NCBI GenBank assembly: GCA_024628785.1 | Contig: CP102405.1 | Location: 1,116,001 to 1,180,000, forward strand | Direction of reading: 5' to 3' | Source of the DNA: Fusobacteria bacterium ZRK30 | Lineage (GTDB): Bacteria > Fusobacteriota > Fusobacteriia > Fusobacteriales > Fusobacteriaceae | DNA: 64,000 nt | Part shown: piece by piece, positions 1 to 64,000 of the stretch | Layout: the number at the start of each line of letters is the position of its first letter | How positions within the stretch are numbered: position 1 is the stretch's first letter | The notes under the pieces: model-generated | The model's input: only the letters and a program-made list of their open reading frames with translations | What the model was told of the DNA's origin: nothing | The model's database searches: none | Position numbers and translations under genes: made by a program

Positions 1-23
1 AGAGCTAAGTAAGAGACCTTTAA

Positions 24-59
24 ACCTAGAAAATTTTAATTTTCTAGGTTTTTTTTAAC
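24..59 (+). terminator. Rho-independent terminator of an upstream gene
   Basis: An almost perfect inverted repeat (AACCTAGAAAATT and its complement) is followed by eight T. It ends a plus-strand gene that lies before the window. Confidence 0.8.
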
Positions 60-103
60 TCAAATGAAATTAAATAATAATTTTATAGAGAGAGGGAGTA
101 ACT

Positions 104-964
104 ATGAAAAGAATATTAAAATTAATAGTAATATTTATGATTACTACTATACTTGCCTTTGGATCAACAGCATATATTGCCAGTTTTAATACCCTTCACC
201 TGGGATGGAAAAATGATCACAAACAGGAAAAGATAGAGGGGATAGCCAGTATCATATCTTCCTTTGATCTGACAGGTATTCAAGAAGTCATGAAAAAAGA
301 CGAAGTAAAAAAACTGACAAATGAACTGAAAGCCCAGACAGGGATAGAGTGGAGATATCATATCTCTCCCTATGCAGTGGGCAGCAAGAAATACAGGGAA
401 TATTTTGCATATATCTATAGAACAGACAAAGTGAAACTCCTGAAAAAAGGTAAATTTTATCCAGAAGAAGAGAGGGGTAAGTACTTTATGAGGGAACCAT
501 ATGGTGCTAAATTTCAAATGGGAGACTTTAAATTTACCTATGTTTTGGTACATTCGATATTTGGAAAGAAAAAAATCGAGAGGCAGTTGGAAGCTATACA
601 GATGGTCGATGTATATGATTGGTTTAAAGAAGAGTATGATAAGAATAGTGAAGAGAATATAGTTATAATCGGGGGAGATTTTAATATCCCTTCCTATGAT
701 GGTGCTTTTTCTGGTTTTTTAAAGCATAGTGATATGATTGTCGATGCAATACCTCCTAATCAAAAGACAACCATAGGAAAAAATGGTTTGGTATCTAGTT
801 ATGATCATATCTTTTATCCCTATGAATTTATGGAAGGATGGTATACAGGGAGAAACGGAGTATTAGATTTTACAGACAACAATTACAGGGAGATAAGAAA
901 AGTAATCTCAGATCATTTACCTGTATTTATAGAGGTAAATACCACAAGAGACAGGGGAGAATAG
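104..964 (+). CDS. Exported endonuclease/exonuclease/phosphatase (EEP) family protein
   Basis: A 286-aa protein of the DNase I-like EEP fold. Residues 1-24 form a signal peptide, so it probably acts outside the cytoplasm. The family motifs are in order: SFNTLHL (Asn29), GIQEV (metal-binding Glu61), GGDFN (Asp192, Asn194), SYDH near 234 and SDHLPVF (His271, catalytic). EEP enzymes hydrolyse phosphodiester bonds in DNA, RNA, lipids or inositol phosphates; the substrate cannot be read from the sequence. The start is preceded by a GAGGGAG ribosome site. The stop lies one base before the thiN start, so the two genes are probably co-transcribed. Family assignment is secure, role open. Confidence 0.85.
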   Translation: MKRILKLIVIFMITTILAFGSTAYIASFNTLHLGWKNDHKQEKIEGIASIISSFDLTGIQEVMKKDEVKKLTNELKAQTGIEWRYHISPYAVGSKKYREYFAYIYRTDKVKLLKKGKFYPEEERGKYFMREPYGAKFQMGDFKFTYVLVHSIFGKKKIERQLEAIQMVDVYDWFKEEYDKNSEENIVIIGGDFNIPSYDGAFSGFLKHSDMIVDAIPPNQKTTIGKNGLVSSYDHIFYPYEFMEGWYTGRNGVLDFTDNNYREIRKVISDHLPVFIEVNTTRDRGE

Positions 965-965
965 T

Positions 966-1589
966 ATGAAAAAAAAGGCGATAATATTTTTAAGTGGAAG
1001 AGTTAATTTAAAGGCAGACTATTATAAAAATATAAAATACAATGAGTATGATATATATTGTGCAGATGGCGGAGCAAATCATGCTTATAACTTAGGAGTG
1101 ATTCCAAAACTTATATTGGGAGATCTGGATTCTATCACAGAAGAGGTGATATCCCATTATAAAAAATTAGAAGTGAAATTTGAAAAATTCTCTGTATCCA
1201 AAAATTTTACAGATGGTGAATTGATCTTAGAGAAAGTAACGGCTGAATATAAAGATGTTTTAATCCTGGGAGGATTAGGAGGGCGAACAGACCATTTTTT
1301 AACCAACTTGAACCTCTTGGAAAAGTATCAGAATATTACATATGCAGATGAGAATGAGATAATCTTCTGGGTGAAAAAAGATATGGAAATTTGTGGTCAA
1401 AGAGGTAAAACTATCTCCTTTATTCCTCTTACTCCAATAGATTCATTGACATTAAAAGGGTTTACCTATCCGTTGGACAGAGCTGATATTCCCAGGTCCA
1501 GTTCTCTCTGTATGAGTAATATAATAGAGCAGGAAGCTGTACGAATAAAATACAATAACGGTTCCGTTATAGGAATAATTCAGAAATAA
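966..1589 (+). CDS. thiN: Thiamine pyrophosphokinase
   Basis: A 207-aa cytoplasmic enzyme that transfers pyrophosphate from ATP to thiamine to make TPP. The N-terminal half carries the family signature CADGGANHAYNLG followed by the acidic ILGDLDSI motif; GGLGGRTDH in the middle and a C-terminal beta-sandwich region complete the usual two-domain layout. Length is typical for bacterial ThiN. It completes the salvage route for thiamine imported by the TPP-riboswitch operon at 22-27.7 kb, although the two loci are separate. It directly follows the EEP gene with almost no gap and is probably translated from the same mRNA. Confidence 0.92.
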   Translation: MKKKAIIFLSGRVNLKADYYKNIKYNEYDIYCADGGANHAYNLGVIPKLILGDLDSITEEVISHYKKLEVKFEKFSVSKNFTDGELILEKVTAEYKDVLILGGLGGRTDHFLTNLNLLEKYQNITYADENEIIFWVKKDMEICGQRGKTISFIPLTPIDSLTLKGFTYPLDRADIPRSSSLCMSNIIEQEAVRIKYNNGSVIGIIQK

Positions 1590-1660
1590 TTATCAGTATT
1601 TATAGGAAAAACAGAAATAATATAGTATATATATAATATAGAATATAGGAGGTGATTGTG

Positions 1661-1945
1661 ATGATGTATATTACGCTGTTGTTAGTAGTATTGGCTATTA
1701 TAATATTTTATTTGGCAGCACTTTTGGTATTTACGCCCTATGAGGAAGATGATAAATATGTTCTTAAAATTTTGGAATCAGGATACAAACTTCATCTGGT
1801 CGCTACTGGAAAACACGGGATATTAAAAAGAATAACAGATGATAGTGCTAAATTGATATTGACCTTGGTATACTATATCTTAAAGGATAGAAAATATACC
1901 GACAGTATTGAAACTAAAAATGAAGATGAAGACGATAATAATTAA
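1661..1945 (+). CDS. Small single-pass membrane protein of unknown function
   Basis: About 94 aa. A long hydrophobic N-terminal segment (about residues 3-25) is followed by a charged soluble part and an acidic tail rich in Glu, Asp and Asn. I chose the ATG at 1661 because a perfect AGGAGG (1647-1652) lies eight bases before it; an upstream in-frame GTG at 1652 overlaps that site. It sits after thiN and before a strong terminator, so it is the last gene of this transcript. I do not recognise the family. Confidence 0.65.
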   Translation: MMYITLLLVVLAIIIFYLAALLVFTPYEEDDKYVLKILESGYKLHLVATGKHGILKRITDDSAKLILTLVYYILKDRKYTDSIETKNEDEDDNN

Positions 1946-1988
1946 AAAAATCCCAAAATAGTAATCTACTATTTTAAGGGATTTTTTT
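1944..1988. terminator. Bidirectional Rho-independent terminator
   Basis: AAAAAAATCCC pairs with GGGATTTTTTT around an inner AAAATAGTA/TACTATTTT stem. A-run and T-run flanks let it work for both the plus-strand genes before it and the minus-strand yfcE/galE pair after it. Confidence 0.8.
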
Positions 1989-1996
1989 AATATTTA

Positions 1997-2016
1997 GGAT
2001 GCAGCATCACGTTGCC
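1997..2016 (+). repeat. Intergenic palindrome repeat, copy A (variant)
   Basis: GGATGCAGCATCACGTTGCC followed by six T. It matches the repeat family with core GCAACGTCACGTTGC, with two changes in the left arm. It lies just past the yfcE stop codon. Confidence 0.65.
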
Positions 2017-2020
2017 TTTT

Positions 2021-2557
2021 TTAATATTCAATAGATTTAAAGGTTTGACCATCTAGATCTTTAATTTCCCAAGAGGAGGAAGTTAGGATTCCATATGAAT
2101 TGGAATTTCCACCCTTTGGAAGGGTTATAGATCCCGGGTTAAATATAAAGATATCTTTTTTTTCTGCCAATGGCAGGTGGGTGTGGCCGGAGATCAGAAT
2201 ATCACCCTCACCTATGGGAAGTTTTTCCTCGGTAAAGAGGTGACCGTGGGTAGCAAAGATACGTTTATTTCCTAAAAATAAATTAGTGAAATCACTCATA
2301 ACAGGAAACTCTAAAAGCATCTGGTCTACTTCGCTGTCACAGTTTCCCCTCGTAGCTATGATCTTATTCTTATAGAGATTCAATTTTTCAGCAACTAACT
2401 TTGGGTTGTAATCTGTAGGAAGGGGATTACGTGGTCCATGATAAAGGATATCTCCTAATATGAGGATGTAATCTGCCGCCTCTCTCTTAAAACATTCCAA
2501 TGCTTTTTCCAGGTAGTAAATTGAACCATGTATGTCTGACATAACAAATATTTTCAT
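2021..2557 (-). CDS. yfcE: YfcE-type metallophosphodiesterase
   Basis: A 178-aa cytoplasmic calcineurin-like phosphoesterase. The metal-binding motifs of the family are all present: MSDIHG near the N-terminus, GDILYHG, RGNCD, ATHGH and SGHTH. E. coli YfcE hydrolyses phosphodiesters in vitro, but its natural substrate is not settled. The gene starts one base after the galE stop on the same strand, so both are likely on one transcript ending at the terminator at 1944-1988. The gene symbol is by family resemblance. Confidence 0.85.
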   Translation of the reverse strand: MKIFVMSDIHGSIYYLEKALECFKREAADYILILGDILYHGPRNPLPTDYNPKLVAEKLNLYKNKIIATRGNCDSEVDQMLLEFPVMSDFTNLFLGNKRIFATHGHLFTEEKLPIGEGDILISGHTHLPLAEKKDIFIFNPGSITLPKGGNSNSYGILTSSSWEIKDLDGQTFKSIEY

Positions 2558-2558
2558 C

Positions 2559-3566
2559 TTAGTATCCCTCTGGGTTATTAGATTGCCATTTCCATGAATC
2601 TCTGCACATATCTTCTAAAGTTTTTTCAGTTTTCCAGTTTAATTCCTTTAAAGCTTTTTCAGAGTTAGCATAACAAGTAGCCACATCTCCAGCTCTTCTT
2701 TCTACTAATTCATATGGAATCTTTACATTGTTTACTTTCATAAATGTATTTACCAGGTCCAGAACGCTGATCCCATCTCCAGTTCCTAAGTTATATGCTT
2801 CTACACCGGTTTTATCTTTGAACCTTTCCAGTGCTCTGATATGACCAATAGCCAGATCAACCACATGGATATAATCCCGGACTCCAGTTCCGTCATGGGT
2901 GTCGTAGTCAGATCCAAAGACACTTAATTTCTCCCTTTTTCCTACAGCTACCTGGGTGATATATGGCATTAAGTTGTTTGGAATACCATTTGGATTTTCC
3001 CCGATCCTCCCGCTTTCATGGGCACCGATAGGATTGAAATATCTCAGAAGGGCAATTCCCCACTGATCATCAGAGATATACAGGTCATTTAAGATCTGCT
3101 CTATCATAAGTTTTGTGCTGCCATATGGGTTTGTAGCACTTAGAGGCATAGTTTCTAATAGTGGTGATGTGTTGTTTAATCCATATACAGTTGCAGAAGA
3201 ACTGAAGACGATCTTTTTAACACCATGGTTTTTCATTACTTCACATAGAATAAATGTAGTTGTCAGGTTGTTATGGTAGTATTCGATAGGTTTTGCTACC
3301 GATTCTCCTACTGCTTTATACCCTGCAAAATGAATTACAGCATCTATTTTATTCTCTATAAATATTTTATTTAAATTATCTTTGTCTAACAGGTCGATCT
3401 CGTAAAATTTAAATTCCTTCCCTGAGATCTCTTTTATCCTATCTAATACCTTTGGATTACTGTTGGAAAAATTGTCTGCAATAACTACCTCATAGTTTTC
3501 TTTTAATAATTCGATTACTGTGTGGGAACCTATGTATCCGGCTCCTCCAGTTACTAATATTTTCAT
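2559..3566 (-). CDS. galE: UDP-glucose 4-epimerase
   Basis: A 335-aa cytoplasmic short-chain dehydrogenase/reductase that interconverts UDP-glucose and UDP-galactose using bound NAD. The Rossmann motif TGGAGYIGSH spans residues 6-15, the catalytic pair is Tyr148 and Lys152 in YGSTK, and the SSSATVYG segment holds the catalytic Ser/Thr. Length is normal for GalE. An AGGAGGTAAAG ribosome site precedes the ATG. It is first of a two-gene unit with the YfcE-type gene. No other galactose genes are in the window, so it may serve envelope polysaccharide synthesis. Confidence 0.95.
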   Translation of the reverse strand: MKILVTGGAGYIGSHTVIELLKENYEVVIADNFSNSNPKVLDRIKEISGKEFKFYEIDLLDKDNLNKIFIENKIDAVIHFAGYKAVGESVAKPIEYYHNNLTTTFILCEVMKNHGVKKIVFSSSATVYGLNNTSPLLETMPLSATNPYGSTKLMIEQILNDLYISDDQWGIALLRYFNPIGAHESGRIGENPNGIPNNLMPYITQVAVGKREKLSVFGSDYDTHDGTGVRDYIHVVDLAIGHIRALERFKDKTGVEAYNLGTGDGISVLDLVNTFMKVNNVKIPYELVERRAGDVATCYANSEKALKELNWKTEKTLEDMCRDSWKWQSNNPEGY

Positions 3567-3678
3567 AACTTTACCTCCTGCCTATGGCAAAATATTTTGT
3601 ATTGATTTTAAAATCATTATACCATAAAGAGAAAAAACTTTCCTAAGGTATATAGGGGTTTGAGTTATATTTAATAAT

Positions 3679-3727
3679 AAAAAAAGAACCCTTAAACCAT
3701 ATATTATAGTTTAAGGGTTCTTTTTTT
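3679..3727. terminator. Bidirectional terminator between galE and a small ORF
   Basis: AAAAAAAGAACCCTTAAAC and its complement form a long stem with an 11-base loop and a T-run on both strands. On the minus strand it lies 21 bases after the small ORF at 3748-3870. Confidence 0.8.
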
Positions 3728-3747
3728 ACTTTAGCTCAAGTATAGTT

Positions 3748-3870
3748 TTAAATTTTATGTATGTTAATCGGTATTTTTTTATTTCCTCTCCCATGACCGT
3801 CGTATTCATTACACAAAACTAAGGTAAAAAGCATTAAAAATCCAATGCAAACTAATGATTTTCTATTCAC
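3748..3870 (-). CDS. Small secreted or lipoprotein-like peptide, 40 aa
   Basis: A GTG-initiated ORF of 40 aa with a strong AAAGGAGG site eight bases upstream. The N-terminus (MNRKSLVCIGFLMLFTLVLC) looks like a signal peptide, with Cys20 at a lipobox-like position (LVLC, not a perfect match). The remaining 20 residues are polar and basic. A terminator follows on the same strand. Good translation signals, a signal-like N-terminus and a terminator support a real gene; I do not recognise a family. The rest of the 3567-3935 gap shows nothing else. Confidence 0.5.
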   Translation of the reverse strand: MNRKSLVCIGFLMLFTLVLCNEYDGHGRGNKKIPINIHKI

Positions 3871-3935
3871 AGATAAAACCTCCTTTGTTTTAATTAGATT
3901 ATTTAAATGATGATGGTCTTACTTAACTATTTTTT

Positions 3936-4814
3936 TTAATTATATCCTTTTTTTGATATAAAAATACCTATAAGAGTTATAAAGACACCTAAAATTTCAA
4001 GAGATGAGAGTCTTTCGTTAAATATAATGAAAGAATATATCGCTCCTATAACTGGCTGAGATAAAATTAAAACAGATGAAAGTGTCACTGAAACCTTTCC
4101 TAAGCAATAACTTAATAACCCTTGTCCTCCAATTTGTGAAACGAAAGCTAGACCTATTAATGGGTAAAAATCAGTAAATGTTAAAGGTATTTTGATTTTT
4201 TCCATAGTTAATCCGGCTATCAATAAAACTAAACAACTACTCAAACCGCTTATAAACATTATATCTAATGATTTAACTCTTTTTCTTACTTTATAAACCG
4301 TTAACAAAAATAAAGCATAAAAGATTGATGTTAAAAAAGCTAAAAGATCACCTTTATAATTTTCTGTATTAGGATTAATTTTTCCGTACATTAATAAAAT
4401 TACTCCCATTAAAACAATTCCTAATCCTAAAAAAAATAATTTAGGAATCTTTTCTTTAAATATAAAATAAGAAATTGGAACTATAGTAAAAGGTACTAAA
4501 TTAGCTAATAAATTACTATTTGCTACTGTTGTTAAATGAAAGGATATATTCCATAAAATTAAATCACATGCTAAAAATACTCCTGCCAGTAAAATCAAAA
4601 TAAAATCTTTTTTATCAATTTTGCTTAAATTTTTTTTTACAACAGGAAATAAAATAGGAAGAGAAAATAAAACTCTATAAAACCCTGTCATTACAGGTGG
4701 AACAGTGCTTAATTTTACAAAAATCCCGCCTGTTGCTAAAAAACAAATTGCTATAATTATTAAAAGTAAATATTTAACATTTCCTTCTTTTGTTAAAGTA
4801 AGTGTTTTAGTCAT
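3936..4814 (-). CDS. EamA/DMT-superfamily permease
   Basis: About 292 aa with ten predicted membrane segments arranged as two repeated EamA units, typical of drug/metabolite transporters that export amino acids or other small metabolites. I chose the ATG at 4814 (MTKTLTLTKEGN) over an upstream in-frame ATG at 4856 because it overlaps the stop of the preceding AlaX-type gene by eight bases and is preceded by GGGAAG. That layout suggests translational coupling. Its pairing with a trans-editing protein hints at export or tolerance of an amino acid or analogue; this is inference. The 3.9-5.9 kb segment is more AT-rich than galE. Confidence 0.8.
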   Translation of the reverse strand: MTKTLTLTKEGNVKYLLLIIIAICFLATGGIFVKLSTVPPVMTGFYRVLFSLPILFPVVKKNLSKIDKKDFILILLAGVFLACDLILWNISFHLTTVANSNLLANLVPFTIVPISYFIFKEKIPKLFFLGLGIVLMGVILLMYGKINPNTENYKGDLLAFLTSIFYALFLLTVYKVRKRVKSLDIMFISGLSSCLVLLIAGLTMEKIKIPLTFTDFYPLIGLAFVSQIGGQGLLSYCLGKVSVTLSSVLILSQPVIGAIYSFIIFNERLSSLEILGVFITLIGIFISKKGYN

Positions 4815-5559
4815 AATAAAACTTCCCAAAATCTTTAGAAGGTTCAAATGTTGCAATAACTCTCTCTGCTTCAGAGCCTAAAGTTCTTCTTTTTAATTTA
4901 AAATCTTTAATAATCCCTGTATTTAAAAAATGTGTTCCACCACATGGCATTACATAACCATTACATTCCCAATATATGGCTTCTTTTTCTTCTGAATGTG
5001 AATATAATTTTATTTCTTTATTTTCATTTGCCAATTTCATCACCTTTTCATAAACTTTTTTTAGTTCTTCCTGAGTAAATTTTTCATCTAATTTAAAATC
5101 TAATCGCGCTGATTTTTCTGAAATCTTTGCTCCGTAAATCCTAAGGGACAAATCTTCTTTTCTAATTTCATTTAAAGCCATTAAGACTAAATGAATTCCC
5201 GTGTGATTTAAAGTAGCCATAGCTCTTCTTTGCTTATCCACCTCTATCTTTACCCGATCTCCTACTTTAAAAAAATTATTATTTTTTACGTTATCTACAT
5301 AGTGCAAAATTTCATTTTCAACTTCTATATTTGGGAAATCATTTATTTTTATTTTTCTGCCTTTTAATTTCTTAGTATCAAAAAAATTAATTTCCTTATT
5401 ATCATTTAACTTGATTATTTTACCAATATCTCCTACTTGCCCTCCTCCTTCTGGATAAGCTATTGTATCTTTTAAAATAATTCCTTCTTCTAGTATTTTT
5501 AAGATTTCTGTTTCGTAACTTAGTAAAAATGGACTCTTATAAAAAAATTTTCCTGTCAT
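4807..5559 (-). CDS. AlaX-type alanyl-tRNA editing protein
   Basis: A 250-aa stand-alone relative of the AlaRS editing domain, which hydrolyses Ser- or Gly-tRNA(Ala) in trans. Visible features are the PEGGGQ glycine motif at 36-41, a zinc-site HxxxH (His119, His123) and CGGTH (206-210), which supplies the other zinc ligands. Length fits AlaX-M/L proteins. An AGGAGGAG ribosome site precedes the ATG. It is co-directional and overlapping with the DMT permease. Substrate could be Ser-, Gly- or another mischarged tRNA(Ala); the sequence does not decide. Confidence 0.85.
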   Translation of the reverse strand: MTGKFFYKSPFLLSYETEILKILEEGIILKDTIAYPEGGGQVGDIGKIIKLNDNKEINFFDTKKLKGRKIKINDFPNIEVENEILHYVDNVKNNNFFKVGDRVKIEVDKQRRAMATLNHTGIHLVLMALNEIRKEDLSLRIYGAKISEKSARLDFKLDEKFTQEELKKVYEKVMKLANENKEIKLYSHSEEKEAIYWECNGYVMPCGGTHFLNTGIIKDFKLKRRTLGSEAERVIATFEPSKDFGKFYYD

Positions 5560-5575
5560 AATAATAATTCTCCTC

Positions 5576-5940
5576 CTAAATTTTTATTCTCATAATTTCT
5601 TTATTTTTATGTCTTAGTAGATACTCTCCCTCTTTAATAAAAATATTATTTAATACTAATGAATTATCTATATTTTCAAAATTTAATTTTTTTGAATTTT
5701 TTAAAATTTCTATTTCAGATAAGATAACGGATTTTTTTGTCAAAATAAAATGAGAGTTATTTATTTTTGAATGATCTGACAAAATAACATCAGCTCCATA
5801 TTCTTTTAAAGTGTTAATTTTATCTTTACTAAAAGTATCTGGAATTACTAATTTTAAATTATATCCTCTTTTTAATGCTGTTATAGCTAATCCTAATTCC
5901 AGTATCTCCCCTTGTTGCTTCAATTAAAGTGTCTCCTTTT
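5576..5940 (-). pseudogene. Remnant of a cysteine synthase-type PLP enzyme
   Basis: An open frame of 115 codons carries the family-like stretch GLAITALKRGYNLKLVIPD followed by KINTLKEYGADVIL, matching the region just after the SGNTG phosphate-binding loop of cysteine synthase/CBS. Just upstream, in another frame, the DNA reads DTLIEATRGDTGI, the loop itself, so a frameshift near 5890 separates the two. The usual N-terminal third with the PLP lysine and the C-terminal half are missing, and the fragment abuts the neighbouring gene. I read it as a decayed fragment, not a functional enzyme. Confidence 0.65.
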
Positions 5941-5942
5941 TT

Positions 5943-7162
5943 TTATAGATCAATATTTTTAATTAAAAGAAATGCTTCGTATTCCATATTATTATTAAGA
6001 TAATATTTTAATATATAAATAATAAATTCTGAACTTAAATATTTTAATTCAATTTGTTTAATATGTTTTATGAGCTTTTCCTGTTTTAGAGGTCTTTTCC
6101 CATAGAGAACAACCAGGTGCTTAATACTTTCTAGATGTTTTTCAAAACTAAAAGAAGTATTGGGTAAACTTATTTTAAAACTAATCTCTTTTTCAAATGC
6201 TTCTGCAGCTTTTGTTTTTTCTCCCAAACATAAATAAACTAACCCTATATTCCAATAAGTTTGATAGAAAGTCTCCCCTTGGAGGTGGGTTAAAACAGTT
6301 TCTAATTTTTTTAAAGTATTTATCATAAGGGTTTCATATTTCATGTCTCTGGCACAGGAAAGAATATTGACATAGCATATTTCTAGTTCCTTATAATTTG
6401 TAGGATCACTCACCCTTTTTTTGAAATATTCAATGGCTTTTTCATATTTTCCTAAGTTTTGATAGCAAATCCCCAGATTATTATAAGAATGGTAGTAGTG
6501 TTTTGTAATCTCCTGCATATTAGTAACAATTTCAAAACAGGTAACAGCTCTCCTATATTTTTTAGTTCTCAAAAGGTTTACTCCGGTATTATAAGCGAGG
6601 AGAGCCTTTGTTTTATATGGAGCTGTATCGATTTTTTTATGATATCTCAGGTAGATATCATAGTAAGTTCAATTTTTTCTAATCTGATGATTTCAATTAA
6701 AACAGAGTAGAAAAGAGCAGGGCAGGAGAAATTATTTAAAAGATCATAATAGATCTTTAAAGCTTCTTCTTTTTCACCTGTTTTTTGTTCATATTTTGCT
6801 GTGATATAACGGTATTTGCAGCTGTGAACTTCGCTTTCTCCTTCAAATAACTCTATCTCTTCTTGTTTTTCTTTGGAATAGATACTTTTATTTATAATAC
6901 TGTCATCGACTAATTTTTCCAACTCCTGCCGGGGAGTTAAAAATACAAAATCAGATATCTCATCTATAGTAATGACTTTATTTATTCCTCTTTCTTGGAA
7001 AACTCTATTGAAAGAATCAACCAGTAAAGGGATATGTTTTTCTTTAAAAGAATTATGCCCTTTTTTTATTTTGGTGAGATAAGTAGAACTAATTCCTTTA
7101 CATCCCAGTTCTTTTAAAGTTATTTTATATATTTTAGCTATTTGAAATATTTTATTTTCCAT
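5943..7162 (-). pseudogene. HTH-TPR transcriptional regulator, split by a frameshift
   Basis: Two frames read as one protein of about 405 aa. The N-terminal part (7162 to 6647, 171 aa) starts with a helix-turn-helix-like segment. The C-terminal part (to 5943) contains tetratricopeptide repeats such as SYNNLGICYQNLGKYEKAIEYF. Between them the C-terminal frame stays open upstream of its first usable start, reading YDIYLRYHKKIDTAPYKTKA, and a single missing base around 6653-6668 explains the break. The layout resembles peptide-responsive Rgg/PlcR-type regulators (family knowledge). It is divergent from the peptide/radical SAM locus and may have controlled it. It may be inactive, or the break may be an assembly error. 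Confidence 0.65.
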
Positions 7163-7235
7163 AATAACCTCCCGAATGATACCAATATTGTATAATGGAT
7201 TTCAGATTTTTTCGAACAAAATTGATTTTATGGCA

Positions 7236-7271
7236 AAAACTGAATAGAATCGTGTTAAAAAATTCAGTTTT
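7236..7271. promoter_or_regulatory. Inverted repeat in the divergent promoter region
   Basis: AAAACTGAAT at 7236-7245 is exactly complementary to ATTCAGTTTT at 7262-7271. A second repeat, TAATTCT/AGAATTA, lies at 7317-7339 over a TATAAT-like -10. Both sit between the HTH-TPR regulator and the small peptide gene and are candidate operator sites. No good -35 is visible, which would fit an activated promoter. Confidence 0.35.
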
Positions 7272-7389
7272 GAAGTTTTTAGATAAAAAGTTCTTATTTC
7301 TTTATATTTAAAAGTATAATTCTATCATAATAAGAATTACAATATGTAAAATAATTTATAAATCACTTTTTTAAAGAAAGGAGGACTGA

Positions 7390-7479
7390 ATGAAAATAAT
7401 CGTTATACCTAAAAATGAAGCATTTGAAATGGAAGCTAGACATAATTGTTGTAATGGAAATACAGGTGGTGCAAGTTAA
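7390..7479 (+). CDS. Putative RiPP precursor peptide, 29 aa, with a Cys-Cys core
   Basis: A 29-codon ORF with a strong AAGGAGG site five bases before its ATG. The first 18 residues (MKIIVIPKNEAFEMEARH) would be the leader and the end, NCCNGNTGGAS, the core, with adjacent Cys20-Cys21 and a Gly/Asn/Ser-rich tail. It lies 127 bases before a radical SAM/SPASM maturase and ahead of an ABC exporter, the usual context of ribosomally made, modified peptides. The basic PK-type leader vaguely resembles short Cys-rich precursors of clostridial radical SAM systems, but I cannot name a family. Function unproven. Confidence 0.6.
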   Translation: MKIIVIPKNEAFEMEARHNCCNGNTGGAS

Positions 7480-7517
7480 ATTTAGTTTAAATTAAATTGT
7501 AATTCTTATATTCAAAA

Positions 7518-7565
7518 ATCTAAAAATTGTATTTCTAAAATAAAAATGAAATACAATTTTTAGAT
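7518..7565. terminator. 18-bp hairpin between precursor and maturase genes
   Basis: ATCTAAAAATTGTATTTC pairs perfectly with its complement across a 12-base loop. No U-tract follows at once, so it may be an attenuator or mRNA-stabilising hairpin rather than a strong terminator. Such hairpins commonly raise precursor expression over enzyme expression in RiPP operons. Confidence 0.5.
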
Positions 7566-7605
7566 AATTTCAATAATTTTATAGTAAATTAAAAAGGAGA
7601 AAGCA

Positions 7606-8777
7606 ATGTTAAATTCAATTTTTAATATTCCATTTCATAATGGAAAATATATATTTAATTCTAAAAATGGTGGAATAGTAGAGTTACCTAAGGATAACAA
7701 ATTTAAAGATGAAGAAATAGCTTATTTAAAAGAACATGATTTTATAGTTGAAAATAATGAAAAAGAAGTTGAGGAATTGCTGAATGAAACTCTAGAATTT
7801 ATAAATCGAGACATCGAAACATTAGAAATTACGATACAGTTAACTGAAGAATGTAATTTTTCTTGTGTCTATTGTTATCAAGAAAAAAAAATTAAGGAAA
7901 TTACTTTTGATAAAGCGAATTCTATATTGGGAACATTTCGTAAAATTCTGAGTGTACACAAAATAAATACAATTAATGTTCATTATTTTGGAGGAGAACC
8001 TCTTTTAAAAAAAGATATGATTTATTATTTAGATTTAAATTTAAAAAAAATGGCAAAAGTTTATAATTTAAAATATCATGCATATTTAACAACAAATGGA
8101 TATTTTTTAGATGAGAAATTGTTAAAAAATATTGAATTTGAAAAAATAAAAATAACAATTGAGGGATTAAAGCAGACACATAATATGCTAAGAAAATCTG
8201 AATCTCCAAATTTTGATATAATCATGAAAAATATTGAAAATACTATTCTTTATATAAAAAAACTAGAAATAAGAATAAATTTGTGTGGTGAAAATATAGA
8301 TGAGTTTGAAAAATTAGTTGATTTAATCTATACTAAATTTGATAAAACTAGAAATAAAATAAAAATAGACATTTCACATATGCTTAAATATAACCCTACA
8401 GATAAATTTACTCAACTTAGTCTTGAAGAATTTTCTAAATTTAATTTATTTGCAAGAAAAAAATACAAGAAAAAGGTTTTAAATTGTTGATACCAAAAAG
8501 AATAAAACATCCTTGTTCATTTATATTTAAGAGAGCTATTGCTTTAGATCCTAATTTAAATATTCAATTTTGTAGTGGAGAAGAGGTCTCTTTAAATGAA
8601 CCTTTTAACTCTCAATACTTTATAAAAAAAGAAGACTTTGTCCTTCCTAAGGAGTGTAAACTTTGTAATATTTTACCATTATGTCTTGGAGGGTGTCCTA
8701 TTAGAAAAAAAAATATAGGATTAGCATGTATTCCTGAAAAATTTATAATTAAAGATATTTTGGAGAGCGTTATATGA
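7606..8777 (+). pseudogene. Radical SAM/SPASM peptide maturase, frameshifted at an A7 run
   Basis: The N-terminal piece (7606-8490) has the CxxxCxxC cluster (Cys83, Cys87, Cys90 in CNFSCVYC) and GGEP at 129-132, which mark a radical SAM domain. The C-terminal piece (8484-8777) holds a SPASM-like Cys array (CKLCNILPLCLGGCP) for auxiliary iron-sulfur clusters. Between them the downstream frame is open upstream and reads KKIQEKGFKLLIPKRI; one extra A in the A7 run near 8458-8464 would join both into about 390 aa. The protein would modify the peptide at 7390. The homopolymer position allows for phase variation, true decay or a sequencing error. Confidence 0.7.
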
Positions 8778-10054
8778 ATAAACTAAATAAAGGTGATGGT
8801 GTAGTTAAAACTAAAATGGCTGATTCTAATTTTGTGATATATTTTGCTGGACAACTTGTATCTCTTATAGGCAATATGATGGAAATGGTAGTGTTCCCAC
8901 TACTAATTTTAGATATTACAGAGTCAGGAACTAAAATGGGATTAGTTGTAGGAACATCTATGATAACCTTTTTTCTTTTTTCTTTTTTTACAGGAAGCTT
9001 TGTTGATAAACATCCTAATTGGCAAAAAAACATACTAGCTACATCCGATATTTGTAGTGGACTAGTTATTTTAGGGTATCTACTCTTAGTTAAAGAAGTA
9101 ACAGTTACAAATATTTTAGTGTTAGTTCTCTTACAAAACATTCCAAGTTCTTTTTTTAACTCAACAAATAATACTATTTTTACAAGGATTACAGGAAAAG
9201 AAAATTTGGAAAAAATTACTTCCATTATGAGTATAGGAAGAAATACTATTGGTGTTTTAACTCCTTTACTAGGTATTTTTGTTTATGTCCATTATGGATT
9301 TAAAGTTTTATTAATCATTAATATGCTGACATTTATAATTTCTGGGGTTTTAGAATATACTATAAAAGTACGTCCTATAAAAAAAGTTGAAATTAATGAA
9401 AATAAAAAGAAAAAAGGTTATAAGGAAGTTGCTAAATTTTTAAATACAAATAAAGTTTTAAAAGACTTGACGATTCTCTCTGTTATAATTAATTTTCTTT
9501 TTGCCCCTTTGTTAGGAGTTTCTCTGGTCTATTTTGTCAATAAAACTCTAAAAATGGGAAGTGAATATATAGGTTATTTTCAAACTTCTTTTTTACTTGG
9601 TATTATTATAGGTTCGTTTATTATATTTAAGTTAAGCAATAAATTTCAATTTAAATCACTTTACTCAGAATTAGTTTTAGCTCAAACTACTACAATCTGG
9701 TCATTTTATATAATACTAAGTCATCTTTGGAGTTTTAATGAAACTTATGCAAAAATATTTTATATTTTAGGAATAATAGTTATAGGAATTTTAACTTCAT
9801 TCATGAATATCCCTATGATGTCTTTTCTACAAGAAAGAGTCGAACAAAGTATCAAAGGAAGGTTTTTTGTCTTTTATAATGCAGTAACAGGTATTTTTAC
9901 ACCTGTTAGTGGAGCTGTTATAGGAGTTGCTATGGACAATTATAGTATTAAATCTATTGTCACTGTTATAATTTTTTTATCGATTGTTATACAATTTTAT
10001 TTTGCATTTAAACTCAATCTACGAAAAAGGCATAAAGCTCTTATTAGATTATAA
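8774..10054 (+). CDS. MFS transporter (macrolide-efflux/enterobactin-exporter-like)
   Basis: A 426-aa membrane protein with about 12 hydrophobic segments. The N-terminus has the MFS pattern seen in MefA/EntS-like exporters: FAGQLVSLIGNMM in helix 1 and a basic loop after TGSFVDKHPNWQ. Its ATG overlaps the radical SAM stop in ATGA, so the two are translationally coupled. In this context it probably exports the modified peptide or provides self-protection; that is inference. The protein appears intact, unlike the genes on both sides. Confidence 0.8.
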   Translation: MNKLNKGDGVVKTKMADSNFVIYFAGQLVSLIGNMMEMVVFPLLILDITESGTKMGLVVGTSMITFFLFSFFTGSFVDKHPNWQKNILATSDICSGLVILGYLLLVKEVTVTNILVLVLLQNIPSSFFNSTNNTIFTRITGKENLEKITSIMSIGRNTIGVLTPLLGIFVYVHYGFKVLLIINMLTFIISGVLEYTIKVRPIKKVEINENKKKKGYKEVAKFLNTNKVLKDLTILSVIINFLFAPLLGVSLVYFVNKTLKMGSEYIGYFQTSFLLGIIIGSFIIFKLSNKFQFKSLYSELVLAQTTTIWSFYIILSHLWSFNETYAKIFYILGIIVIGILTSFMNIPMMSFLQERVEQSIKGRFFVFYNAVTGIFTPVSGAVIGVAMDNYSIKSIVTVIIFLSIVIQFYFAFKLNLRKRHKALIRL

Positions 10055-10123
10055 TAAGTTAAATAGTTTTTTTATATTTTTTAACATGACTTTATCTTTT
10101 ATCTTTTTTAGAATATCAAATAA

Positions 10124-10516
10124 TACACAAAATATAATACCGTTTATACGGCTTTGATTTTTTTTTGGATTGGAAATGGATTAGCTTATATTTTGAATTC
10201 AACATATATTAATAATTATGCACCTCAAAAGTATAAAGCTTCAATTTTTTCTCTAGTCAGTAGTCTCGCAACAATAGCAACTTTTTTTATTCAAATTATT
10301 TTAGGATATATTATTGAAAAAAATGGATTTAATAGTTCATTTTTAATAGGTATTGTTATTTCATGTTTATTAATAGTAAATATTCTTAGAAGGAATTCGA
10401 ATTTAATTATAAAATGGTTCACTCATGCACCAGATAGATATCTACTTATAGGTAGAAAAAATAGATCTGAAAAAAGGAAGAAAAAATTGAATTTATCAAG
10501 GACATCAAAAATTTAA
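10124..10516 (+). pseudogene. C-terminal fragment of a second MFS transporter
   Basis: An open frame beginning after a TAA at 10121 has no credible start; the first candidate, TTG at 10154, lacks a ribosome site. The text (GNGLAYILNSTYINNYAP, then two hydrophobic helices) matches helices near the C-terminus of an MFS protein but is not a copy of the intact MFS next door. The last 40 residues are basic and unlike a transporter; the frame runs into a repeated segment also found at 13.5 kb. I read it as a deletion remnant. Confidence 0.6.
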
Positions 10517-10567
10517 AGAGAGAGGTCTAAATAATGAATAATTTAATAGAACTAAATCATAATAACT
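10486..10567 (+). repeat. 82-bp direct repeat, copy 1
   Basis: The stretch from ATTGAATTTATCA through the ribosome site and first codons of the SPASM fragment is repeated with about 90% identity at 13483-13564. The 3-kb interval between the copies holds the SPASM fragment, the ABC exporter and the Nudix gene. Confidence 0.75.
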
Positions 10568-10818
10568 CAAAATTTTTTAAAAAGTTAAGAAACTATGGTG
10601 TCGATGATCTTAATGGAATTTGTAGTGAGTGTCCTTTAAATTCTGAGTGCTTAGGTGGGTGCAGATTAAATCCATATATTAAAAATAAAAGTATTGTAGG
10701 TTCTAACACACTGTGTCAAGAGTTTTATAATAAAGCCAGGAAAGGGAAATTAGAATTAGATACATTTCCTTCTGGAATCCTAACAATTAAGAATTATGGG
10801 GGAAGTAAAAAATGTTAA
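10534..10818 (+). CDS. Stand-alone SPASM-like domain, probably a radical SAM remnant
   Basis: A 94-aa ORF with its own ATG and a GAGAGG site. Residues 28-48 carry CSECPLNSECLGGC, the Cys pattern of SPASM/twitch auxiliary cluster domains that close radical SAM maturases, with a further Cys in TLCQEF. There is no radical SAM core. It is probably the C-terminal end of a second maturase whose front was deleted together with part of the MFS gene. Its stop overlaps the ABC exporter start (ATGTTAA), so translation through it may still drive the exporter. A truncated copy lies at 13531-13614. Confidence 0.55.
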   Translation: MNNLIELNHNNSKFFKKLRNYGVDDLNGICSECPLNSECLGGCRLNPYIKNKSIVGSNTLCQEFYNKARKGKLELDTFPSGILTIKNYGGSKKC

Positions 10819-12509
10819 AACAATATTTATTTTTAGAAAAGAAAAAAATGACATTGTTAGTTTTTATTATGCCGATCCATGCATTTCTTCAAACTCTATC
10901 TGCTTATGGATTTCAAAGGATGACAGATTCCATATTAGAAAGAGATAGTTCAAGTATTATAGGTTCTTTTATTTTAGTCATATCGATAATCTTATTTTCA
11001 ATGACGACTTTTGTTGTTAAAAATATAGTTTTTCACCAATACCTATCTAAAAGCCTTCTTTTGGTTAAAAATAGAATCTTCAAAAATATTTTAAACAGAC
11101 ATGTTGTTGAATTCAACGAAAGGAATATAGGGGAGTATAACTCAAGTTTAGTAAATAATATAAATGAACTAAAATATAGGCTGTTTATCCCAAGCTATAA
11201 TCTGGCCTATAGCGTAATATTAATACTAGCTTCTTCAATTTATCTTATAACTATTGATTATAGGGTTCTTTTATTAGTTATGATCCTTATATTTATCAAT
11301 ATAAAGCTGTCCTTTAGCTTCGGAAATAAGATTGAGAAAAAAAATCAAAGTTATATCCAATCTTCGAATATTTTTTCTAGTAAAATAAATAATTTTTTGC
11401 TGGGGTTTGAGGTTTTAAAGTCATTTAACGTAGACAAAAAGATAAGCGATGATTTTAAAAAAATAAATGAAGATGTGGAACAAAACAGGTTTAATGTAGA
11501 ACTTATTAAAAATCTTGTAGATGGAGTTGTTAGTTTCTCTTCCTCTTTTACTATCACTATTCCTTGGATGATAGGGGCGTACCTTTATTATACAAACACA
11601 ATTAGTATGGGGAAAATAATGGCTATCTCTCAATTAACAAATTTAATAGCAACTCCTTTGATGAACCTTCTTCAAAACTATAATGAGACTAAAACAGGTA
11701 TAGGAATAGTTAAAGAGATTGAAAAACTATCTACTGTTAAGCCGGTAAAAAAACGACTGCAGACATTAGATTCTCTTAGAAATTCAATAGAATTAAAAAA
11801 CTTTTCATTTAGTTATGACACTAAACCAGCACTTGATAATATTAGTTATTGTTTTGAAAAAAATAAAAAATATGCAATTGTAGGATCCAGTGGGAGTGGA
11901 AAAACAACCTTAATGAAATTAATTTTGCAATATTATGATAATTATCAGGGAAATTTATTTTTTGACAATAAAGAAGCTAAAGAATTAAAGATAAAAGATA
12001 TTAACAACATTGTCAGTGTTATTCATCAAAATGTATATTTATTTAATGATACTATTAAAAATAATATTATTTTAGATAAAAATTATTCAGAGAAGGAGTT
12101 ATCAAAAGCAATTGAACTAAGTGGAATAAATGATTTTATTGATGAGTTTGAAGATGGGCTGGACACCCTTGTTAAGGAAAATTCAAATAATATTAGTGGA
12201 GGTCAAAAGCAAAGGATTGCAATTGCCAGATCTTTTATTAAAAATAATGATGTTATTATTGTTGATGAAGGAACTTCTTCTTTAGATAATAACTCTAGTT
12301 TTTATATTGAAAACGCTTTATTAAATAAGGGAGGGATTACCTTAATTTCAATTACTCATAAGTTAAACTCTAAATTATTGGAACAATACGATGAAATTTT
12401 AGTTTTAAATCACGGAAAACTAGTTGAAGCAGGAGGATTTAAAGAACTTTTAGAATTAAAAGGATATTTCTATAATTTATATTACTTTGGAAGAGGGGAT
12501 GACTCATAA
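10812..12509 (+). CDS. ABC exporter with fused membrane and ATPase domains
   Basis: A 565-aa half-transporter. Residues 1-300 form the six-helix exporter domain. The ATPase follows with Walker A GSSGSGKTT (about 358-366), a Q-loop (HQNVYLFNDT), signature NISGGQKQR (about 461), Walker B VIIVDEG (about 481), D-loop SSLD and H-loop ITHK. No N-terminal peptidase is present, so leader removal would need another protein. It is the last gene of the peptide locus before a terminator and is the best candidate exporter for the peptide. It should work as a homodimer in the inner membrane. Confidence 0.85.
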   Translation: MLKQYLFLEKKKMTLLVFIMPIHAFLQTLSAYGFQRMTDSILERDSSSIIGSFILVISIILFSMTTFVVKNIVFHQYLSKSLLLVKNRIFKNILNRHVVEFNERNIGEYNSSLVNNINELKYRLFIPSYNLAYSVILILASSIYLITIDYRVLLLVMILIFINIKLSFSFGNKIEKKNQSYIQSSNIFSSKINNFLLGFEVLKSFNVDKKISDDFKKINEDVEQNRFNVELIKNLVDGVVSFSSSFTITIPWMIGAYLYYTNTISMGKIMAISQLTNLIATPLMNLLQNYNETKTGIGIVKEIEKLSTVKPVKKRLQTLDSLRNSIELKNFSFSYDTKPALDNISYCFEKNKKYAIVGSSGSGKTTLMKLILQYYDNYQGNLFFDNKEAKELKIKDINNIVSVIHQNVYLFNDTIKNNIILDKNYSEKELSKAIELSGINDFIDEFEDGLDTLVKENSNNISGGQKQRIAIARSFIKNNDVIIVDEGTSSLDNNSSFYIENALLNKGGITLISITHKLNSKLLEQYDEILVLNHGKLVEAGGFKELLELKGYFYNLYYFGRGDDS

Positions 12510-12588
12510 TTTTGTGTAAACTAAAATTTAAAAAAGAAGTTTTTTACGGGACTAGCCAAAAAAGTCTGTAAATAAAATATGAAGAAGC

Positions 12589-12630
12589 AGCTTCCTGTGG
12601 TAGTAATATTACTAAAGGAAGCTATTTTTT
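12589..12630 (+). terminator. Terminator of the peptide/ABC exporter operon
   Basis: AGCTTCC (12589-12595) pairs with GGAAGCT (12617-12623), with an inner TAGTAATATTACTA palindrome and six T after it. The flanks (TTTTGTGTAAAC at 12510 and a 15-codon ORF from 12631) could be scraps of an IS256-like end, but too little is left to say. Confidence 0.6.
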
Positions 12631-12786
12631 ATGACAAAAGGAAAAGGTCATGATTTATCAGATAGAAATATTATTTAAATATATCACAAAATTTAATATC
12701 AATCGGCACTGTGACAATTAGGTATAAATTTTTATTTTACAATAAAATATATTTTAAAATAAATTCTAATAAAAAAGGGGAAGCTT

Positions 12787-13431
12787 ATGAATAATAAATT
12801 TCTAATATCAGTTAAAGGAATCTTGGTATATAACCAAAAATTATTATTACGAAAAAACCAAAGAAATGAATTTGAGTTATTAGGTGGAAAATTAGAAAAA
12901 AATGATATTTTTTTTGAAAAAAGACTTATCGAAGAATTCCAAGAAGAAAGTGGGATAAATATCGAAGTTCATTCTAGCAGAGAACCTTGGTTATACACTA
13001 TAGATAATAAAAATATAATTATTTTGCCATTTGTATGTTCAGCCAAAACGATTCCTACTTATTTATTTGATAGTGATGGAGGAGAGCTTTGCTGGGTTTC
13101 TATTGAAGACATAGAAGAGTTAAATATGCCATATGGATACTATGATTCTATAGAAAATAATATTCCAAGAAAAAGTTGTTCTCCATTTGAAGGGAAATAT
13201 TTTAAAAATATCCCTAATTATGTTGATAACTACTATGAGGTTCTAGTAAAAATAAGAGATAGGAAAGGTAATATTATTTTTTCTAAACCGTTGGAGAACT
13301 TTACTACCCCTAGAGAATTAATAGAGAAAGATTTAAAGAGTATAAAAATCAGGTCAGAAATTTGTACTTTAGAAAATTCTAAGTTACACATAAACTACAC
13401 ATTAAATGATAGTGGTTCCGACTTAAAATAA
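12787..13431 (+). CDS. Nudix hydrolase-like protein with C-terminal extension
   Basis: A 214-aa protein. The Nudix box region begins at GGKLEKND (33-40) and ends in EEFQEESG (49-56): the metal-binding glutamates of the REUxEE motif are there, but the box is one residue longer than usual and the Arg is replaced by Glu. Such enzymes hydrolyse nucleoside diphosphates linked to another group. About 90 residues after the Nudix fold are unassigned. It lies inside the interval bounded by the 82-bp repeats, after the exporter terminator, and has its own ribosome site (GGGGAAG). A link to the peptide locus is possible but unproven. Confidence 0.6.
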   Translation: MNNKFLISVKGILVYNQKLLLRKNQRNEFELLGGKLEKNDIFFEKRLIEEFQEESGINIEVHSSREPWLYTIDNKNIIILPFVCSAKTIPTYLFDSDGGELCWVSIEDIEELNMPYGYYDSIENNIPRKSCSPFEGKYFKNIPNYVDNYYEVLVKIRDRKGNIIFSKPLENFTTPRELIEKDLKSIKIRSEICTLENSKLHINYTLNDSGSDLK

Positions 13432-13482
13432 ATAATTGAAATAATTTTATTAAAGTATATTTTATAGTAAAACAGTAAAAAT

Positions 13483-13614
13483 ATTGAATTTATCAGGGGC
13501 ATCAAAAATTTAAAGAGAGAGGTTTAAATAATGAATAATTTAATAGCACTGAATCACAATAAATCATTGATAATAAGAGAAGGGAAATTAGGTCTTGGAA
13601 TGAATATAAGGTAG
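13483..13614 (+). pseudogene. Truncated duplicate of the SPASM-fragment gene (repeat copy 2)
   Basis: Bases 13483-13564 repeat 10486-10567, including the ribosome site and the first codons. The ORF at 13531 reads MNNLIALNHNKSL and then, after an internal deletion of about 190 bases relative to the first copy, stops at 27 aa without any SPASM cysteines. It marks the right border of a rearranged segment. Confidence 0.6.
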
Positions 13615-13675
13615 ATGCGTTATCTAGAAACAATAATACCCCTAAATTCTTAAAGAGCGACATATATGAAATGTT

Positions 13676-13704
13676 TTGTAATTTTATGGAAAAAGTGATA
13701 TAAT
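13676..13704 (+). promoter_or_regulatory. Promoter of the purine permease transcript
   Basis: TTGTAA (13676-13681) and TATAAT (13699-13704) are separated by 17 bases. Transcription would start around 13711, just before the riboswitch. Confidence 0.65.
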
Positions 13705-13719
13705 CTTCTAAATAAAAAA

Positions 13720-13784
13720 ACTTATATAAATTTCGGATATGGCGAAAAGTTTCTACCAGCTACCTTAAAGAGCTGACTATAAGA
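13720..13784 (+). promoter_or_regulatory. Guanine-class purine riboswitch
   Basis: P1 is formed by CTTATA and TATAAG. The conserved core includes GGATATGG, AGTTTCTACC and a second hairpin ending in GCTGACTATAAG. The residue that pairs with the ligand is C (GACTAT), which in this family selects guanine or hypoxanthine over adenine. A terminator follows 32 bases later, so ligand binding should stop transcription of the permease at 14089. Confidence 0.92.
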
Positions 13785-13815
13785 AGATAGATACCTAATA
13801 TTTTAATATATATAG

Positions 13816-13859
13816 AGGTTCTGTTTTCCTGAAACAAAGGGAAACAGAATCTTTTTTTA
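13816..13859 (+). terminator. Expression-platform terminator of the guanine riboswitch
   Basis: A 14-bp stem (AGGTTCTGTTTTCC with GGGAAACAGAATCT) is followed by seven T. It lies between the riboswitch and the permease gene. The 13860-14003 stretch after it shows no gene. Confidence 0.85.
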
Positions 13860-14003
13860 TTATCCAGGAAATTATACTCGTTAAGGGCATCACCAAGATC
13901 TCTACTCGATAAAGAGTATCACCAAAGTATCTAAAAATTTACGATGTAAATTAAGAACTTTGAGATAAAAGATTATAAAAACCTGGATTGTGCTTGATTG
14001 GAT

Positions 14004-14018
14004 GCAACGTCACGTTGC
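14004..14018 (+). repeat. Intergenic palindrome repeat, copy B
   Basis: Perfect core GCAACGTCACGTTGC preceded by GGAT and followed by six T. It lies 70 bases before the permease start, inside the leader RNA. The 30 bases before it resemble those before copies E, F and G. Confidence 0.8.
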
Positions 14019-14088
14019 TTTTTTATTTAAGAAACTATAAAATTATTGGATTCTACCTATTAAAAAATTTAAGGACGGGGGAAGCAGG

Positions 14089-15375
14089 ATGTTGGAAAGA
14101 ATGTTTAAATTGACCGAGAGAGAAACTTCGGTAAAGCAAGAGGTTATTGGGGGACTTACTACGTTTATGACTATGTCATATATTATATTTGTAAATCCTT
14201 CTATAATGTCAGACACAGGAATGGATAAAGGGGCTCTTATTACTATTACATGTTTAAGTGCTGCAATTGGTAGTTTGATAGCGGCATTTTGGGCAAATGC
14301 ACCACTTGGATTAGCACCAGGGATGGGACTTAATGCATTTTTTACCTATACATTGGTTATTGGAAAGGGAATACCTTGGGAAACAGCGTTAGGAGTTGTA
14401 TTTATATCGGGATTATTCTTTTTAGTTATGTCAATTGGAGGAATAAGAGAGAGGATAGCCCAGGCAATTCCTGTGGAACTGAAGATAGCTTCTACAGCGG
14501 GAATCGGACTTTTTATAGCTTTTATAGGACTAAAAAGTATGGGACTTATCGTAGCAAATCCGGCAACATTTGTATCACTTGGTAAATTTACTCCTACAGT
14601 TGTTTTAGGAGTTATAGGAATCATGGTATCAGCTCTCTTAGAGCTTAGAAATGTAAAGGGTGGAATGTTGATTGGGATGATCACTACGACTGTTTTAGGG
14701 ATGATGATAGGAGTTGTTGAACTTCCTACACAGATAATCTCAATGCCGCCGTCAATAGCACCTATAGCATTTAAATTAGATATATTAGGAGCTTTACAAT
14801 TTGCATTGATCGGGCCTATATTTTCATTTATGTTTGTAGACCTGTTTGATTCATTGGGAACTCTTATCGCCTGTGCCAAGGAGATGGGGATGGAAGATGA
14901 AGACGGGAATATCTTATCACTGGGTAGGATGATCCATACAGATGTAGCATCTACAATAGTAGGGTCACTATTAGGATCTAGTACCGTTACCACATTATCA
15001 GAAACTACAGCAGGGATAGCAGCAGGAGCCAGAACAGGGTTAGCTTCAGTTGTCATCGGGATATTGTTTTTACTTTCACTGTTATTTACACCCATTGTAG
15101 GGATTGTACCAGCTTATGCTACAGCACCGGCTCTTATTATTGTTGGAATCTATATGTTTAAAAACCTGAAGGAACTAAATCTCCATGATTTTAAAACAGC
15201 GCTGCCAGTATTTGCAACAGTTATCATGATGCCTCTTACATACAGTATCAGTACCGGGCTTAGTTTTGGATTTTTATCATTTATAGTAGTTCATGTAGGA
15301 ACAGGGGAATATAATAAAGTTTCTCCGGTTTTATGGGCTATAGGGGGACTTTCACTTCTAAGTTTAGTAGTATAA
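14089..15375 (+). CDS. NCS2-family purine permease (guanine/hypoxanthine type)
   Basis: A 428-aa inner-membrane proton symporter of the AzgA/PbuG branch. Features include the N-terminal QEVIGGLTTFMTMSYII signature, APGMGLNAFFTY in helix 3, FMFVDLFDSLGT and the SSTVTTLSETTAGIAAGARTG substrate-site segments. Length matches the family. The guanine riboswitch upstream supports guanine/hypoxanthine uptake. It is monocistronic, ended by a terminator 10 bases after the stop. Start chosen at the ATG after GGGGGAAG. Its substrate is inferred from both family and riboswitch. Confidence 0.92.
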   Translation: MLERMFKLTERETSVKQEVIGGLTTFMTMSYIIFVNPSIMSDTGMDKGALITITCLSAAIGSLIAAFWANAPLGLAPGMGLNAFFTYTLVIGKGIPWETALGVVFISGLFFLVMSIGGIRERIAQAIPVELKIASTAGIGLFIAFIGLKSMGLIVANPATFVSLGKFTPTVVLGVIGIMVSALLELRNVKGGMLIGMITTTVLGMMIGVVELPTQIISMPPSIAPIAFKLDILGALQFALIGPIFSFMFVDLFDSLGTLIACAKEMGMEDEDGNILSLGRMIHTDVASTIVGSLLGSSTVTTLSETTAGIAAGARTGLASVVIGILFLLSLLFTPIVGIVPAYATAPALIIVGIYMFKNLKELNLHDFKTALPVFATVIMMPLTYSISTGLSFGFLSFIVVHVGTGEYNKVSPVLWAIGGLSLLSLVV

Positions 15376-15384
15376 AGAATAAAT

Positions 15385-15413
15385 AAAAAAGAACTCCATG
15401 GAGTTCTTTTTTA
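15385..15413. terminator. Terminator of the purine permease gene
   Basis: AAAAAAGAACTCCATGGAGTTCTTTTTT is a self-complementary hairpin with A and T flanks that can serve both strands. Confidence 0.8.
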
Positions 15414-15422
15414 TTGCACTCT

Positions 15423-15452
15423 GAGAGTTTCTTATTAAGAAACTCTTTTTTT
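15423..15452. terminator. Second hairpin between convergent genes
   Basis: GAGAGTTTCTTATTAAGAAACTC followed by seven T. It directly abuts the stop codon of the minus-strand RseC-like gene. Confidence 0.65.
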
Positions 15453-15903
15453 ATTCTTTAGGACCACAAGTGGTTATCTTTATCTCATCGGCAGGGACAA
15501 CTTCCTTGATAGAGATCTCCTCTTTGATCAATTTACTCCCACTTTTTTTATCGTAGATATAAAAACCTAAAAATGATATCACCAGGGTAGCGAAACTGAC
15601 AAATATTCCCTGCCCTTCACTGGCACCTAATTTAGAAGCTATGATATAGCTTAGAATCATTAAAATTACAGGGAGGATATAGATGAGAAGAGCCAAATTC
15701 AAGATAAATTTATTATTTATCTCAAAGGTTATAAGATCTCCTATATTTACTTTTATATCCTCGTTAAGCTCGTATTGATATAGATCAGCTATAGTTTTAT
15801 CTTTCTGCCCGCATCCAGAGCAGTGAGCACAAGAACTGTCTCTAAATAGTTCTATATATAAATTTTTTCCTTCAATTTTTCTAACAATTCCTTTATTTTC
15901 CAC
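15451..15903 (-). CDS. rseC: RseC/SoxR-reducing-system family protein
   Basis: About 150 aa. The N-terminal cytoplasmic part has the Cys cluster C25-x2-C28-x2-C31 (CAHCSGCG) of RseC, two membrane helices follow, and the C-terminus is short with one more Cys. Family members work with the Rnf-like SoxR-reducing complex or in envelope stress control; which applies here is unknown. I chose the GTG at 15903 because AGGAGG lies seven bases upstream; an in-frame ATG at 15924 sits before that site. It stands alone on the minus strand. Confidence 0.75.
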   Translation of the reverse strand: MENKGIVRKIEGKNLYIELFRDSSCAHCSGCGQKDKTIADLYQYELNEDIKVNIGDLITFEINNKFILNLALLIYILPVILMILSYIIASKLGASEGQGIFVSFATLVISFLGFYIYDKKSGSKLIKEEISIKEVVPADEIKITTCGPKE

Positions 15904-16026
15904 AAAGATTCCTCCTAGATACATTATTAATTTATTATATCACATTTCCTGTTATTTTTCTCAGACTCATCCAATGTTCTTAGTGAACGTTTAAAAGCTG
16001 TTATGTATGGTTTTGTTACTTAATGG

Positions 16027-16081
16027 TTGACATTTTGCAAAAAATGAACTAGACTAATAACAGAAGCAAATGAAACGTTTC
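16027..16081 (+). promoter_or_regulatory. Promoter and LacI-type operator of the maltose-type importer
   Basis: TTGACA (16027-16032) and TAGACT (16050-16055) have a 17-base spacer. The palindrome GAAACGTTTC (16072-16081) overlaps the start of transcription and resembles LacI/MalR-family operators. A related GTGAACGTTTAA lies upstream at 15984. The regulator gene is not in the window. Confidence 0.65.
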
Positions 16082-16105
16082 CAAAAAATTTAAAAGGGGG
16101 AAAAA

Positions 16106-17380
16106 ATGAAAAGAATTTTATATGGAATGATGATTTTTATCTTATCATTTGGGATGATGGCATGCGGAGGAAAGGAAGAAAGTAAAGATGCACCTAAAGA
16201 AGCAGAAGCTACTCAAACGGCAACTGATGAAGTTGTACCGGAAGAGGGAGCAGTATTAAAAGTATGGGAATCTAAGGGAACGGTTGGAGAATATATTAAA
16301 TTTGTAGCAAAAAAATATGAAGAAAAATATGGAGTACATGTTGTTTTAGATGAAAACAACATATCTACTATTAAAAATAAAGTAATCCAGGATGGACCAG
16401 CAGGAGCAGCAGCAGATGTTTTTGTTGCACCTCATGACCAGATTGGAGATTTGGTTCAATCTGGACTTATCATGGAAAATTTATTGAGTGCAGACAGAGT
16501 AAAAAATGACTTTATGCCAGCTGCAAGGATAGCAGTTACAAATGGAGGAAAGGTATACGGATTCCCTCTAGCAATTGAGACATATGCTCTATATTACAAC
16601 AAGGATCTTTTACCTGAAGCTCCAAAGACATTTGAAGACTTAATTAAATTTGGAGAAAATTTCACAGATAAATCTAAAAATAAATTTGGAATTTTCTGGG
16701 ACATTCCTAACTTTTATTATGCTCACATGTTCATGGCTATGGATGGAGGATATGTTTTCGGAAAAGATGGTACAGATGCTAACGATATAGGTTTAGATAA
16801 TGAAGGAGCTATTAAGGGGATAAATGAGATGTTGTTATTAAAATCTATCTCAGTTGAAAATGCAGCAGATGTAAGCTATGACGCCATGACAGGTTTATTT
16901 GCAGAAGGGAAAGTAGCTGCTATTATAAACGGGCCATGGGGACTAGAAGGAGCAGAGAAATCAGGAGTTAACTTTGATGTTGCACCGATTCCTACATTTG
17001 ACGGGAGACATCCGGCTTCATTTTCTGGAATTAGAACTTTATTAGTAAACTCATATACAAAATATCCAAAGGCAGCTCAATTATTTGCTGAATTTGCGAC
17101 TTCTGATGAGATGTTAGTGGAAAGATTTAAGATGACTAATCAATTGCCGCCAGTTAAGGCACTTATCGATGCACCTGAGATTATTAATCACAAATATACA
17201 AAGGCTTTCTTAGAACAGGCTCAATATGCAGTACCTATGCCGGCTATTCCTGAGATGGGATTAATCTGGGAACCAGCAGGAGCAGCAGTTACAGATATTT
17301 GGAATGGAAAGGTAACAACTGAAGAAGGATTAAAAAATATGACTAAAATCATAAAAGAGCAGATGGAAACTAGAAAATAA
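16106..17380 (+). CDS. malE: Maltose/maltodextrin-type ABC substrate-binding lipoprotein
   Basis: A 424-aa periplasmic binding protein. The signal peptide ends at a lipobox (MMAC, Cys20), so it is lipid-anchored. The middle matches the MalE/MdxE family: DVFVAPHDQIGDL, PLAIETYALYYNKDLLP and FSGIRTLLVNSYT. Length is typical. It is followed after about 130 bases by two permease genes of the MalF/MalG kind, and preceded by a promoter with a LacI-type operator. The sugar is most likely a malto-oligosaccharide, by family only. No lipobox or binding-site defect is seen. Confidence 0.85.
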   Translation: MKRILYGMMIFILSFGMMACGGKEESKDAPKEAEATQTATDEVVPEEGAVLKVWESKGTVGEYIKFVAKKYEEKYGVHVVLDENNISTIKNKVIQDGPAGAAADVFVAPHDQIGDLVQSGLIMENLLSADRVKNDFMPAARIAVTNGGKVYGFPLAIETYALYYNKDLLPEAPKTFEDLIKFGENFTDKSKNKFGIFWDIPNFYYAHMFMAMDGGYVFGKDGTDANDIGLDNEGAIKGINEMLLLKSISVENAADVSYDAMTGLFAEGKVAAIINGPWGLEGAEKSGVNFDVAPIPTFDGRHPASFSGIRTLLVNSYTKYPKAAQLFAEFATSDEMLVERFKMTNQLPPVKALIDAPEIINHKYTKAFLEQAQYAVPMPAIPEMGLIWEPAGAAVTDIWNGKVTTEEGLKNMTKIIKEQMETRK

Positions 17381-17395
17381 GCAACGTGACGTTGC
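17381..17395 (-). repeat. Intergenic palindrome repeat, copy C
   Basis: GCAACGTGACGTTGCATCC directly after the malE stop codon: a perfect core in the opposite orientation to copies A, B, E, F and G. Confidence 0.8.
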
Positions 17396-17466
17396 ATCCA
17401 CTTAAATTTTCTCTCTTTGACGAGGGAAAGAGAGTTATCACCAATAAACATCAGTTAAAAATTTAA

Positions 17467-17487
17467 TGAGCACCTTTCTGGTGCTCA
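17467..17487 (+). terminator. Intercistronic hairpin between malE and malF
   Basis: TGAGCACC and GGTGCTCA enclose a five-base loop, with no T-run. It may be a partial terminator or an mRNA stabiliser that gives more binding protein than permease, as in other sugar importers. Confidence 0.5.
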
Positions 17488-17513
17488 AATAATATGCAGA
17501 AAAGAGGTAGGAG

Positions 17514-18803
17514 ATGAATAGGGAAAGAAGATCAATGCTGTTGTCTTGTCTTTTTATGGGACTGGGGCAGTTATATAATAAATATTTTCTTAAGGGAATA
17601 GTTTTATTTATAATTGAATTATTATATCTTATAAAAATACCAAGAATTATAAAAGGAATTTGGGGAGTTGTAACACTGGGGGAAACTACTCAGAAAATGA
17701 ATGGATTCCAAATTATACAGGGAGACCACTCAATTTTTTTACTGATTGAAGGTGTTGTAACTATTATGATGTTGTTTATTCTGTTGGGGTTGTATATATG
17801 GAATATTAAAGATGCCAAAAGAATAGGGCATGAGATGGACAATGGTAAATCTTATATGACAACAAAACAATATTTAATAAAGGTATACGATCAGAGCTTT
17901 GTGTCTATAATGTTAACACCGGCTACCATGGGTGTATTATTTTTCATCTTGCTACCAATATTAGTAACTGTTCTGGTAGCTTTTACAAATTATTCAGCAC
18001 CAGATCATATCCCCCCTAGAAATTTAGTGGATTGGGTAGGATTTAAGAATTTTATAGATATTTTCAAGTTAAAAATATGGAGTAAAACATTTTTTAAAAT
18101 AGGAAGTTGGACAGTTGTATGGGCCATTCTTTCAACACTGTTAAATTATTCGTGTGGGCTTATCATGGCACTTATGATGAACAGAAAAAATATTAAATTT
18201 AAAGGTTTCTGGAGAACTATATTTATCCTGCCTTATGCTGTTCCGGCATTTATCTCTCTATTGGTATTTAGATTACTATTTAGTGGAGTCGGACCTGTTA
18301 ATAATTTAATTGTCAGTTTCGGGTTTGATAAAATACCTTTTTTAACAGATCCATTGTTGGCAAAAGTTAGTCTGATCCTGATCAATACGTGGCTTGGAGC
18401 ACCATATTTTATGGTATTATTATCGGGATCTCTGACAAATATTTCAGACTCAATCTATGAAGCCGCAGAGATTGACGGTGCTTCTAAATGGGTTCAATTT
18501 TGGAAGATAACCTTACCGTTACTATTGTTTCAGACAGCGCCTGTATTAATATTAACTTTTGCATATAACTTTAATAATTTTGGAGCAATATACCTGTTAA
18601 CAGGTGGAAAACCGACCAATTCAGCCCTGAGATATGCAGGGGAGACAGATATTTTAATAACCTGGATATTTAAATTAACCAGTGATCAAAGTCAATTTCA
18701 TATGGCGGCAGTGATATCAATAATTTTATTTATTTTTATAGCATCATTTTCCACATATCAATTTATGAAAAGTAAGTCATTTACAGAGGAGGATATGATG
18801 TAA
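17514..18803 (+). CDS. malF: Maltose-type ABC permease, MalF-like
   Basis: A 429-aa inner-membrane protein. The N-terminal 110 residues contain extra hydrophobic helices, as in MalF/MdxF. The remainder is a standard binding-protein-dependent permease with the EAA motif (YEAAEIDGASKWVQFWKI), which docks onto the ATPase. An AGGTAGGAG ribosome site precedes the ATG. The stop overlaps the next start by one base (TAATG). It partners the MalG-like protein. No ATPase is encoded here, so a shared MsmX/UgpC-type ATPase is expected elsewhere in the genome. Confidence 0.88.
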   Translation: MNRERRSMLLSCLFMGLGQLYNKYFLKGIVLFIIELLYLIKIPRIIKGIWGVVTLGETTQKMNGFQIIQGDHSIFLLIEGVVTIMMLFILLGLYIWNIKDAKRIGHEMDNGKSYMTTKQYLIKVYDQSFVSIMLTPATMGVLFFILLPILVTVLVAFTNYSAPDHIPPRNLVDWVGFKNFIDIFKLKIWSKTFFKIGSWTVVWAILSTLLNYSCGLIMALMMNRKNIKFKGFWRTIFILPYAVPAFISLLVFRLLFSGVGPVNNLIVSFGFDKIPFLTDPLLAKVSLILINTWLGAPYFMVLLSGSLTNISDSIYEAAEIDGASKWVQFWKITLPLLLFQTAPVLILTFAYNFNNFGAIYLLTGGKPTNSALRYAGETDILITWIFKLTSDQSQFHMAAVISIILFIFIASFSTYQFMKSKSFTEEDMM

Positions 18804-19642
18804 TGAGTAAAACAAAAATTATAGATAAGATTTTAGATGGGTTAACATACCTCGGTTTAATATTGATAACACTCAGTGTACTTTTGCCTCTGACATGGAT
18901 TGTATTATCATCTATGCAGGTTGGAAACAGTCTATACAGCTCTAGCTTCTTACCGAATTCATTGACGCTGGATCATTATAAAACTTTGTTTACCAAGACA
19001 GATTTTCCCATCTGGTATATGAATACCTTGAAAATAGCAACATTGAATATGATTTTAGGAGTTATTATTACAACTCTTACAGCCTATACATTTTCTCGGT
19101 ATAAATTTAAGGGAAGAAAACAAGCTATGATAGGAATGCTGGTATTACAGATGTTTCCGTCATTTTTAGCCATGACAGCCATCTATATTTTAATTACTAA
19201 GATGGGTCTTATGGACACCCATGCAGGACTTCTAATAGTATATATTGCCGGACAGATTCCATATAATTCATGGCTGGTAAAGGGATATTTTGATGGGATA
19301 CCTAAGAGTTTAGATGAGGCAGCCAGAGTAGATGGGGCAGGTCATTTGACTATATTCTTAAAGATAATTATGCCTATTACAAAACCAATAGTTGTATTTG
19401 TCGCTCTGACAAATTTTATTGGACCATGGTTTGATTTTATCTTTCCTAAATTACTGCTTAGAAGTGCAGATAAAAAAACTCTAGCTGTTGGGATATTTGA
19501 ATGGATCTCAAGCAGGGCAAATGACAATTTTACACAGTTTGCAGCAGCATCTATATTGATCGCTGTACCTATTGCCGTTTTATTTATGTATCTGCAAAAA
19601 CATATTGTGGCAGGATTATCTGCCGGAGCAACTAAGGGATAG
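18803..19642 (+). CDS. malG: Maltose-type ABC permease, MalG-like
   Basis: A 279-aa inner-membrane permease with six predicted helices and the EAA loop DEAARVDGAGHLTIFLKI. It is the usual second permease of CUT1 sugar importers. Its ATG overlaps the malF stop in TAATG, showing tight coupling. A strong terminator follows directly, so malE-malF-malG form the whole transcript. The ATPase is missing, which is common for Gram-positive-like CUT1 systems that use a shared ATPase. Confidence 0.88.
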   Translation: MSKTKIIDKILDGLTYLGLILITLSVLLPLTWIVLSSMQVGNSLYSSSFLPNSLTLDHYKTLFTKTDFPIWYMNTLKIATLNMILGVIITTLTAYTFSRYKFKGRKQAMIGMLVLQMFPSFLAMTAIYILITKMGLMDTHAGLLIVYIAGQIPYNSWLVKGYFDGIPKSLDEAARVDGAGHLTIFLKIIMPITKPIVVFVALTNFIGPWFDFIFPKLLLRSADKKTLAVGIFEWISSRANDNFTQFAAASILIAVPIAVLFMYLQKHIVAGLSAGATKG

Positions 19643-19645
19643 GGG

Positions 19646-19691
19646 AAAAACCTCCTAAATTATTGAACTCAATAATTTAGGAGGTTTTTTT
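19646..19691 (+). terminator. Terminator of the malEFG operon
   Basis: A 19-bp stem (AACCTCCTAAATTATTG and its complement) with a four-base loop and seven T. Confidence 0.85.
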
Positions 19692-19816
19692 ATTGTTAAA
19701 TTATGTTTTGAAGTAACTAACTCCTCGATTTTAAAGAGTTGCATAACAGGAAAGTTTAGTTATTAAGTTTTATTATCCTATGTTATAATAAATACCATAG
19801 AAGAGGTGAAAAAATT

Positions 19817-20701
19817 ATGAAAAAAGAGATGAAAAAGTATAAAAAAGTATATATAGAGATAACCAACAGATGTAATTTAAAGTGTAGTTTTTGTCCTCAA
19901 GGGGAAAGGGCTCCTAAAATTATGACCACAGATGAATTCAGGCATATCTTAGATGAAATAAAGCCATACAGTGACTATGTCTACCTCCATGTAAAGGGAG
20001 AACCATTGTCACATCCAAAGATAGGTGATTTTTTAGACCTTGCAGAGGAAAAGAATATAAAAGTAAACATAACTACCAATGGAACCTTGATAGGCAGAGT
20101 AGGAGAGAAAATAGCAGGTAAAAAAGCGTTTAGGCAGATTAATTTTTCCCTCCATTCATTTGATGGTGATATAGATAAGATAGATGAAGATGACTATTTG
20201 AAAAAAATATTAGATTTCACAAAAAAATCACTCTCTTTAGAAAATACCTATATCTCCCTGAGGTTGTGGAACTTCCATAGTGGAAATAAAAATAAGGTCC
20301 AGATGGAAGGGAACAGGAAGATCTTAGAGAAGATAGAAAGATATTTTGATTTGGATTATAAGATCGAGGAGAAGCTGGTTCCAGGTCGCGGGCTGAAGAT
20401 AAAAAACAGATTATATCTTAATACAGATCTGGAATTTAAATGGCCGGAACTAGGTGACCAATATGAAAATGAAGACGGGTTTTGCTATGGACTCCGGACT
20501 CAGATAGGGATCTTAGTGGATGGAACGGTAATCCCGTGCTGTCTCGACGGTGAAGGAGTAGTAGATCTTGGAAATGTCTTTAAAAAGTCATTTAAAGAGA
20601 TAGTAGAGGGTGAAAGAGCAACTGCAATCTACGATGGATTCAGCAATAAAAAAGCTGTTGAGGAACTCTGTAAGAAGTGCACTTTTAAGGAAAAGTTTTA
20701 A
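19817..20701 (+). CDS. Radical SAM/SPASM domain protein of unknown substrate
   Basis: A 294-aa protein. The CxxxCxxC cluster is at Cys19, Cys23 and Cys26 (CNLKCSFC). HVKGEPLSHP replaces the usual GGEP. A C-terminal SPASM-like region has CCLDGEG and later ELCKKCTF. It has its own promoter region and is followed by cobB after only 33 bases, so the two are probably co-transcribed. No precursor peptide or tailoring partner is evident nearby. This layout is widespread among anaerobes and the reaction is not known. Confidence 0.75.
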   Translation: MKKEMKKYKKVYIEITNRCNLKCSFCPQGERAPKIMTTDEFRHILDEIKPYSDYVYLHVKGEPLSHPKIGDFLDLAEEKNIKVNITTNGTLIGRVGEKIAGKKAFRQINFSLHSFDGDIDKIDEDDYLKKILDFTKKSLSLENTYISLRLWNFHSGNKNKVQMEGNRKILEKIERYFDLDYKIEEKLVPGRGLKIKNRLYLNTDLEFKWPELGDQYENEDGFCYGLRTQIGILVDGTVIPCCLDGEGVVDLGNVFKKSFKEIVEGERATAIYDGFSNKKAVEELCKKCTFKEKF

Positions 20702-20734
20702 ATATAAGGTTACTGTAATTTAGGAGGAAACTCT

Positions 20735-21436
20735 ATGTATGAAAAATTGAAAAAAATAATAGATGAAAGTGATAATATTGTGTTCTTTGGAGGAGCTGGT
20801 GTTTCTACAGAAAGCGGGATCCCTGATTTTAGGAGTGCTACAGGTTTGTATTCCCACAGCCCTGAATATCTAGTCAGTAGAACATATTTTGATAAAAACA
20901 AAGATGGATTTTTTGAATTTTATAAAAAACATCTGGTGTATTCAGATGTTGAACCAAATGATGCCCACAGGGTCTTGGCATACTTGGAAAAAATAGGTAA
21001 ATTAAAGGCTGTGATTACCCAGAATATAGACGGACTTCATCAAATGGCAGGGAGTAAAAATGTCTTGGAACTTCATGGAAGTATCCATAGAAACCATTGT
21101 ATGGACTGCGGGACCTTCTACACCTTAGATGAACTTATGAATAGAAAAGGTGTCCCCCACTGCTCTAAGTGCAGCGGGATAATAAAACCGGATGTTACTC
21201 TGTATGAAGAGATTCCAGATATGAATAGTTATGACAGGGCCATGCATTATATTGCCGCTGCAGATGTTTTAATCGTAGGTGGGACTTCATTGGTAGTTCA
21301 GCCTGCTGCCTCATTGGTAGATCTTTACAGGGGAAATAAATTAATTTTGATAAATAAAGATTCCACTAGGTATGACAAAAGAGCTGATCTGGTTATTTCA
21401 GATAAAATAGGAAAAGTTTTAAAGGCAGTAAAATAG
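20735..21436 (+). CDS. cobB: NAD-dependent protein deacylase, sirtuin
   Basis: A 233-aa cytoplasmic sirtuin. Signatures: GGAGVSTESGIPDFRS for NAD binding (from residue 19), TQNIDGLH (about 95-102), the catalytic His in ELHGS near 114, and a zinc site of two CxxC pairs (CMDCG and CSKCS). It removes acyl groups from lysines, producing O-acyl-ADP-ribose. An AGGAGG site precedes the ATG. Length and motifs are complete, so it should be active. It lies just after the radical SAM gene. Confidence 0.93.
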   Translation: MYEKLKKIIDESDNIVFFGGAGVSTESGIPDFRSATGLYSHSPEYLVSRTYFDKNKDGFFEFYKKHLVYSDVEPNDAHRVLAYLEKIGKLKAVITQNIDGLHQMAGSKNVLELHGSIHRNHCMDCGTFYTLDELMNRKGVPHCSKCSGIIKPDVTLYEEIPDMNSYDRAMHYIAAADVLIVGGTSLVVQPAASLVDLYRGNKLILINKDSTRYDKRADLVISDKIGKVLKAVK

Positions 21437-21496
21437 AAGATTAAAGAATCTTTGAATTATAAGCAAAACTAGTTTTAAAATAATAGGAGGAAAAAT

Positions 21497-21724
21497 ATGT
21501 ACGATTTACAGGAATGTGTGGAAAAATTAAATGATTATTTAGAGGAGTTATTGCCTGAGATAGATGGTGAAATAGATATTGATATGAGTGAGGAAAAGGA
21601 TAACTATTATTGGAATTTTGACTATGACAAAAGAAGTTATATGCTTACTTGTAACAAGGAAACAGGAACTATTCTGGGGGAAAGCTGGAGAGAGGGAAGT
21701 AAAGCACAGTATAAAAGACATTAA
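21497..21724 (+). CDS. Small acidic protein of unknown function
   Basis: A 75-aa soluble, acidic protein (many Glu and Asp, few hydrophobic runs) with a perfect AGGAGG site. The C-terminal half is basic and aromatic. No known motif is seen. It follows cobB by about 60 bases and precedes the TPP-riboswitch promoter, so it is probably the last gene of the cobB transcript. I do not recognise the family. Confidence 0.6.
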   Translation: MYDLQECVEKLNDYLEELLPEIDGEIDIDMSEEKDNYYWNFDYDKRSYMLTCNKETGTILGESWREGSKAQYKRH

Positions 21725-21788
21725 AAAATAATGAAAATTTTTTACAAGATAAAAACAGCCCTAAAATTTGAGATATATTAAAAAAAAG

Positions 21789-21816
21789 TTGTAATTTTGG
21801 GGTATTCTGATACAAT
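21789..21816 (+). promoter_or_regulatory. Promoter of the thiamine uptake operon
   Basis: TTGTAA (21789-21794) and TACAAT (21811-21816) with a 16-base spacer lie directly before the TPP riboswitch. Confidence 0.6.
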
Positions 21817-21831
21817 AAAGTACAAATAAGT

Positions 21832-21912
21832 ATTGCAGGAGCTTTTGCTGAGAGGAGATGTTATAGTCTCGACTGTTAACCTGATCTAGATAATGCTAGC
21901 GTAGGAGAATTT
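21832..21912 (+). promoter_or_regulatory. TPP (THI-box) riboswitch
   Basis: The two conserved strands are clear: GCTGAGAGGAG (thiamine-sensing arm) and AACCTGATCTAGATAATGCTAGCGTAGGAG (given as positions 21879-21908; key bases CTGATC, ATAATGC and GCGTAGGA). A terminator starts 34 bases after it. TPP binding should switch off the downstream thiamine transport genes. Confidence 0.95.
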
Positions 21913-21945
21913 TTATAGGGTATGAATAGTATATTTGTATTTAAT

Positions 21946-21971
21946 AAGGCTTCCTTCGGGAGGTCTTTTTT
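21946..21971 (+). terminator. TPP-riboswitch terminator
   Basis: GGCTTCC-TTCG-GGAGGTC, a seven-bp stem with a stable UUCG loop, followed by six T. Confidence 0.85.
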
Positions 21972-21983
21972 GTTTGAGTTAGA

Positions 21984-22005
21984 GGGGCAATTATTAATTA
22001 CCCCT
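21984..22005. repeat. Short hairpin in the thiamine operon leader
   Basis: AGGGGCAATTATTAATTACCCCT folds into a hairpin with one mismatch. There is no T-run. It may be a scrap of an intergenic repeat; function unknown. Confidence 0.35.
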
Positions 22006-22049
22006 ACGTATTATTAATTTCGCAAAAGGCGATTAAGAGGAGGAAGGAA

Positions 22050-22349
22050 ATGGCACTGGCAAACATGGATATTCAAATATTACCTACGATAGAGGGTGGA
22101 GAAAAGGAAAAGTATACTGTGATAGATAGAGTGATAGAGCATATCATAGGAACTGGGTTAAAGTATGAGGTAGGAGGGCTGGGAACAACTATTGAAGGTG
22201 AGTTCAAAGACCTTTTGGGTATATTGGAAAAAGCTCAGGAAATTTGTTTCAATGAAGGTGCTGAAAGGGTAACAACTATAGCAAAATTTGATCATAAAAA
22301 AGAAGGGATAACTATAGATGAAAAAGTCGGTAAATACAGAAAAAAATAA
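22050..22349 (+). CDS. Thiamine-binding protein of the MTH1187/YkoF family
   Basis: A 99-aa protein of the MTH1187 (DUF77, thiamine_BP) family. Its central GGLGTTIEGEFKDLL and ERVTTIAKFD segments are family-like. Related proteins bind thiamine or its pyrimidine precursor and are often found with ThiXYZ-type transporters. The AGGAGGAAGG site is strong. The 3' end overlaps the permease gene by 32 bases. Position directly under a TPP riboswitch supports a role in thiamine or HMP handling in the cytoplasm. Confidence 0.85.
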   Translation: MALANMDIQILPTIEGGEKEKYTVIDRVIEHIIGTGLKYEVGGLGTTIEGEFKDLLGILEKAQEICFNEGAERVTTIAKFDHKKEGITIDEKVGKYRKK

Positions 22350-23091
22350 TCTATTTTTAATAAGTTTGTTGGTATTAGTAGTGGGGTGTGAGGTAATAAT
22401 CAGAATCTTGGAGATACCCGGATATATTCTGCCAGCTCCGACAAAGGTAATTAAAGCGTTGTACAGCCAAAAAGAAGTTTTATTCAGTCACTCTTTGGTG
22501 ACTCTCTTTGAAGCTTTGACGGGGTTTATATTATCAATTATATTGGCTCTGATTATAGGAGGAGTCGTATATCCATTTGAGAAGGTAAAAAAAATGCTGT
22601 ATCCATACCTCTTAATCAGTCAGACGATTCCATTGATCGCCATAGCCCCTGTCATATTGATTTGGTTTGGATTTGGGATTCTGCCTAAGATAATAATAGT
22701 GGTATTAATCTGTACATTTCCCATGCTCCTTAGTTTTTTAGGGGGATTGGAGGAGGTAGACAGGGAAATACTGGATCTATTTCAGGTTATGGGAGCCGAT
22801 AAAAAGTATATATTTTTTAAAGTTATCCTCCCCTCAAGTCTGCCTAGTTTTTTTTCAGGGGTAAAAATAGCGGCGACTTATTCTATAATGGGAGCAGTAA
22901 TAGGAGAGTGGCTGGGGGCTAAAAGCGGGTTGGGAATATATATGACCAGAGCTATCAGCTCCTTTAAAACAGACTACCTTTTTGCCGCGATAATAGTGGT
23001 AGTTATCCTTAGTCTGGTAATTTTTAAGGGGATAGAATATATAGAAAAGGCAGCTATGCCATGGAAACAAGGGAAAAATAGAAATTTGTAG
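22318..23091 (+). CDS. thiX: ABC permease for thiamine precursor (ThiX-like)
   Basis: A 257-aa inner-membrane permease of the SsuC/TauC class, with about six helices and an EAA-type loop (DLFQVMGADKKYIFFKVILP). The start ATG lies inside the preceding gene, a 32-base overlap that couples the two. With the ThiY-like binding protein and the ATPase it forms an uptake system for HMP-type pyrimidines or thiamine. It is under the TPP riboswitch. Substrate is assigned by the neighbouring ThiY homologue. Confidence 0.82.
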   Translation: MKKSVNTEKNNLFLISLLVLVVGCEVIIRILEIPGYILPAPTKVIKALYSQKEVLFSHSLVTLFEALTGFILSIILALIIGGVVYPFEKVKKMLYPYLLISQTIPLIAIAPVILIWFGFGILPKIIIVVLICTFPMLLSFLGGLEEVDREILDLFQVMGADKKYIFFKVILPSSLPSFFSGVKIAATYSIMGAVIGEWLGAKSGLGIYMTRAISSFKTDYLFAAIIVVVILSLVIFKGIEYIEKAAMPWKQGKNRNL

Positions 23092-23108
23092 AAGAAATAG
23101 GGGGAAGA

Positions 23109-24062
23109 ATGAAAAAAAGAATTATAAGTTTATTGTTAATTTTAAATGTCGTCAGTGTATTTGCACTGGAAAAGGTGGATATAGTTTTGGACTGGACACC
23201 TAATACAAATCATACAGGAATATATGTAGCGAAAAAAATGGGATATTTTAAAGCAGAGGGAATAGAGGCGGATATATTACAGCCGGCCAATGGAACTTCT
23301 ACCCAGTTAATAGCCACAGGAAGAGCTGATTTTGGTGTAACCTATCAGGAAGCTGTAACTTTTGCCAGATTAGAAGGTCTGCCTGTAGTTTCATTGGGAG
23401 CAATAATCCAGCATAATACATCTGGTTTTGCTTCATTGAAGGAAAAGGGAATAGAAAAACCAGCGGATTTTAAGGGTAAAAACTATGGTGGATGGGGATC
23501 ACCGGTAGAGGAAGCTACCCTAAAGGAATTGATAGAAAAAGATGGTGGTAAGATTGGAGATATAAATATTCTTACAACAGGGTCTATGGACTTTTTTAAA
23601 TCCAGTGCAAATGATGTGGATTTTGCATGGGTATTTGAAGGGTGGACAAATATAGAGGCCAAATTGCAGGGGAAAAAGTTGAACTATATCAGACTTAGAG
23701 ATTATTCGAAAGATTTAGACTACTACACTCCGATATTTGCAAGTAGTGAAAAACTTATAAAAACAAATCCAAAATTAGTAAAAAAAGTAATGAGAGCTAT
23801 AAAAAAAGGATATGAATATAGTATAAAAAATCCAGAGAAAGCCGGGGAGATCCTCTTGAAGGATGTCCCGGAATTAGATAGAAATTTAGTTATTGAAAGT
23901 CAAAAATATCTGGCTTCTAAATATACCGATGATGCCCCTTACTGGGGACATCAAAAATTAGAAGTATGGGAAAGATATCAAAAATGGCTCTATAAAAATA
24001 ATTTGATAGAGGGAACTACAGATATGGAAGAAGCTTTCACCAATGAATTTTTGAAAGATTAA
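23109..24062 (+). CDS. thiY: Thiamine-precursor binding protein (ThiY/NMT1-like)
   Basis: A 317-aa exported binding protein; residues 1-19 form a signal peptide. The NMT1/THI5-like fold is marked by LDWTPNTNHTGIYVAKKMG at the N-terminus, ATGRADFGVTYQEAV and GWGSPVEEATL. ThiY proteins bind N-formyl-4-amino-5-aminomethyl-2-methylpyrimidine or related HMP forms. It is between the permease and the ATPase in the riboswitch operon. There is no lipobox Cys, so it should be a soluble periplasmic protein. Confidence 0.87.
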   Translation: MKKRIISLLLILNVVSVFALEKVDIVLDWTPNTNHTGIYVAKKMGYFKAEGIEADILQPANGTSTQLIATGRADFGVTYQEAVTFARLEGLPVVSLGAIIQHNTSGFASLKEKGIEKPADFKGKNYGGWGSPVEEATLKELIEKDGGKIGDINILTTGSMDFFKSSANDVDFAWVFEGWTNIEAKLQGKKLNYIRLRDYSKDLDYYTPIFASSEKLIKTNPKLVKKVMRAIKKGYEYSIKNPEKAGEILLKDVPELDRNLVIESQKYLASKYTDDAPYWGHQKLEVWERYQKWLYKNNLIEGTTDMEEAFTNEFLKD

Positions 24063-24076
24063 AGAATAGGAGATTT

Positions 24077-24805
24077 ATGATATTAGAAATAGAGAAACTA
24101 TCGAAAAGGTATGGAGATGTAGAAGTAATAAAGGATCTGGATTTACATATAAAAAAAGGAGAGTTTATCTCCATAGTTGGGCCTTCCGGGTGTGGAAAAA
24201 GTACTCTTTTTAAGATAATTACAGGCCTTTTGACAGAATATAGCGGCAGAGTCAGGATAGATGGAAATATAGTTAAAAATAAAGTTATCTCCTACCTGCC
24301 TCAAAAAGATCTGCTGCTCCCATGGAAGACTCTCTACGAAAATGCTACGATCCCATTAGAAATAAGTGGAGTAAAAAAAGAACGTTGGAAAGAAATCATA
24401 GATCCGCTGATGGAAGAGTTTGGTCTTTTAGGATTTGAAAACAGGTATCCCCATGAATTGTCTGGGGGGATGAGACAGAGGGGAGGCCTTCTCAGAAGTT
24501 TTTTAATCGATAGTGATCTAATGTTATTGGATGAACCCTTTGGAGCCTTAGATGCTCTGACCAGGTCATCTATGCAGGACTGGCTTTTGGAGATTTGGAA
24601 AAAACATAATCATTCTATCTTGTTTATAACCCATGATATAGAGGAAGCTGTCTACCTTTCAGACAGAGTATATATTATGTCTGCCAGACCAGGCAGGTTT
24701 TTAGATGAGCTGGAGATCAAATTTTCCAGACCGAGAAAAAAAGAAGTTATCTTGTCACAGGAGTTTTTAGAATATAAGGGAAGAATATTAGAAAAATTAA
24801 AATAG
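24077..24805 (+). CDS. thiZ: ABC ATPase of the thiamine uptake operon (ThiZ-like)
   Basis: A 242-aa ATPase: Walker A GPSGCGKST near residue 36, signature LSGGMRQR, Walker B LMLLDEPFGALD and H-loop ITHDIEEA. It is the only ATPase visible in an operon that contains two permease sets (22318 and 26213), so it may serve both, or the ThiB/ThiP pair may borrow one from elsewhere. An AATAGGAG site precedes the start. It is most similar in style to SsuB/TauB-class ATPases, which fits the ThiX-type permease. Confidence 0.85.
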   Translation: MILEIEKLSKRYGDVEVIKDLDLHIKKGEFISIVGPSGCGKSTLFKIITGLLTEYSGRVRIDGNIVKNKVISYLPQKDLLLPWKTLYENATIPLEISGVKKERWKEIIDPLMEEFGLLGFENRYPHELSGGMRQRGGLLRSFLIDSDLMLLDEPFGALDALTRSSMQDWLLEIWKKHNHSILFITHDIEEAVYLSDRVYIMSARPGRFLDELEIKFSRPRKKEVILSQEFLEYKGRILEKLK

Positions 24806-24815
24806 GGGGAAGAAG

Positions 24816-25772
24816 ATGAAAAAAAGTATTTTATGGATTTTAATGGTATTATTAGGAGTAACAAGTTTTTCAAAGGAAAAAATAGTGGTTTATGTGCCTA
24901 GCTCTATGACATTTTTACAGGAAGAGGTAGGACAGGATTTCTATGATAAAACAGGGGTAGAAGTAGAAATTGTAGGGATAAAAGGAATTCCTGCCAGATT
25001 AAAATTAGAAAAAAGAAGACCAAAAGCTGATATAGTTTTGGGGTTATCAGAGATAAATGTAATTCAGGCTAAAAAAGAAGGGACTATAGCCAGCTATAAA
25101 CCTAAAACAGCCGGGAAGATAATGAAAGAGGAATATATGATAGACAGCGAATGGTATTCTACTCCATTTGATTTCGGATCGTTGGCTATAAATGCAAATA
25201 AAGATGGATTTCAAAAGATGCCGGCATCTTTTGAAGATCTTAAGAAGTTAAAAGGACAGTTAATCGTTTTAGATCCTAATTCATTTACCGGTCAGGAGTT
25301 TATGATGTGGACAGTTGCAGTATATGGGGAAAACTGGCTTAAATTCTGGGAGGAGTTAAAACCTGCCATGAAAACAGTAGCTCCAGGATGGAGTGAAGGA
25401 TGGGCAAAATTTACAACCAATGAAGCACCTCTTATGGTAGGTTATGCTACCAGTGATCTTTACTTTGACGAAAAGAGCTCATATAAAAGCTTTATTCCAA
25501 GTGAAGGGGGATATATCTATGTACAGGGAGCTTCTATAGTAGCAAAAAAAGATATAAAGGATGGAGCAAAATTATTTATGGACTATATTTTAGAGGAAAA
25601 ATTCCAAAGAGCCATGGCAGAAAAAAACTATATGCTTCCAGTAACAGATATAAAATTAGGGGATGAATATAGTAGGATTCCGACATCAGCGAAACTAGTA
25701 AAAGTTAAGACTAGTGATTTGGAGAAGATAGAGGAATATAAGAAGGAATTAATTAAGTTATTGAAAAGATAA
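24816..25772 (+). CDS. thiB: Thiamine-binding periplasmic protein (ThiB/TbpA-like)
   Basis: A 318-aa exported binding protein with a signal peptide (residues 1-19). KIVVYVPSSMTFLQEEVG, ADIVLGLSEINV and the STPFDFGSLAINAN segment match the ThiB/TbpA and iron-type binding protein class. Its location under a TPP riboswitch and upstream of a two-domain permease of the ThiP type supports thiamine or its phosphates as ligand. It follows thiZ by 10 bases. This second system resembles the E. coli ThiB-ThiP pair without its own ThiQ. Confidence 0.82.
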   Translation: MKKSILWILMVLLGVTSFSKEKIVVYVPSSMTFLQEEVGQDFYDKTGVEVEIVGIKGIPARLKLEKRRPKADIVLGLSEINVIQAKKEGTIASYKPKTAGKIMKEEYMIDSEWYSTPFDFGSLAINANKDGFQKMPASFEDLKKLKGQLIVLDPNSFTGQEFMMWTVAVYGENWLKFWEELKPAMKTVAPGWSEGWAKFTTNEAPLMVGYATSDLYFDEKSSYKSFIPSEGGYIYVQGASIVAKKDIKDGAKLFMDYILEEKFQRAMAEKNYMLPVTDIKLGDEYSRIPTSAKLVKVKTSDLEKIEEYKKELIKLLKR

Positions 25773-25849
25773 ACTATAAATTTCAAAAAAATCTGAAAAA
25801 ATCTGTGTAATCTGCGACAAATTATTAATTGAGTATAAATAATTTTAAT

Positions 25850-26065
25850 AATCATGAATAGAAAGTTCCAAAGTTTCCGCCTTTGATACGGGATACTTTT
25901 TCTCAACAGCAAGAAATAAGTATCCAAAAAGTGCCGGAAGTTTATAAATTGTCTTAGCGGGCAGGTGCCAAGGATCCCCGTTTCTTAGTGGGATGCCTGA
26001 CGGACATAGAGGGTATAACGAAACTAGTGAGATATTTATTGTGGAGTTGACGACTATAAACTTCA
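25850..26065 (+). other. Unexplained structured block between thiB and thiP
   Basis: This part of the 440-base gap is richer in G and C than its flanks. It contains a clear hairpin (GGATACTT with AAGTATCC, inner TTTCT/AGAAA) enclosed by TTCCG/CGGAA, and a second partly paired segment (GGCAGG with GCCTG). No ORF with a start is found, although a frame reads coding-like (KDPRFLVGCLTDIEGITKL). The flanks carry loose AATCTGTG / AATCCGTG repeats. It could be a structured RNA or the scar of a mobile element. I do not recognise it. Confidence 0.4.
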
Positions 26066-26212
26066 GAGGAAATCAGAGCTATTATCAGATATAATCCGTG
26101 TTCTATTGATTTATTCGTGATGATTAGTGTAGATTGGTGGAAAACAAGATTTTTAGACTAGAAATTTTTTGTGATTTGTGGCAAAAATAGTAGAAAAAGT
26201 GAGGGAAAAAAG

Positions 26213-27718
26213 ATGAAAAAAGCTAGGATTTTGAATATAGGATATCTGATATTATGGATATTTCCTATATATATATTTGGACGAGATTTCTTCTACTTAG
26301 AAGACTTAATAGGAATAATGGATAATGAGACCTTGGGTCTCGTCCTTATGTCATTTAAGCAGGGAATCCTATCTTCAATTTTAGCTTTTATTGCAGCCAT
26401 CCTTCCTGCATATTATGTGACTTATAGAAGGGGATTACTTAGTACTCTTATGGAGGGGACTATATTTATCCCCTTCTTTTTTCCTGTAATATCTACAGTA
26501 ATAACATTTTCACTGGTATTCAACCTGCCCTTATTAAAGGATTTAGGAATTTTATACAGTCTGAAAGCTATCTTGATTGCAAATGTATTTTATAATGCAC
26601 CGATATTTGTAAAATATCTGTCTTTAGGACTGAAGAGGATACCCAATGAAGTGATAGAAGCCGGTTTGGAGTCCGGAGCCAGTAAGTGGGTTATTTTTAC
26701 AAGGATAAAACTGCCTCTTATCTTACCTCAGATATTCAGAGGGTTTTTCCTGGTATTTACCTATTCATTTACCTCTTTTGGGATAGTACTGTCTCTTGGA
26801 GGATTGAAATTTTCCACTCTGGAAGTGGAGATAGTAAATTCCCTTATGGGAAGTGCCGATTTTTCCAGGATGTTTGCTTTGGGGATAGTTCAGTTTATAA
26901 TCCTGACAGGAGTGAATATTATCGGTGAAAAGATTACCGGATATGAACTGGAGGAGGATGAAAAAGTTGGAGAAGTATCTCTGATTACAGTGATATATAG
27001 TTACCTCTTTATTCTCTTTGAATTTGGGATTGTGGGGATAAATTTAGTTTTTTCCTTCTACAACTATTATGACAAGAAGTTTTCTTTGAGGGCTTTTATA
27101 GATATCTTATCCCCTGCTTTCAACAAAAAATACCCAGTGATAGAATCTATAATAAACTCAGGGATGATAGCTATGATAACTGCCTTTATAGTGGTAGTAT
27201 TTACCTATCTGCTGTTAAAATTATCCGGTAAATTCAGCACCTATATTATATTTTCTACCTTTGGAATCTCCAGTGGGTTCTTGGGGATAACCCTGGTCTA
27301 TACAAATATAATCTATGATATACCCTATATAGTTTTACTTATAGGAGGATTTTTTCTGACTACAGTTCCTCTGGCTTATTCATTTATGTATCAATATATA
27401 AAGAAGTTTCCCATGGATATATTAGAAGCCAGCAGTATAGACGGGGCAAATAAATTCCAGACCTTTATCTATGTGGAACTGCCAATCCTAAAGGAAGTTC
27501 TGACTGGAACCTACCTGCAGATTTTTGCTGTTATCTATGCAGAGTTTACTATAACCTATACTATGCAGCTGGGAAGATATCTTCCCCTTTCGTCAGTGGT
27601 AAACTATAATCTGTATACCAATAAATTATTTTTGGAGAGTGCAGCCATGAGTAGTCTGAATATAGTTATAATAGGGATATTATTTATGATTCCTTATATG
27701 AGAAGGAAAAAAATATAG
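26213..27718 (+). CDS. thiP: Two-domain ABC permease (ThiP-like)
   Basis: About 501 aa, with two fused permease units and about 12 helices. Both halves carry EAA loops: IEAGLESGASKWVIFTRI and LEASSIDGANKFQTFIYV. This is the ThiP/FbpB architecture. I chose the ATG at 26213 (MKKARILNIGYL) since GAGGG lies seven bases upstream; an in-frame GTG/ATT region 14 codons earlier has no ribosome site. It is separated from thiB by 440 bases holding an unexplained block, so expression may differ from the upstream genes. No ThiQ ATPase follows. Confidence 0.82.
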   Translation: MKKARILNIGYLILWIFPIYIFGRDFFYLEDLIGIMDNETLGLVLMSFKQGILSSILAFIAAILPAYYVTYRRGLLSTLMEGTIFIPFFFPVISTVITFSLVFNLPLLKDLGILYSLKAILIANVFYNAPIFVKYLSLGLKRIPNEVIEAGLESGASKWVIFTRIKLPLILPQIFRGFFLVFTYSFTSFGIVLSLGGLKFSTLEVEIVNSLMGSADFSRMFALGIVQFIILTGVNIIGEKITGYELEEDEKVGEVSLITVIYSYLFILFEFGIVGINLVFSFYNYYDKKFSLRAFIDILSPAFNKKYPVIESIINSGMIAMITAFIVVVFTYLLLKLSGKFSTYIIFSTFGISSGFLGITLVYTNIIYDIPYIVLLIGGFFLTTVPLAYSFMYQYIKKFPMDILEASSIDGANKFQTFIYVELPILKEVLTGTYLQIFAVIYAEFTITYTMQLGRYLPLSSVVNYNLYTNKLFLESAAMSSLNIVIIGILFMIPYMRRKKI

Positions 27719-27783
27719 TAAAGGATTTGATTTCAATATTGCATGTGAGGATGAAGAAGATAAAATAGAACATTTGCAGATAT

Positions 27784-27835
27784 AAAAAAAGAACAAGCAG
27801 GGAAGCCAGTCAACTCCTCCACTTGTTCTTTTTTT
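27784..27835. terminator. Terminator between thiP and the LysE gene
   Basis: AAAAAAAGAACAAG and CTTGTTCTTTTTTT enclose a 24-base loop. A/T flanks on both sides make it usable for both convergent transcripts. Confidence 0.75.
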
Positions 27836-27840
27836 ACCTC

Positions 27841-28476
27841 CTAAGCTATTAAATGATTATCTAGTGCAAAGAAAACTAATTTACTTGCAATTCTAAGCAT
27901 AATTAAACCGATAACTATATCTAAAATTTTCCAAGTAATTTCTTTTTTAAAAATAGGGATAAGAATTCGCGCCCCATAAGCTAAGCCAAAGAACCAGACA
28001 AAGGATGCCGTACAAGCTCCTATAATAAAATCAATCTGTTGGTGCTCAGCAAACTTTGCTCCAATACTTCCTATTAAAATAACAGTGTCTAAATATACAT
28101 GGGGATTTAAAAGAGTCAGTGCTAGTATAGTAACTATTGTTTTTTTCAATGAATCACTGGTTTTATCATTTCCAACATCAAAGATTTCACTACTCTTAAT
28201 GGCCTTTATAATAGAAGATATCCCGTAATAAGCAAGAAATATAACCCCAAAAGCTGTAGAAAGAAGCATCAAGGTCTTATTCCCGTCTATTATAGAGCTT
28301 AAACCTAAAGTTCCTGCTGTAATGAGTATCATATCTAAGATAGAGCATAATAATGCTGTTATAAATACATGTTTTTTTAATATTCCATTTTTCAAAACAT
28401 AACTATTTTGTGCTCCTATAGCTATAATTAAACTGATTCCAACTCCAAATCCCTGGGTAAATACCGATAAATCCAT
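27841..28476 (-). CDS. LysE/ArgO-family amino-acid exporter
   Basis: A 211-aa inner-membrane protein with six predicted helices. The N-terminus GFGVGISLIIAIGAQNSYVL is the LysE/ArgO signature, and LNPHVYLDTVILIGS is the conserved central motif that separates basic amino-acid exporters from the RhtB branch. It should export lysine and/or arginine. AGGAGG precedes the ATG. It is monocistronic; no regulator gene is adjacent and no lysine riboswitch is seen upstream. Confidence 0.88.
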   Translation of the reverse strand: MDLSVFTQGFGVGISLIIAIGAQNSYVLKNGILKKHVFITALLCSILDMILITAGTLGLSSIIDGNKTLMLLSTAFGVIFLAYYGISSIIKAIKSSEIFDVGNDKTSDSLKKTIVTILALTLLNPHVYLDTVILIGSIGAKFAEHQQIDFIIGACTASFVWFFGLAYGARILIPIFKKEITWKILDIVIGLIMLRIASKLVFFALDNHLIA

Positions 28477-28684
28477 TTTTATCCCTCCTAAAAAATAGTT
28501 GTTGTTACTTTATATATAGGTTATTATAAACTATACAGAAGAACATTGATATATTGTGATCAAATAAATTTGTTTAAATTTGGTTATGTATATTGTGAGA
28601 ATAAGTACAGATATTATTTGGGACATCAAATAGATGTGTTCAGTTTTATAATAGCTCTTAAAAACTTAGTGTTTGCAGAGTGTC

Positions 28685-29290
28685 ATGAAAAATAAAAAAA
28701 TGGAGGAGATTAAGATTAAAAGACAATTATTAGTTTTAGTATTTACTATGTTTTATACTTTGAGTATGGCTAGTGATATCAATATTCAGATGTCTGAAAG
28801 AGCTATAAATTCATTTGCAGCAGCTATAAGTCCCTTGGAAATTAAAAAAGAAATTAAAGTTTTGGATCAGAAAACAATGGCTCAGTATACCATAAAAAAT
28901 ATGGTGATAGTTCTGAAAAAAGACCAGATCTATATAAGTGGGAATCTTAATTTAAATCTTAATGGGAGCACATTGGATGCTGCTATTAATGGAGAATTAG
29001 AACCTATATTAGATAATAAAACAGGAGTATTATCACTAAAATTATCCAAAGTAAATATAGTTGGATTGGAGTTTTTAAAATTAGATAAAGCTTTAAAGGA
29101 TCATGTTTTGATACCTTTAAAGCTGAATGATTTAAAACCGATAAAGGTCAAAAAAAGTAACAATGAGTATCAGGAAATATATCCTAAGATTACAAATGAG
29201 AGTATTTTAATAGCAGATAAACTAATAACTATTAGCGGAGATATATCATTTAAAAAGGGTGGGAAACTTATAAAAATAGAAGTTAGATAG
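28685..29290 (+). CDS. Exported protein of unknown function
   Basis: About 201 aa. A signal peptide (IKRQLLVLVFTMFYTLSMAS) leads a beta-rich soluble domain that resembles small lipid- or DUF-type periplasmic proteins with repeated hydrophobic strands. I do not recognise the family. The start is ambiguous: the ATG at 28685 has no clear ribosome site, while a strong GGAGGAG at 28702-28708 lies seven bases before an in-frame ATT at 28715, right at the signal peptide. ATT initiation is rare but known (infC). The gene stands alone before the valS promoter. Confidence 0.6.
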   Translation: MKNKKMEEIKIKRQLLVLVFTMFYTLSMASDINIQMSERAINSFAAAISPLEIKKEIKVLDQKTMAQYTIKNMVIVLKKDQIYISGNLNLNLNGSTLDAAINGELEPILDNKTGVLSLKLSKVNIVGLEFLKLDKALKDHVLIPLKLNDLKPIKVKKSNNEYQEIYPKITNESILIADKLITISGDISFKKGGKLIKIEVR

Positions 29291-29311
29291 TTAGAATTTA
29301 AAAAATCTAAA

Positions 29312-29340
29312 TTGACAAAAGTCTAAAAAAATGATAGTAT
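29312..29340 (+). promoter_or_regulatory. Promoter of the valS leader
   Basis: Consensus TTGACA (29312-29317) and TAGTAT (29335-29340) with a 17-base spacer. Confidence 0.75.
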
Positions 29341-29373
29341 TTATGAATAAATTTAGAGGGAGGAAATACATTT

Positions 29374-29424
29374 ATGAAAAGAGTAGAGGTCAAAGTTAAT
29401 CACATTTTAATCAAATTGATATAG
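29374..29424 (+). CDS. Val/Ile-rich leader peptide of valS
   Basis: A 16-aa ORF, MKRVEVKVNHILIKLI, with a GAGGGAGG ribosome site. It lies between a consensus promoter and a perfect terminator, 119 bases before valS. Three of five residues from 4 to 8 are Val (codons GTA, GTC, GTT), and Ile/Leu fill the end. This is the arrangement of a ribosome-mediated attenuator. The palindrome ATAGCTAT at 29428-29435, just after the stop, can pair with the terminator arms (GTAGCTAT/ATAGCTAC) and is a candidate antiterminator element. Val specificity is inferred. Confidence 0.6.
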   Translation: MKRVEVKVNHILIKLI

Positions 29425-29481
29425 GTGATAGCTATGGTTTTGAATTTTTATAAAACCCTTGAATAATATAAAGAGATTAAA

Positions 29482-29517
29482 AGTAGCTATTTTGAATAAA
29501 ATAGCTACTATTTTTTT
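29482..29517 (+). terminator. Attenuator terminator before valS
   Basis: AGTAGCTATTTT and AAAATAGCTACT form a perfect 12-bp stem with a four-base loop, followed by seven T. It lies 25 bases before the valS start, inside the leader RNA. Confidence 0.9.
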
Positions 29518-29542
29518 GTAAAATAAACTTAGGAGGTCACTT

Positions 29543-32191
29543 ATGACGGAATTAGACAAGATATATTCTCCGACGGAGATAGAAAACAAGTGGTACAAAA
29601 CATGGGAAGAAAATAAATATTTTAGAGCAACAATGGACGATGAAAAGCCTAACTATACTATAGTTATGCCGCCACCAAATGTAACTGGTGTATTACATAT
29701 GGGACATGTTTTAAATAACAGTATCCAGGATACTATTATTAGATGGAAGAGAATGAGCGGATACAATACTCTTTGGATGCCGGGAACTGACCATGCAGGG
29801 ATCGCTACTCAAAACAGGGTAGAGAGAAAATTAGCAGAAGATAACTTAACTAGAGATGATCTTGGAAGAGATAAGTTTATCGAAAAAGTTTGGGACTGGA
29901 AAAATGAATATGGTGGGATAATCACTAATCAATTAAGAAGATTAGGAGCGTCTCTTGACTGGGAAAAAGAAAGATTTACAATGGATGAAGGTTGTTCTGA
30001 ATCTGTAAAAGACATATTTGTAAAGTTATACAATGATGGATTAATTTACCAGGGGGAATATATGGTAAACTGGTGTCCACAATGTGGAACTGCTTTAGCT
30101 GATGATGAAGTAGAACACAGTGAACACAAAGGTCATATGTGGCATATAAAGTATCCTGTAAAAGATTCTGATATAGAGTTCGTAGTAGCAACTACAAGAC
30201 CGGAAACGATGATAGGAGATACTGGAGTAGCTGTAAACCCTAACGATGAAAGATATAAAGATCTAATAGGTAAAACGGTAATTCTTCCTCTTACAGGAAA
30301 AGAGATTCCTATTATAGCTGATGACTATGTAGATATGGAATTTGGAACTGGTGTAGTGAAGATGACTCCGGCTCATGACCCTAATGACTTTGAGATCGGA
30401 AAAAGACATAACTTAGAGATCACAAACATATTCACTCCAGACGCTAAGATGAATGCTTTGACTGGAAAATATGAAGGAATGACCCGTGAAGAGGCAAGAG
30501 TTGCTATCGTTGCTGATCTACAAGAGCAAGGATTCATGGAAAAAATAGAGGATTACGACAATAAAGTCGGAGGATGTTACAGATGTAATACAAATATAGA
30601 ATCTAGAATATCTAACCAATGGTTTGTTAAGATGGAATCATTGGCTAAAGACGCACTAGAAGTAGTTTATAATGGTGATGTTAAGATCATGCCAAAGAGA
30701 TGGGAAAAAGTTTACTATAACTGGTTAGAGAATATAAGAGACTGGTGTATATCTAGACAGATCTGGTGGGGACATAGAATACCTGCATACTACGGACCTG
30801 ATAACCACTTATTCGTAGCTAAATCTGATGAAGATGCAGCTGCTCAAGCTCTTGCACACTACGGAAAAGAAGTTGAATTAGTTCAAGAAACAGATGTATT
30901 AGATACATGGTTCTCATCTGCTTTATGGCCTTTCTCAACATTGGGATTACCTGAAAATAAAGACTTAGAAAGATTCTACCCAACAAATACATTGGTAACT
31001 GGAGCAGACATCTTATTCTTCTGGGTTGCCAGAATGGTAATGATGGGAATGTATGAGATGAAGGAAATTCCATTTGAGCATGTATTCTTACATGGAATAG
31101 TTAGAGATGAGCAAGGAAGAAAGATGTCTAAGTCATTAGGAAACTCTCCTGATACATTAGAATTAATAGACAGATATGGTGCAGATGCCATCAGATTTAC
31201 TATGATCTATAACACATCTCAAGGACAGGATGTACATTTCTCTGAAAAATTAATTGAGATGGGAAGAAACTTCTCAAATAAAATATGGAATGTATCTAGA
31301 TTCGTATTAATGAACTTAGAAGATTTCGATATCAATAGTGTAAATAAAGATGAATTAGAGTTAGAATTAGTAGATAAGTGGATCTTCTCTAAATTAAATA
31401 AAGCTTCTAAGAAAGTAAATGAACATTTAGATAGTTTCACATTAGATGAAGCTGCAAAGGGAGCATATGAGTTCTTAAGAGGAGACTTCTGTGACTGGTA
31501 TGTTGAGTTAGCTAAGACTAGACTATATAACAGTGAAGATGAGAAATCTAAGAAAACTGCTCAATATGTATTATGGACAGTATTAGAAGAAGGATTAAGA
31601 TTATTACATCCATTTATGCCATTTATTTCAGAGGAAATCTGGCAAAAATTAGGAGCTAAAGGTGAAACAATTATGCTTGAGTCTTTCCCTACTTGTAATG
31701 AAACTTTAGTAGATGAAGAAGCAGAAGCATCTTTCGAATACTTACAATCTGTGGTTTCTGCACTTAGAAACATAAGAGCGGAGATAAATATATCTCCTGC
31801 AAAGGAAGTAAAGGCAATCTTAAGAACAAGTAATGAATCTGAGCTTAAAACTTTAGAGAACAACAAAACTTTCCTAACTAAGTTAGCTAAATTAGAAACT
31901 TTAGAATTTGGAGATGTTGAAAAACCTACAGGTGCAGGGTTCAGAGTAGTAAAAGATTCTGAATTATATGTACCATTAGCAGGACTATTAGATCCTGAGG
32001 TTGAGATCAAGAAGATAGAAGCACAAATGGTTAAGGTAGAGAAGGACCTGGCTAAGGTAAATGGTAAATTATCTAATGAGAAATTTACTTCTAAGGCACC
32101 TGCTCATATCTTAGAAAGAGAAAGAAAGATACAAAAAGAATACCAGGATAAGTTAGATAAATTAACTGAAAACTTAGAAGCATTTAAATAA
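29543..32191 (+). CDS. valS: Valyl-tRNA synthetase
   Basis: An 882-aa cytoplasmic class I synthetase that charges tRNA(Val). The HIGH motif is HMGH at 52-55 (after PPPNVTGVL), KMSKS is at about 527-531, and the editing (CP1) domain contains TTRPETMIGDTGVAV. The C-terminal coiled coil (ILDPEVEIKKIEAQMVKV onwards) that clamps the tRNA is present. An AGGAGG site precedes the ATG. It is preceded by a leader peptide and terminator, so expression is probably set by Val-tRNA supply. Codon use is more biased than that of the neighbours, as expected for a highly expressed gene. Confidence 0.97.
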   Translation: MTELDKIYSPTEIENKWYKTWEENKYFRATMDDEKPNYTIVMPPPNVTGVLHMGHVLNNSIQDTIIRWKRMSGYNTLWMPGTDHAGIATQNRVERKLAEDNLTRDDLGRDKFIEKVWDWKNEYGGIITNQLRRLGASLDWEKERFTMDEGCSESVKDIFVKLYNDGLIYQGEYMVNWCPQCGTALADDEVEHSEHKGHMWHIKYPVKDSDIEFVVATTRPETMIGDTGVAVNPNDERYKDLIGKTVILPLTGKEIPIIADDYVDMEFGTGVVKMTPAHDPNDFEIGKRHNLEITNIFTPDAKMNALTGKYEGMTREEARVAIVADLQEQGFMEKIEDYDNKVGGCYRCNTNIESRISNQWFVKMESLAKDALEVVYNGDVKIMPKRWEKVYYNWLENIRDWCISRQIWWGHRIPAYYGPDNHLFVAKSDEDAAAQALAHYGKEVELVQETDVLDTWFSSALWPFSTLGLPENKDLERFYPTNTLVTGADILFFWVARMVMMGMYEMKEIPFEHVFLHGIVRDEQGRKMSKSLGNSPDTLELIDRYGADAIRFTMIYNTSQGQDVHFSEKLIEMGRNFSNKIWNVSRFVLMNLEDFDINSVNKDELELELVDKWIFSKLNKASKKVNEHLDSFTLDEAAKGAYEFLRGDFCDWYVELAKTRLYNSEDEKSKKTAQYVLWTVLEEGLRLLHPFMPFISEEIWQKLGAKGETIMLESFPTCNETLVDEEAEASFEYLQSVVSALRNIRAEINISPAKEVKAILRTSNESELKTLENNKTFLTKLAKLETLEFGDVEKPTGAGFRVVKDSELYVPLAGLLDPEVEIKKIEAQMVKVEKDLAKVNGKLSNEKFTSKAPAHILERERKIQKEYQDKLDKLTENLEAFK

Positions 32192-32193
32192 AA

Positions 32194-32208
32194 GCAACGT
32201 GACGTTGC
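32194..32208 (-). repeat. Intergenic palindrome repeat, copy D
   Basis: GCAACGTGACGTTGCATCC two bases after the valS stop: a perfect core in the same orientation as copy C, again directly behind a plus-strand gene. Confidence 0.8.
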
Positions 32209-32228
32209 ATCCAGATAAGAAAAAAACT

Positions 32229-32260
32229 CAGGGAATCCATTTGGATTCCCTGTTTTAATT
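32229..32260 (+). terminator. valS terminator
   Basis: CAGGGAATCC-ATTT-GGATTCCCTG with a T-rich tail. Confidence 0.8.
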
Positions 32261-32360
32261 TTGAGGGATTTCCAATATTTTGTTGTATACTTATTAGTAG
32301 AGATGTAGAAAATGTTATAATAATGGATTTTTAAAAGCAAAGATATAAAGAGGAGGGAGG

Positions 32361-32654
32361 ATGAAAAATTTAATAGTAAAGGCTATAGAGGAAAAAAGAT
32401 TGATGTCATTGACCTATGACAGTTTAGACAGGGTTGTAGAACCCCATGCCTGCGGTATATCAACTAAGGGGGATCAAACATTGCGTTGTTTTCAGGTAAA
32501 AGGAGACCATGCTTCTAAAAAACCTCATGACTGGATGCTCCTAAAGTTTTCAAAGATAAGGAATTTAGAGGTTTTGGAGAAAAAATTTGATAGTCCGAGA
32601 ACAGGATATAAAAAAGGTGATAAAGCATTTGAAATTATTTATAAGGAGTTATAA
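32361..32654 (+). CDS. Small WYL-like domain protein
   Basis: A 97-aa protein. The order of segments (AIEEKRLMSLTYD, VVEPHACGI, LRCFQVKG, DWMLLKFSKIRNLEVL) resembles a single WYL ligand-sensing domain without the usual HTH. Such small proteins bind nucleotides or nucleic acids in some systems, but the role here is unknown. GAGGGAGG precedes the ATG. It is monocistronic, about 100 bases before a glyoxalase gene. Confidence 0.55.
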   Translation: MKNLIVKAIEEKRLMSLTYDSLDRVVEPHACGISTKGDQTLRCFQVKGDHASKKPHDWMLLKFSKIRNLEVLEKKFDSPRTGYKKGDKAFEIIYKEL

Positions 32655-32754
32655 ATCGTGTATAAAAACAAAAACTTCGCTGCTGTTTTACTTGTAAAAT
32701 TCATAAAGTTATAGTAAAATTTCGGGATAAAAGCAAGTAACTGGAGGAGAATAG

Positions 32755-33135
32755 ATGAATTATAAATTAGAGCATGGATGTATCAGAGTAATGGATTTGG
32801 ATAAATCATTGGAATTTTATAAAAAAGCATTGTCTTTGGAAGAAGTAAACAGACTGGATTATTCGGAGTATGAATTTACTTTGGTATATTTAAGTGATAA
32901 AAACAGAAATTTTGAGATAGAGTTAACATATAATTATAACACTGAAAAACCCTATGAGATGGGAAATGGATTCAGTCATTTTGCATTGACTGTAGCTGAC
33001 TTAGAAAAATCCCATGAATTCCATAAGAATATGGGGCTGGAAGTAACAGATCTTAAAGGCCTTCCAGGGGAAAAACCTAGGTATTATTTCGTTACAGATC
33101 CCGATGGATATAAGATAGAAATTATAAGAGGTTAG
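32755..33135 (+). CDS. gloA: Glyoxalase I (lactoylglutathione lyase) family protein
   Basis: A 126-aa VOC-superfamily protein with two beta-alpha-beta-beta-beta units. Likely metal ligands are His7 (LEHGCIRV), a Glu in FEIELTYN, His74 or nearby in FSHFALTV and a Glu in YKIEIIRG. GloA converts the hemithioacetal of methylglyoxal with a thiol into a lactoylthiol. Length matches bacterial GloA. Since this organism type may lack glutathione, another thiol could be used; that is speculation. It has a GGAGGAG ribosome site. Confidence 0.85.
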   Translation: MNYKLEHGCIRVMDLDKSLEFYKKALSLEEVNRLDYSEYEFTLVYLSDKNRNFEIELTYNYNTEKPYEMGNGFSHFALTVADLEKSHEFHKNMGLEVTDLKGLPGEKPRYYFVTDPDGYKIEIIRG

Positions 33136-33202
33136 ACACCTCATCTCTTTTTTCCCCCTCCTAAAAAGGGAGAGAGGAAGTTAGGAAATAGAATTTATAG
33201 AT

Positions 33203-33231
33203 AGGGGTTCCAATAGGGACCTCTTTTTTTA
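33203..33231 (+). terminator. Terminator after the glyoxalase gene
   Basis: AGGGGTTCC-AATA-GGGACCTCT with seven T. The stretch before it (33136-33202) holds an imperfect CCCCTCC/GGAGAGAGG inverted segment with a relative near 34220. Confidence 0.7.
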
Positions 33232-33408
33232 TGTGATTAATAATTATATTTGATCCTCTGTAATATATATATTGTTATTTTAAGTTAACTTTTTTAACCT
33301 TTATTATGAATAAAACTTACTCTATATTGTCGTTGAATATATCTAGAAAAATCAGTTATAATACTTTATGTACAACATTTAAAGGATAAATTTCTAGGAG
33401 GAAATATT

Positions 33409-34194
33409 TTGATAAAATTAATAGCAACTGACATGGATGGGACTTTATTAAATAGTAAACACGAAATAAATTCTGAATTTTGGGAAGTTTGGGAAAAACT
33501 TAGAGCAAGAGACATTACTTTTGCTTGTGCCAGTGGAAGGCAATATTATAATTTGGTTAAAAAATTTGAAGATATAAAAGATGACATTTATTTTATTGCA
33601 GAAAATGGAAGTTTTGTAGCTTATAGAGGTGAAATTTTACATATAAATACTCTGGAACGGAAGAAAACTTTTGAATTTATAGAACTTGCGAGAAAAATAG
33701 ATGGTGTAAATATCGTGTTATGCGGAAAAAATAGTGCTTACATAGAATCAAATGACTCTAAATTTATAGAGGAAGTTAAGCCATATTATGAAAAGTTTGA
33801 GATAGTTAATTCTTTAGAGGAAGTAGAAGATGATTTTTTAAAAATTGCTCTATGTGATTTTAAGAATTCAGAAGAAAATAGTTATAAATATTTTAAAGAG
33901 TTTGAAGATAGATATAAAATTACTGTTTCTGGTGGAGTATGGCTGGATATCTCTAATTTAGATGCCAATAAAGGAAGTGCTATCAGGAAATTACAGGAAA
34001 TATTAGGAGTTACTCCTAAAGAAACCTTAGCTTTTGGAGATTATTTAAATGATGTAGAACTATTGGAGAATTCTTATCATAGTTATGCTATGGAAAACGC
34101 TCATCCTAAACTAAAAGAGATTGCAAAAAACATAGCAAAAAGTAATGAAGAGAATGGAGTAGTTGAAAAAATAAAAGAACTATTTGAATTATAA
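33409..34194 (+). CDS. Cof-type HAD-superfamily hydrolase
   Basis: A 261-aa HAD phosphatase of the Cof/YbiV (type IIB cap) group. Motif I is DMDGTLLNS with Asp8 and Asp10, motif II is in CASGRQ, motif III is a Lys in NKGSAI, and motif IV is FGDYLNDVELL. Enzymes of this group dephosphorylate sugar phosphates or flavin/pyridoxal phosphates; the substrate is not predictable. The start is TTG at 33409 with AGGAGG nine bases before. It has its own promoter-like region (TTGAAT/TATAAT near 33332-33361). Confidence 0.85.
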   Translation: MIKLIATDMDGTLLNSKHEINSEFWEVWEKLRARDITFACASGRQYYNLVKKFEDIKDDIYFIAENGSFVAYRGEILHINTLERKKTFEFIELARKIDGVNIVLCGKNSAYIESNDSKFIEEVKPYYEKFEIVNSLEEVEDDFLKIALCDFKNSEENSYKYFKEFEDRYKITVSGGVWLDISNLDANKGSAIRKLQEILGVTPKETLAFGDYLNDVELLENSYHSYAMENAHPKLKEIAKNIAKSNEENGVVEKIKELFEL

Positions 34195-34272
34195 GAGGGG
34201 AGATTATCTCCACCTTTTGGTTCCCCCTCTCCTTAAACAGGACGAGGAGGGAGCTAGAAAATAGAAAAAACT

Positions 34273-34320
34273 AAAAGCTAGGAAAAATTGGATTATTAGT
34301 TCAATTTTTCCTAGCTTTTT
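34273..34320. terminator. Bidirectional terminator between HAD and wrbA genes
   Basis: AAAAGCTAGGAAAAATTG and its complement enclose an 11-base loop. It ends both convergent genes. Confidence 0.85.
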
Positions 34321-34323
34321 AAG

Positions 34324-34929
34324 TTATGAGGCAGCTATCTTCTTTGCTATCTTGGCTACATGTTCCCCTTGAAAATGTGCAATTTTCAGCTCATTTTCCG
34401 ATGGTTTTCGGCTTCCATCAGCTCCAGCAAGGGTGGTTGCCCCGTAGGGAGTACCTCCAGTGACCTCCTCCATATTAAGGAGTTCCTGACAGGAATAAGG
34501 TGTCCCCACAACGATCATCCCATGATGAAGCAGGGTGGTATGAAATGAAGTTATAGTTGTTTCCTGACCTCCATGCTGTGTGGCTGTAGAAGCAAAAACA
34601 CTCCCTACTTTCCCGATTAATGCTCCATCCATCCAGAGTTTCCCTGTCTGATCTAAAAAACTCCTCATCTGGGAACACATATTTCCAAATCTTGTAGGAG
34701 TTCCAAAAATAATAGCATCGTATTTCGGTAGCTCATCAACCGATGCAATAGGAGCCTCCTGGTCTAATTTAGCTCCTGCATTACGTGCAGCTTCTTCAGA
34801 CATAACTTCCGGTACCCTTTTAATAGTTACTTCGACTCCATCAATACCACGAGCCCCCTGGGCTATAGCTTTGGCCATAATTTCCACATGACCGTACATA
34901 CTGTAATATAGGATCAATATCTTTGTCAT
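34324..34929 (-). CDS. wrbA: WrbA-type NAD(P)H:quinone oxidoreductase
   Basis: A 201-aa flavodoxin-like FMN protein that reduces quinones by two electrons. [16 protein letters not shown] is the FMN phosphate loop, [10 protein letters not shown] and the [12 protein letters not shown] segment are WrbA signatures. The ATG at 34929 (MTKILIL) is chosen because GAGGAGG lies seven bases before it; an upstream in-frame ATG five codons earlier overlaps the ribosome site. It is monocistronic. Function in oxidative-stress protection fits an anaerobe. Confidence 0.92.
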
Positions 34930-35110
34930 TAGCATCCTCCTCATTTTTATTTATAAAAAACATCTATAGGTATATTGATCAAAAACAAAAAAATCCTTTT
35001 AAATTTACGATGAGAAATACTGATTAGGAGATTTTAAATAGCAGGAAAAGAAGATATAAGGAGTAGTTATTAAGATATGGGTGAATATTGAATTCAAGGT
35101 GGTGTAAGTC

Positions 35111-35287
35111 ATGAAAAAACAAGAAAAAGAAGCACTGGTTAAGTTTTTGAGTGGATTGGGATTTATAGTTTTATTAATCGGCTTATTCACAGATTTATAT
35201 GAATTTACTCACGGTTTAATTGGAGCGATAGCAATAGGGATAATAGCGGGAGTGATTGCCAGATATCTAGGTGTTGAAAAAAAATAG
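35111..35287 (+). CDS. Small two-helix membrane protein, 58 aa
   Basis: ORF from ATG at 35111 to TAG at 35287, with AAGGTGG upstream. A charged N-terminus (MKKQEKEALVKF) is followed by two hydrophobic segments (FLSGLGFIVLLIGLF and GLIGAIAIGIIAGVIARYLG) joined by a short acidic loop. A terminator hairpin begins in its stop codon. This supports a real small gene. I do not recognise the family, which resembles many short holin-like or stress-related membrane peptides. Confidence 0.6.
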   Translation: MKKQEKEALVKFLSGLGFIVLLIGLFTDLYEFTHGLIGAIAIGIIAGVIARYLGVEKK

Positions 35288-35318
35288 GTGAACGATTTAA
35301 TAAATCGTTCACCTATTT
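35285..35318. terminator. Hairpin between convergent genes
   Basis: TAGGTGAACGATTT and its complement pair over 14 bp with a three-base loop; the T-run is weak on the plus strand. Confidence 0.65.
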
Positions 35319-35338
35319 AATATATATTTCTAGATTGT

Positions 35339-36994
35339 TTAGATATTTAATTTTCTTCCTCTAGATAAAAATTTAAATAAGAGGATAGAAAGAACAGATA
35401 TAACTGTCAGGATAGTTGAAAGAGCTGCTGCACTTCCAAAACTATCCCTAATAACTTCTGTATATATTGCAACAGCAATAGTTCCTGTTTTCCCGGTATA
35501 TAATATAATAGATGAACTCAGTTCATTTATAGTAGATATCCAGCTGAGAATCAACCCGGAGAATATACCAGGTCCCATCATTATAGCTGTTACTTTAAAG
35601 AAAGTCTTCATAGGAGAGACTCCTAAATTTATAGACGCTTCCTCTATACTGGGATCTATCTGATGCAGGATAGCAGTTCCCGATCTAACGGTATATGCTA
35701 ATTTTCTGATAACATAGGAAACTATAAGGATAAACCCTGTTCCGCTCAGAAGTAACGGTCTCTTATTAAAACATACCAATAATCCTATCCCCAGAACTGA
35801 TCCCGGAATAACATATGGGAACATAATTAAAATATCCAAGATAGGAGCTAACCTATTTTTCTTCTTAAAGATAATATAAGAGAGTACAAGTCCTAATAAC
35901 AGCATAGCCAATATAGATATAACAGAATATAGGAAAGTGTTATAGATATTAGATGAAAGTTTATTCATAATATTATAGTAGCTGTCCAAACTAAATCCTG
36001 AAACAAATAATGGTCCGTTGGTTTTGAGAAACGAAGTATAGATAACAACTAATTGAGGCAGGAATGCTATAAATGATATAATTCCTACAAATATAGTAGC
36101 TAAAATTCTATTGCCAGGTGTAAGGCTAGCTTTTTTCGGCGGTCTGAGGGCATTCATCTTATAATTTTTCCTGGAAATAAGATATTTCTGAAGGAAAAGT
36201 ATGATGGTAGAACAGGCTACAACCACAACACTGATAGTACTTGCAACAGTGGCATCTCCACCCATCTCACTCATAAATTCATCATAGATCATAACAGGTA
36301 AGACCTTGTATCCTTCACCAATCAGCATAGGAGTACCAAAATCAGCCAGTGAGGTCATAAATACCATAAGAGCTCCGGCAGTGATCGAAGGCATAACCAA
36401 TGGAAAAGTTACTGTAAATAATCTCTGTAACCTGCTCATACCCAAGTTTTCAGAAGCCTCCTCCAAGGAAGCATCAATACTATTTAGAGCTCCCGAAGTA
36501 TAGATATATACATAGGGGAAAAATTTCAGGGTAAATACAATTACTATTCCTATAAACCCATAGATAGTTGGCATAACTATTCCAAATGGGCTCAACAAAT
36601 TAGTAATCCATCCGTTTCTTCCTAATAGCAGGATCCAAGAATATGCTCCTATAAATGGAGGAGACAGAAGGGAAATCATGATAACCAGATCTAAAAATCC
36701 CTTGAAATATATGTTGGTTCTACTCATAAAATAAGCTATGGGAATCCCTATCAAAGTAGCAAAGATAGTTGCAGCAAAACACACTGCCAAACTATGCTTT
36801 AATGCATTGAAATAATAGGGCAGGGAAAAGAAATCTATATAATTTTCTAAAGTTAATTTTCCTGTTGTAGAACTTATAAAACTTTCACTTACCAGTGAAA
36901 ATGAAGGATAGATCAAAAATAAAAATATAAGTGCTAAAGATGTTATGGAAATAATATTCCAGAAGTTTAGATGTTTATTTATCTTCATTAACAT
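35339..36994 (-). CDS. fbpB: Two-domain Fe(III)-type ABC permease
   Basis: A 551-aa inner-membrane protein with two fused permease units and about 12 helices, as in FbpB/AfuB/SfuB. EAA loops are in LEEASENLGMSRLQRLF and IEEASINLGVSPMKTF. The first ATG (36994) overlaps the ATPase stop in ATGTTAA; the next in-frame ATG at 36988 is better placed relative to a GAGGA site, so either could be used. It is the last gene of the three-gene importer. Iron is the common substrate for this class, but phosphonate or polyamine-type relatives exist. Confidence 0.82.
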   Translation of the reverse strand: MLMKINKHLNFWNIISITSLALIFLFLIYPSFSLVSESFISSTTGKLTLENYIDFFSLPYYFNALKHSLAVCFAATIFATLIGIPIAYFMSRTNIYFKGFLDLVIMISLLSPPFIGAYSWILLLGRNGWITNLLSPFGIVMPTIYGFIGIVIVFTLKFFPYVYIYTSGALNSIDASLEEASENLGMSRLQRLFTVTFPLVMPSITAGALMVFMTSLADFGTPMLIGEGYKVLPVMIYDEFMSEMGGDATVASTISVVVVACSTIILFLQKYLISRKNYKMNALRPPKKASLTPGNRILATIFVGIISFIAFLPQLVVIYTSFLKTNGPLFVSGFSLDSYYNIMNKLSSNIYNTFLYSVISILAMLLLGLVLSYIIFKKKNRLAPILDILIMFPYVIPGSVLGIGLLVCFNKRPLLLSGTGFILIVSYVIRKLAYTVRSGTAILHQIDPSIEEASINLGVSPMKTFFKVTAIMMGPGIFSGLILSWISTINELSSSIILYTGKTGTIAVAIYTEVIRDSFGSAAALSTILTVISVLSILLFKFLSRGRKLNI

Positions 36995-37983
36995 TCCTCA
37001 CTTTTATCAAAATGTTTTCTCTTATCTTCAGGGAAAAGAATTCCGACTTTTTCTCCAATACGTTTAATCCCCATATCTTTAGAAAATACTTTTACCTCTA
37101 TATCTTCTTTATTTTCCAATGTGATCTCGTAGGAGACACATTCACCTAAGAATGTAGTCAAAGTAATTTCTCCATTGATAGTCCCGGAATCTGTATCTAC
37201 AATTAAAGTATCTTCAGGTCTTACAGAAAGGATCTTTGTTTCATTTCCTGTAAGGGCACTATCATAGATAAAGTTTGAAGTTCCTATAAAGTTAGCAACA
37301 AATGCGTTGGCAGGAAAAGAATAGATCTCCTCCGGAGTTCCGATCTGTTGAACTACTCCTTTGTTCATAACTGCAATCCTGTCTGAAACAGCAAGTGCTT
37401 CCTCCTGGTCATGAGTTACGTAGATAGTTGTGATATCCAGTGAAGACTGAAGTTTTTTAATAGTAGCTCTCATCTTAACTCTAAGTTTAGCATCTAAGTT
37501 AGACAGGGGTTCATCCATTAAAAGGATCTCAGGATGGATAACGATAGCTCTGGCAAGAGCTACCCTTTGCTGCTGTCCACCGGAAAGTTCAGCAGGTTCT
37601 TTTGTCGCCTGATCTCTCATCTCAACCATATCCAGAGCATTTAAAACTCTTTCTTTTATCTCTGTTTTAGAGACCTTCCTGGCTTTTAATCCATAAGCTA
37701 CATTATCAAATACACTCATATGAGGGAAAATAGCATAGTTTTGAAAAACCATTCCTATATTTCTTTTGTGAGCAGGAGTATTGTTTATTTTGTTCCCGCT
37801 GATAACAACATCCCCAGAAGTGATCTCGTTAAATCCTGCAATCATCCTTAAAAGAGTCGTTTTCCCGCAACCAGAAGGTCCTAGCAGTGTAAAAAACTCT
37901 CCTTTTTTTATATCTAAATCAGCTCTGTTAACAGCTATAAAATCATCGTATTTTTTAGTTATATCTTTAATATTAACACCCAT
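36988..37983 (-). CDS. fbpC: Fe(III)-type ABC importer ATPase
   Basis: About 331 aa: Walker A GPSGCGKTT, signature LSGGQQQR, Walker B LLMDEPLSNLD and H-loop THDQEEA, plus a C-terminal TOBE-like domain (SVRPEDTLIV). This matches FbpC/PotA-class ATPases. The ATG at 37983 (MGVNIKDITKKYDDF) follows a GGAAAGGAG site; an upstream in-frame ATG at 38022 would lie inside the binding-protein gene. It overlaps the permease start by seven bases. The group is transcribed from the binding-protein promoter. Confidence 0.87.
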   Translation of the reverse strand: MGVNIKDITKKYDDFIAVNRADLDIKKGEFFTLLGPSGCGKTTLLRMIAGFNEITSGDVVISGNKINNTPAHKRNIGMVFQNYAIFPHMSVFDNVAYGLKARKVSKTEIKERVLNALDMVEMRDQATKEPAELSGGQQQRVALARAIVIHPEILLMDEPLSNLDAKLRVKMRATIKKLQSSLDITTIYVTHDQEEALAVSDRIAVMNKGVVQQIGTPEEIYSFPANAFVANFIGTSNFIYDSALTGNETKILSVRPEDTLIVDTDSGTINGEITLTTFLGECVSYEITLENKEDIEVKVFSKDMGIKRIGEKVGILFPEDKRKHFDKSEEC

Positions 37984-37991
37984 TTTTTTTC

Positions 37992-39014
37992 TTACTCCTT
38001 TCCTGAAACTATATTTTTCCATCTTTTAACTATTGTCTTTTTACTTTCTGAAGCCCATCCAAAATCATAGTCAACTAACTTGATCTCCGAGAGAGGAAGT
38101 AAACCTTCTGGAGCAGCAACATCGTTTCTTACTCCTCTGATTTTAAATTCGCTAGCTAAAGTCTTTTGAACTTCTTCACTTACGATATAATCTAAGAATA
38201 ATTTAGCATTTTCTTCATTGACAGCACCTTTTATTAAAGCTGCAGCATCAGGAACAGCAGAAGTTCCCTCAGATGGGTATACTATTCCTAGGTGTCCACC
38301 AGCATTTTTATATTTAATAGCTCCTTTTTCATGAGCTAACCCAATGTAATACTCTTTATCTACGACACCTTTAGGAACACCAGAAGAACTTCCTAAAATT
38401 TTACCATCTAAATTAGCTACAAATTTCTTAATGAAATCAAATCCAGAGTCTGTATCTTTTCTAAAAGCAGTTAATAAAGTAGCTGTGATAGTATAAGATG
38501 ATCCAGACTTAACAGGTGAAGCCATAGCAACCTTTCCCTTCCATTTAGGATCAGTAACATCAGCCCAAGAAGTAGGGATGTCGTCTCCAGTTACAAGATC
38601 AGTATTATAGATAATAACCATAGGCAGCAGTGCAAAACCAAACCACTTATCTTCAGGATCTCTGAATAAAGGATCTATCTTATCGTGACTTGCAGTTTTA
38701 TATGGTGCAAAGTATTCCTTGAATGAGTTAAGAGATTCAGCTCCTCCCCCCCAGATTACATCTCCCAAAGGGTTTGTACTTTCAGCTTGAATTCTCTTAA
38801 GAATTTCTCCTGTTCCAGCTGCAACGACATTTACCTTTATTCCTGTTTCTTCAGAAAAACTATCTGTAATAGTAGTTAAAAGTTGAGATGGGTGTGATGA
38901 ATATACAGTCACCTCGTTACTTTTAGTTGCAGTTTCAGTAGTTTTTGTTTCTTCTTTTCCACAGGCTACAGCTAATAGAAGTGCAAGTGCCAGTATTAAT
39001 TTTAAAATTTTCAT
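37992..39014 (-). CDS. fbpA: Fe(III)-type ABC substrate-binding lipoprotein
   Basis: A 340-aa binding protein. The signal peptide ends at a lipobox (AVAC, about Cys18). VTVYSSHPSQLLTTITDSFSEETG begins the mature domain (given by key residues YSSHPSQ), and GDVIWGGGAES and SSGVPKGVVDKEYYIGLAHE match the AfuA/FbpA and related families. It is first of the operon with the ATPase and permease. Iron is the most likely ligand but the two conserved Tyr of classical FbpA are not obvious, so another anion or organophosphonate remains possible. Confidence 0.78.
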   Translation of the reverse strand: MKILKLILALALLLAVACGKEETKTTETATKSNEVTVYSSHPSQLLTTITDSFSEETGIKVNVVAAGTGEILKRIQAESTNPLGDVIWGGGAESLNSFKEYFAPYKTASHDKIDPLFRDPEDKWFGFALLPMVIIYNTDLVTGDDIPTSWADVTDPKWKGKVAMASPVKSGSSYTITATLLTAFRKDTDSGFDFIKKFVANLDGKILGSSSGVPKGVVDKEYYIGLAHEKGAIKYKNAGGHLGIVYPSEGTSAVPDAAALIKGAVNEENAKLFLDYIVSEEVQKTLASEFKIRGVRNDVAAPEGLLPLSEIKLVDYDFGWASESKKTIVKRWKNIVSGKE

Positions 39015-39372
39015 ATATTTCCTCCCTAGTATTGTTTTATAATAAGTCTAATAGTTAATTTTTTAGACAATTACATTAAATGATATCAAATTTAATTCAT
39101 GATTGCAATTGAATGTTTTACTTTACTTTAACTATATCTTAATTTTATCTTAACTATATTTAGACAACCATGTAAATGGTATAAAATTCAGATACCTAAT
39201 GCAATTTAAAAGGAGATGTTAGGGAAATTAAGAGATATATTTAAGCAAATTTCCATATACATTAAGAAAAGAGAAAAAAAGATCTCTATTAAGAGTGGTT
39301 ATTTTTATGTTATACTTTTCTATAGTTTGAAAAATAGAAAATTTTTATAGAAGATGATGAAGGAGAATTAAG
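39015..39372. other. Divergent regulatory region without a gene
   Basis: AT-rich gap between the importer and the nucleotidyltransferase. A short ORF from an ATG at 39215 has its GGAG directly touching the start codon and is not convincing. No clear Fur box, riboswitch or terminator is seen. A TTATACTTTT-type -10 at about 39311 may serve the plus-strand gene. Confidence 0.4.
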
Positions 39373-40314
39373 ATGAAAAAAAGACCTACATTGGTTATTA
39401 TGGCAGCAGGTATGGGAAGCAGGTATGGAGGATTAAAGCAGATTGATCCAGTCGGTCTAAACGGAGAGATCATAATGGATTATTCTATCTATGATGCCAG
39501 GTTAGCAGGCTTCGGTAAAGTAGTATTTGTTATAAAGGAAGAATTTTATGATATATTTAAGGAAAAAATAGGAGACAGAATATCAAGGTTAGAAAATATA
39601 GAGGTTAAATACGTATTCCAGGATATAAAAACTATTCCTAATAAATATAAACTTCCAAAAAATAGGATAAAGCCTTGGGGAACCGGTCATGCTGTCTTAT
39701 CTTGTAAAGACGTAATAGATGAGCCTTTTGCAGTTATAAATGCCGATGACTTCTACGGTTCCACAACTTTTAAATTGATCTATGATGAACTTATAGATCA
39801 GACAGATGAATATGGGTATTCTATGGTAGGATTTCAATTAGATAAAACAATCAGTAAAAATGGTAGTGTTGCAAGGGGAATATGCACCCTAGATAGGGAA
39901 GATTACTTGGTTACAGTGGAAGAAAAGACTCAAATAGAGGAAGTTTCGGGGACTATTTATTCCTTTGAAGACAGATATAATCCTAAAGGGGAAAAAACTG
40001 AACCTGTAAAAGTAGAGTTAGAAAGAGATATTCCTGTGTCTATGAATATTTGGGGATTTATGCCATCTATTTTTAAGGAATTGGAGTTCGGATTTGAAAA
40101 GTTTTTAGGTGAAAATATAGGAAAATTAAAATCTGAATTTTATATTCCCAGTGTTGTAGATGATCTGATTAAATCAAAAAAAGCTACTGTAAAAGTAATA
40201 AAAACTGTGGAAAAATGGTATGGAGTGACCTATCAGCAGGATAAAGAAGATGTTTCTGGGGCTTTAAAAAATATGACTCCTAGTATCTATCCGGATAGAT
40301 ATATAAATAGTTAA
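39373..40314 (+). CDS. Sugar-nucleotidyltransferase family protein
   Basis: A 313-aa protein of the NTP_transferase class. The N-terminal AAGMGSRYGGLKQIDPVG is the nucleotide-binding signature and the VINADDFYG segment holds the metal-binding Asp. PWGTGHAVLSC matches the sugar-phosphate nucleotidyltransferase pattern. The enzyme would couple a sugar-1-phosphate or related alcohol to a nucleotide for envelope synthesis. A GGAGAA site precedes the ATG. It is monocistronic with a terminator 13 bases after the stop. Substrate unknown. Confidence 0.8.
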   Translation: MKKRPTLVIMAAGMGSRYGGLKQIDPVGLNGEIIMDYSIYDARLAGFGKVVFVIKEEFYDIFKEKIGDRISRLENIEVKYVFQDIKTIPNKYKLPKNRIKPWGTGHAVLSCKDVIDEPFAVINADDFYGSTTFKLIYDELIDQTDEYGYSMVGFQLDKTISKNGSVARGICTLDREDYLVTVEEKTQIEEVSGTIYSFEDRYNPKGEKTEPVKVELERDIPVSMNIWGFMPSIFKELEFGFEKFLGENIGKLKSEFYIPSVVDDLIKSKKATVKVIKTVEKWYGVTYQQDKEDVSGALKNMTPSIYPDRYINS

Positions 40315-40326
40315 AAAAGTGGAAAT

Positions 40327-40370
40327 AAAAAGAGATAAAAATTTAAATTTTTATCTCTTTTTATTTTTTT
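40327..40370. terminator. Terminator of the nucleotidyltransferase gene
   Basis: AGAGATAAAAATT and its complement with a short loop and T-rich tail. Confidence 0.8.
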
Positions 40371-40530
40371 CTATATTTTGAATCATAGAAAAAAGGGGTA
40401 TACTAAAGATGAGATATTAAAATATATTAGTCAGAAAATTCAAAGGTATTTTTCATAGGTTATTTATAGTAAGGACTAATTTTTTAATAGAATGAAAAAA
40501 TCTAAGTACCTTAAAAAGGGGAGAGAAATT

Positions 40531-41334
40531 ATGAGGGGATTAGTTGAATCAATTCAGGATAAAAATGCTATTTTATTTGTTGGTGCCGGCGTATCGATGA
40601 ATTTAGGCCTGCCTTCCTGGAATTCATTATTAGATTATATTGCAAAGGAATTAGAGTATGAACCTGAAGTTTTTAAATCTTTTGGAAATGCACTGACCTT
40701 GGCGGAGTTCTACAAGATAAAAAAAGGTGATATCGGTCCTCTGAGAAGCTGGATGGATAGGAACTGGCATAGTGGCGATATAAAAATTGAAGATTCCAAG
40801 ATACATAAACTGATATTTGATTTGGACTTTCCTATTATATATACTACAAATTATGACCGGTGGATTGAAAGAACCTATGACTGTTATGAAAAAAATTATA
40901 AAAAAATAACCAATGTAGGAGATCTGGTAAATTTAAATAGTATGCACACCCAGATAATTAAATTTCACGGTGACTTTGATGATGAAAGATCCATTGTGTT
41001 GACTGAATCCAGCTACTTTGAAAGATTGGATTTTGAAACCCCCTTAGATATTAAGCTCAGATCAGATATACTGGGTAAATCAATTTTATTTATCGGGTAC
41101 AGTCTTCACGATATTAATCTTCGTTATCTACTTTACAAGCTTAATAAACTTTGGGAAAATAGTACCCAATCCAGTTCGAGACCAAAATCTTATATATTTT
41201 TAGTGGATTCTAACCCTGTAGAAGATCTGATCTTAGAAAAACGAGGGATTAAAACCTTTACTTCTAAAAATAAAAATCCCAGTGAGAGCTTACTGGAATT
41301 TTTGGAAAAATTAAATAATGATTTATCAAAATAG
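40531..41334 (+). CDS. SIR2-like domain protein (stand-alone SIR2_2 family)
   Basis: About 267 aa. [20 protein letters not shown] is the NAD-binding SIR2 motif, [12 protein letters not shown] and [10 protein letters not shown] carry the catalytic-type Asn and His, and [21 protein letters not shown] ends the fold. It lacks the zinc module of CobB, so it is a SIR2_2-type NADase-like protein. Related domains occur in anti-phage systems such as Thoeris and DSR, but no partner gene is adjacent. The ATG at 40531 follows GGGGAGAG; an upstream in-frame ATG at 40492 lacks a site. Confidence 0.75.
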
Positions 41335-41384
41335 GAGAAATTTATCGAGATCACTGAAAAAGTCCCTTTGAAATAAAATTAATT

Positions 41385-41412
41385 GAACCGATGTAGAAGT
41401 CGGTTCTTTTTG
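41385..41412 (+). terminator. Terminator after the SIR2-like gene
   Basis: GAACCGA and TCGGTTC with an eight-base loop and five T. Confidence 0.7.
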
Positions 41413-41695
41413 TATGCAAGAATAGTAGGAAATTTAGACCGAAGTCCGGCGGATTTTGAGAAATAAATTTTCGAAGAACTCTTTAAACCCTTCTTTTCAC
41501 ATCTAGTGTAGCACATCCTACACCGACTGTTTTTATTAGATTTATACATAGACTAGATTGATTATATGTAGTCTATAATTTAATTACTATAAGTTAGTCC
41601 ACATACCTCTTTTAATGTGTCTCAGTTACTTTCTTAATTATTTAATTTTAATGGTGATATTTGAAAATAAATTTATATTTCATATTTATAATGAT
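41413..41695. other. Gap with possible gene scraps
   Basis: No intact ORF. A plus-strand frame at about 41419-41465 reads ARIVGNLDRSPADFEK and then stops; it may be a remnant. TGTAGCACATCCTACACCGAC (about 41513-41533) contains a short inverted repeat. No terminator for the minus-strand GNAT gene is seen. Confidence 0.3.
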
Positions 41696-42559
41696 TTATT
41701 TATTCAATGCTGGGATGTGAAATCTTTTAAACTCAACTCCTGGAATAAATCCAAGTTCATAATAAACTGATTCTGCAGCATTTCCCAAATCTACAAATAA
41801 GCGTAATACAGGATATTCATTATTTAAAACAGTTAACGCCTTTTTAATCATTATTTTTGCGAGATGTTTTCCTCTATGCGACGGATGAACCCCTATATTA
41901 TATATTAAAGGCCACTCTTCAAAACATGAGATAAGGCAGCCACCTATTAAATTTTTTCCATCTTTATCATATATAAGTGTAGATGCTTTAACTAATATCT
42001 CTTTAGTACTATCCTTAAAATACTCATTTACTTCCTCTAGAGCATCTTCATACTTAGAATATGTATCACTATTAAAACTTTCATAAAACAATTTAGCAAT
42101 TTCCATACTATTGTTCTGTTCAGGCGTTTTTACTATTATACTATCATCCCAATTAAATTCAAAAACTCCAGTCGGTCTCATCATCCATCTCTTATTTTTA
42201 TCTGATGAAAAACCCATCATTTGAAAATATTCATATTGCTCTTGTGGAATTTGATAAGCATATATGTTTTTATTGGAATCTGACCATTTAATCAATAGCC
42301 TTTTTAGTAACTTTGTTATTTCAAATATGTTTGTAAAAGGTGGGATAATAAATAATCGTGATAGTACATTAGGTTCTATTAGAACTCCACCTACTCTTAC
42401 TTCACCACATTTTATCCAGTAAAAACTATTGTGTTTTGCAAAGGGGTTGTCTAAACTTACTGCTAATCGTAAATCCCAATGTTTAACTGCAAATTTATTA
42501 TAAATTTTATCCCCATAAATTGACTCATATATTGCAAATTCTTTAGGATTAGCTATCAC
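41696..42559 (-). CDS. GNAT-family N-acetyltransferase with an early in-frame stop
   Basis: 287 codons from a GTG at 42559. The C-terminal half has the acetyl-CoA motif IGVHPSHRGKHLAKIMI and AESVYYELGFIPG, so it is a GNAT enzyme with an N-terminal extension of unknown fold. The GTG has no ribosome site. An ideal start lies upstream: ATG at 42616 with AAAGGAGG at normal spacing, in the same frame, but its fourth codon is TGA. Sixteen sense codons then lead into the annotated part. The gene may thus be silenced by a nonsense mutation or start internally. Confidence 0.65.
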   Translation of the reverse strand: MIANPKEFAIYESIYGDKIYNKFAVKHWDLRLAVSLDNPFAKHNSFYWIKCGEVRVGGVLIEPNVLSRLFIIPPFTNIFEITKLLKRLLIKWSDSNKNIYAYQIPQEQYEYFQMMGFSSDKNKRWMMRPTGVFEFNWDDSIIVKTPEQNNSMEIAKLFYESFNSDTYSKYEDALEEVNEYFKDSTKEILVKASTLIYDKDGKNLIGGCLISCFEEWPLIYNIGVHPSHRGKHLAKIMIKKALTVLNNEYPVLRLFVDLGNAAESVYYELGFIPGVEFKRFHIPALNK

Positions 42560-42616
42560 AATTGAATATTTATCTGAGAGTTTATAATAATCTATCCTGC
42601 TTGATCAATTTTTCAT

Positions 42617-42967
42617 ATTATCTTAATCCTCCTTTACATAATACAAGACCATTCCTCTTTTGTTTTTTCTAAATATGTGTACGAACTTAATCATAATAAA
42701 AAAACATAAATATAAAAGTTAAAATATTTCTCCTTTTCATATTGTTATTACTCCTTGTAAAATATTTTTTCTTTAAAGTAGTCTAAAAACGTTTGGTCTG
42801 CATTACTTCTTTATTTATCCTAATCTTTCATAATCAATAAAACTTAGATGATATTTCTACAATGGAATTTTACTCTATAATCACTAAAAATAAAAGTTTA
42901 AATATGACATAAAGTTTACTTTTGGCATTTTTATATTAAATGAAGAAAATTAATAATACTTAAAAGC
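42617..42967 (-). other. Degenerate region with a signal-peptide scrap
   Basis: Read on the minus strand, downstream of the second Met-rich ORF. A 17-aa ORF at 42687-42740 (MKRRNILTFIFMFFYYD, with a GGAG site) looks like the front of a signal peptide broken at a T7 run. No terminator or intact gene is found between the leader copy and the GNAT gene. This suggests that a gene once controlled by the leader copy has decayed. Confidence 0.35.
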
Positions 42968-43018
42968 TTAGTTTTGCATCATTAGCATATTTAATTGTCC
43001 GATTCTTGAATTAATCAT
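42968..43018 (-). CDS. Met-rich leader-type ORF, second copy
   Basis: A 16-codon ORF, MINSRIGQLNMLMMQN, almost identical to the leader before the methionine operon. The DNA from 42977 to 43048 matches 56363-56434 at 71 of 72 bases, the one difference giving Ile instead of Val at residue 2. The last residues differ. An in-frame ATG further upstream (43057) would extend it to 29 aa. No terminator follows. It could be a regulatory leader left over from a lost gene. Confidence 0.45.
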   Translation of the reverse strand: MINSRIGQLNMLMMQN

Positions 43019-43048
43019 CTTAATCAGCTCACTTATTTTTATTTTTTT
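42977..43048 (-). repeat. 72-bp repeat carrying the Met-rich leader, copy 2
   Basis: Matches 56363-56434 with a single mismatch at 43015. Orientation is the same as in the methionine operon leader. Confidence 0.9.
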
Positions 43049-43158
43049 AATGTTCATATAGACGTAAAGTTTATCCAGTTGAAGGAATTGTTATTGTAAA
43101 CAGGTATAGAATAATGAGATTAAATATAGATTTAAGAGATTTAAAGTAAGGAGGAAGG

Positions 43159-45735
43159 ATGAAAAAATTAATATATCATTTTGATACCGTAGATATTGTA
43201 AAATTGTCCGAGGTAGGAGGCAAAGCTAAGTCTTTGATAGAAACTACAAGAGCTGGGTTAAATGTCCCTGATGGATTTGTACTGACTGTGGAATTTTTTA
43301 GTTCCTGGGTGGAAAATCTAAAAAAAAATGAAATATGGGATGAGTTTTTAAAAGATCCTTCCAGGGAAAACTGTGAAAGATTAAAAAAAATAGCTGCTAA
43401 TTTAAAATTTACAGAAGATCAAATAAAGATCTTAGAAGGGGCAAAAAAGAGGTTTAGAGGGGATTCTATTTTTGCAGTTCGGTCTTCTTCTCCAGAAGAA
43501 GATCTGGAAGGGACTAGTTTTGCAGGAATGTATGAAACAAGTCTGGGAGTGACGGGGGAAAATTTGAAAGATAATATAAAAACTGCCTTTGCCTCTATGC
43601 TGGATACAAGGGTAGTGGAATATAAAAAAATACAGGAAATGTCCATGGAAAATCCTGAGATAGCAATAATAATTCAAAGACAGATATCTTCTGAGATAAG
43701 CGGGGTAGCATTTTCATTGAATCCGCAGAATAACTGTTACGATGAGACATACATCAATGCAAGTTTTGGGTTGGGAGAAAGCATTGTGTCCGGCCAGGTA
43801 ACACCGGACAGCTATGTTGTAGAAAAGGTTCAAAGAAAAATAATGGAAAAGAGGATTTCAGAAAAAAAAACAGGGCTATGGTTAAAAGAAGAGGGAGGCA
43901 TAGTAGAAAAAGAAATTGAAGATAAGGATGCTCCGGCATTGACAGATGAGGAGATTCTTTTAGTATCGGATCTTGTGTCTAGATGTGAAAATCATTATGG
44001 GTTTCCGGTAGATATAGAGTGGGCCGTGGCAAAAGGGGAACTTTATCTGTTGCAGGCTCGTCCCATAACCAGTTATCTCCCCATCTATGAGGAGATGATG
44101 ACACAGCCGGGGGAAAGAAAGATCCTCTATATGGATTTAACTGTACTAACCCAGGGGTTTTCAGAAAATATTTCTATTTTGGGTTTAGAAATATGGGGAA
44201 AGATGGTAGATGCTGCCAAGGGAGGACTAATGCCTGTAGGTAAAGATGGAGCAGTAATAAATATCCATGGCAGGCAGTATATGAATATATCCAATTATTT
44301 AAAACTCATGGGAGGGAACAGAACCACCCAGCTATGTGGGAATTACGATAAACCTACCAGGATGATCTTTGAAAGTATAAATTTAAAGGAAGAATATGAG
44401 GCTGAAACATTAACCCCAAAAATGAAAAAAGTGAAAAGTGCTATATTGAGACAAGTATTTCGTATGAGTTTATTTCTCATAAAAGGATTGTATAAGGAAA
44501 AAAAGCTGGTTCGGGAATATTTGGAGAAGGGGGAAGAGGTATATCAGTATGCTATAACCAAGGTAAAAAATGACCGCTCCTTTGATGTGGTAATAGATGA
44601 AGCTTTTAAAGAATTTGAAGGTTTGATAAAACCGGCATATATAATTATGTTGGGGATTTCCGGTTATTCTAAGATAAAGAAGATGTTTAAGGGGATGGGA
44701 TTAGACGACGAAATTGTATCCTTAAGTATGGATCTCCAGGGGAATCCTACAAGTAAAATGGGGCGTGAAATGTTAAGGTTAGCTTCTTTTGATGAGGTCC
44801 AAAAGGTATCAAATGGAAAAGAGTTTGCAGAAAAACTTTCTAGAAATGAGTTTTCCAAAGAATTTATGGTAGTTTATGAGGAATATATACACAGGTATGG
44901 AGCCAGAGGATTTAAGGAGATAGATATCGCAGCCCCCCGATCCTATGAAAATCCAAAGAAGTTTTTTACCCAGCTGAAGGCATTAAATATCCATGATAAT
45001 GTAGTGCTGACAGTAAAGGAAAGAAAGCAAAGAGCTTACAATAAACTATTGGCAAAAGCGGAAGAATTAGGAAAAAAGAAAAAGTTTATTAAATATGCCG
45101 AAATATATGACGAGACCATGGGATATAGGGAACACCCTAAATATATCTATGTAATAATCAATGATGCTCTGAGAAAGGTAGCCCTTGAAATAGGAGAGCA
45201 GTTTAAATATGAAGGAAGACTGAAATTCATAGATCAGATATTTGATCTGACCATAAAGCAGATAAGAGAGGCTCAAAACAATAAAGAGATGAATTTACAA
45301 GATATAATTGAAAAAAATCTGAAAATGCGAAAAAGCAGGGAACATATTAAAGAATGGCCTAAGATAATAGACAGCCGAGGGAAGGTATTCAGATATATAA
45401 GGGAATCGAAAGAGGGAGATTTAGTAGGAGATCCTATCTCGCCGGGAGTTATCCGAGGGAGAGCCAAGGTACTCAATTCTCCCTATGAAAAATCTCTGGA
45501 GAAGGGTGAAATTTTAGTTGCCAGAGCTACAGAACCAGCCTGGACCCCTATTTTTGTAAATGCATCTGGGGTAGTGATGGAAATAGGAGGGCCCCTCCAG
45601 CATGGTGCAATAATAGCTCGTGAATATGGAATTCCCTGTGTGAGTGGTATTCATAAGGCCACGGGAATTATTAAGGATGGTGATTTACTGGAAGTAGACG
45701 GATCCAGCGGGATAGTCAGGATCATAGAAGAATAA
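43159..45735 (+). CDS. PEP-synthase/rifampin-phosphotransferase-like enzyme
   Basis: An 858-aa three-domain phosphotransferase. Residues 1-310 form a PPDK/PEP-synthase ATP-grasp domain (GGKAKSLIE, FAVRSSSPEEDLEGTSFAG, IEWAVAKGELYLLQARPI). A middle region of about 450 residues begins with LYMDLTVLTQGFSENIS and is unlike the PEP-synthase barrel. The C-terminal swivelling domain holds the phosphohistidine His815 (GGPLQHGAII). Length and order match rifampin phosphotransferase (Rph) rather than PpsA, which ends in a PEP-binding barrel. It may inactivate a rifamycin-like compound or act on another substrate. GGAGGAAGG site; monocistronic. Confidence 0.75.
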   Translation: MKKLIYHFDTVDIVKLSEVGGKAKSLIETTRAGLNVPDGFVLTVEFFSSWVENLKKNEIWDEFLKDPSRENCERLKKIAANLKFTEDQIKILEGAKKRFRGDSIFAVRSSSPEEDLEGTSFAGMYETSLGVTGENLKDNIKTAFASMLDTRVVEYKKIQEMSMENPEIAIIIQRQISSEISGVAFSLNPQNNCYDETYINASFGLGESIVSGQVTPDSYVVEKVQRKIMEKRISEKKTGLWLKEEGGIVEKEIEDKDAPALTDEEILLVSDLVSRCENHYGFPVDIEWAVAKGELYLLQARPITSYLPIYEEMMTQPGERKILYMDLTVLTQGFSENISILGLEIWGKMVDAAKGGLMPVGKDGAVINIHGRQYMNISNYLKLMGGNRTTQLCGNYDKPTRMIFESINLKEEYEAETLTPKMKKVKSAILRQVFRMSLFLIKGLYKEKKLVREYLEKGEEVYQYAITKVKNDRSFDVVIDEAFKEFEGLIKPAYIIMLGISGYSKIKKMFKGMGLDDEIVSLSMDLQGNPTSKMGREMLRLASFDEVQKVSNGKEFAEKLSRNEFSKEFMVVYEEYIHRYGARGFKEIDIAAPRSYENPKKFFTQLKALNIHDNVVLTVKERKQRAYNKLLAKAEELGKKKKFIKYAEIYDETMGYREHPKYIYVIINDALRKVALEIGEQFKYEGRLKFIDQIFDLTIKQIREAQNNKEMNLQDIIEKNLKMRKSREHIKEWPKIIDSRGKVFRYIRESKEGDLVGDPISPGVIRGRAKVLNSPYEKSLEKGEILVARATEPAWTPIFVNASGVVMEIGGPLQHGAIIAREYGIPCVSGIHKATGIIKDGDLLEVDGSSGIVRIIEE

Positions 45736-45795
45736 TTCAAGAAAATTCCTTTCAGGGGAAATAGAGGATAAAAGATAAAAGGATTGTAGATAAGC

Positions 45796-45842
45796 AAAAA
45801 GGATCATAAGGAAGCTTAAAAGCTTTAAGGTGATCCTTTTTT
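45796..45842. terminator. Terminator after the Rph-like gene
   Basis: AAAAAGGATCA and TGATCCTTTTTT enclose an inner AAGCTT-rich stem. Confidence 0.75.
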
Positions 45843-45913
45843 ATTATTATCCAGGTATAAAATTTATGGAATAAATAAAAAAATATAAAAATCCAGGTTA
45901 TGCCTGTTTGGAT

Positions 45914-45928
45914 ACAACGTCACGTTGC
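45914..45928 (+). repeat. Intergenic palindrome repeat, copy E
   Basis: ACAACGTCACGTTGC preceded by GGAT and followed by six T. One base differs from the perfect core. The 30 bases before it match copies B and F. Confidence 0.75.
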
Positions 45929-46042
45929 TTTTTTAGTATAAAAATTACTGTATTTTAGAAGGACTTATATTACGATAAAAAAACAGTTGTAATTCAAATA
46001 ATTCACCACCTAAATGAAATGATTTTAAATTTAAAATTGTTG

Positions 46043-46071
46043 TTGACTTTTCTTTATCGTGGTGGTAAACT
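46043..46071 (+). promoter_or_regulatory. Promoter of the autotransporter gene
   Basis: TTGACT (46043-46048) and TAAACT (46066-46071) with a 17-base spacer. Confidence 0.6.
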
Positions 46072-46150
46072 AAATCTCGTTAAATATAGATATCAATATA
46101 TTTATGTTGAAATATATACGAAAAGGAAAAGGATTTAGGGAGGGAAAGAG

Positions 46151-47023
46151 ATGAAAAAGAGAGTTTTATTTTTAGGGATGATTTTATCAGTTGTAAATAT
46201 TGCGAATGCAGAAACAGGAATGACTAGAGAGATAGAGGAAAGATTTGAAAAGAATGAGGCGTATGTAAAGGCTATAAGAGATAAATCTATGGAAGTTATC
46301 AAACTGGCTAATTCTAATTTAGAAGTAGGAAAAGTTAATAATAGAAATATAATTGCAGTTAATAAAGAAACTGAAGCAAATACAGATGACATTGTTGCAA
46401 TAAATGAGAAAATAGCTATTCATCAAGCTGAATCTGATATAGCAATTAAACAATTAAAAGAGCAGGATGAAGCTATTTTTAAAATAGTCGGGAAAACTAG
46501 AGATGGTAATGAAGAAGGTGAAAGAGTAAATAAGATAGACGAAAATAATAAAGAAATAATTAAGAATGATATAAGAATAACAACTCTTGAAGGCCAAACA
46601 AAGTCAGTGGAAACAAATGAAGCTAATATAACAAAAAATAAAGCTAAGACTGAAGTGAATGAAACGAATATAGCAGCAAATACAGAAAAAATAGAGTATA
46701 ATAGCAGAGGTATCTCTAATAACTCACAGAGGATAGGTAGTTTAGAAGGAAAGGTAGATGGTCTCGAAACTGAGATGAAAAAAGGATTTGCCATGGCAGC
46801 GGCCATGTCTTCCATAGACTTTCAAGTACTAGATGTGGGAGATGCAGGTTTTGGTTTTGGTGTAGGGAACTATAAAAATTCAGATGCTGTGTCCCTTGGT
46901 GTAGGAGTAAGACCTACAGAAAACATGACTTTAAATGTAAAGGGAGCCATGTCTACAGGAAAAGGCCAGGAAACAATGGTAGGTGGAGGAGCTGTCTACA
47001 AGTTTAATTTATTCGGCAGCTAA
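46151..47023 (+). CDS. Short trimeric autotransporter (YadA-like) protein
   Basis: A 290-aa exported protein. Residues 1-20 form a signal peptide (ANA cleavage). Residues 20-215 are a coiled coil rich in Asn, Glu and Lys with heptad-like NEANITKN, NETNIAAN and NNSQRIGSLEGK units. The last 75 residues match the YadA C-terminal barrel (KKGFAMAAAMSSIDF to VGGGAVYKFNLF), which inserts as a trimer into the outer membrane. There is no head domain, so it is a stalk-only member. It directly indicates a diderm cell. GGGAGGG site; a small lipoprotein gene follows. Confidence 0.85.
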   Translation: MKKRVLFLGMILSVVNIANAETGMTREIEERFEKNEAYVKAIRDKSMEVIKLANSNLEVGKVNNRNIIAVNKETEANTDDIVAINEKIAIHQAESDIAIKQLKEQDEAIFKIVGKTRDGNEEGERVNKIDENNKEIIKNDIRITTLEGQTKSVETNEANITKNKAKTEVNETNIAANTEKIEYNSRGISNNSQRIGSLEGKVDGLETEMKKGFAMAAAMSSIDFQVLDVGDAGFGFGVGNYKNSDAVSLGVGVRPTENMTLNVKGAMSTGKGQETMVGGGAVYKFNLFGS

Positions 47024-47044
47024 AATATACCTTAGGAGGTAAAA

Positions 47045-47434
47045 ATGAAAAAAATATTATATATAATATTGATTGTTATCTCATTTACTGGATGTTCTGT
47101 GTTAATAGCCGGTTCTAAACCTACAAAACCAATAGATGAGGAAAAAGTAATAAAATTGGAGACACGAGAACAGGTAGAAAAAAAATTGACCAGAAGCATT
47201 GTAAAAGAAGAAAAAACAGAAAACGGGACTTTGGTGACCTATGAAAAATGGTATGACAGGGGTGCTAAGGTAAGGATGGTTCTTCATGCTGGATTAGATG
47301 TCGTTACAGTCGGTCTTTGGGAACTTATAGGTACTGTAGGAGAGATAAATACCAATCCAACAGCTTTCTATGATCTGGATATTTTATACGGAAAAAATAA
47401 TGAGATAAAAGACGTGGTTGTAAGGGAAAAGTAA
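47045..47434 (+). CDS. Small lipoprotein of unknown function
   Basis: A 129-aa protein whose signal peptide ends in a lipobox (FTGC, Cys17). The mature part is charged, with TYEKWYDRG and a hydrophobic middle (VVTVGLWELIGTVGE). I do not recognise the family; the segment resembles small fusobacterial lipoproteins with a DUF-like tail. It lies 21 bases after the autotransporter gene with its own AGGAGG site, so both are probably expressed together and may act at the same envelope site. Confidence 0.7.
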   Translation: MKKILYIILIVISFTGCSVLIAGSKPTKPIDEEKVIKLETREQVEKKLTRSIVKEEKTENGTLVTYEKWYDRGAKVRMVLHAGLDVVTVGLWELIGTVGEINTNPTAFYDLDILYGKNNEIKDVVVREK

Positions 47435-47455
47435 AATTTGTAAAGTTTAAATATA

Positions 47456-47496
47456 AAGACAGGGACTCCTAATTAGGAGTCCCTGGTCTTTTTATT
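47456..47496. terminator. Bidirectional terminator between the lipoprotein and metH
   Basis: AAGAC-AGGGACTCCTAATT and its complement form a long stem with T-run; it also ends the methionine operon on the minus strand. Confidence 0.85.
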
Positions 47497-47513
47497 TAGT
47501 GAAAAAGGTCATA

Positions 47514-50500
47514 CTAATAAATAGAAATACCTAAATTTTCTTTCATTTTATTAAAATCAATTCCTCTGTGTTTTGCTAAAGATTCTACCTGATTTTTATC
47601 GATTTTTCCTAGATCAAAGTATTTGGCATTTTCACTGAAAAATAGGAGGCCGCAAACACTATGAATTGGTGTCATTGTATAGTTTGGACTAAGGGTTACT
47701 CCTAATTCCCACACATTCATCAGATCAAAGACCTCTTTTTTCATAGAGTGATCAGGTAACATCGGATAACCTACTGCTGGTCTTATCTTAACCTGGATGA
47801 TCTCATTTACATTTTTCTCTAGATGCTCTGCAGCAGCTTCTGTTAACCTGTTACCTAGTAATTTATACATAAGATCTTCATATTCTGTTTTTCCAGATAC
47901 AGTATCTATCGATACTGCAAAGGCTCCTATATAATCTTCATCTTCTATAAAGTCTGCCAGTGATAACGAAGTTTTCCATTGCTGGGTCCTTACCATGGGA
48001 AATTTTAGACCATTAATTTTTAGAATATCCATAGGTTTTCTCTCCACATTAAAAATCCCATATCTTGCAGATATCTTTAATTTTTTATCTTTTAATATTT
48101 CTAGATACTTTTTACCATCTATTAAAATATCTATCTCTTTAGAAGTATCCTTTATCTTCCAATCATGTAAAAATATATCCCAGTTGATATATTTTTCTAT
48201 ATCTGCAACAGTAATATTTAGATCGAATACACCTGTTTTAGATGGTTTTTTTACCTTGTTGATTATTTTTTCCCTTCTTTTAAAGGCTTCTTCTAAATTT
48301 AGGTAGGATCTCTCTTCTTCGGTTTTTTTATAGGCTTTTCTCAACTCTTCATATGAATTTAATATAGCAGATTTATATTCCAGATCTCCTCCTAAGATCT
48401 TATCTAATACAACTACTGTGTTAGAAGCATCTGTCAGATGAAATACACGACCATTATAATTTGGTTCTATTTTTATTGCAGTATGAAGGCTGGATGTAGC
48501 AGCTCCTCCAACAAAAAGTGGGATATCTATCCCTTCATTTTTCATCTTCTTAGCTACCCTTACCATTTCCTGTAGGGATGGTGTGATGAGTCCGCTTAAG
48601 GTAATGCCATCTACTTTATTATTTTTTACTGCAGCTATAATATTATCCATAGAAACCATTACTCCCAGGTCGATGATCCTATAACCATTGCACTCTAAAA
48701 CTGTTTTTACTATATTTTTTCCGATATCATGAACATCGCCGTCTACAGTTGCCATAACAATAGTTTTCTTATGTCCCATATCAATTTGTTCATTTTTAAT
48801 TGTGGGAGTTAAATAAGTTACAGCTTCTTTCATGATTACAGCACTTTTGACTACCTGGGGCAGGAACAACCTTCCAGTATTAAAATATTCTCCTACTTTT
48901 TCCATCCCTTCCATCAATATATCTTGTATTATTGAGATTGGAGAGTATTCCTTCAATAACAGGTCTATAAGAGGTGTTAAATTCAATTTATTTCCATTAA
49001 TCAAATTATTTATAATCTGAACCCTTGGATCGGATTCTTTTTCTTCTGTTTTAGGGGTTATTATCTTTTCGATCTGTTCATCTAACAATGAATCCAAGAT
49101 ATCTTCTGTATTCATGATCAGGCTGTAGATCTTATCTTCCAAAGATTTTTTTATCTTAACTGTCTTTTCTGCCGGATTCATTATTACCATATCCAGACCG
49201 CTTTCCTTGGCTAACCTTAAAAATACCTGATGAATTGCATGTCTTAATGGATTGTTACCCTTGAATGCAAATGAAACATTGCTTAATCCGCCACTTGTTT
49301 TGGCGTAAGGTAAATTTTCTTTTATCCATTTTATAGAGTTTATATAGTCTTTTGCATAATTTCTGTCTGTTTTTTCTCCCGTTCCAATTGTTAAAATATT
49401 TGTATCAAAGATAATATCAGCAGGGGAAAAATCTATTCCTAACAGCAGATCATAGGATCTTTTGGAAATTTCTACCTTTTTTTCAAATGTATCTGCCTGA
49501 CCCGTCTCATCAAAGGCCATAACCACCAGAGCAGCACCATATTTTTTTACTATTTCAGCTCTCCTGATAAACTCCTTCTCTCCGTCTTTTAGACTGAGTG
49601 AGTTGACAATTCCCTTAGAGGGAAGATTTTTTAACCCTTCCTCTATTATCACAAAATCCGAGGAGTCAATCATGATAGGGACCTTTGCATTGTCAGTAGA
49701 AGATAACAATAATTTTATATATTTTTTCATTTCTGCTTTAGAATCTATCAATCCATCGTCTAGGTTGAGGTCTAGGATATGAGCTCCGCCATTTACTTGA
49801 GTTCTTGAAATTTCTAAAGCTTCATCATATTTATTTTCCTTTATCAGCCTTGCAAACTTCCTGGATCCTGCGACATTATTTCTCTCTCCTACGACTAAAA
49901 ATCCATCTTCATCTAAAACTTCATTTCCCGAAATATTAAATTCTAAGTTTTTTTTCTTTGAAATTCGAGGTTTTTTATCTTTTACTGCTTCTGCTATGAG
50001 CTTTATATGTTTAGGAGTTGTACCACAACATCCTCCTATAATATTTATTCCTGAATCACTTATTAGGTCGTTTAAAATTTCTGCCATCTCTTCTGGAGTC
50101 TGACTATATTCTCCTATTTCATTGGGTAATCCGGCATTCGGATATATAGAGACAGGTTTATGGGTAAATTTCCCTAATTTATGGATCAGTGGTATTAATT
50201 CGGCAGCTCCAAAAGAACAGTTCAAACCAAAGGATAGGATAGAGTCCCTGTCTAGGGAAACAACCAGTGATTCCATAGTCTGTCCAGATAAAAGTCTTCC
50301 AAATTTATCCACTGTGGCTGAGATCATAATTGGAAGATTTTTTCCCTCCTCCTGAAAGACCTCCTCTGCTCCGACAACTGCAGCCTTTGCATTTAAACCA
50401 TCAAATATAGTTTCAATAAGGAGGAGATCCCCTCCTCCATGAAGGATTCCACGAACCTGTTTTTTATAGGCATCTTTTAATATGTCAAAATTCATTTCTG

Positions 50501-50939
50501 ATGAATCTATACTTATACTTTTATTAGAAGGACCTATAGAGCCTGCCACCCATACTTTTTTTCCAGTTTTTTCAAGATGATCCAAAACTGTAAGTTTAGC
50601 AAGTTTAGTTCCCTCTAAAGATACTTCATATGCCAAATCCCCCAGGTTATAATCTGCCATAGATATAGTGTTGCCATTAAAGGTATTAGTTTCTATAATA
50701 TTAGCTCCGGCCTCTATATAGCTGTTATAGATCTCCTTTATAATATCAGGTTTGGTTAGATTGAGGAGTTCATTAGCTCCTTTTAGTTTAGAAGGGAAAT
50801 CTTTAAACCTTTCACCTCTAAAATCTTCCTCGATTAAGTTATAGTTTTGAATAGATGTTCCCATAGCTCCATCTAAAACCATTATTTTTTCTTTTAAAAT
50901 CTGTTTTATATCCATATCGATATTCATATTCGTATTCAT
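47514..50939 (-). CDS. metH: Cobalamin-dependent methionine synthase
   Basis: An 1141-aa four-module enzyme that methylates homocysteine using 5-methyl-THF. Order: homocysteine/zinc module (GGCCGTTPKH, zinc Cys near 300), pterin module, cobalamin module with DVHDIGKNIV (cobalt ligand His737) and a C-terminal SAM-activation module (PMVRTQQWK, RPAVGYPMLPDH). It is a full-length MetH, slightly shorter than E. coli's. The ATG overlaps the lysC stop by four bases (ATGA). It is the last gene of the methionine operon. A Met-dense N-terminus (MNTNMNIDMDIKQ) is notable. Confidence 0.95.
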   Translation of the reverse strand: MNTNMNIDMDIKQILKEKIMVLDGAMGTSIQNYNLIEEDFRGERFKDFPSKLKGANELLNLTKPDIIKEIYNSYIEAGANIIETNTFNGNTISMADYNLGDLAYEVSLEGTKLAKLTVLDHLEKTGKKVWVAGSIGPSNKSISIDSSEMNFDILKDAYKKQVRGILHGGGDLLLIETIFDGLNAKAAVVGAEEVFQEEGKNLPIMISATVDKFGRLLSGQTMESLVVSLDRDSILSFGLNCSFGAAELIPLIHKLGKFTHKPVSIYPNAGLPNEIGEYSQTPEEMAEILNDLISDSGINIIGGCCGTTPKHIKLIAEAVKDKKPRISKKKNLEFNISGNEVLDEDGFLVVGERNNVAGSRKFARLIKENKYDEALEISRTQVNGGAHILDLNLDDGLIDSKAEMKKYIKLLLSSTDNAKVPIMIDSSDFVIIEEGLKNLPSKGIVNSLSLKDGEKEFIRRAEIVKKYGAALVVMAFDETGQADTFEKKVEISKRSYDLLLGIDFSPADIIFDTNILTIGTGEKTDRNYAKDYINSIKWIKENLPYAKTSGGLSNVSFAFKGNNPLRHAIHQVFLRLAKESGLDMVIMNPAEKTVKIKKSLEDKIYSLIMNTEDILDSLLDEQIEKIITPKTEEKESDPRVQIINNLINGNKLNLTPLIDLLLKEYSPISIIQDILMEGMEKVGEYFNTGRLFLPQVVKSAVIMKEAVTYLTPTIKNEQIDMGHKKTIVMATVDGDVHDIGKNIVKTVLECNGYRIIDLGVMVSMDNIIAAVKNNKVDGITLSGLITPSLQEMVRVAKKMKNEGIDIPLFVGGAATSSLHTAIKIEPNYNGRVFHLTDASNTVVVLDKILGGDLEYKSAILNSYEELRKAYKKTEEERSYLNLEEAFKRREKIINKVKKPSKTGVFDLNITVADIEKYINWDIFLHDWKIKDTSKEIDILIDGKKYLEILKDKKLKISARYGIFNVERKPMDILKINGLKFPMVRTQQWKTSLSLADFIEDEDYIGAFAVSIDTVSGKTEYEDLMYKLLGNRLTEAAAEHLEKNVNEIIQVKIRPAVGYPMLPDHSMKKEVFDLMNVWELGVTLSPNYTMTPIHSVCGLLFFSENAKYFDLGKIDKNQVESLAKHRGIDFNKMKENLGISIY

Positions 50940-52135
50940 TTGACCTCCTCAATTAATTTTCTATGAAGGAGGGATACCGCCTTTTCTAGATCTTTCTGCG
51001 GGATGATGCAGGAAATATTTATGTCTGATGAAGATACCATCTCAATTGAAATATTATTTTCAGATAATACTTTAAAAACTTGTGCTGCTACACCCTTTGA
51101 TTTTACACCTATTCCTATGACAGATACCTTCCCGAGATTTGGGAGATGAATTAGATTTTTTCTACTCTCAGGATATTTTTCTTCTAAAACTTCAAAAGCT
51201 TTTTCCAGTAACTCCTGTTTTAAGATACATGAGATCGTAGCGCCCCTTTCAGGATCAAAATCATGGGTAATGATATCTATATTATACCCTTTATTAGATA
51301 AGGTATTTATGACATCTACCAATCTATGGGGGGTGTCCCTTAAAGTTATTTTAGATAAATTTTTATTGTGGGTAATTCCTCTTATCACTTCTTTTTCCAT
51401 CTCATCTTCTCCCTTGACAATACTCCCTTTTTTCCATGAATATGAGGAGCGTAAATGTATTTTTATATTATATTTACAGGCCAGCTCCACACTTCTGCTA
51501 TGGAGGACTTTAGCTCCGTTCCCGGCCATCTCTATCATCTCACTATAGGTGATCTTATTGATCTTCTTAGCGTCTTTAACTACCCTTGGGTCTGCTGAAT
51601 AGATTCCATCAACATCTGTATAAATTTCTATTTCTTGTGCATCTAAAACTACTCCCAAAGCTACAGCAGTCGTATCAGAACCTCCCCGTCCCAGTGTGGT
51701 TATATTTCCATATGGATCAATCCCTTGAAATCCTGCTACAACAACTATATTCCCTTCCTTTAATGCTTTTTTTATCTTTCTGCTCTCTATATCTAAGATT
51801 TGGGCACAATTGTGATTACTGCAGGTCTTTATCCCTAGTTGTGCTGCGGTAAATGAAATGGCACCTTCCCCTAATTCCTCTATTGCCATAGCTAAGAGGG
51901 CTATCGATATTTGTTCTCCAGTTGACAATAGTACATCTAACTCCCTTTTTTTAGGAGTTTTAGATATATTGTGTGCTTTTTGTAGAAGGGTATCGGTATA
52001 TCCTCCTTGGGCAGATAATACAACGACTATATCATCTCCCAGTTTTTTTCTTTCTACTATTTTTTTAGCTATTTCTAATATCCGTTCTGTATTTTTTACA
52101 GAGGTCCCTCCAAATTTCTGAATAATAACTCCCAC
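50936..52135 (-). CDS. lysC: Aspartate kinase
   Basis: A 399-aa cytoplasmic enzyme that phosphorylates aspartate, the first step to lysine, threonine and methionine. VIIQKFGGTSVKN is the kinase signature, STGEQISIALLA the second motif and GRGGSDTTAVAL the third. Two C-terminal ACT domains (RDTPHRLVDVINTLSNKGYN and VSVIGIGVKSKG regions) allow feedback control. Position in a methionine operon suggests this isozyme is dedicated to Met supply. Its stop overlaps the metH start; metA precedes it by 27 bases. Confidence 0.93.
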   Translation of the reverse strand: MGVIIQKFGGTSVKNTERILEIAKKIVERKKLGDDIVVVLSAQGGYTDTLLQKAHNISKTPKKRELDVLLSTGEQISIALLAMAIEELGEGAISFTAAQLGIKTCSNHNCAQILDIESRKIKKALKEGNIVVVAGFQGIDPYGNITTLGRGGSDTTAVALGVVLDAQEIEIYTDVDGIYSADPRVVKDAKKINKITYSEMIEMAGNGAKVLHSRSVELACKYNIKIHLRSSYSWKKGSIVKGEDEMEKEVIRGITHNKNLSKITLRDTPHRLVDVINTLSNKGYNIDIITHDFDPERGATISCILKQELLEKAFEVLEEKYPESRKNLIHLPNLGKVSVIGIGVKSKGVAAQVFKVLSENNISIEMVSSSDINISCIIPQKDLEKAVSLLHRKLIEEVK

Positions 52136-52162
52136 TTTTATCTGCCTCCGTTCCTATTGTAT

Positions 52163-52969
52163 TTATTCGATTATCATATTTAACCAATTTTTATAAAAAA
52201 TATCTCTGTGTTTATCCCAGGTAAATAAAATTTCTTTATCTGGATCATTATTTCTATAGTAGTTTTCAGGAATATTTTTGAGGTCTCTTCGATATTCTTT
52301 ATCTAACATGTCCATTTGATATTCACCATGTCCTGAGATATAGATATTTTTTAAGTCTTTTGTGGCTGCCATATATACTCCGGCTTTTTTATTTTCTGCG
52401 ATGATCATAAGACCTGCTCCTATAATATCCTCTTTTTTATTGTAGGTATTTCTAGAGTGAGGGGCATGAAACTCATCTAACTGAATCAGTTTATTTTTAT
52501 TAACTCTATGGTTAAAAATCCCGAATATCTTCTCTTTTAGCGGGTATTTTGAAATTTTATAGTGGTGATATAATGCTCCCTGGCTGGCCCAGCAAATGTA
52601 GATACTGGGAATATCCGAATTAAATACAGGTTTTAAGTTATCCCAATATTTTACCTCTTCAAATTTTATATTCTCTATAGGAGCCCCTGTTATAATCAAT
52701 CCCTGGTAATTCCTTTCCTCTAACTTACTGAGTGGAATATAGTTTTTTTCTATATATTCCATTGAGGTATGTTTTGAAATATGATTATCCGGGTATAAAA
52801 ATTCGACCTCTACTGTTAAACTATACCTGCCTAGGAGGTTAAAAAATTGAGATTCAACCTCCACCTTAAAGGGCATTAAATTTATTATTCCTATTTTTAT
52901 TTCAGCAGCAGATTTTTTTTTATTTTTAAAGAGGATACCACTGTCTTTAGAATCTTCTATACCTCTCAA
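52163..52969 (-). CDS. metA: Homoserine O-acyltransferase, MetA family
   Basis: 268 aa from a TTG at 52969; the true start is uncertain because the frame stays open upstream. NLMPFKVE, the catalytic Cys126 in ICWASQGALYHHY, HAPHSRNT and GHGEY are family motifs. At the acyl-donor position GAPIE carries Glu (residue 99), as in acetyl-CoA-using MetA of Bacillus and Thermotoga, where E. coli has Gly. So it probably makes O-acetylhomoserine, the substrate of MetY in the same operon. The N-terminus is 30 residues shorter than usual. Confidence 0.88.
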   Translation of the reverse strand: MRGIEDSKDSGILFKNKKKSAAEIKIGIINLMPFKVEVESQFFNLLGRYSLTVEVEFLYPDNHISKHTSMEYIEKNYIPLSKLEERNYQGLIITGAPIENIKFEEVKYWDNLKPVFNSDIPSIYICWASQGALYHHYKISKYPLKEKIFGIFNHRVNKNKLIQLDEFHAPHSRNTYNKKEDIIGAGLMIIAENKKAGVYMAATKDLKNIYISGHGEYQMDMLDKEYRRDLKNIPENYYRNNDPDKEILFTWDKHRDIFYKNWLNMIIE

Positions 52970-52994
52970 ATTATTATTGCATAGAATAGATATT

Positions 52995-53870
52995 TTACTC
53001 TGCCTCCCCGATTCCTTTTCGAATATATTTTATGTTTTCTAAGATTCTTCTGGTCACATGGACCTTATTCATTGTATAGATATGAATTCCTTCTACCCCG
53101 GAAGCTATTAAATCTATGATTTGCTCTGTGGCATAGGTTATTCCAGCTTCTTCTAATGCCTTTGGATTGTCCTTAAATTTATCTAGTATAGCTTGAAATT
53201 TCCTTGGGATCCTTGCATTACACAGTTCCCTTACTTTTTGAATCTGTTTATAATTTGTCACAGGTAATATCCCGGCAACTAAGGGGATATTTAAATTTAA
53301 TTTTTGAGTTTTTTCCTTAAATGCATAAAAATCTTCATTATCAAAAAATAGCTGTGAGACTAAAAAATCTGTCCCAGACTCAACCTTTGTTTTCAGATGA
53401 AAAAGATCCAGAAGATCATTATTTTCAAAGTGTACCTCAGGATAAAAAGCTCCTGCCACAGAAAAATTATCTTCTTTTTTTATGTGTTTTACCAGATCAC
53501 TGGCATAGCTGAAGTGTGAATCATGGATTTGATCTCTGGGAATGTCTCCTCTAAGGGCTAAGATGTTTTTTATTCCATTATTTTTTAACTGTGTCAGAGT
53601 AGTATTTATAGACTCCTTGGTAGCACCTATACAGGTTAGGTGAGCCATGGTTTCTATTTTGTTTATATTTTTTATTCTCTTGGTTATCTCCACAGTCCTG
53701 CTCTGACTGGTTCCCCCTGCTCCATATGTGACACTTATATAATCGGGTTTTAGTTCAGCCAGCTCATCGATAGTTTTATATATTTTTTCTATGGGGAACT
53801 TATTGTTTGGAGGGAAAATCTCAAATGAGATTACGGTTTCTTTATTTTTAAATATGTCTTTTATCTTCAT
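52995..53870 (-). CDS. metF: 5,10-methylenetetrahydrofolate reductase
   Basis: A 291-aa flavoprotein that makes 5-methyl-THF for MetH. SFEIFPPNNKF at the N-terminus, YGAGGTSQSRT, MAHLTCIGA and LALRGD are MetF signatures, with the FAD-binding beta-alpha barrel spanning the whole protein. Length is normal. It is third in the operon, 64 bases after metY, and supplies the methyl donor for the last gene. An AGGGAGAA site precedes the ATG. Confidence 0.95.
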   Translation of the reverse strand: MKIKDIFKNKETVISFEIFPPNNKFPIEKIYKTIDELAELKPDYISVTYGAGGTSQSRTVEITKRIKNINKIETMAHLTCIGATKESINTTLTQLKNNGIKNILALRGDIPRDQIHDSHFSYASDLVKHIKKEDNFSVAGAFYPEVHFENNDLLDLFHLKTKVESGTDFLVSQLFFDNEDFYAFKEKTQKLNLNIPLVAGILPVTNYKQIQKVRELCNARIPRKFQAILDKFKDNPKALEEAGITYATEQIIDLIASGVEGIHIYTMNKVHVTRRILENIKYIRKGIGEAE

Positions 53871-53934
53871 AATTTCTCCCTGTTAGTTAAATTTGTAGGT
53901 TTTTTTTGCATGTTTAATTAAATAAAAAATCAGT

Positions 53935-55206
53935 TTATTTGGAGCTTGTTATTGCATTTTCCAGGTCTCCTATGAGATCATCTATATTTTCTAATCCTAT
54001 TGAAATCCTTATCATATTTGGTTTTATCCCTGTTGCTTTTAATTGTTCATCACTTAACTGGCTATGAGTTGTACTTGCAGGATGGATGATTAAAGATTTT
54101 GCATCTGCTACATTGGCCAGATGGGAAAATATCTCCAAATTTTCTATAAATTTTTTTGCTCTTTCCTTTCCCCCATGTAATCCAAGGGTGAATATCGATC
54201 CGACACCTTTTTTATAATATTTATTGGCTAATTGTTTCTGTTCTTTTTTTGTAAATTCTGGATGAGTTATCCAGTCCACTTCTGGATGGGAGTTTAGATA
54301 TTCAGCCACTTTTTTTGAATTTTCTACATGTCTTTCTACCCTGAGTGAAAGGGTTTCAATCCCCTGTAAGATCAAAAAAGCACTAAAGGGGGAAAGAGCC
54401 GCTCCTGTATCCCTTAATAACCTTACCCTTGCTTTTACTATAAATGCCTGATCTCCTAAATCTGAATAGATCAGATTATTGTATCCGGAATCAGGGATAT
54501 TAAATGATTCAAATTTATCATCTTTCCAATCAAAATTCCCACCATCTACGATAACTCCTGCTATTGTAGTCCCATGACCTCCTAAAAATTTTGTAGCTGA
54601 ATGGACTACTATATTAGCCCCATGTTCAATGGGTTTTATTAGATAGGGTGTTCCAAATGTGTTATCTACAACTAGGGGCAGACCATGTTTTTTAGCTACT
54701 TTTGATATGGCATCCAGGTCGACTATTTGTCCTGTTGGATTTTCTAATGTCTCTATAAAGATCACCTTTGATTTTGAAGTTATGGCGTCTTCTAAGGTCT
54801 TTAGGTCGGATGTGTCGAAGAACCTTGTTTTTATCCCAAAATCTTCTATTGTATTGGATAAGAAGTTATAACTCCCCCCATAGATTCCCTTTGCTGAAAC
54901 TATCTCATCCCCTGATCTGGCAATAGTCAGAAGGGCATAAGTTATAGCTGCCGATCCCGAGGCAACTGCCAATCCTCCTACCCCACCTTCTAATGCCGCT
55001 ACCCTTTTTTCTAATACCTCAGTTGTAGGGTTTCCAATCCTTGTATAGATATTTCCTTTTTCTTCCAGGTTGAATAACCTAGCTCCGTGATCTGTATCCT
55101 TAAAAGTATATGACGCAGTCTGATAGATAGGTACTGCCCGGGCTCCCGTTAATGTATCTTTTACTTGTCCTGCATGTAATTGTAATGTCTCAAATTTAAA
55201 ACTCAT
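53935..55206 (-). CDS. metY: O-acetylhomoserine sulfhydrylase
   Basis: A 423-aa PLP enzyme that condenses O-acetylhomoserine with sulfide to homocysteine. FKFETLQLHAGQ and YTRIGNPTTEVLEKRVAALEGG start the Cys/Met-metabolism fold; the PLP lysine lies in HSATKFLGGHG near 205. The long MetY-type insertion (FNIPDSGYNNLIYSDLGD) separates it from MetB/MetC. It follows hom after 40 bases. Together with MetA of the acetyl type it gives direct sulfhydrylation, so no MetB/MetC step is needed. Confidence 0.93.
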   Translation of the reverse strand: MSFKFETLQLHAGQVKDTLTGARAVPIYQTASYTFKDTDHGARLFNLEEKGNIYTRIGNPTTEVLEKRVAALEGGVGGLAVASGSAAITYALLTIARSGDEIVSAKGIYGGSYNFLSNTIEDFGIKTRFFDTSDLKTLEDAITSKSKVIFIETLENPTGQIVDLDAISKVAKKHGLPLVVDNTFGTPYLIKPIEHGANIVVHSATKFLGGHGTTIAGVIVDGGNFDWKDDKFESFNIPDSGYNNLIYSDLGDQAFIVKARVRLLRDTGAALSPFSAFLILQGIETLSLRVERHVENSKKVAEYLNSHPEVDWITHPEFTKKEQKQLANKYYKKGVGSIFTLGLHGGKERAKKFIENLEIFSHLANVADAKSLIIHPASTTHSQLSDEQLKATGIKPNMIRISIGLENIDDLIGDLENAITSSK

Positions 55207-55246
55207 AGTTGTTCCTCCTTGTATTTTGATTATTTTTTTTAATGTT

Positions 55247-56206
55247 TTATCTTTGCCAGCTTCTACTGTTTATCACCTTATAGAGATCTGAAACTACTGC
55301 ATTTGCTGTAGCACTTCCTCCTGCACCTTCACCATAAAAAATTGTCTTTCCTGTATAACTTCCCTCTATTTCCACAGCATTGTATATTCCATTGACCTCG
55401 TAGAACAGTTCATTTTTTCCTACTAATGTTGGTTTAACAGATAGGGTTATCTTTTCTGTTAGTTCATCTATTACAGCTTCTCCTAATAATTTATATTTCT
55501 GGTTGTTCTTAGCAGCTTTTTCTATATCTTTGGCTGTTAATCCTGTGATTCCATCTATTTTGATCTCTCTAAATTCTTTTATTTCTCCCCAAGCCAGGTA
55601 ACTCAGTAAACTTATTTTATGAGCAGAATCAATCCCTTCAACATCAAACGCCGGATCTGCTTCAGCATATCCTTTCTCAGTTGCATCTTTTAAAGCTTGT
55701 TTATAACTGGCTCCCTCACTCATCTGTGTCAAAATATAATTTGCTGTTCCGTTTAATATTCCCCTTATTTTTTTTAATTTATTGGGAAAGAGGGATTCTT
55801 TTAGGGGAGACAATATAGGTATTCCTCCCCCTACAGCAGCCTCAAAAAAGATTTTTACATCTTTTTCTTTTGCCAGCTGGAATAACTCATTTCCATGGAC
55901 AGCTAAAAGCTCCTTATTAGCTGTGACCAGGTTTTTTTCTGCTGTTAGAGTTTTTCTGGCGATCTCTAATGGAATCTTTATCCCCCCTATTAATTCGATG
56001 ACGGTATCGATAGAGGGATCCTCTATTACCTCTTTATAGTCAAAAGTAAATAAATAATCTTCATATACTTCCCTGGCTGTTCTATTACAAATTTTTATAA
56101 CTTCGATCTTTTCTCCTAATAATTTTTCTATCTTTGCCCTCTGGCAAGAAATAATACTAAGAACCTCCCTTCCTACAGTACCTATTCCAATAATTCCAAC
56201 TTTCAT
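55247..56206 (-). CDS. hom: Homoserine dehydrogenase without ACT domain
   Basis: A 319-aa NAD(P)-dependent enzyme that reduces aspartate semialdehyde to homoserine. VGIIGIGTVGREV is the Rossmann motif, GGGIPIL and GILNGTANYILTQM the catalytic core, and AEADPAFDVEGIDSAHK the substrate site with its Lys. It ends after the catalytic domain, lacking the regulatory ACT domain of longer Hom proteins, so allosteric control by threonine is unlikely. It is the first gene of the methionine operon, behind a Met-rich leader and terminator. Confidence 0.93.
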   Translation of the reverse strand: MKVGIIGIGTVGREVLSIISCQRAKIEKLLGEKIEVIKICNRTAREVYEDYLFTFDYKEVIEDPSIDTVIELIGGIKIPLEIARKTLTAEKNLVTANKELLAVHGNELFQLAKEKDVKIFFEAAVGGGIPILSPLKESLFPNKLKKIRGILNGTANYILTQMSEGASYKQALKDATEKGYAEADPAFDVEGIDSAHKISLLSYLAWGEIKEFREIKIDGITGLTAKDIEKAAKNNQKYKLLGEAVIDELTEKITLSVKPTLVGKNELFYEVNGIYNAVEIEGSYTGKTIFYGEGAGGSATANAVVSDLYKVINSRSWQR

Positions 56207-56228
56207 CTACTACCTCCAAATGAATTTT

Positions 56229-56264
56229 GTAAAATAAAAAAGCCTGCGGAGTTTCCCACAGGCT
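56229..56264 (-). terminator. Attenuator terminator before the methionine operon
   Basis: On the minus strand AGCCTGTGGGAAACTCCGCAGGCT forms a stem of about ten pairs followed by TTTTTATTTTA. It ends 22 bases before the hom start. Upstream, GAACAGACTCGT/ACGAGTTTGTTC (56285-56321) and CTTAAATT/AATTTAAG (56321-56341) form two further hairpins. Confidence 0.85.
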
Positions 56265-56350
56265 TTCTACTTAAAGATGCTTGTGAACAAACTCGTAAGT
56301 TACTACAAAACGAGTCTGTTCTTAAATTTAAAAAATTTAAGTTACAAACT

Positions 56351-56404
56351 CTACCAAAGCATCATCATTAGCATATTTAATTGTCCGATTCTTGAATTAA
56401 CCAT
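56351..56404 (-). CDS. Met-rich leader peptide of the methionine operon
   Basis: A 17-aa ORF, MVNSRIGQLNMLMMMLW, between a promoter and a terminator, 145 bases before hom. Residues 11, 13, 14 and 15 are Met, clustered near the stop, as in leader peptides of amino-acid attenuators. An AAGTGAG stretch ten bases before the ATG is a weak ribosome site. The Met-codon segment GATGCTT (56363-56357) can pair with AAGCATC at 56282-56276 just before the terminator. Ribosome stalling on Met codons would free the region and could prevent termination. No S-box or T-box consensus is seen here. Confidence 0.65.
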   Translation of the reverse strand: MVNSRIGQLNMLMMMLW

Positions 56405-56434
56405 CTTAATCAGCTCACTTATTTTTATTTTTTT
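56363..56434 (-). repeat. 72-bp repeat carrying the Met-rich leader, copy 1
   Basis: Matches 42977-43048 with one mismatch. It covers the leader ORF up to codon 14 and about 30 bases before its start. Confidence 0.9.
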
Positions 56435-56479
56435 CTTCAGATTAAAACTTTTTTGTTACTAAAGTTTTAATTTTTAAAC

Positions 56480-56508
56480 ATTCTAGCATAATTTTTTTTA
56501 TATGTAAA
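56480..56508 (-). promoter_or_regulatory. Promoter of the methionine operon
   Basis: On the minus strand TTTACA (56508-56503) and TAGAAT (56485-56480), with TATGC before the -10 (extended -10), are separated by 17 bases. Transcription would begin about 65 bases before the leader ORF. Confidence 0.65.
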
Positions 56509-56737
56509 ATTATTTTTTTTTGATCTAATCATTTTTTATTATTTCATAATATCTTTTTTCCTTAAACTTTTTCCCTGTTTTTTAGGTGGAATTATTCTAA
56601 TTAAAGAATTATAAAGGTGATAAAAATTAGTTTTTTTTATTCTATAAAAAAACTCTCTGACTCTAACAATATCAATAATTTGATCTATTAGTTTAAATAT
56701 TAAGTATGAAATTTAATTTTTATTTTTCAAAAAATTG

Positions 56738-56766
56738 TTGACAGAAAAAAATTAAACTGTTATTAT
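56738..56766 (+). promoter_or_regulatory. Promoter of the leucine operon
   Basis: Consensus TTGACA (56738-56743) and TATTAT (56761-56766) with a 17-base spacer. The start of transcription would be near 56773, about 27 bases before the leader ORF. Confidence 0.75.
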
Positions 56767-56799
56767 CTTTCTTAATTACAAAACGAGGAGGAAAAGAAT

Positions 56800-56940
56800 A
56801 TGATTTTAACTAATATCTTATCTATAAATTTATTATTATTGCTGCTGTTATTATTATTGCCATTAGGCTGCAAGCAATTGAATAGATTAAAAATGATATT
56901 GGGAAAATTATATACTTTTGAACACCCTGTTTTAAAATAA
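56800..56940 (+). CDS. leuL: Leucine-rich leader peptide of the leu operon
   Basis: A 46-aa ORF with a perfect GAGGAGG ribosome site. Codons 11-20 are ten consecutive Leu, and 18 of 46 residues are Leu; Ile appears four times. It precedes two terminators and leuA, the classic layout of a leucine attenuator. GGCTGC at 56866-56871, just after the Leu run, and GCTGC at 56841 can pair with GCAGC in the first terminator (56964-56968) and are candidate antiterminator strands. The symbol is by analogy with enterobacterial leuL. Confidence 0.8.
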   Translation: MILTNILSINLLLLLLLLLLPLGCKQLNRLKMILGKLYTFEHPVLK

Positions 56941-56960
56941 TTGGGTAGAGTATAACTATG

Positions 56961-56992
56961 ATGGCAGCTGATATTATTGGCTGCTTTTTTTT
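56961..56992 (+). terminator. First attenuator terminator of the leu operon
   Basis: GCAGC and GCTGC enclose an 11-base AT-rich loop and are followed by eight T, 20 bases after the leader stop. Confidence 0.75.
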
Positions 56993-57028
56993 ATAAAAAA
57001 TTATAAGAAAAAATATAATTTTTTTTTA

Positions 57029-57057
57029 GGCAGCTATAATTATAGCTGTCTTTTTTT
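57029..57057 (+). terminator. Second terminator of the leu leader
   Basis: GGCAGCTATAATTATAGCTGTC is almost perfectly self-complementary and is followed by seven T. It lies 128 bases before leuA; two terminators in series would tighten control. Confidence 0.8.
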
Positions 57058-57126
57058 ATAGTTTAGGAAGTATAAAAATTTATGAAATATACAAAAAATA
57101 AAAATATAGATTGAGCCTGTCTGGAT

Positions 57127-57141
57127 GCAACGTCACGTTGC
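57127..57141 (+). repeat. Intergenic palindrome repeat, copy F
   Basis: Perfect core GCAACGTCACGTTGC, preceded by GGAT and followed by five T, 44 bases before the leuA start. Confidence 0.8.
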
Positions 57142-57184
57142 TTTTTATAATCATTGAAGGTTAAATAATTGGGAGGATAGAACT

Positions 57185-58702
57185 ATGGAAAAGATGATAA
57201 AGATATTTGATACAACATTGAGAGACGGGGAACAGTCACCGGGATGCAGTATGAACATAGGAGAAAAAATAGAGGTTGCCAAACAACTAGAAAAATTAGG
57301 CGTAGATATCATAGAAGCAGGATTTCCGGCTTCATCTAAGGGGGATTTTAATTCCGTCAAAGCAATAGCTGAAAGCGTCACAAATGTAAAAGTGGCAGGA
57401 CTTGCAAGAGCATTAAAGGGGGATATCGATACTGCATGGGAAGCCATAAAAGGTGCAAAATATCCAAGGATCCATACATTTATCGCTACATCTGATATCC
57501 ATATGAAATATAAATTAAAAAAGACACCTGAAGAGGTTTATAAACAAGCTGTAGAGATGGTTAAATATGCAAAATCTAAGTGTGACGATGTAGAATTTTC
57601 AGCAGAAGATGCTACTAGAACAAGACCAGAATTTCTTTATAAAATAGTAGAAGGAGCTATAGAAGCAGGAGCTACAGCTATAAACATACCTGATACGGTA
57701 GGATATACTACTCCAGATGAGTTCTATAAGATAATCAAAGGGGTCAGGGAAAATGTAAAAAATATAGATGGGGTGGATATATCGGTACACTGTCACAATG
57801 ATTTAGGATTGGCAGCTGCTAACTCACTAGCCGCAGTGAAAGCAGGAGCCACACAGATAGAGTGTACCATAAATGGGATAGGAGAGAGAGCAGGAAATGC
57901 AGCTTTAGAAGAAGTGGTTATGGCTATGGGTGTAAGAAAGGATATCTACCCTGGACAAAATAGAATAAATACAGAAGAGATATATAAAACAAGTCAGCTT
58001 ATCACAAAAATAACAGGAGTTGAGGTACAGCCGAATAAAGCTATTGTAGGAGAAAATGCTTTTGCCCATGAATCTGGGATCCATCAGCATGGGGTACTAG
58101 AAAATAAAGAAACCTACGAAATCATGACTCCTGAATCTATAGGACTTAGTAAAAACAAGATGGTACTTGGAAAACATTCGGGGAAACATGCCTTTGAAAG
58201 TCACTTAAAGGAATGCGGCTATGAAATGAGCAGGGAAAAAATGGAGGAAATCTTTATACGATTCAAAGAGCTGGCAGACAAGAAAAAAGATGTATCAGCA
58301 GAAGACATCGAAGCTCTGATAGATGGAACAAATGAAATAAAAAATAAGACCTACATATTGAATAGATATACTGTAAATACAGGTAATACAATCACTCCTA
58401 TAGTTTCTATAAACATGGAAAAAGATGGAAAAAATATAGAAAATGTAGCCATTGGAGACGGCCCTGTAGATGCAGCATTTAAAGCTATAGATAAAATTAT
58501 AGATGTGGAATTTAAACTAAATAAGTATGTAATAAAAGCAGTGACAGAGGGGAGTGATGCCCAGGGAGAAGTTTTCATAAGACTGGGTAAAGATAGGAAA
58601 AACTATAACGGCAGGTATACAAGTACCGATATAGTAGAAGCCAGTATCAGGGCATATATGGGAGCAATAAATAATTATTTTAACGAGGAAGGGAGAATAT
58701 AG
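57185..58702 (+). CDS. leuA: 2-isopropylmalate synthase
   Basis: A 505-aa enzyme that joins acetyl-CoA to 2-ketoisovalerate, the first committed step to leucine. FDTTLRDGEQSPGCSM holds catalytic Arg13 and Asp14; HCHNDLGLA supplies the metal His pair; GNAALEEVVMAM follows. The C-terminal LeuA dimerisation domain, where leucine binds for feedback, covers about residues 370-505. A GGGAGGA site precedes the ATG. It is the first structural gene after the Leu-rich leader and the palindrome repeat. Confidence 0.96.
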   Translation: MEKMIKIFDTTLRDGEQSPGCSMNIGEKIEVAKQLEKLGVDIIEAGFPASSKGDFNSVKAIAESVTNVKVAGLARALKGDIDTAWEAIKGAKYPRIHTFIATSDIHMKYKLKKTPEEVYKQAVEMVKYAKSKCDDVEFSAEDATRTRPEFLYKIVEGAIEAGATAINIPDTVGYTTPDEFYKIIKGVRENVKNIDGVDISVHCHNDLGLAAANSLAAVKAGATQIECTINGIGERAGNAALEEVVMAMGVRKDIYPGQNRINTEEIYKTSQLITKITGVEVQPNKAIVGENAFAHESGIHQHGVLENKETYEIMTPESIGLSKNKMVLGKHSGKHAFESHLKECGYEMSREKMEEIFIRFKELADKKKDVSAEDIEALIDGTNEIKNKTYILNRYTVNTGNTITPIVSINMEKDGKNIENVAIGDGPVDAAFKAIDKIIDVEFKLNKYVIKAVTEGSDAQGEVFIRLGKDRKNYNGRYTSTDIVEASIRAYMGAINNYFNEEGRI

Positions 58703-60019
58703 ATGACTATAGTAGAAAAAATTTTAGCAAATAAATCAAATAAAATAGAAGTGAAACCCGGAGATAATATCTGGGTAGATGTAGATATCCTAATGACTCA
58801 TGATGTGTGTGGTCCTGGAACTATGGGAATATTTAAGGAAAATTTTGGTGAAGGTGCCAAGGTATGGGATAAAGAAAAGGTAGTTTTAATTCCAGACCAT
58901 TATATATTTACAAAAGATAAATATGCCATGAGAAATATAGAATATGTGACTAAATTTGCCAAAGAACAGAAGATAAAACACTTTTATGAACCATTTACCG
59001 ATGACTACAAGGGTGTGTGCCATGTAGCTCTTGCAGAGGAGGGGCACAATAAACCGGGAGATGTATTGTTCGGGACAGATTCCCATACATGCACCTCAGG
59101 AGCCTTTGGACAATTTGCTTCTGGGATAGGAAATACAGACGCAGGATTTATCATGGGAACTGGGAAACTTTGGGTAAGGGTACCTGAATCGATAAAATTT
59201 AAGTTTGATGGTAAGTTTCCCAGTTATATCATGGGAAAAGATGTGGTGTTGCAGACAATTGGAGACATTGGGTTTGATGGAGCCACATATAGATGTATGG
59301 AATATAGTGGAGAAGCTATCTCGGGATTAAATATGGAAGAGAGGATGACAATCTGTAATATGGCCATAGAAGCCGGAGGAAAGTGTGGGATAATAGCTGC
59401 CGATGAAGTGACTAAAAAATATCTGGAAAAAAGAGGAGTAACAGATTATGAAGTTCATAACTCAGATGAAGATGCAAGTTATCATTCTGTTCATAGCTAT
59501 GACGCCAGTAAGGTAGTTCCGGTAGTTGCAAAGCCATACTCCCCAGGGAATGTAGAACCTGCAGAGAACTTATCTCATATAGAGGTAACGAGATCATATA
59601 TCGGATCTTGTACAGGGGGGAAAACAACAGACTTTATAGCCGCAGCTAAGATACTTAGAGGGGAAAAAGTAAAGATAGAAACCTTTATAGTCCCGGCTAC
59701 AAGGAACGTAGAAAGAAATTTTGAAACGATTACCATAGGGGGAGAAACACTAAGAGAAATATTTGAAAATGCAGGTTGTAAGATAGGACCACCATCATGT
59801 GCAGCATGTTTAGGAGGACCAGAAGACACATTTGGAAGAACCCACGGAAATGAGGTAGTAATATCTACAACTAATAGAAACTTTCATGGAAGGATGGGGT
59901 CTATGGATTCTAAGGTATATCTGGCTTCTCCTTATACGGCAGCCGCATCAGCATTGACAGGGGAAATAACAGACCCAAGAAAATATATTGAAAAAATAGA
60001 GGTGGAAATAGATGGATAA
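58703..60019 (+). CDS. leuC: 3-isopropylmalate dehydratase, large subunit
   Basis: A 438-aa aconitase-family subunit that binds a 4Fe-4S cluster. The cluster cysteines lie in GSCTGGKTTDF (about 302) and CAACLGG (about 365 and 368). GTDSHTCTSGAFG and FASGIGNTDAGF are substrate and family motifs. It isomerises 2- to 3-isopropylmalate together with LeuD. Its ATG follows the leuA stop without a gap, and its end overlaps leuD by eight bases. Length fits the bacterial/archaeal split form. Confidence 0.95.
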   Translation: MTIVEKILANKSNKIEVKPGDNIWVDVDILMTHDVCGPGTMGIFKENFGEGAKVWDKEKVVLIPDHYIFTKDKYAMRNIEYVTKFAKEQKIKHFYEPFTDDYKGVCHVALAEEGHNKPGDVLFGTDSHTCTSGAFGQFASGIGNTDAGFIMGTGKLWVRVPESIKFKFDGKFPSYIMGKDVVLQTIGDIGFDGATYRCMEYSGEAISGLNMEERMTICNMAIEAGGKCGIIAADEVTKKYLEKRGVTDYEVHNSDEDASYHSVHSYDASKVVPVVAKPYSPGNVEPAENLSHIEVTRSYIGSCTGGKTTDFIAAAKILRGEKVKIETFIVPATRNVERNFETITIGGETLREIFENAGCKIGPPSCAACLGGPEDTFGRTHGNEVVISTTNRNFHGRMGSMDSKVYLASPYTAAASALTGEITDPRKYIEKIEVEIDG

Positions 60020-60551
60020 GATAAAGGGAAAGGCATATGTAGTAGGAGATAATATCGATACGGATCAAATAATTCCAGCAATTCACCTGGTGTATAGGAC
60101 AGATATAGAGGAAGAAGCTAAAAATTATGGTAAGTATGCCATGTCTGGGATGGATCCTAGTTCGATAAAAGTCCCTTTTATAGAGGGAGACAGATATGAA
60201 TCAGATTATACAATAATGATCTCAGGGAAAAACTTTGGGTGCGGGTCATCTAGGGAACATGCTCCTTTATCACTTGACAAAGCAGGAATAAAAGCTGTGG
60301 TAGCTGAGAGTTATGCAAGGATATTTTATAGGAATTCTGTAGACGGAGGGTTCTTGATCCCCTATGAGACCAAAAACAGATTAATAGATGAGATTAAAAC
60401 TGGAGATGAGATAGAAATTACAGGAACAAATTTAAAAAATATAACTACAAATAAAGAATATACCTTGGGAGAATTAGGAGATATAGAGGAAATAATAACA
60501 GCCGGCGGAATATTTAACTATGCTGCACAGAATGGATTTATATCTAAATAG
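60012..60551 (+). CDS. leuD: 3-isopropylmalate dehydratase, small subunit
   Basis: A 179-aa swivelling subunit that completes the LeuCD dehydratase. VGDNIDTDQIIPA at the N-terminus and NFGCGSSREHAPLSL are the family signatures. It overlaps leuC, so the subunits are made in equal amounts by coupling. It is of the short LeuD type seen with the 430-residue LeuC form. A gap of 26 bases separates it from leuB. Confidence 0.95.
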   Translation: MDKIKGKAYVVGDNIDTDQIIPAIHLVYRTDIEEEAKNYGKYAMSGMDPSSIKVPFIEGDRYESDYTIMISGKNFGCGSSREHAPLSLDKAGIKAVVAESYARIFYRNSVDGGFLIPYETKNRLIDEIKTGDEIEITGTNLKNITTNKEYTLGELGDIEEIITAGGIFNYAAQNGFISK

Positions 60552-60577
60552 GTCTGCATTAAATTAGGAGGATAGAG

Positions 60578-61636
60578 ATGGAATATAAGATAGCAATCAT
60601 GCCGGGAGACGGCATAGGTAAGGAAATATCAGAAGGAGCAGTAAGTGTCATAAAAAAAATAGGAGAAAAGTACAACCATGAATTTAATATAAATTATGCT
60701 GATATTGGAGGAGTTGCTATAGATAACCACGGAACTCCACTACCGGAAGAAACAATTGAGATATGTAAAAATAGTGATGGGATAATTTTAGGAGCAGTAG
60801 GAGGTCCTAAATGGGATCATCTTAAGGGAGAAGACAGACCGGAAAAGGGCCTTTTAAATATCAGAAAAGAATTAGGACTATACACCAACTTAAGACCGGC
60901 TATAGTTTATGAACCTTTAAAAAATGCTTCTCCATTAAAGACAGAGATAATCGGTGAGGGTCTTGATATCTGTATAGTCAGGGAACTGACTGGGGGGATT
61001 TATTTCGGGGAAAAAGGTGTAAGGGAAGATGGAACAGCCTACGATATTCTCTCTTATAATGCTGAGGAGATAAAAAGGATCGCAGTAAAAGGTTTTGAAA
61101 CAGCCATGAAGAGGGATAAAAAAGTGACAAGTGTAGACAAATCCAACGTATTGGAAAGTTCGAGACTGTGGAGAAGAGTTGTGATAGAGGTCTCAAAAGA
61201 CTATCCAGAGGTAGAATTAAACCATATGTATGTAGATAATGCAGCTATGCAGTTACTGATAAACCCGACTCAATTTGATGTGATCTTAACTATGAATATG
61301 TTTGGAGATATATTATCAGATGAAGCCAGTATGATAACGGGCTCTATCGGTATGCTGCCATCAGCCAGCATAGGAGAAAAATATGGGTTATATGAGCCGA
61401 TCCATGGATCAGCACCAGACATAGCAGGACAAGATATAGCCAATCCAATAGCCGCTATTTTATCGGCAGCTATGATGTTTAAGCACTCTATGGGATTAGT
61501 AGAGGAAGGAATGGCCATAGAGAAAGCTGTGGAAAAAGTTTTAAATGACGGTATGAGAACGAAGGATATCTATACAGATTCAACTAGATTAGTTGGGACT
61601 CAAGAGATGGTAAGTTTAGTAGTGAAAAATATTTAA
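60578..61636 (+). CDS. leuB: 3-isopropylmalate dehydrogenase
   Basis: A 352-aa NAD-dependent enzyme that oxidises and decarboxylates 3-isopropylmalate to ketoisocaproate. [13 protein letters not shown] at the N-terminus, [21 protein letters not shown] and the metal/substrate motif [23 protein letters not shown] are all present. An AGGAGG site precedes the ATG. It follows the pathway order in the operon and is complete. The next gene, ilvE, converts its product to leucine. Confidence 0.96.
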
Positions 61637-61661
61637 TAGATAATATATTTAGGAGGAAATT

Positions 61662-62579
61662 ATGATAGATACTAAAAAGATATGGATAAATGGGGAGATG
61701 ATAGATCACGACAATGCCAAGATCCATGTTTTATCTCACGCAATGCACTATGGAAGCAGTTTTTTTGAAGGGATAAGAGCCTATAAAACAGAGGAAGGAA
61801 CAGCTATATTCAGATTAGATGAACATATTGACAGACTATATAACTCTTGTAAAATATACAGAACGGAAATTCCATATACAAAAGAGGAGATAAGAAAAGC
61901 AATATTCGATACTATAAAAATCAATGGAATAAAAACAGCATATATCAGACCATTGGTATATAGGGGGTATAATTCTTTAGGAGTAGATCCATCCAGCTGT
62001 CCGGTGGAAACAATGATTGCCACTTGGGAATGGGGGGCATATCTAGGGGAAGAAGCTCTAACTAAGGGAGTAGATGTATGTGTTTCATCATGGAGGCGAT
62101 TAGCTCCAAATACAATGCCTACAGCTGCTAAGGCTGGGGGAAATTATCTGAGTTCTCAGCTTATCAAGATGGAAGCACTGGAAAATGGATATGATGAAGG
62201 AATAGCATTGGATTATTCTGGAAATGTCAGTGAAGGAAGTGGGGAAAATTTATTTGTGATCTCTAATGGGAAGATATACTCTCCCCAGTCAGGATCATCA
62301 GCTCTTATTGGTATTACCCGGGATTCTGTTATAACAATAGCCCGTGACCTAGGGTATGAAGTTGTGGAAGAGACTATTTCCAGGGAATCGTTATATACAG
62401 CAGATGAACTATTTTTTTCAGGAACTGCTGCTGAGATAACTCCAATAGCCAGTGTTGATAAGATAAAAATCGGAAAGGGTCAAAGGGGGCCTATTACAGA
62501 AAAAATTCAAGAAGCATTCTTTGAGATGACCAAGGGGAAGGATAGTAAATATGATTCCTGGTTGACTTTGGTTAAATAG
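61662..62579 (+). CDS. ilvE: Branched-chain amino-acid aminotransferase
   Basis: A 305-aa class IV PLP enzyme. The PLP lysine is Lys157 in [11 protein letters not shown], with [16 protein letters not shown] at the N-terminus and [21 protein letters not shown] and [12 protein letters not shown] marking the fold. It makes leucine, isoleucine and valine from their keto acids with glutamate. It is the last gene of the leu operon; a terminator follows ten bases after the stop. An AGGAGG site precedes the ATG. Confidence 0.95.
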
Positions 62580-62587
62580 GTTTAAAT

Positions 62588-62627
62588 AAAAAATGAGGCT
62601 GACCTAAAAGGGTTATGCCTCATTTTT
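62588..62627 (+). terminator. Terminator of the leuACDB-ilvE operon
   Basis: AAAAATGAGGC and GCCTCATTTTT enclose a 17-base loop. Confidence 0.8.
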
Positions 62628-62713
62628 GCTATCTAGTTTACTTGTGAGTAGTTTTTATTTTTTATAGTCTAGAAATAAAAAATTATAAAAATTTAGTTTC
62701 TGCTTGTCTAGAT

Positions 62714-62728
62714 GCAACTTCACGTTGC
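62714..62728 (+). repeat. Intergenic palindrome repeat, copy G (variant)
   Basis: GCAACTTCACGTTGC preceded by AGAT and followed by a T-rich run. One base differs from the core. It lies directly beside the stop of the minus-strand membrane protein gene, as copy A does. Confidence 0.7.
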
Positions 62729-62729
62729 T

Positions 62730-63386
62730 TTATTTTTTTAACATATAGGCTTTTAAAAGAAGTGCTTCATCCTTGATATTCCTATGGGTTACTGATTTGA
62801 CGTCAAAATCAAATATTTTAAAAACATACTGAATAAAACTGCCGGTGAATACCGCTGTGATTACGGTACCTATTCCTGCATATCCTCCTAAAAAGTATCC
62901 TATGACTAAAACGGTAACTTCAATACTACTTCTTATAAACATCACAGAAAAATTAGTTTTTTTGGTGAGAGCAACCATCAATGCATCTCTGGGACCGCAC
63001 CCAAGACCGGTAGAGATATACAGGTAACAGCCTATACCCAGGATAAATAATCCTATAAACATCATGGGAACTCCCAGAAGAGGAGTGTCGCTGAGAGGGA
63101 TCAGCTTGGAAAAAAGAATTAAATCCATAAAAGTTCCAATGAATATGATATTAAATACGGTACCGCTGCCGATCTGTTCCCCTAAGAAGACATCTAAAGT
63201 TATAACTAAGATTCCAACAAGGATACTGGCTTGGCCGATTGTAATATTTCCGACTTTTGAGATCCCTTGGTGGAGAACATCCCAGGGAGAAAAACCTAGA
63301 TTGGATCTTATAATGATAACAATTCCTAAGGAACAGACGAAAAAACCTAAAAATAATTTTATATATTTTAAAATTTCATTTTTCAT
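62730..63386 (-). CDS. YitT/YczE-family membrane protein
   Basis: About 218 aa with five or six membrane segments. RSNLGFSPWDVLHQGIS near the N-terminus and STGLGCGPRDALMVAL in the middle are the repeated signatures of the YczE/YyaS/YitT group, whose function is unknown. I chose the ATG at 63386 (MKNEILKYIKLF), which follows AGGAGGTATTC; an in-frame ATG 26 codons upstream has no ribosome site. It is monocistronic and convergent to ilvE. Confidence 0.78.
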   Translation of the reverse strand: MKNEILKYIKLFLGFFVCSLGIVIIIRSNLGFSPWDVLHQGISKVGNITIGQASILVGILVITLDVFLGEQIGSGTVFNIIFIGTFMDLILFSKLIPLSDTPLLGVPMMFIGLFILGIGCYLYISTGLGCGPRDALMVALTKKTNFSVMFIRSSIEVTVLVIGYFLGGYAGIGTVITAVFTGSFIQYVFKIFDFDVKSVTHRNIKDEALLLKAYMLKK

Positions 63387-63556
63387 TGAATACCTCCTGT
63401 ATATAATTTTAATATTGTTGTAGTATAACTTGTTTTTTAATTTATAACAAGGTGGGAATAACAAGTAGTTAAAAACGGAATAAAAAAACTCATAATTGTT
63501 TTAAAAGAAGAATTTTTTATAGTATAATCTATCATAAAATAAGAGAGGTGGAAGAT

Positions 63557-64000
63557 ATGAAAAAGATGGAAAAAATATTGGCAGGGTTAGGATTATGTTT
63601 AGGAATCTTAGGGTGTACAAATATTGCAGAGAGCATGGTAGAGGCAGATACACCTAAAATAAGAGCAGAAAAAATAGTTGAGAAGATGAGTGATCGTGAA
63701 AAATTAGGACAGCTGATCATGATAGATTTTAGAAATTGGAATAAAAAACCTTTTACTGCAATGAACCGAGAGGTGAAACAAATTATCAAGGATTATAAAC
63801 TGGGAGGGATTATCTTATTTAGGGAAAATTTGGTAGATACAGAGCAGACGGTAAAATTAATAGATGATATGCAGAATATATCCCAAAATATGCCGTTATT
63901 GATAGGTGCAGATCAGGAGGGCGGATATGTTACCAGATTACAGCAGGGGACGGAGATGCCAGGGAATATGGCCTTGGGGGCAAGTAGAGATCTGAACTTA
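63557..64000 (+). CDS. GH3 beta-N-acetylhexosaminidase (NagZ-like), N-terminal part
   Basis: The first 148 residues of a gene that runs off the window. The signal peptide ends in a lipobox (GILGC, about Cys17), so it is probably a lipoprotein. SDREKLGQLIMIDF, DYKLGGIILFRENL and IGADQEGGYVTRLQ are glycoside-hydrolase family 3 motifs of NagZ-like enzymes, which remove N-acetylglucosamine from peptidoglycan or glycans. The catalytic Asp/His lie in the part not shown. GAGGTGGAAG serves as ribosome site. A promoter-like TATAAT is at about 63521. Confidence 0.8.
   Translation, partial: MKKMEKILAGLGLCLGILGCTNIAESMVEADTPKIRAEKIVEKMSDREKLGQLIMIDFRNWNKKPFTAMNREVKQIIKDYKLGGIILFRENLVDTEQTVKLIDDMQNISQNMPLLIGADQEGGYVTRLQQGTEMPGNMALGASRDLNL

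Follow-up and report, generated by a model that had tools for sequence, protein, structure and literature searches.

The window analysed here is the whole 64,000-nucleotide stretch of the Fusobacteria bacterium ZRK30 genome, and the locus under study lies within it in a low-GC island. It comprises a 29-codon ORF, a hairpin, a gene for a radical SAM (rSAM)/SPASM maturase and genes for an MFS protein and an ABC exporter, faced by a divergent regulator gene (Table 1).

Table 1. Features of the ZRK30 locus; positions are counted from the first nucleotide of the window.
Feature	Position	Strand	Basis or remark
Low-GC island bearing the cluster	3662..13662		10,001 bp; absent from congener G001
Divergent regulator, TPR half, split by one frameshift	5943..7162	-	Pfam TPR_2, 1.6e-12
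Putative 29-aa RiPP precursor, MKIIVIPKNEAFEMEARHNCCNGNTGGAS	7390..7479	+	Strong SD, related ORFs in five genomes, shuffle control
Hairpin between precursor and maturase	7518..7565	+	Perfect 18-bp inverted repeat, folding statistics
N-terminal part of the rSAM maturase, with a leader-binding-like region and the radical SAM core (CX3CX2C)	7606..8490	+	37-38% identity to the Tissierella praeacuta enzyme
rSAM maturase, SPASM part, other frame	8484..8777	+	TIGR04085, 1.4e-6
MFS protein, likely exporter	8774..10054	+	Pfam MFS_1, 8e-29
Remnant of a second MFS gene	10154..10516	+	Pfam MFS_1, 3e-7, partial
WgkB-like remnant of another rSAM gene, SPASM only	10534..10818	+	NF050035, 1.9e-10, match extends to the model's C-terminus
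ABC exporter, membrane and ATPase domains	10812..12509	+	No peptidase domain found

A short Cys-containing ORF and its neighbours

The original prediction had described a tiny ORF of 29 residues, and such an ORF is present; it lies behind AAAGGAGGACTGA, with AAAGGAGG directly 5' of it, and its ribosome site is strong. The deduced peptide consists of a putative leader of approximately residues 1-18 and a core with Cys20-x-x-Gly23 (CCNGNTGGAS). When the flanks of the rSAM gene were shuffled 2000 times with dinucleotides kept, an SD-preceded ORF of 20-45 amino acids with C[CG]xG never appeared and one with CCxG appeared once. No NCBIfam model matched the peptide or its CxxG relatives described below, and a search of seven congeners with the 29-mer returned no match. 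The core had been said to belong to no family that could be named, and neither NCBIfam or Pfam nor the open-access papers searched supplied a family name for it.

The 18-bp hairpin proposed to separate this ORF from the maturase gene is indeed a perfect repeat (arms 7518-7535 and 7548-7565) with a folding z of -4.3, and no shuffled sequence folds equally well. It is not followed by a T-run and is thus not a canonical terminator; its role could be either transcript attenuation or mRNA stabilisation. Each of the nine loci checked, the window included, has a strong hairpin 3' of a precursor (z from -3.1 to -10.2); the second precursor copy of genome G712, when tested, had none. The inverted-repeat promoter also proposed for this region had to be abandoned: its 10-bp arms (7236-7245 and 7262-7271) fold at chance level (z = -1.2), and promoter-like sites upstream are no commoner than in shuffled sequences (7 vs 6.5).

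The maturase gene, which has its own SD, carries the CX3CX2C motif at nt 7852 and the SPASM-side cysteines at 8655-8727. These lie in two different frames, indicating that the gene is frameshifted near 8457-8490; its assignment to the rSAM/SPASM enzymes, made in the original prediction, is borne out by the CX3CX2C motif and by the SPASM model match. Among curated maturase models, geopeptide, TIGR04463 and Clo7bot match best, yet all remain far below cut-off, the window enzyme scoring approximately 97-103 bits (best 102.7) against curated cut-offs of 400-600.

The divergent gene had been read as an HTH-TPR regulator, and the support for this is uneven: TPR repeats are clear in the C-terminal half, whereas the HTH half found no support in Pfam, NCBIfam or PDB sequences. 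The gene is frameshifted near 6632-6680, and a single-sequence structure model of its product (pLDDT 49) was too poor for use. The same position in genome G1111 (L227) is occupied by a divergent 439-aa gene with a weak HTH match and TPR. The window resembles systems with RRNPP-type regulators (Rgg, PlcR) in its divergent gene with a TPR half and in the weak HTH plus TPR of the G1111 counterpart; it differs from them in that no HTH was found in the window protein and in lacking a known peptide ligand.

Downstream, the MFS protein and the ABC exporter were found as foreseen. The start of the MFS gene overlaps the end of the maturase gene. The MFS protein, which a model for ryptide exporters (NF041056) matches at 1.6e-11, well short of its cut-off, is likely the exporter of the product of the locus. 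An MFS gene also follows the rSAM gene in G1111 and on a Sarcina plasmid (L017), and ABC exporters do so in L118/L144, L145, L019 and L023; in the window ABC exporter no peptidase domain was found. Between the MFS and ABC genes lie remnants of an MFS and a SPASM gene, absent from the earlier description. An 89-bp direct repeat (91%; 10481-10569 and 13478-13566) has at its end the beginning of a short ORF, MNNLI(E/A)LNHN. Since its first copy continues into the SPASM remnant, a second RiPP system has possibly been lost here.

Related precursors and maturases in other genomes

Searches with the window proteins alone gave no close match: the genome contigs yielded no relative of the rSAM enzyme, and among 98 genomes of the window's phylum its relatives were only distant (at most 35% identity over the matched stretch). 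The plasmid search likewise gave only distant maturases and the viral contigs only distant rSAM proteins. An alignment-based scan identified in Tissierella praeacuta a maturase that is 37-38% identical over its length, followed by the 28-mer MKVLVRSKKTLKSNFYTAGHCCSGVVIC behind AAAGGAGG. Searches around this genome led to G712, with three peptides, G558, with two, and G683, with one; G1111, whose 26-aa peptide has CCNG, was found last, by its maturase alone. Hence five further genomes hold a related, SD-preceded ORF of 26-39 amino acids beside a related maturase, which upholds the proposal of a RiPP precursor adjoining its maturase; the lack of homologous short ORFs at related maturases elsewhere, named beforehand as the outcome that would speak against it, was not observed. 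When the flanks of the first five maturases were shuffled with dinucleotides kept, each locus gave a short C[CG]xG ORF behind an SD 0-1 times in 2000.

G1111 has the gene order of the window: divergent regulator, CCNG peptide, hairpin, maturase and MFS. In G558 (L144) two peptides precede the hairpin, maturase and ABC exporter, and the divergent regulator matches HTH weakly. In T. praeacuta and G712 the maturase comes first, followed by peptide, hairpin and a second rSAM gene, with an ABC gene next in T. praeacuta. This second rSAM/SPASM gene, directly after the precursor (7418-8521 in L023 of T. praeacuta; 7906-9039 in L143 of G712), may add a second modification.

Nine precursors were aligned (window, T. 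praeacuta, three from G712, two from G558, G683 and G1111), and in window numbering only Met1, Cys20 and Gly23 are invariant. The original prediction had placed the chemistry at Cys20 and Cys21. The former is retained in every peptide, but Cys21 becomes Gly in all three G712 peptides, which read CGxG, and this makes Cys20 and Gly23 the more plausible sites of modification. None of the Asn or Thr positions is invariant. Outside the three invariant positions these short peptides differ widely, and those of G712 have extra Gly residues, so that the alignment is not unique. The window peptide matches best one of the G558 peptides, G558a (MKII..P....F.M ... NCC.G; local alignment z 4.8, p 0.001). 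The G558 and G683 precursors have another CxxG further upstream (CGVG or CPTG).

One branch of a 46-member maturase tree separates the six CxxG-associated enzymes from all the others, with support of 87/91, which is good but short of decisive. The CxxG label requires a single change on this tree, and none of 500 label shuffles was as low. A first tree, with a CCxG label, G712 counted apart and L047 included, gave no sign of clustering, 316 of 500 shuffles being equally low. The C[CG]xG grouping was chosen after G712 had been seen, and G1111 is the only member found later; the CxxG form had been noted before that search, and G1111 fitted it, having CCNG and falling in the clade. One candidate, L047 (a Defluviitaleaceae MAG), has a 42-aa ORF (5693-5821) ending FVRCCNGDQHM before a distant rSAM gene; its maturase lies well away from the clade, at the end of a long branch, for which reason it was not counted and was omitted from the second tree. 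L041 and L179 also contain CCxG and were set aside as unrelated by maturase clade, neither having been placed in a tree.

Short Cys-containing ORFs were also seen near other rSAM genes. On two small Sarcina plasmids, which provided the first clue, unannotated 20-aa ORFs, MKLIGKSGLEVDSICGVQIG (L017, 2353-2412) and MIILNEKKPLVLIDKCPARA (L019, 3547-3609), are accompanied by an SD and a hairpin and precede a distant rSAM gene and an exporter gene; these loci fall outside the CxxG clade. G457 (L146) has an 18-aa Cys ORF of similar kind. In the window's phylum, the rSAM loci L006, L009 and L015 have longer Cys-rich short ORFs nearby, four similar ones in L015.

Predicted product and alternative readings

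On balance, we favour the view that the product of the locus is a RiPP from a C-x-x-G subfamily of the rSAM/SPASM type that appears to be undescribed, with a predicted Cys20-Gly23 thioether. In the pathway that we propose, the 29-aa precursor would be translated from its own strong ribosome site, and the hairpin would allow much precursor and little enzyme to be made. The maturase would then bind the leader and join the Cys20 sulphur to Gly23 in a four-residue thioether ring, a prediction based on the invariance of this pair and on its match with one of the two streptosactin rings, Cys25-Ser28 and Cys31-Gly34, namely the latter (PMC8172795). The MFS protein and/or the ABC exporter would release the product, and the divergent TPR regulator would control the operon, perhaps through a peptide. 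The product is possibly a modified signalling peptide or a bacteriocin, as the gene layout had suggested.

A Cys-Cys short ORF right before a strong hairpin and an enzyme gene also has the anatomy of transcription attenuation, and it could be a regulatory leader peptide rather than an enzyme substrate, ribosome stalling at the Cys codons controlling the hairpin and hence the rSAM gene. This is very improbable, given that the ORF lies 3' of the maturase gene in T. praeacuta and G712, that it occurs in two or three copies in G558 and G712 whose N-termini are conserved and whose ends differ, that the Gly is conserved and that the window hairpin lacks a T-run. The same precursor-maturase pair could instead form another bond, either a ranthipeptide-type (beta or gamma) thioether to Asn22, Asn24 or Thr25 or a Cys-Cys product. 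The nearest curated models and folds are indeed those of ranthipeptide and other maturases: the PapB model matches the window maturase at 9e-22, and a structure predicted for the intact T. praeacuta enzyme (mean pLDDT 87.7), which has strands and helices in the N-terminal region where a leader-binding (RRE) domain would lie, finds CteB first in Foldseek, aligned over nearly the full length, with TigE, SkfB and SuiB as the other nearest folds. CteB forms a non-alpha thioether, and its place as the closest fold counts against an alpha bond between Cys and Gly. A modelled fold nearest to CteB and TigE fits a thioether maturase and would be compatible with alpha, beta or gamma attachment. In addition, Asn19 adjoins Cys20 in the window peptide, which recalls the NxxC maturases that link Cys to an upstream Asn (PMC8326336, PMC13361665). 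Set against these points, the Asn and Thr positions vary and Cys21 is replaced in G712, the invariant core residues being Cys20 and Gly23. Glycine has no beta carbon, so that a bond to Gly23 would be possible at the alpha carbon only. We thus consider one of these other bonds doubtful and retain the Cys20-Gly23 thioether as the preferred reading.

Whether the ZRK30 copy still functions is a separate matter. In congener G001 the flanks of the island meet exactly, and G004 and G002 also lack it, with short other sequence between the flanks. The island ends show no target duplication, tRNA or inverted repeat, no integrase was seen, and no near match to the island was found among plasmids. Just outside it, a purine riboswitch (13702-13799) precedes a xanthine/uracil permease gene. 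The window copy is probably a decaying acquisition, intact relatives existing elsewhere, and since maturase and regulator are both frameshifted, the locus may make nothing in ZRK30. That it is by now a dead relic, an acquired cluster with two pseudogenes kept only within a decaying island, seems to us a fairly probable account. The frameshifts in maturase and regulator amount to two in 18 homopolymer tracts vs none in 237 (Fisher p 0.005), the comparison ORFs having been selected for being open, which weakens the contrast. The absence of the island from a congener and the MFS and SPASM remnants with a PLP-enzyme fragment alongside point in the same direction, while both shifts lie at or near A/T runs, prone to assembly indels or slippage, and may be errors of assembly, and the precursor, MFS and ABC ORFs are intact.

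Relation to known systems

The CxxG group is apparently undescribed, in that no name for it was found in NCBIfam, in Pfam or among the open-access papers searched. Streptosactin, of the GGG subfamily of streptococcal RaS-RiPPs (GggA/GggB/GggC), shares with the window a short precursor, an rSAM/SPASM maturase and a transporter and, at the motif level only, a Cys(i)/Gly(i+3) spacing like that of the Cys31-Gly34 sactionine (PMC8172795); its two four-residue rings also have a parallel in the two CxxG motifs of the G558 and G683 precursors. Unlike streptosactin, the window core and its relatives are without GGG and have the CC-x-G form, no Rgg/SHP is shown, and the hosts are Clostridia-like bacteria and the window's phylum rather than streptococci. 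The CGx and CGG RaS-RiPP subfamilies, which are uncharacterised and have an rgg with no shp identified (PMC13361665), are named for Cys-Gly motifs, and the G712 precursors read CGxG; these subfamilies could be kin to the CxxG group. Clo7bot, PapA, SCIFF and geopeptide belong to the same broad rSAM/SPASM branch, with MKxIxxP leaders and CteB as the nearest solved structure, but their precursors are longer and Cys-rich. The window maturase also stands apart from Clo7bot, CcpM, SCIFF and geopeptide (best 102.7 bits vs a cut-off of 400), and its precursor matches no family model.

A broader scenario would have a peptide-sensing TPR regulator control, throughout the CxxG subfamily, a minimal precursor of 26-39 amino acids with one or two four-residue Cys-Gly rings; Clostridia-like bacteria and members of the window's phylum would have exchanged it horizontally, and the regulator would read the modified peptide itself as its signal. 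We put this forward as a speculative and rather improbable extension. Annotation misses such precursors because they are so short (26-39 amino acids here, 18-20 at the comparable loci on plasmids and in genomes); the records of the two Sarcina plasmids are an example. The locus offers a worked case in which precursors were found not by similarity of the core but by the kinship of their maturases, together with hairpin and ribosome site, and the CxxG group adds to the rSAM RiPPs a small, apparently unnamed set with a sharp chemical prediction, a Cys20-Gly23 bond.

Follow-up and report, generated by a model that had tools for sequence, protein, structure and literature searches.

A methionine-rich leader ahead of the hom-metY operon of Fusobacteria bacterium ZRK30 and its relatives in Fusobacteriota: a proposed family of ribosome-mediated transcription attenuators

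Leader RNAs as sensors of amino acids

In the attenuators of Enterobacteria (trp, his, thr, phe and pheST) an ORF containing cognate codons is combined with alternative hairpins and an intrinsic terminator. T-box RNAs bind tRNA directly, read it through a single specifier codon and control biosynthesis, transport and synthetase genes. SAM riboswitches, Met T-boxes or MetJ are generally regarded as the regulators of methionine metabolism in bacteria. Leader-peptide attenuation itself is already known.

The RNA family discussed here includes the leader of a methionine operon found in a 64,000-nucleotide stretch of the Fusobacteria bacterium ZRK30 genome (hereafter the window). It resembles the attenuators of Enterobacteria in its cognate-rich short ORF, alternative hairpins, terminator, and biosynthesis and synthetase targets, but differs from them in the presence of Met, Tyr, Asn and Pro versions, in a homologous core that is re-tuned by swapping the codon run, and in an extra switching step (pairings 2:3, 3:4 and 4:5) with a further helix, P1, over the sensing codons. 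With T-boxes it shares the use of one RNA design for many amino-acid specificities and similar gene classes; however, the sensor is a translated codon run instead of direct tRNA binding. In related genera metY is preceded at the same position by SAM-I riboswitches (RF00162), but these are metabolite aptamers.

Among published proposals, that of a metL leader ahead of metNIQ in Streptomyces lividans is similar in that a Met-containing ORF precedes these transporter genes. However, the Met residues of the metL peptide are scattered and mixed with Cys and Thr, the transcript is leaderless, the authors themselves report the lack of a typical Rho-independent terminator, and neither an alternative fold nor conservation is given in the accessible text (PMC8079986). 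The uORFC-8-2 (cysS) and uORFC-13-1 (aroF) elements are also ribosome-mediated attenuators predicted by comparison, in a survey that took in a Fusobacteria genome, but each is bound to one gene and to another taxon in the part of the report available (PMC8632094). A 2010 attenuator survey dealt with leader peptides from Proteobacteria and Actinobacteria, with a His case added in Firmicutes (PMC2965389), and in the accessible sections of a study of Actinobacteria the methionine operons are described as having no conserved RNA structure upstream (PMC1262725). In the open-access literature searched no leader-peptide attenuator of Fusobacteriota and no Asn or Tyr leader was found, and the survey of Lopatovskaya et al. 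(2010) might list some of either. As far as this literature reaches, part of it in incomplete text, the occurrence in Fusobacteriota, a Met version with a terminator and a conserved fold, the Tyr and Asn versions, and a homologous, re-tuned series appear to be new.

The methionine leader of the window

The features of the leader and of the operon behind it are collected in table 1.

Table 1. Leader and methionine operon of the window (window coordinates).
Feature	Position	Strand	Basis or remark
Leader span	56508-56230	(-)	
Promoter-like site TTTACA-17 nt-TAGAAT, TG before -10 (extended -10)	56508-56480	(-)	10/12 matches
5' hairpin, upstream of leader ORF	56441..56471	(-)	fold; outside modelled family core
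Leader ORF MVNSRIGQLNMLMMMLW, 17 codons + stop	56351..56404	(-)	ATG at 56404, TAG 56353-56351
P1 5' arm GAUGCUU, over last Met codons and Leu16	56357..56363	(-)	fold, covarying helices
Element 2 GAGUUUGU, starts at last base of stop codon	56344..56351	(-)	alternative partner of element 3
Small AU hairpin separating elements 2 and 3	56321..56341	(-)	fold and covariation
Element 3 AACAGACUCG, common to 2:3 and 3:4	56311..56320	(-)	
Element 4 CGAGUUUGUUCAC	56283..56295	(-)	partner of 3 (terminating) or 5 (antiterminating)
P1 3' arm AAGCAUC	56276..56282	(-)	fold, covariation
Element 5 GUGGGAAACUC: terminator loop with part of the 5' arm and the first 3'-arm base	56249..56259	(-)	
Intrinsic terminator and U tract, 14 pairs	56233..56266	(-)	terminator scan, fold, family covariation
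hom, homoserine dehydrogenase	55247..56206	(-)	best NCBIfam match
metY, O-acetylhomoserine (OAH) sulfhydrylase	53935..55206	(-)	best NCBIfam match
metF, methylenetetrahydrofolate reductase	52995..53870	(-)	best NCBIfam match
metA, homoserine O-acyltransferase	52163..52969	(-)	best NCBIfam match, score under curated cut-offs
lysC, aspartate kinase	50936..52135	(-)	best NCBIfam match
metH, cobalamin-dependent methionine synthase	47514..50939	(-)	best NCBIfam match

An earlier note, based on the sequence alone, had recognized a 17-codon ORF with four Met residues within codons 11-15, and re-reading of the coordinates places them at codons 11, 13, 14 and 15 after the starting Met (56374-56372 and 56368-56360), with MMM as the longest run of identical residues and GTGAG as the ribosome binding site upstream of the start. 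The three hairpins and the U-tract terminator it described were also recovered, the minimum free energy of the leader being −60.2 kcal/mol (z −4.93), a stability reached by 0 of 200 shuffles, and the order hom-metY-metF-metA-lysC-metH agrees with the profile matches of all six genes. The proposed extended -10 promoter fared less well: the site is present, TG included, but the surrounding 1.4 kb contain 13 promoter-like sites by the same scan as compared with 7.0 in shuffles, so that its function as a promoter is suggestive only.

No Rfam family reaches its gathering score at the window leader, where sub-threshold matches are to the trpB motif (28.4 of 59 bits), Thr_leader (21.4 of 55) and BSR0739 (24.1 of 191 bits, E 0.0072), and the SAM-I aptamer was not found at this locus. 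The T-box (RF00230) has no match at the window leader and is absent from the 17 leader loci scanned, and MetJ (PF01340) was found in none of 61 genomes, including the window's, with a positive E. coli control. As in the earlier note, no SAM riboswitch, T-box or MetJ control is visible here. SAM riboswitches are present in 83 of 98 Fusobacteriota genomes and in the genus of the window; the single match in the window's genome precedes an ECF-type transporter, not the Met operon. T-box matches reach the cut-off in 2 of the 98 genomes and E≤0.001 in 20, the window's genome being among the latter, below cut-off. One sub-threshold T-box match (74.1 of 93 bits; L195, G000:C1:493452-493626) lies ahead of a gene for a class II aminoacyl-tRNA synthetase of the D/K/N group, which by eye looks like asnS.

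Other elements of the window deserve mention. A purine riboswitch at 13702-13799 (+) is its sole Rfam family at gathering score. Divergent from the Met leader, a Leu-run leader ORF (MILTNILSINLLLLLLLLLLPLGCKQ...) is found at 56800-56985 (+). Its terminator lies at 56963-56985, and the operon that follows looks by eye like leuA-leuC-leuD-leuB-ilvE; similar ORFs are present in two sister genomes. Since this Leu-run leader is absent among the matches of the family model R3 described below, it is probably a separate attenuator.

Codon runs and downstream genes across Fusobacteriota

A DNA search of the 98 genomes showed that three sister genomes carry orthologues of the leader, placed before hom or metY. 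The window peptide is identical in two of them, and the third keeps the frame through a one-codon insertion; the same-genus peptides read MVNSRIGQLNMLMMMLW, MYNSKIEQLNILMLMMLW (extended by one in-frame codon) and M(K/R)NxxFRQLN(M/I)MMMLWKGL. Paralogous leaders precede metNIQ in six genomes, one of which has decayed transporter genes, and the gene of methionyl-tRNA synthetase in two; the window's genome has both kinds (MetG scores above the NCBIfam cut-off, MetN is a best match under its curated cut-off). When twelve leaders from the genus are aligned as DNA, the gaps that fall between start and stop are of 3 bases. The leader-controlled metG of the window's genome (L109 1874-3551) consists of two shorter ORFs, as compared with one of 558 aa in a sister genome, reflecting either real decay or a sequencing error. 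In other genera, the regions upstream of hom are mostly inside coding sequence; weak DNA matches to the leader were mostly of low complexity, and five (L161-L165) were dropped as unrelated.

Covariance models were built stepwise, R1 from eight leaders, R2 from 28 R1 matches and R3 from 51 R2 matches, one of these 51 training rows being a false match (L134:318-398) that also sits among the 103 rows of alignment A6. With R1 a second genus (g3) was reached, in which diverged Met leaders, e.g. MFNKAMKTTMMNMMPLGVGTKN, precede metY, lysC, a peptide-binding protein and metNIQ, and with R2 a third (g25), where metY is preceded by MINYKYINDNMMMYMRYRV and metE by MIKYKYFNNNMMMYMRV. Met-rich leaders are therefore found in three genera ahead of metY/hom, metNIQ, metG, metE and lysC, and the conservation of Met codons that the earlier note had proposed to look for is observed, in that they are kept while the flanking peptide and RNA differ.

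R3 gave 134 matches (E≤0.01) in 50 of the 98 genomes and 13 of 29 genera, and ahead of genes that serve other amino acids the RNA design is kept and the codon run is changed. Runs of HHHHH precede hisZ or the gene of an amino-acid binding protein, YYYYY tyrS or an AGCS symporter gene, NNNNN asnA, PIPP putP, WYFYYYF the DAHP synthase gene, TTTIII asd-hom and MCMC a sulfite/nitrite reductase gene, so that Met, His, Tyr, Asn, Pro, Thr/Ile, Cys and aromatic specificities are represented. Eight matches are in the window's genome, ahead of hom, metN, metG, an AGCS gene (a tandem pair), an amino-acid binding protein gene (His run), tyrS and asnA. The classes of tyrS and of the His-binding protein emerged only with R3 and are absent from its training rows. 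Gene names derive from profile searches of representatives and BLAST to them, with HisZ and MetN under curated cut-offs. Matches that lack the leader anatomy (those of G028 and G029 with R1, those of G097 and antisense terminator matches) were not counted as leaders.

Some arrangements are of interest on their own. Two Tyr-run attenuators stand in tandem ahead of one AGCS symporter gene (L184, L182, L183, L167). At L192 (1000-1633) a Thr/Ile-run leader (MFRLTITTTIIIM) is followed by a tandem glycine riboswitch and then by asd-hom. At L159 (about 2050-2225, minus strand) an aromatic-rich short ORF, MSLRNFRAIFWFTYYFKTKVYI, and a terminator-like hairpin precede a membrane-protein-like gene.

The match between codon run and gene was quantified with leader ORFs chosen by a fixed start and ribosome-site rule, blind to the downstream gene, although the list of ribosome sites was compiled after the first leaders were known. 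The rule was applied to 131 of the 134 matches, the other three being G008:C89, whose ORF was read separately, and two G097 matches. Training rows of R3 make up 50 of the 131, 49 recognized by locus and one under another locus identifier, and the other 81 include many close orthologues. An ORF is present in 130 of 131. Runs of at least three identical residues occur in 106/131 leaders, 8.9% of 1310 shuffles and 12/129 opposite strands, and runs of at least four in 76/131, 0.8% and 0/129, respectively. By taking as leader residue the one most over-represented in any six, and comparing it with the amino acid of the downstream gene, agreement was found for 78 of 78 leaders whose gene has an independently known amino acid, corresponding to 27 of 27 genus-by-gene combinations, whereas 10,000 permutations averaged 5.9 and reached 15 at most. 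The gene-to-residue table behind these figures was set after all leaders were known, allows DAHP synthase F/W/Y, asd T/I and the reductase C/M, and scores hom and lysC as Met genes though they serve several amino acids; with hom, lysC and asd removed, agreement is 71/71 leaders and 23/23 combinations. Outside the comparison are 49 leaders whose genes provide no independent answer (28 with SBP family 3, 20 with AGCS and one with SBP family 5) and four unassigned ones, three at a contig end or decayed gene and one without ORF. At the level of sequence comparison the ORF, its frame, the codon runs and their agreement with the downstream gene can be regarded as established.

Both synonymous codons are used within the runs (TAT/TAC 109/41, CAT/CAC 138/19, AAT/AAC 81/8), and pairwise differences by codon position are 405, 307 and 555, the third being the most variable. 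Non-synonymous codon differences within leader groups exceed synonymous ones (630 versus 344, pairwise), the excess coming mostly from freely varying residues outside the run, where the peptide is loosely held. These patterns bear on the possibility that the finished peptide acts in the exit tunnel, as in a TnaC-like nascent-peptide arrest sensing free methionine or SAM. Within the genus the peptide around the Met run is indeed conserved (QLNM...LW), but across genera the residue run is all that is common (KTTMMNMMPLG, NDNMMMYMR), and for many of the other specificities the run is a plain homopolymer and its flanks are unrelated, which makes arrest of this type very improbable. Slightly less credence still can be given to a metabolite riboswitch, in which the conserved RNA would be a methionine or SAM aptamer and the ORF incidental: the core is well conserved in the genus and its covarying helices are long, as expected of such an RNA, but the same core precedes asnA, tyrS, hisZ, putP and other genes with a changed codon run, synonymous codons interchange within the runs, and no Rfam riboswitch was found at the scanned leaders. 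The pattern that according to the earlier note would have contradicted ribosome-mediated attenuation, namely an RNA that is kept while the frame or the Met codons are lost, is the opposite of what was found. The exception is a fragment in the window itself, a 72-base copy of the start of the leader ORF (42977-43048, minus strand, 99% identical, reading MINSRIGQLNMLMMQN) that is without the rest of the leader, including the terminator, and looks like a remnant.

The distribution at metY illustrates how leaders and SAM-I riboswitches relate on the same gene. Among 28 metY matches in 25 genomes, 11 have a leader ahead of metY, directly or through hom, and SAM-I precedes metY at 11 of 20 scanned loci, in related genera. 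None of these 11 SAM-I loci has an R3 match beside it, and a nearby SAM-I is excluded at 9 of the 11 leader loci, with one unlisted SAM match in each of G007 and G008; a metY locus with both leader and SAM-I was not seen. As for the remaining six loci, in G087 the leader stands upstream, before metE, a contig end truncates G011, G039 and G062 show neither leader nor SAM-I, and in G051 and G053 metY is preceded by a Met/Cys-rich ORF of a different kind. In genus g13, Met/Cys-rich ORFs (MSTTRFNLAALGCMCMMDMCMEMHM... at L197 623-772 and MMMCRMCMCMMMC... at L198 671-763) with a terminator-like hairpin ahead of metY have no R3 match and are possibly an independent Met/Cys attenuator.

It is likely that an ancestral attenuator RNA radiated in Fusobacteriota by codon-run replacement, giving homologous ribosome-read sensors of at least eight specificities and a translation-based counterpart of the T-box. 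Such a counterpart would have up to eight copies in one genome, occur in tandem and exchange with SAM riboswitches on the same gene.

Alternative pairings and the proposed switch

MAFFT misplaces arm 4 between subfamilies, and for this reason the count of covariation used an alignment fitted to the model. Such an alignment is biased in favour of the fitted pairs, a bias that spares the 2:3 count alone. In the terminating fold 36 of 36 pairs show two-sided changes (103 model-aligned rows, one of them false; alignment fitted), and 89.4% of cells are paired as compared with 35-49% when partners are slid, again on the fitted alignment. For the 2:3 pairing, unused in the fit, the values are 88.3% and 36-48%, but 83.9% of cells are still paired after shuffling within columns. 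Double changes from G-C to A-U are found at two positions (59 cells), five of the eight pairs vary on one side only, and neither the number of pairs with a double change nor that of further pair types is above shuffles. RNAalifold chose 2:3 unprompted from twelve leaders.

Element 5 is the target of element 4, and for the resulting 4:5 pairing the own terminator arm beats those of other subfamilies (2 of 720 permutations of six representatives are as good, identity included). In a duplex test on the 111 testable leaders of 131 (the other 20 lack the loop motif or a usable hairpin) the mean z was −2.29, and 61% of the leaders fell below p 0.05. The signal is weak for Tyr leaders (mean z −1.32, n=22), and Pro leaders fail the test (mean z +0.98, n=10), their matches seemingly stopping short of the terminator. 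In L115 a compensatory double change in 4:5 replaces C-G by U-A. From these comparisons 2:3, 3:4, P1 and the terminator appear to be conserved, and 4:5 is supported by the duplex tests and the one compensatory change. The pairing of GATGCTT with AAGCATC, in which the earlier note had seen the means for a stalled ribosome to shift the fold, does close the terminating fold and covaries in the fitted alignment. However, this P1 helix is a helper, and the main switch is 2:3 versus 3:4, followed by 4:5 versus the terminator. The matching of terminator and 4:5 partners within each subfamily, along with the position of all 78 copies with a known-amino-acid gene ahead of the cognate gene, leaves hardly any room for an action in trans of the terminated leader or its peptide instead of a cis attenuator, despite several similar copies per genome and the published precedent of the Sinorhizobium trp leader peptide peTrpL, which is reported to act in trans (PMC7298713).

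The ribosome-mediated attenuator in cis was also considered from the standpoint of folding. With the window RNA extending to the terminator apex, the calculated probability of 4:5 is 0.86, 0.65, 0.64 and 0.34 with Met11, 13, 14 and 15 in the A site, the last two values depending on the assumed footprint (Met15, 0.76 at +11 but 0.30 from +14 on; Met14, ≤0.37 at +15 and +16), and 0.21 with the ribosome at the stop codon. The probability of 3:4 increases from 0.12 (Met11 stall) to 0.97 (stop codon). With no ribosome 4:5 is preferred at this stage (0.92), so that basal termination without translation is not predicted there. In the full-length RNA the terminator is favoured, with 0.92-0.98 at ten ribosome positions and 0.95 without ribosome, and explicit energies are −39.8 for the terminating and −21.9 for the antiterminating fold. 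Thus, read-through would have to be kinetic.

Other leaders behave differently in these calculations. Those of metN, metG and Asn in the window's genome adopt 3:4 in every state tried; in its His leader 2:3 switches with ribosome position while pairing onto the terminator arm is found in all states, and the latter also persists in all states tried for the g3 metY leader. Mutually exclusive pairing set by ribosome position is supported for the window leader and for the family, with five other leaders lacking a full equilibrium switch. The remaining hallmarks of an attenuator, namely an ORF with a ribosome site, a kept run of cognate codons and an intrinsic terminator before the first gene, are all present.

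According to the mechanism that we propose, with ample Met-tRNA the ribosome would reach the stop codon and cover element 2, so that 3 would pair with 4, the terminator would be free to form and transcription would end before hom. With scarce Met-tRNA the ribosome would stall on codons 11-14, and the free element 2 would capture 3; the released element 4 would then pair with the 5' arm and loop of the terminator (4:5), and the polymerase would read through into the operon. In the family as a whole, a common RNA design would be tuned by its codon run to whichever amino acid the gene behind it serves. Anatomy and comparison lend the mechanism good support, which thermodynamics alone does not; stalling, sensing of tRNA, read-through, a response to starvation and the kinetic preference are its presumed components. 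Ribosome-mediated attenuation by the Met-rich leader, as first suggested in the earlier note, is the best reading of the data, and we estimate at roughly 0.93 the probability that the window leader is a transcription attenuator measuring charged Met-tRNA, as one member of a phylum-wide series.

For methionine, this adds a leader-peptide answer to the problem of control that spans synthesis, uptake and the tRNA synthetase. More generally, since the RNA design recurs across the phylum with a codon run matched to the gene, it looks like a re-tunable, ribosome-built amino-acid sensor. As what seems to be one chassis re-tuned by codon-run swap, it also implies that leader ORFs can predict the substrates of unassigned transporters. 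His is the predicted substrate of SBP family 3 proteins (e.g. L210 522-1313) and Tyr that of AGCS symporters (e.g. L184 2030-3403), for both of which profile libraries assign no single substrate. Finally, the evolution of attenuator specificity and the replacement of one regulator by another on the same gene become directly testable through this family.
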